The notes under the pieces are model-generated. The model made no database searches. It saw nothing but the letters and a program-made list of their open reading frames with translations, and was not told the origin of the DNA. Of a stretch of 5,323 nt of DNA, positions 1 through 5,323 are shown piece by piece (the stretch's first letter is position 1; each line of letters opens with the position of its first letter). Origin of the DNA: an archaeon (GTDB lineage: Archaea > Nanobdellota > Nanobdellia > Woesearchaeales > GW2011-AR9); contig JAHFRS010000089.1 of NCBI GenBank assembly GCA_023266155.1, forward strand, positions 1-5,323, given 5' to 3'. The translations under genes and the position numbers were made by a program.

Positions 1-20
1 CAATTTCTCTTTTCTCACCA

Positions 21-39
21 CAACCTTTATATACAAATC
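21..39 (+). promoter_or_regulatory. Archaeal promoter of the beta-propeller gene
   Basis: The TATA box TTTATATA is at 26-33, preceded by a BRE-like CAACC at 21-25. Its first T is 32 nt before the ATG at 58, so transcription should begin at or within a few bases of the start codon. All 19 bases at 21-39 recur exactly at 3533-3551 upstream of the paralogue at 3571. Similarity continues into TTCTTT, so the two promoters are duplicates. The 20 bases before it are pyrimidine-rich and hold no recognisable gene. Confidence 0.8.
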
Positions 40-57
40 ATTCTTTTGAAGTGGTAA

Positions 58-210
58 ATGGCACTTACAGATTTACTTGGTTCGGCGTTGCGCGGCGCGG
101 CGTTAGGATTGGCGATGTACGTTTCTAGCTGTGGCGGGTCATCACCCAGTATGGGCTGTCAAAGAGATACCGATTGTTATGCGCCACGGGTCTGTGTGCA
201 AGGGTATTGT
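58..210 (+). repeat. Constant 5' module, copy 1
   Basis: This is the first of three coding copies of a 51-codon module (leader plus Cys25, C34, C40, C46, C51). By hand alignment it differs from copy 2 (1136-1288) at 8 of 153 positions, 5 of them within the first 141. No indels are seen. Similarity to copy 2 stops just after Cys51, where the two genes diverge completely. Confidence 0.88.
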
Positions 211-1131
211 GAAGATAGAAATGGTGGCGGGGAAGGTGAAAGTGAAGGTAATTCACCCGGGCCAAACGGTACTTCTGGTGGCAATACAGATAATTTACTT
301 TCAAATCTAACTGGTAAGATTGTGTTTATATCTGATCGAGACACCAGTAATCAAAATAATTATGAACTCTACTCAATTAACGCTAATGGGGCCGATTTGA
401 GAAGACTAACCACCAATTCATCGATGGATTTCGCCCCAAAGTGGTCTCCTGATGGGAGAAAAATCGTTTTTGTTTCCGATCGAGATGTTAAAAACCACAG
501 GGAGATTTACACCATGGATGCTGATGGAACTAACGCAAGAAGGTTAACAGAAACTGTTTATGGGACAAATAACGGTCCCTCTTGGTCTCCGGATGGAAGA
601 AAGATCGCTTTCGAATCTATAGGAGATGATTTAAAACGTTTAGTATATTTCGACATTTACATTATGGATCCAGATGGAAACAACGTACAGAATATTACAA
701 ATACACCCAATGCTGACGAATATGGGCCAGTATGGTCTCCTGACGGCCAACAACTTGCTTTTGAATCAAATCAAAATACTGGATTTATGGATATTTATAT
801 TATGGATGCGGACGGAAGGAATCAAAGAAGGCTAACTTACGATGGTGATAATCGACGGGAGTCGAGATTTCCCGCTTGGTTTCCTGGTTCAGAAATCGTA
901 TTCTCGTCCACTCGGGATACCACCGATCATAATCTTTACATTATGAATGCTGAAGGCAACAATGTGCACAGAGTTACTTCTTCTGGTAATCCCAACTATT
1001 CTTGCTGGTCGCCTGACAGAACTAAAATTGCCTATTCCTTAGGGGGCGATGGCCAAATCAATATTATGACCGCAGATGGCGAAGAAGTTGTCGAACTAAC
1101 TGAAGGTGCCCAACCATCATGGACACCATAA
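58..1131 (+). CDS. Exported six-bladed PD40/TolB-like beta-propeller protein with Cys-rich leader module
   Basis: This 357-residue protein is predicted to be exported and to present a beta-propeller outside the cell. Residues 1-24 are a mostly hydrophobic leader ending VSSC, a lipobox-like site with Cys25. It is a poor classical signal, with only Arg12 basic and an Asp at position 5. A four-Cys module follows (C34, C40, C46, C51), then a Gly/Ser/Glu/Asn linker (52-85). Six PD40 blades start near residues 86, 134, 181, 231, 278 and 321. They show the pattern KIxFxSxRD, then IYxMDxDG, then RRLT, then WSPDG, with WFPG and WSPDR variants in blades 4 and 5. PD40 repeats occur in TolB and in many secreted propellers that bind proteins or sugars. 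No TolB N-terminal domain and no catalytic domain is present, so a binding or scaffold role is inferred; the ligand is unknown. The start is fixed by the promoter spacing and by identity with two paralogues. The next paralogue begins 4 nt after the stop. Confidence 0.9.
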   Translation: MALTDLLGSALRGAALGLAMYVSSCGGSSPSMGCQRDTDCYAPRVCVQGYCEDRNGGGEGESEGNSPGPNGTSGGNTDNLLSNLTGKIVFISDRDTSNQNNYELYSINANGADLRRLTTNSSMDFAPKWSPDGRKIVFVSDRDVKNHREIYTMDADGTNARRLTETVYGTNNGPSWSPDGRKIAFESIGDDLKRLVYFDIYIMDPDGNNVQNITNTPNADEYGPVWSPDGQQLAFESNQNTGFMDIYIMDADGRNQRRLTYDGDNRRESRFPAWFPGSEIVFSSTRDTTDHNLYIMNAEGNNVHRVTSSGNPNYSCWSPDRTKIAYSLGGDGQINIMTADGEEVVELTEGAQPSWTP

Positions 1132-1135
1132 CTTT

Positions 1136-1288
1136 ATGGCACTTACAGATTTACTTGGTTCGGCGTTGCGCGGCACGGCGTTAGGATTGGCGATGTACGT
1201 TTCTAGCTGTGGTGGGCCATCGCCAAGTATGGGCTGTCAAAGAGATACCGATTGTTATGCGCCACGGGTCTGTGTGGAAGGGGAATGT
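1136..1288 (+). repeat. Constant 5' module, copy 2
   Basis: This is a near-identical direct repeat of 58-210. It begins exactly at the start codon; the promoter was not duplicated with it. A 25-nt run at 1173-1197 is identical to 3608-3632 in copy 3, while copy 1 has one mismatch there. Copies 2 and 3 share Thr14 where copy 1 has Ala. Confidence 0.88.
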
Positions 1289-2047
1289 CAGGATTCTTAT
1301 GAAGATACAAATAATGATAATGATGATAGTAATAGTCGGGGAAAAGATAATAATTGTAACCCTCGAGCATCAAAGGGATGTTATTTAGGTGAGGTATACT
1401 GGGAAGACAGTTGTGGTCAGCGCGGGGAACAAGAAAAAAAATGTTCAGAGAGCTGTCGAGACGGCGAATGCGTCACGGATTGTAACGTTTTCCTTACGGA
1501 ATACGAGGGTGTCTGTTATGATAATGATCCCTATTGGCAGGATAATTGTGGTAATTTAGGAAAGAGGATTGAAAATTGCGGGGAATATGAATCTTGTTGG
1601 CGTGGTTTGGCTTGCGATTATGAATCCGAACGTTGGGAAGATCTTGGCAATGGGACCATTCGTGATTTAATGTTGGGTGTTCTTTGGCAGAAGGATTCAT
1701 TTCGTCGGTATGATTGCATTCAATTTGAAGGTGATGAAAATTGCTGTATTAATTATGACACTGCTCCTCTATATTGTAATTCTCTCTCTTTAGGTGGTAG
1801 AGAAAACTGGCGAGTGCCAAGTATAGAAGAACTAGAAAGTCTAGTGCTGGAGCGAGTAGAAGAGAGTTGTCACATTAGTTCAATATTTGAGGGTCTTTGT
1901 AGACCATATACCTCTTCAGATCTAGGTGATTGCGGGTGTAGTCCCATTTATGGCTGCGATGAAATGACCGTTGACTTTGAATATGGGAACACTGCTTGTG
2001 CAGCCTTAGAGGATTGTTCAGATTTACGATGTGTAACTGACAGATAA
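1136..2047 (+). CDS. Exported Cys-rich protein: leader module, two YWxDxCG repeats and DUF1566 (Lcl-type) domain
   Basis: This 303-residue predicted exported protein carries the same 51-residue leader and four-Cys module as its upstream neighbour. An Asn/Asp-rich linker follows (52-73). Residues 74-160 hold two related cysteine repeats, CYLGEVYWEDSCG and CYDNDPYWQDNCG, each followed by further Cys; such repeats occur in secreted proteins of myxobacteria and DPANN archaea. Residues 167-303 match DUF1566: GNGTIRD, GVLWQK, LGGRENWRVPSIEELESLV, and a terminal LRCVTDR like the usual VRCVR. The domain is interrupted by extra Cys-containing stretches. DUF1566 is found in surface and secreted proteins and has no firm enzymatic role. 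ATG 1136 is chosen by alignment with the paralogues; a GTG at 1106 in the same frame would add ten residues they lack. No TATA box or Shine-Dalgarno site lies just upstream, so co-transcription with the propeller gene and reinitiation across the 4-nt gap are inferred. Confidence 0.87.
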   Translation: MALTDLLGSALRGTALGLAMYVSSCGGPSPSMGCQRDTDCYAPRVCVEGECQDSYEDTNNDNDDSNSRGKDNNCNPRASKGCYLGEVYWEDSCGQRGEQEKKCSESCRDGECVTDCNVFLTEYEGVCYDNDPYWQDNCGNLGKRIENCGEYESCWRGLACDYESERWEDLGNGTIRDLMLGVLWQKDSFRRYDCIQFEGDENCCINYDTAPLYCNSLSLGGRENWRVPSIEELESLVLERVEESCHISSIFEGLCRPYTSSDLGDCGCSPIYGCDEMTVDFEYGNTACAALEDCSDLRCVTDR

Positions 2048-2059
2048 CTTCTTGGAGTT

Positions 2060-2094
2060 GGGCGGAATGAAAAAAAGAGCAGAGATTTTATAAA
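2060..2094 (+). promoter_or_regulatory. Promoter block of the first toxin-antitoxin remnant
   Basis: The TATA box TTTATAAA is at 2087-2094, 33 nt before the ATG at 2120. The block starting GGGCGGAATGAAAAAAAGA at 2060 closely matches the block at 2831-2866 upstream of vapBC, including a shared 13-nt core AATGAAAAAAAGA and the same TATA box. The two cassettes therefore share a promoter and possibly a regulatory site. The stretch 2048-2119 holds no other feature. Confidence 0.65.
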
Positions 2095-2119
2095 GTAAGG
2101 TATATTTATTTTCTGTAAA

Positions 2120-2254
2120 ATGGAAACCGTCACCATACCTAAAGAAGAGTACAACTTATTGAAAAAACAAGCAAAAGTTGATATGGATATCCTACAGCAG
2201 CTGATGAGTAGTTTTCAGGATATCAGGGCAGGAAGAGTGAGAAGGGTGAGATGA
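2120..2254 (+). CDS. Small RelB-like antitoxin of a type II toxin-antitoxin system
   Basis: This 44-codon gene encodes a mostly helical, charged protein. It starts METVTIPKEEYNLLKKQA and ends with a basic tail, DIRAGRVRRVR. The pattern (xVTIPKEEYxLLKKxA, then an acidic helix, then DIxAGRxRR) is what I recognise from short archaeal antitoxins encoded just upstream of RelE-like toxins. The N-terminal beta strand would serve DNA binding or dimerisation, and the C-terminal helix and tail would bind the toxin; this is by family analogy. It has its own TATA box, 33 nt before the ATG. The stop region reads ATGA (2251-2254), the usual junction at which a toxin frame would begin, yet the frame from ATG 2251 ends after 13 codons. 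The only toxin-like sequence nearby is on the other strand, so this appears to be an orphan antitoxin. The exact family is uncertain. Confidence 0.72.
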   Translation: METVTIPKEEYNLLKKQAKVDMDILQQLMSSFQDIRAGRVRRVR

Positions 2255-2257
2255 TCC

Positions 2258-2521
2258 TTATTTTTGTATCAAATTTCTTATTTCATCTTTAAATTGATCT
2301 ACCAAGAGCCAAATGGTATTGATGACCATTTGCTGATCTTTCTTAGCACTTATTCCTACGACATAGACTACCTTAAACTCATCATAAATCAAGTAGTACA
2401 CACGATATTTTTCTTTCTTTTTCTCACGAAACCAGGGAACTCTGATTTGGTCTCCAACATAAGGGTTTTCGACCAGTTGGTCTTCAATTTTGCCAACCCA
2501 TTCCCGGAAATCTTTGGGCAG
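2258..2521 (-). pseudogene. RelE/ParE-like toxin, N-terminally truncated and opposed to its antitoxin
   Basis: Read on the minus strand, this encodes about 87 residues beginning LPKDFREW. It includes ENPYVGDQIRVPWFREKKKE, then YRVYYLIYDEFKVVYVVGIS, then KKDQQ and a C-terminal helical tail. This is the RelE-fold toxin pattern: a helical hairpin after LPK, the ENPxxG turn, the reK...YRVYYxIyD strands, and a basic KK before the last helix. These toxins are usually ribosome-dependent mRNA endonucleases. The first 15-20 residues of the family, which form the first beta strand and lead into helix 1, are missing. Upstream of the break the frame stays open to an ATG at 2605, but those 28 residues are antisense to the exported-protein fragment and have no toxin character. 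No TATA box lies at the expected distance before 2605. The stop codon is 3 nt from the antitoxin stop, tail-to-tail, rather than downstream on the same strand. It is probably inactive. Confidence 0.7.
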
Positions 2522-2842
2522 GGGTATTGTGAAGGTTCTGAAGGGGAAAGGGAGGGGAATAATGAACCAACGTACCCGGGCATGTGTGAAGCGTATCGTG
2601 ATCATTACTTAAGCATTGTTCTTGGGCATACCGGAAGTTCTTTAATGGAAGAATATGAAAAATGTGTACAATCTTGCCTACCTACAGTTTTAGATAGGGG
2701 ATATTGTATATCTATTTACTGTGCACTTGAAGCTTCTGTAAACGCTAATGATGTTTCGGAAATTAATTATGATCTTAATCGTCGCTGTGCGGAAAATTTT
2801 GGTTTAGTTTTCAATGTAAAAGATGAAGCTGGGCGAAAATGA
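2519..2842 (+). pseudogene. 5'-truncated member of the exported Cys-rich family (six-Cys domain body)
   Basis: The frame from 2519 encodes 107 residues. It begins at QGYC, which aligns with Q48-G-Y-C51 of the propeller protein, and continues with the acidic linker GSEGEREGNN. The rest is a small Cys-rich domain matching the body of the protein at 3571-4008. Shared marks are CxxY, an xTG followed by SSL, YxxCVxxC, then Cys and CALE/CAVE, and a last Cys before a Gly. Cys spacing is C-x25-C-x3-C-x9-C-x4-C-x21-C, against x31, x3, x10, x4, x19 in the intact paralogue. The promoter, leader and first three module cysteines are gone, replaced at the junction by the antisense of the toxin. The open frame runs back to an ATG at 2264, but those 85 residues are only the complement of the toxin. 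Expression as a secreted protein is unlikely. Its stop lies inside the vapBC promoter block. Confidence 0.72.
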
Positions 2843-2866
2843 AAAAAAGACAATAAGTTTTATAAA
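2831..2866 (+). promoter_or_regulatory. Promoter block of vapBC
   Basis: The TATA box TTTATAAA is at 2859-2866, 31 nt before the vapB ATG at 2890. The whole block resembles 2060-2094, as described there. Its left part overlaps the last codons of the truncated exported-protein frame. Toxin-antitoxin operons are commonly autoregulated, and the shared A-tract just upstream of the TATA box is a candidate operator; no clear palindrome is visible. Confidence 0.65.
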
Positions 2867-2889
2867 TAACTTTCCTTTAGAGAACTTTA

Positions 2890-3129
2890 ATGACTACTGA
2901 GATCGAAGGGGTCTGGCGACACGGCCGGATTGTTCCTTTGGACAACGTTGATTTAGAAGAAGAAACAAAAGTTCTCATCAGTGTTGTCGCTGAAAAAAAA
3001 GTAAAATTACCAGAATTAGCAGGTGCCTGGAAAGACTACCGAACGAAAGACGGGAAAACACTTGATGATGTAAAAAAGGAAATTTATGACAGCAGGAAGA
3101 TTTCGACCCGGGGAGCGGCAGTATTATGA
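2890..3129 (+). CDS. vapB: VapB-type antitoxin, DUF104 (AF2212-like)
   Basis: This 79-residue antitoxin pairs with the PIN toxin whose start overlaps its stop by 4 nt (ATGA). Residues 4-32, containing IEGVWRHGRIVPLDNVDLEE, match the DUF104/AF2212-like fold (xIxAxYxxGxxxPLxxxxLxEGxxV), with Glu-Thr where Glu-Gly is usual. This small beta domain serves as the DNA-binding and dimerising part in related antitoxins. Residues 43-79 form the toxin-neutralising tail: LAGAWKD, then LDDVKKEIYDSRKISTRG, where Trp and Arg side chains would enter the toxin groove by analogy with known VapBC complexes. The ATG is supported by the TATA box 31 nt upstream. The gene is full length for the family and appears functional. 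Confidence 0.85.
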   Translation: MTTEIEGVWRHGRIVPLDNVDLEEETKVLISVVAEKKVKLPELAGAWKDYRTKDGKTLDDVKKEIYDSRKISTRGAAVL

Positions 3130-3518
3130 CCTTCTGTTTAGACACCGACCATGTTATCGAGTATCTCAAAGGGAATGCCGCAGTTACTTCTAAAATAAAA
3201 TTATCTGAGGAAGAGATTTGTATCACCCCTATTACCGTTCTGGAATTATTTTATGGGGCCTATCGATCCGCACAGGTATCCCGAAGAGCGGGAGAAGTAC
3301 GCCAGTTCGTCGGTGCCTTTGAAGTACTCCCATTCAATCAGTTGGTCTATGAACAATTTGGTTTTCTGAAAGCAGAATTGGCTGAAAAGGGCGAGTTGCT
3401 GGATAATTTTGATCTCGTTATTGCCAGTTTCTGCCGTGCTCATAACCATATTCTTGTTACCAGCAACAAAAAACATTTTGAAAGAATCAAAGGACTGAAG
3501 ATCGAAAACTGGCGGTAA
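3126..3518 (+). CDS. vapC: VapC-type PIN-domain ribonuclease toxin
   Basis: This 130-residue PIN-domain protein has the length usual for VapC. The expected active-site acids are in order: Asp6 in LDTDHVIEYLKG, Glu40 in ITVLELFYGA, and Asp96 in LDNFDLVIAS (with Asp93 close by). The fourth position is Asn114 in VTSNKKHFERI, corresponding to the usual T(N/D)NxxHF. The protein ends GLKIENWR, a typical VapC terminus. VapC toxins are Mg2+-dependent endoribonucleases that cut tRNA or rRNA and slow growth until bound by VapB; the target here cannot be read from sequence. Translation is coupled to vapB through the ATGA overlap at 3126-3129. All core residues are present, so the module is probably active, in contrast to the broken one upstream. 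Confidence 0.9.
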   Translation: MTFCLDTDHVIEYLKGNAAVTSKIKLSEEEICITPITVLELFYGAYRSAQVSRRAGEVRQFVGAFEVLPFNQLVYEQFGFLKAELAEKGELLDNFDLVIASFCRAHNHILVTSNKKHFERIKGLKIENWR

Positions 3519-3531
3519 CGATTTTCCCGCC
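3511..3531. repeat. Short GC-rich inverted repeat spanning the vapC stop
   Basis: GGCGG at 3511-3515 pairs with CCGCC at 3527-3531 across an 11-nt loop containing the vapC stop codon. It could be a weak terminator-type hairpin between vapC and the next promoter, but it has only five pairs and no T-run directly after it, so chance is possible. Confidence 0.3.
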
Positions 3532-3532
3532 G

Positions 3533-3551
3533 CAACCTTTATATACAAATC
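3533..3551 (+). promoter_or_regulatory. Archaeal promoter of the small Cys-rich exported protein
   Basis: The TATA box TTTATATA is at 3538-3545 with CAACC directly upstream, 33 nt before the ATG at 3571. It is identical over 19 nt to the promoter of the propeller gene. This indicates that leader and promoter were duplicated together here, unlike the copy at 1136. Confidence 0.8.
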
Positions 3552-3570
3552 GTTCTTTCAGGGTAGTAAA

Positions 3571-3723
3571 ATGACTTTAACTGACTTGATTGGCAAAACC
3601 TTGCGCAGCACGGCGTTAGGATTGGCGATGTATGTGGCGGGCTGTGGCAACGATTCTGAGAAGGAAGGCTGTCAGAATGATTATGATTGCCGCGAGCCAA
3701 GGGTGTGTGTAAGGGGATATTGT
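3571..3723 (+). repeat. Constant 5' module, copy 3
   Basis: This is the most diverged copy of the 51-codon module, with cysteine positions and length conserved exactly. The best-conserved DNA is the hydrophobic leader segment at 3608-3632. After Cys51 it keeps 23 identical bases with the truncated copy (3718-3740 against 2525-2547), so copies 3 and 4 also share the acidic linker. Confidence 0.8.
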
Positions 3724-4008
3724 GAAGGTTCTGAAGGGGAGGGGGAAGGCGAAGACAACATTTGTGATAGATACCTAAAAAATTGTCCTTTCGCTTATGA
3801 TTATGATACAGGAAAGCTTACAGACCAATCATCTTTAAGTTCTAAAGATTATGGACTTTGTGTAGAATATTGTGTAATGCAAGGTCAGCGAGATATGGAA
3901 CTGTGTGGTTTTATCGCTTGTGCAGTTGAAACTGGTTATTGTGACAATGAGGTTCAGGAAGATCTACAGATCATCGCTTGCATGAAGCGACATGGATGGG
4001 ACAAGTGA
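3571..4008 (+). CDS. Small exported Cys-rich protein with the shared leader module and a six-Cys domain
   Basis: This 145-residue protein belongs to the family at 58 and 1136. Its leader ends VAGC, a good lipobox match (Cys25), and C34, C40, C46 and C51 fall at exactly the same residues. An acidic linker, GSEGEGEGEDN, follows at 53-63. Residues 65-137 form a compact Cys-rich domain also present in the truncated copy at 2519-2842. The shared cysteines are C65, C97, C101, C112, C117 and C137, giving C-x31-C-x3-C-x10-C-x4-C-x19-C; C72 and C124 are extra here. The helical look of the CxxxC and CxxxxC stretches suggests a disulfide-braced helical hairpin; this is inference. I do not recognise a named family, and the function is unknown. 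Location at the cell surface is inferred from the leader. It has its own duplicated promoter. Confidence 0.85.
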   Translation: MTLTDLIGKTLRSTALGLAMYVAGCGNDSEKEGCQNDYDCREPRVCVRGYCEGSEGEGEGEDNICDRYLKNCPFAYDYDTGKLTDQSSLSSKDYGLCVEYCVMQGQRDMELCGFIACAVETGYCDNEVQEDLQIIACMKRHGWDK

Positions 4009-4048
4009 ATTCCTTTCGTAGGCCATCGTTAAAATAAAGTCATTCCTT

Positions 4049-4072
4049 TCTCCATATTCTTCGGGAGATTTT
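4049..4072 (+). terminator. Possible terminator after the small Cys-rich gene
   Basis: TCTCC (4049-4053) and GGAGA (4064-4068) can pair across a 10-nt loop and are followed by TTTT (4069-4072). Archaeal termination depends mainly on T-runs, and this one is short, so the call is weak. The rest of 4009-4101 shows no gene. Confidence 0.3.
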
Positions 4073-4101
4073 ATGCAGATAGAGTGATTTTTATCAATAA
4101 A

Positions 4102-4109
4102 TTTATAAG
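4102..4109 (+). promoter_or_regulatory. TATA box of the large Cys-rich gene
   Basis: TTTATAAG begins 41 nt before the ATG at 4143 and 35 nt before an in-frame TTG at 4137. By the spacing of the other promoters here, transcription would start near 4133-4135, leaving a leader of about 8-10 nt before the ATG. It differs in sequence from the exported-family promoters. Confidence 0.55.
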
Positions 4110-4126
4110 AAGAACCGATTCTTCTT
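4107..4126. promoter_or_regulatory. Perfect inverted repeat, candidate operator
   Basis: AAGAAGAA (4107-4114), loop CCGA (4115-4118), TTCTTCTT (4119-4126) form an exact 8-bp dyad. It overlaps the end of the TATA box and lies upstream of the expected transcription start. A protein bound here would block preinitiation-complex assembly, so a repressor site is plausible; the regulator is not in the window. Because it should not be transcribed, an RNA hairpin role is unlikely. Confidence 0.45.
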
Positions 4127-4142
4127 CACTTTAGTTTTGAAC

Positions 4143-5228
4143 ATGCAAAAAAAGAGGGTGTTTGGAATTGTAGTTGTTCTACTAATAGTTTTACTATTAA
4201 GAGTCGGTGGTGAGGAACAGCCAGTGCCAAGTTCTGATTCCCCAGCTTCCATGGAGGAAGCAGAACGGGTGGCTGAGATTAGATTTGCGTTTAGCGACTG
4301 TTGTGGCGGCACCTGCGGTTGCGAGGGAGGAAATGTCGTTGGAGAGATTCGTGAAAGTTTGGCACAGGCAGACTGTGGCGCCCCTTCTCCCAGAAGTACT
4401 GGTTGCAATATTAGAGTTGATGAATATTATGGTTCGAATGGACACCGTTGTGCACAAGCTGGCAGGGGCTCCATCCTAACCCCTTACTATCAAGATTTCA
4501 ATACGGGAATTTCCGCGTGGGTTTACGGCGATTGCACTGATTGTATCGATAGCAAGGATGTAAAGTCGCAGGATGGCAATGAATATATATGTTCAGACGA
4601 TTTGTTTTGGAAAAGGTGTTCTTCTCCGCAAAATGAAGGTAAAGTGACTTGGGTTTCCAATATGCTTTACAAGTGTTTACTTAACGATGAACTGGGAATT
4701 CCAACTTGGGAACAGCAGCCCGGCACCGATGTAGATCATGACGGCATAACTACCACCAAAAACGACTGCGACGATAATCCTGCTGATGATCCCCCTAATT
4801 GTCCCGAAACTCCCGCTGATTGTGCCATCGATCCGATAAAGAATGCCCAATGCGCCGTCTGCATCAATCCTAGCGCCGCAGAAGTTTGTGGCGATGGAAT
4901 AAATAACGATTGTAATGCCGACACGTCCGACAATTGTCATCAATTTGCTGCCGGGTGTGAAGGCACGTCAATCAATGAACAGCTTCATGGAGCATCTTCT
5001 GAAACTCCCCCCGAACCAGGTACAGAAACCGAAGCAGGAGAAGTTTCAGCTACCGACAGAATTCCCCACACCAACATTTACGGCCAGCAGTTTTCCTGGA
5101 CGGAGACGGATGACGGCGGGTATTGCTGCGGGTATGATGGAATTAATGGATTGGGAAAAGTGGTTGATTCTTTCAAAAGAAAAACAATTTGTTTGAATAA
5201 GAATGACAAGGTTACTCTCTGGGTTTGA
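4143..5228 (+). CDS. Large Cys-rich exported or anchored protein with MopE-like metal-binding motif and CCGxD motif
   Basis: This 361-residue protein has a basic N-terminus (MQKKR), then a strongly hydrophobic segment at about 7-19, acting as a signal peptide or membrane anchor; no lipobox is visible. The exterior part has 24 cysteines. Residues 45-190 are Cys-rich without a named domain, starting near SDCCGGTCGC. Residues 194-265 resemble the MopE-type putative metal-binding motif: DVDHDG, then DCDDNP, then INPSAAEVCGDGINNDCN, with an insertion of roughly 20 residues between NP and INPSA. The Asp-rich loops suggest Ca2+ binding; other metals are possible. Residues 317-360 carry FSWTETDDGGYCCGYDGINGLG followed later by ICLN and LW, a motif I associate with secreted DPANN proteins, where it usually continues further; this protein ends soon after, so it may be shortened. 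ATG 4143 is preferred; TTG 4137 would add two residues. Its last 17 nt overlap a convergent gene. The function is unknown. Confidence 0.83.
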   Translation: MQKKRVFGIVVVLLIVLLLRVGGEEQPVPSSDSPASMEEAERVAEIRFAFSDCCGGTCGCEGGNVVGEIRESLAQADCGAPSPRSTGCNIRVDEYYGSNGHRCAQAGRGSILTPYYQDFNTGISAWVYGDCTDCIDSKDVKSQDGNEYICSDDLFWKRCSSPQNEGKVTWVSNMLYKCLLNDELGIPTWEQQPGTDVDHDGITTTKNDCDDNPADDPPNCPETPADCAIDPIKNAQCAVCINPSAAEVCGDGINNDCNADTSDNCHQFAAGCEGTSINEQLHGASSETPPEPGTETEAGEVSATDRIPHTNIYGQQFSWTETDDGGYCCGYDGINGLGKVVDSFKRKTICLNKNDKVTLWV

Positions 5229-5323
5229 ACTCTATCGCTTTTTCTCTTTCATCAAAACAAACGATGAATTGTTCAAAAATATTTTCTCTTCCAATGATAT
5301 AAAGGTTAATGTTCAATCCTTTT
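5212..5323 (-). CDS. C-terminal fragment of a probable retropepsin-like aspartyl protease (partial)
   Basis: The minus strand is open from the window edge to a TAA at 5212-5214, giving 36 residues. They contain NINLYIIGRENIFEQF, then IVCFDEREKAIEFKP. This resembles the end of archaeal and bacterial clan AA (retropepsin-like) proteases, which typically read ILGRxxFFxxFxVxFDExxKxIxL. In that family the hydrophobic-hydrophobic-Gly-Arg stretch after the core packs near the active site. The catalytic DTG would lie in the missing upstream part, so activity cannot be judged. The fragment has no start in the window. It runs tail-to-tail with the large Cys-rich gene and overlaps its last 17 nt. The competing plus-strand frame over the same bases (open from ATG 5203) shows no recognisable pattern. 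The family assignment is moderate; that this is coding is more likely than not. Confidence 0.6.
   Translation of the reverse strand, partial: KGLNINLYIIGRENIFEQFIVCFDEREKAIEFKPRE

Follow-up and report, generated by a model that had tools for sequence, protein, structure and literature searches.

Near-identical lipoprotein-type leader modules in front of unrelated bodies at a locus in Woesearchaeales

The window, i.e., the whole stretch of DNA that was analysed (5,323 nt), is the entire contig JAHFRS010000089.1, and the reading of the locus is confined to it. The contig belongs to a MAG that is 82.7% complete, with a contamination of 5.56%. Three genes in the window start with a similar leader module that is followed by different C-terminal parts, here called bodies. 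They are accompanied by a remnant of a further leader gene and by a gene for a large protein designated KKR (Table 1). ORF calls and alignment placed the ORFs and leaders of all three genes where a preliminary description of this DNA had put them. The KKR protein resembles proteins of relatives (phmmer E-values of 6e-49 for one from G013 and 2e-21 for G068).

Table 1. Features of the window, with positions counted from its first nucleotide.
Feature	Positions	Strand	Observations
Copy 1 core promoter	25..57	+	CTTTATATA, TATA-like match -32 to -30 from ATG; homologous to region before copy 3
Leader module copy 1	58..216	+	Predicted lipoprotein signal peptide (lipobox-like VSSC, Cys25) and four-Cys motif
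Body 1, PD40/TolB-like beta-propeller	217..1131	+	Pfam PF07676 E 1e-35; TIGR02800 E 1e-49 (below TIGR02800 cut-off)
Leader module copy 2	1136..1294	+	Similarity begins at ATG, 4 nt past copy 1 stop
Body 2, YWxDxCG repeats and Lcl_C (DUF1566) domain	1295..2047	+	Pfam PF07603 E 1.6e-9
Remnant	about 2519..2842	+	End of leader (GYCEGSEGE) and Cys-rich body, weakly like body 3
Copy 3 core promoter	3522..3570	+	82% to positions 10-58
Leader module copy 3	3571..3729	+	65% DNA identity to copy 1; lipobox-like VAGC
Body 3, small Cys-rich domain	3730..4008	+	Related to bodies of P0007 and P0011
Predicted secreted 'KKR' protein	4143..5228	+	Homologs encoded directly after leader genes in some relatives

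The three genes have a start of about 52 codons in common, with similarity beginning at the ATG and ending shortly after the last Cys of the motif, close to the 51 codons described before. Copies 1 and 2 indeed differ at 8 of 153 bases (10 of 159), and 8 of their first 53 codons differ, three of them synonymously. Their BLAST similarity (1136-1294 versus 58-216) starts exactly at the ATG of copy 2. The identity per 30 nt between both copies is 30, 29, 26, 30 and 27, and then 13, 15, 11, 8, 11 and 6; the break is therefore sharp, as had been claimed, and falls immediately behind codon 51, which encodes the fourth motif Cys. Between copies 1 and 3, 96 of 126 bases are identical in the stretch from -47 to 78, which includes the core promoter, and the module Cys are all in register across the three copies (residues 25, 34, 40, 46 and 51). 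From its sequence, the leader of copies 1-3 is predicted to direct lipoprotein export and lipidation at the lipobox-like Cys (VSSC or VAGC). The Cys spacing of the module is that of squash knottins and DUF7107, and the top five Foldseek matches are squash-type or engineered cystine-knot peptides; the model used is of low confidence and the best E-value is 0.37. However, the module has four Cys where squash inhibitors have six, and the Pfam scores of the copy-1 leader are below the gathering scores (20.8 bits versus 22 for Squash, PF00299; 15.1 versus 24.6 for DUF7107). Among 12 leaders at Pfam E <= 1, DUF7107 matches 11 and Squash three.

The bodies are unrelated to each other, as stated earlier (pairwise phmmer E 8.0, 6.6 and 2.0). 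For the copy 3 body, no Pfam match was obtained at E <= 1, and the structure prediction of copy 3 (mean pLDDT 47) was unusable. No toxin family was found by Pfam and TIGR families among the three bodies, which speaks against a polymorphic toxin reading. A diversity-generating retroelement that targets the DUF1566 body was rejected as well, since the own genome, at 82.7% completeness, contains neither a match to RVT_1 nor a template in the form of another copy of bases 1700-2047. The preliminary description had further mentioned a fourth, truncated copy that repeats the third body type. This copy is truncated, but only the last approximately five leader residues and a linker are left (36 nt, 89% to copy 3), and the likeness of its body to copy 3 is weak (2/1000 shuffles reach the score; BLASTP E 57). 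The remnant adjoins a ParE-like ORF, of which the Pfam match is weak (E 0.0073, under the cut-off) and starts at model position 26 of 89.

Copy 1 has its TATA-like match at a distance from the ATG for which a nearly leaderless transcript is predicted. A match at -30 to -33 is present in 8 of the 28 genes examined, copies 1 and 3 included, while copy 2 lacks one within 70 nt upstream. From this layout, copies 1 and 2 look like a single operon with one TATA box. The conserved promoter is part of the unit in copies 1 and 3, G020 and G011_6/7, and is absent in copy 2 and other downstream genes. It is not private to the module: one match, in C141, precedes an unrelated ORF of 491 residues.

In its own genome the leader is found at one locus only. 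The sole further match of the leader profile in the MAG, C175, is weak (E 7.4e-4) and represents a different small lipoprotein. The possibility that these are the only copies in the genome thus nearly holds for the MAG, but the MAG is incomplete and relatives, the named ones being Candidatus Woesearchaeota, overturn the point. Within this family of small-genome archaea, a leader match at E <= 1e-8 is present in only 19 of 49 genomes, and 16 of the 49 have none at E <= 0.001. A first contig scan of genomes with the own leader gave no match; a second gave 70 loci, largely from bacteria such as Myxococcota, and for most loci the alignment covers the Cys motif only. Cargo of a virus or plasmid was considered and rejected. 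Of the 11 pattern matches to A7 in viral contigs, none was confirmed, and among plasmids the copy-1 protein matched 125 records, all below 60% identity, with the five matches listed beginning at residue 78 or later, i.e., in the body.

Similar leaders in front of unrelated bodies recur in these relatives. Besides copies 1 and 2 (48/53 leader residues identical, body E 8.0), G020 has a PD40 body and another type, body D, behind near-identical leaders (40/54 residues, body E 3.9). The metagenome pair P0017/P0018 has 50/52 identical leader residues (body E 1.6), and P0009, P0010 and P0012 are alike in 34-40 of 50 (body E 0.36-4.5); the key metagenome cases, numbered with P, are proteins only. At the protein level, the expected difference in body content was encountered, as the copy-1 leader (51/53 residues) also stands on body D in P0002. 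P0002 is possibly a further paralog in the same genome as copy 1. Body D itself is found behind Cys-type, TTNNYY-type and short leaders; for its model (mean pLDDT 57) Foldseek gave no match at E <= 0.001. A stably conserved syntenic architecture, checked for PD40 only, was not observed: the PD40 leader genes of G026 and G020 lie in other gene neighbourhoods.

Several genes are mosaics. Gene 4 of G011 is a chimera, of which nt 1-120 match gene 3 (116/120) and nt 161-200 match gene 2 (38/40, versus 24/40 to gene 3). In G021, one gene agrees with its G070 ortholog in the upstream DNA and in the leader, but its body start corresponds to the neighbouring G070 gene (45/50 and 46/50, versus 22/50 and 18/50). 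The G021 gene extends to the end of its contig. In P0004, residues 1-22 are like copy 1 and the next 31 like copy 3 (29/31), on body D. In general, leader similarity follows the genome more than the body, with a weak body signal remaining. Leaders of same-genome pairs with unrelated bodies are more identical than background (1/2000 shuffles). Pairs with related bodies from other genera also exceed background, by 0.03 (64/2000 shuffles), from which it follows that some leaders travel with their bodies. In an earlier test on hand-set body classes, no body signal was found (p 0.79). Body relatedness was defined here by pairwise E-values; under single linkage, multidomain proteins are chained together into one cluster of 33.

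Leaders are thus shared, similarity breaks are sharp, genes are chimeric and one body type occurs behind several leader types. Shared leaders, breaks and mosaics bear out, in several lineages, the earlier proposal that recombination placed the leader in front of different bodies. Near-identical 5′ cassettes have probably been moved between genes in this way, and many surface domains would rely on a single export-and-anchor tag. The cassette would consist of the predicted signal peptide, the lipobox and the four-Cys motif, and in some stand-alone genes would also take in the core promoter. Exchange may proceed mainly through homologous recombination between leader repeats, by gene conversion or body-deleting crossover, and new bodies would enter by non-homologous capture. 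The products are predicted to be exported, lipidated at the lipobox Cys and displayed on the surface, where the bodies, turned towards a partner cell or the medium, may function in binding.

The most serious rival is that gene conversion acted alone: each body would be an old arrival that already carried a leader, leaders were later homogenised per genome and bodies never moved. This is possible at best, yet the likeness of leaders within genomes agrees with it, private leaders such as that of G020 would be accounted for, and similarity limited at the edge, as in copy 2, is compatible with conversion too. What it leaves unexplained is G021/G070, where the upstream region and leader are orthologous but the body starts differently. 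Ordinary duplication of lipoprotein genes, in which selection keeps the leader and bodies diverge beyond recognition, seems improbable. Its imprint is visible in G011_1-5, G011_6/7 and partly G070_1/2, arrays that are also plain duplications because their bodies are homologous among themselves. However, PD40, Lcl_C and body D represent three distinct families, all of which are also present in other genera, and copies 1 and 2 combine a module with only three synonymous codon differences with bodies lacking detectable similarity.

Marginally less credible still is rapid antigenic or phase variation, in which the locus would switch between expressed bodies; the preliminary description had compared its logic to variable surface lipoprotein loci. 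Tandem near-identical repeats and a truncated remnant would suit such a locus, as would contigs C26 and G020:C24, in which no more than 60 nt separate a leader ATG from the contig end. Against it, copies 1 and 2 lie 4 nt apart in an operon-like arrangement with one TATA box, Pfam found no recombinase among the eight ORFs of the window, and neither RVT_1 nor a second copy of the Lcl_C end is present in the own genome. Rapid switching is not supported. Contig ends close to the repeat, together with the contamination of the MAG, could also point to an assembly or binning artefact, which we regard as very unlikely. The chimeric gene 4 of G011 lies inside its contig with private differences (4/120 nt in the leader, 66/381 aligned nt in the body), and P0001, P0003, P0005 and P0006 each have a longest contig of 7342 bases in the protein database, presumably a single longer version of the window contig. 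With recombination of cassettes as the preferred reading, genes in tandem arrays would be co-expressed from the first promoter, and since they share it, the repertoire would have been built over evolutionary time rather than serve as an on/off switch. Only tentatively can this be extended to a combinatorial surface system in DPANN archaea, with promoter-plus-leader cassettes as recombination handles. Crossover between leaders in a tandem array would delete a body and bring the next one under the first promoter, and strains of a single species would differ in anchored domains for partner recognition.

A constant signal region with a variable mature part is also found in the gene families of the Mycoplasma variable lipoproteins (vlhA, Vlp/Vsp). 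Switching machinery is their hallmark, whereas none was found here among the eight window ORFs or, as RVT_1, in the own genome. The logic matches that of the Erp lipoproteins of Borrelia (OspE/OspF/Elp, on cp32 prophages). These are described as combining one promoter, leader and localisation sequence with outer parts of many independent origins, with frequent recombination (PMC10016077). The leader and first mature residues are conserved, the members of strain B31 are co-expressed, and no recombination was seen during vertebrate infection (PMC10016077). Near-identical leaders and first mature residues on unrelated bodies occur at the present locus too, and evidence of recombination between members exists in the Woesearchaeota family as well. 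Unlike Erp, the family has an archaeal host, is not borne by cp32 prophages and has no confirmed viral relative; its module adds the four-Cys motif after the lipobox and its genes often precede the KKR gene. No homology is claimed. In archaea, the VARTIG of Thermococcales is a large Ig-domain protein with a variable C-terminal Ig domain, and the published search for analogues in other archaea was built on a VARTIG protein, CARDB and Ig domains (PMC8416519). Both are archaeal surface modules with a recombining C-terminal part, but here a leader of about 50 residues carries unrelated domains, and Pfam gave no Ig family match among the eight window ORFs. Word searches of one open-access library found no description of a shared-leader system in Woesearchaeota.

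To our knowledge, partner-cell recognition and holding, and surface diversification, are poorly known in DPANN archaea. A bacterial parallel with this logic, that of the Borrelia Erp proteins, is already in print (PMC10016077). If the proposed exchange is true, the family would be an archaeal convergence on it, with a constant exported start and an exchanged outward part. In uncultured Woesearchaeota, the leader, used as a gene marker, would allow a candidate surface repertoire to be listed and examined for differences between strains.

In the window, the similarity between copies 1 and 2 breaks off sharply after the leader, as the preliminary description had claimed: the first five 30-nt bins are identical at 142 of 150 positions, after which 13, 15, 11, 8, 11 and 6 of 30 positions agree. 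The bodies behind this common start are indeed unrelated, all pairwise comparisons between them being at noise level (phmmer E 2.0-8.0). The eight codons that differ between the modules of copies 1 and 2 include three synonymous changes, and the module has therefore been shared recently by both genes. The database protein P0001 (a cluster representative; longest contig 7342 bases) differs from copy 1 at leader residue 28, where it agrees with copy 2; this one residue is suggestive of conversion between leaders. Many copies elsewhere in the same genome (1.19 Mb, 82.7% complete) would have supported the preliminary description. Beyond the three leaders, it contains one weak match, on contig C175 (E 0.024 for the copy-1 leader, 7.4e-4 for a leader profile), a small lipoprotein whose start differs from the module; it is in relatives that the pattern is repeated. 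By itself, the genome, with three copies in one place, would not make the case.

The family comprises 49 genomes in the collection (0.6-1.6 Mb). Several of the named relatives having the leader are Candidatus Woesearchaeota, the group called Woesearchaeales in GTDB. Of the 49 genomes, 33 match a profile built from 18 leaders (A3) at E <= 0.001 and 19 at E <= 1e-8; ten of the 33 match by construction, because they supplied profile rows. Among 303 genomes of the order that lie outside the family, 34 have a match (best E 2.9e-7), in many cases across the Cys motif only, and this motif alone is common in Myxococcota. Three protein searches in 5.8 billion sequences returned 5, 8 and 7 rows, in which the query, repeats and proteins of the window itself are counted. 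In this set, leaders that are near-identical or closely related precede a PD40 body (P0012), copy-3-like bodies (P0007, P0011), the further types D (P0002, P0004, P0005, P0010, P0015-P0017) and E (P0008), and bodies of two additional kinds (P0009 with P0019; P0018). The clearest pair at the protein level is P0017 and P0018, with 50 of 52 leader residues identical and unrelated bodies (E 1.6). Another type of leader, in which the lipobox is followed by TTNNYY or TNNYYGG (stretches L151, L154 and L068), is found on bodies D and E and on others. In genome G026 (stretch L066), a leader gene with PD40 adjoins apparent ribosomal protein genes, presumably those of S13, S4 and S11.

Chimeric genes are found in relatives as well. 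In a tandem row of five genes with related bodies in G011, gene 4 is the leader of gene 3 joined to the body of gene 2: its leader agrees at 116 of 120 nt with gene 3 versus 54 of 120 with gene 2, and its body matches gene 2 at 38 of 40 nt (161-200) and 37 of 40 (201-240). Genomes G021 and G070 have a locus in common, including two shared neighbours. Upstream, the G021 gene follows G070_a (41/49, 40/50, 37/50) rather than G070_b (20/42, 21/48, 22/42), its leader resembles those of both, and between nt 250 and about 387 it follows G070_b (45/50, 46/50, 32/37 versus 22/50, 18/50, 19/50); past this point it is like neither. Such a start would result if a crossover between two tandem leaders had deleted the first body. 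The bodies of G070_1 and G070_2 are distantly related to each other (E 2.5e-8). P0004 combines the signal peptide of copy 1 (22/22) with the Cys segment of copy 3 (29/31) and a type D body. The D bodies of G012 and G017 are mutual best matches among the 12 compared (44-48%), and both genes lie upstream of a KKR protein (a predicted secreted protein, also found in the window); the leader before them is TTNNYY in G012 and Cys-type in G017.

Whether leader identity follows the genome or the body was assessed on 40 stretches picked from the leader matches (a subset) plus the window, giving 56 leader-profile matches. Seven were left out by eye (in L165, L166, L167, L169, L171, L172 and L175) and a G008 match is also absent, so that the final set holds 48 proteins from 22 genomes (1128 pairs, 58 unused). 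Bodies were classed by phmmer as unrelated (E > 0.01) or related (E < 0.001). Mean leader identity was 0.353 for same-genome pairs with unrelated bodies (n=37), 0.293 for other-genus pairs with related bodies (n=90) and 0.263 for other-genus pairs with unrelated bodies (n=943). When leaders were shuffled over proteins 2000 times, the same-genome excess was attained once and the same-body excess 64 times, the pairs being non-independent. In an earlier version, where body classes were set by hand and lengths normalized differently, p was 1e-4 and 0.79, respectively. Leader identity of at least 0.6 was reached by five same-genome pairs with unrelated bodies (three in the window, one each in G020 and G021) and by no other-genus pair in the 48-protein analysis; under the earlier normalization, the top other-genus pair stood at 0.645.

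The window is the whole of contig C26 (5323 bases). Copy 2 follows copy 1 after 4 nt, so that they make a row of two genes; TATA-like matches lie 30-32 nt upstream of copy 1, and the 70 nt before the start of copy 2 contain none. Copy 3 is preceded by a separate promoter, 82% similar to the one of copy 1. The DNA from copy 2 to copy 3 contains a leader remnant and two pairs of genes resembling toxin-antitoxin systems, and a rearrangement breakpoint is likely near position 2520. The KKR protein is encoded 3' of copy 3, and its homologs come after leader genes in several relatives; their sizes vary widely (396 and 423 aa in G013, 1421 and 1481 aa in G068 and G017). A 29-base repeat, which includes TTTTATAAA, lies shortly upstream of each antitoxin-like gene and is perhaps a promoter form in common.

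Features of the window around the leader genes
Feature	Position	Strand	Remark
29-base repeat	2066-2094		83% identity to second repeat
Antitoxin-like ORF	2120-2254	+	oriented toward ParE-like ORF
ParE-like ORF	2258-2605	-	Pfam E 0.0073, below cut-off; match begins at model position 26 of 89; 5' part overlaps leader remnant
Leader remnant	2519-2842	+	leader end and Cys-rich body
29-base repeat	2838-2866		
VapBC-like pair	2890-3518	+	AF2212-like antitoxin and PIN toxin, the latter near tRNA(fMet) VapC models (NF047863 E 2e-31, below its cut-off)
KKR protein	4143-5228	+	361 aa, predicted secreted

Among the papers listed by word searches of one open-access library on Woesearchaeota lipoproteins, DPANN surface proteins and related topics, there was no account of this system. 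Its logic is shared by the Erp lipoproteins of the bacterium Borrelia (PMC10016077). Surface proteins of Nanoarchaeota are reported to have non-synonymous SNPs in excess, which is another route to diversity (PMC6142677). Hypervariable modules have been sought in other archaea with a VARTIG query and CARDB and Ig domains (PMC8416519); such a search would likely miss the leader system.

Judging by its lipobox-like VSSC/VAGC and hydrophobic stretch, the leader is predicted to direct export and lipid anchoring. Its Cys segment may form a small knot with two disulfides: it matches Pfam Squash at E 4e-4, just below the cut-off, and its top Foldseek matches are squash-type peptides (best E 0.37, on a poor model). 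If so, it would serve as a rigid spacer. The bodies include propellers, Lcl_C, which has a lectin-like fold, and small Cys-rich domains, all of which would suit a binding role. Because a symbiotic lifestyle is ascribed to DPANN archaea (PMC6142677), our guess is that they bind partner cells.
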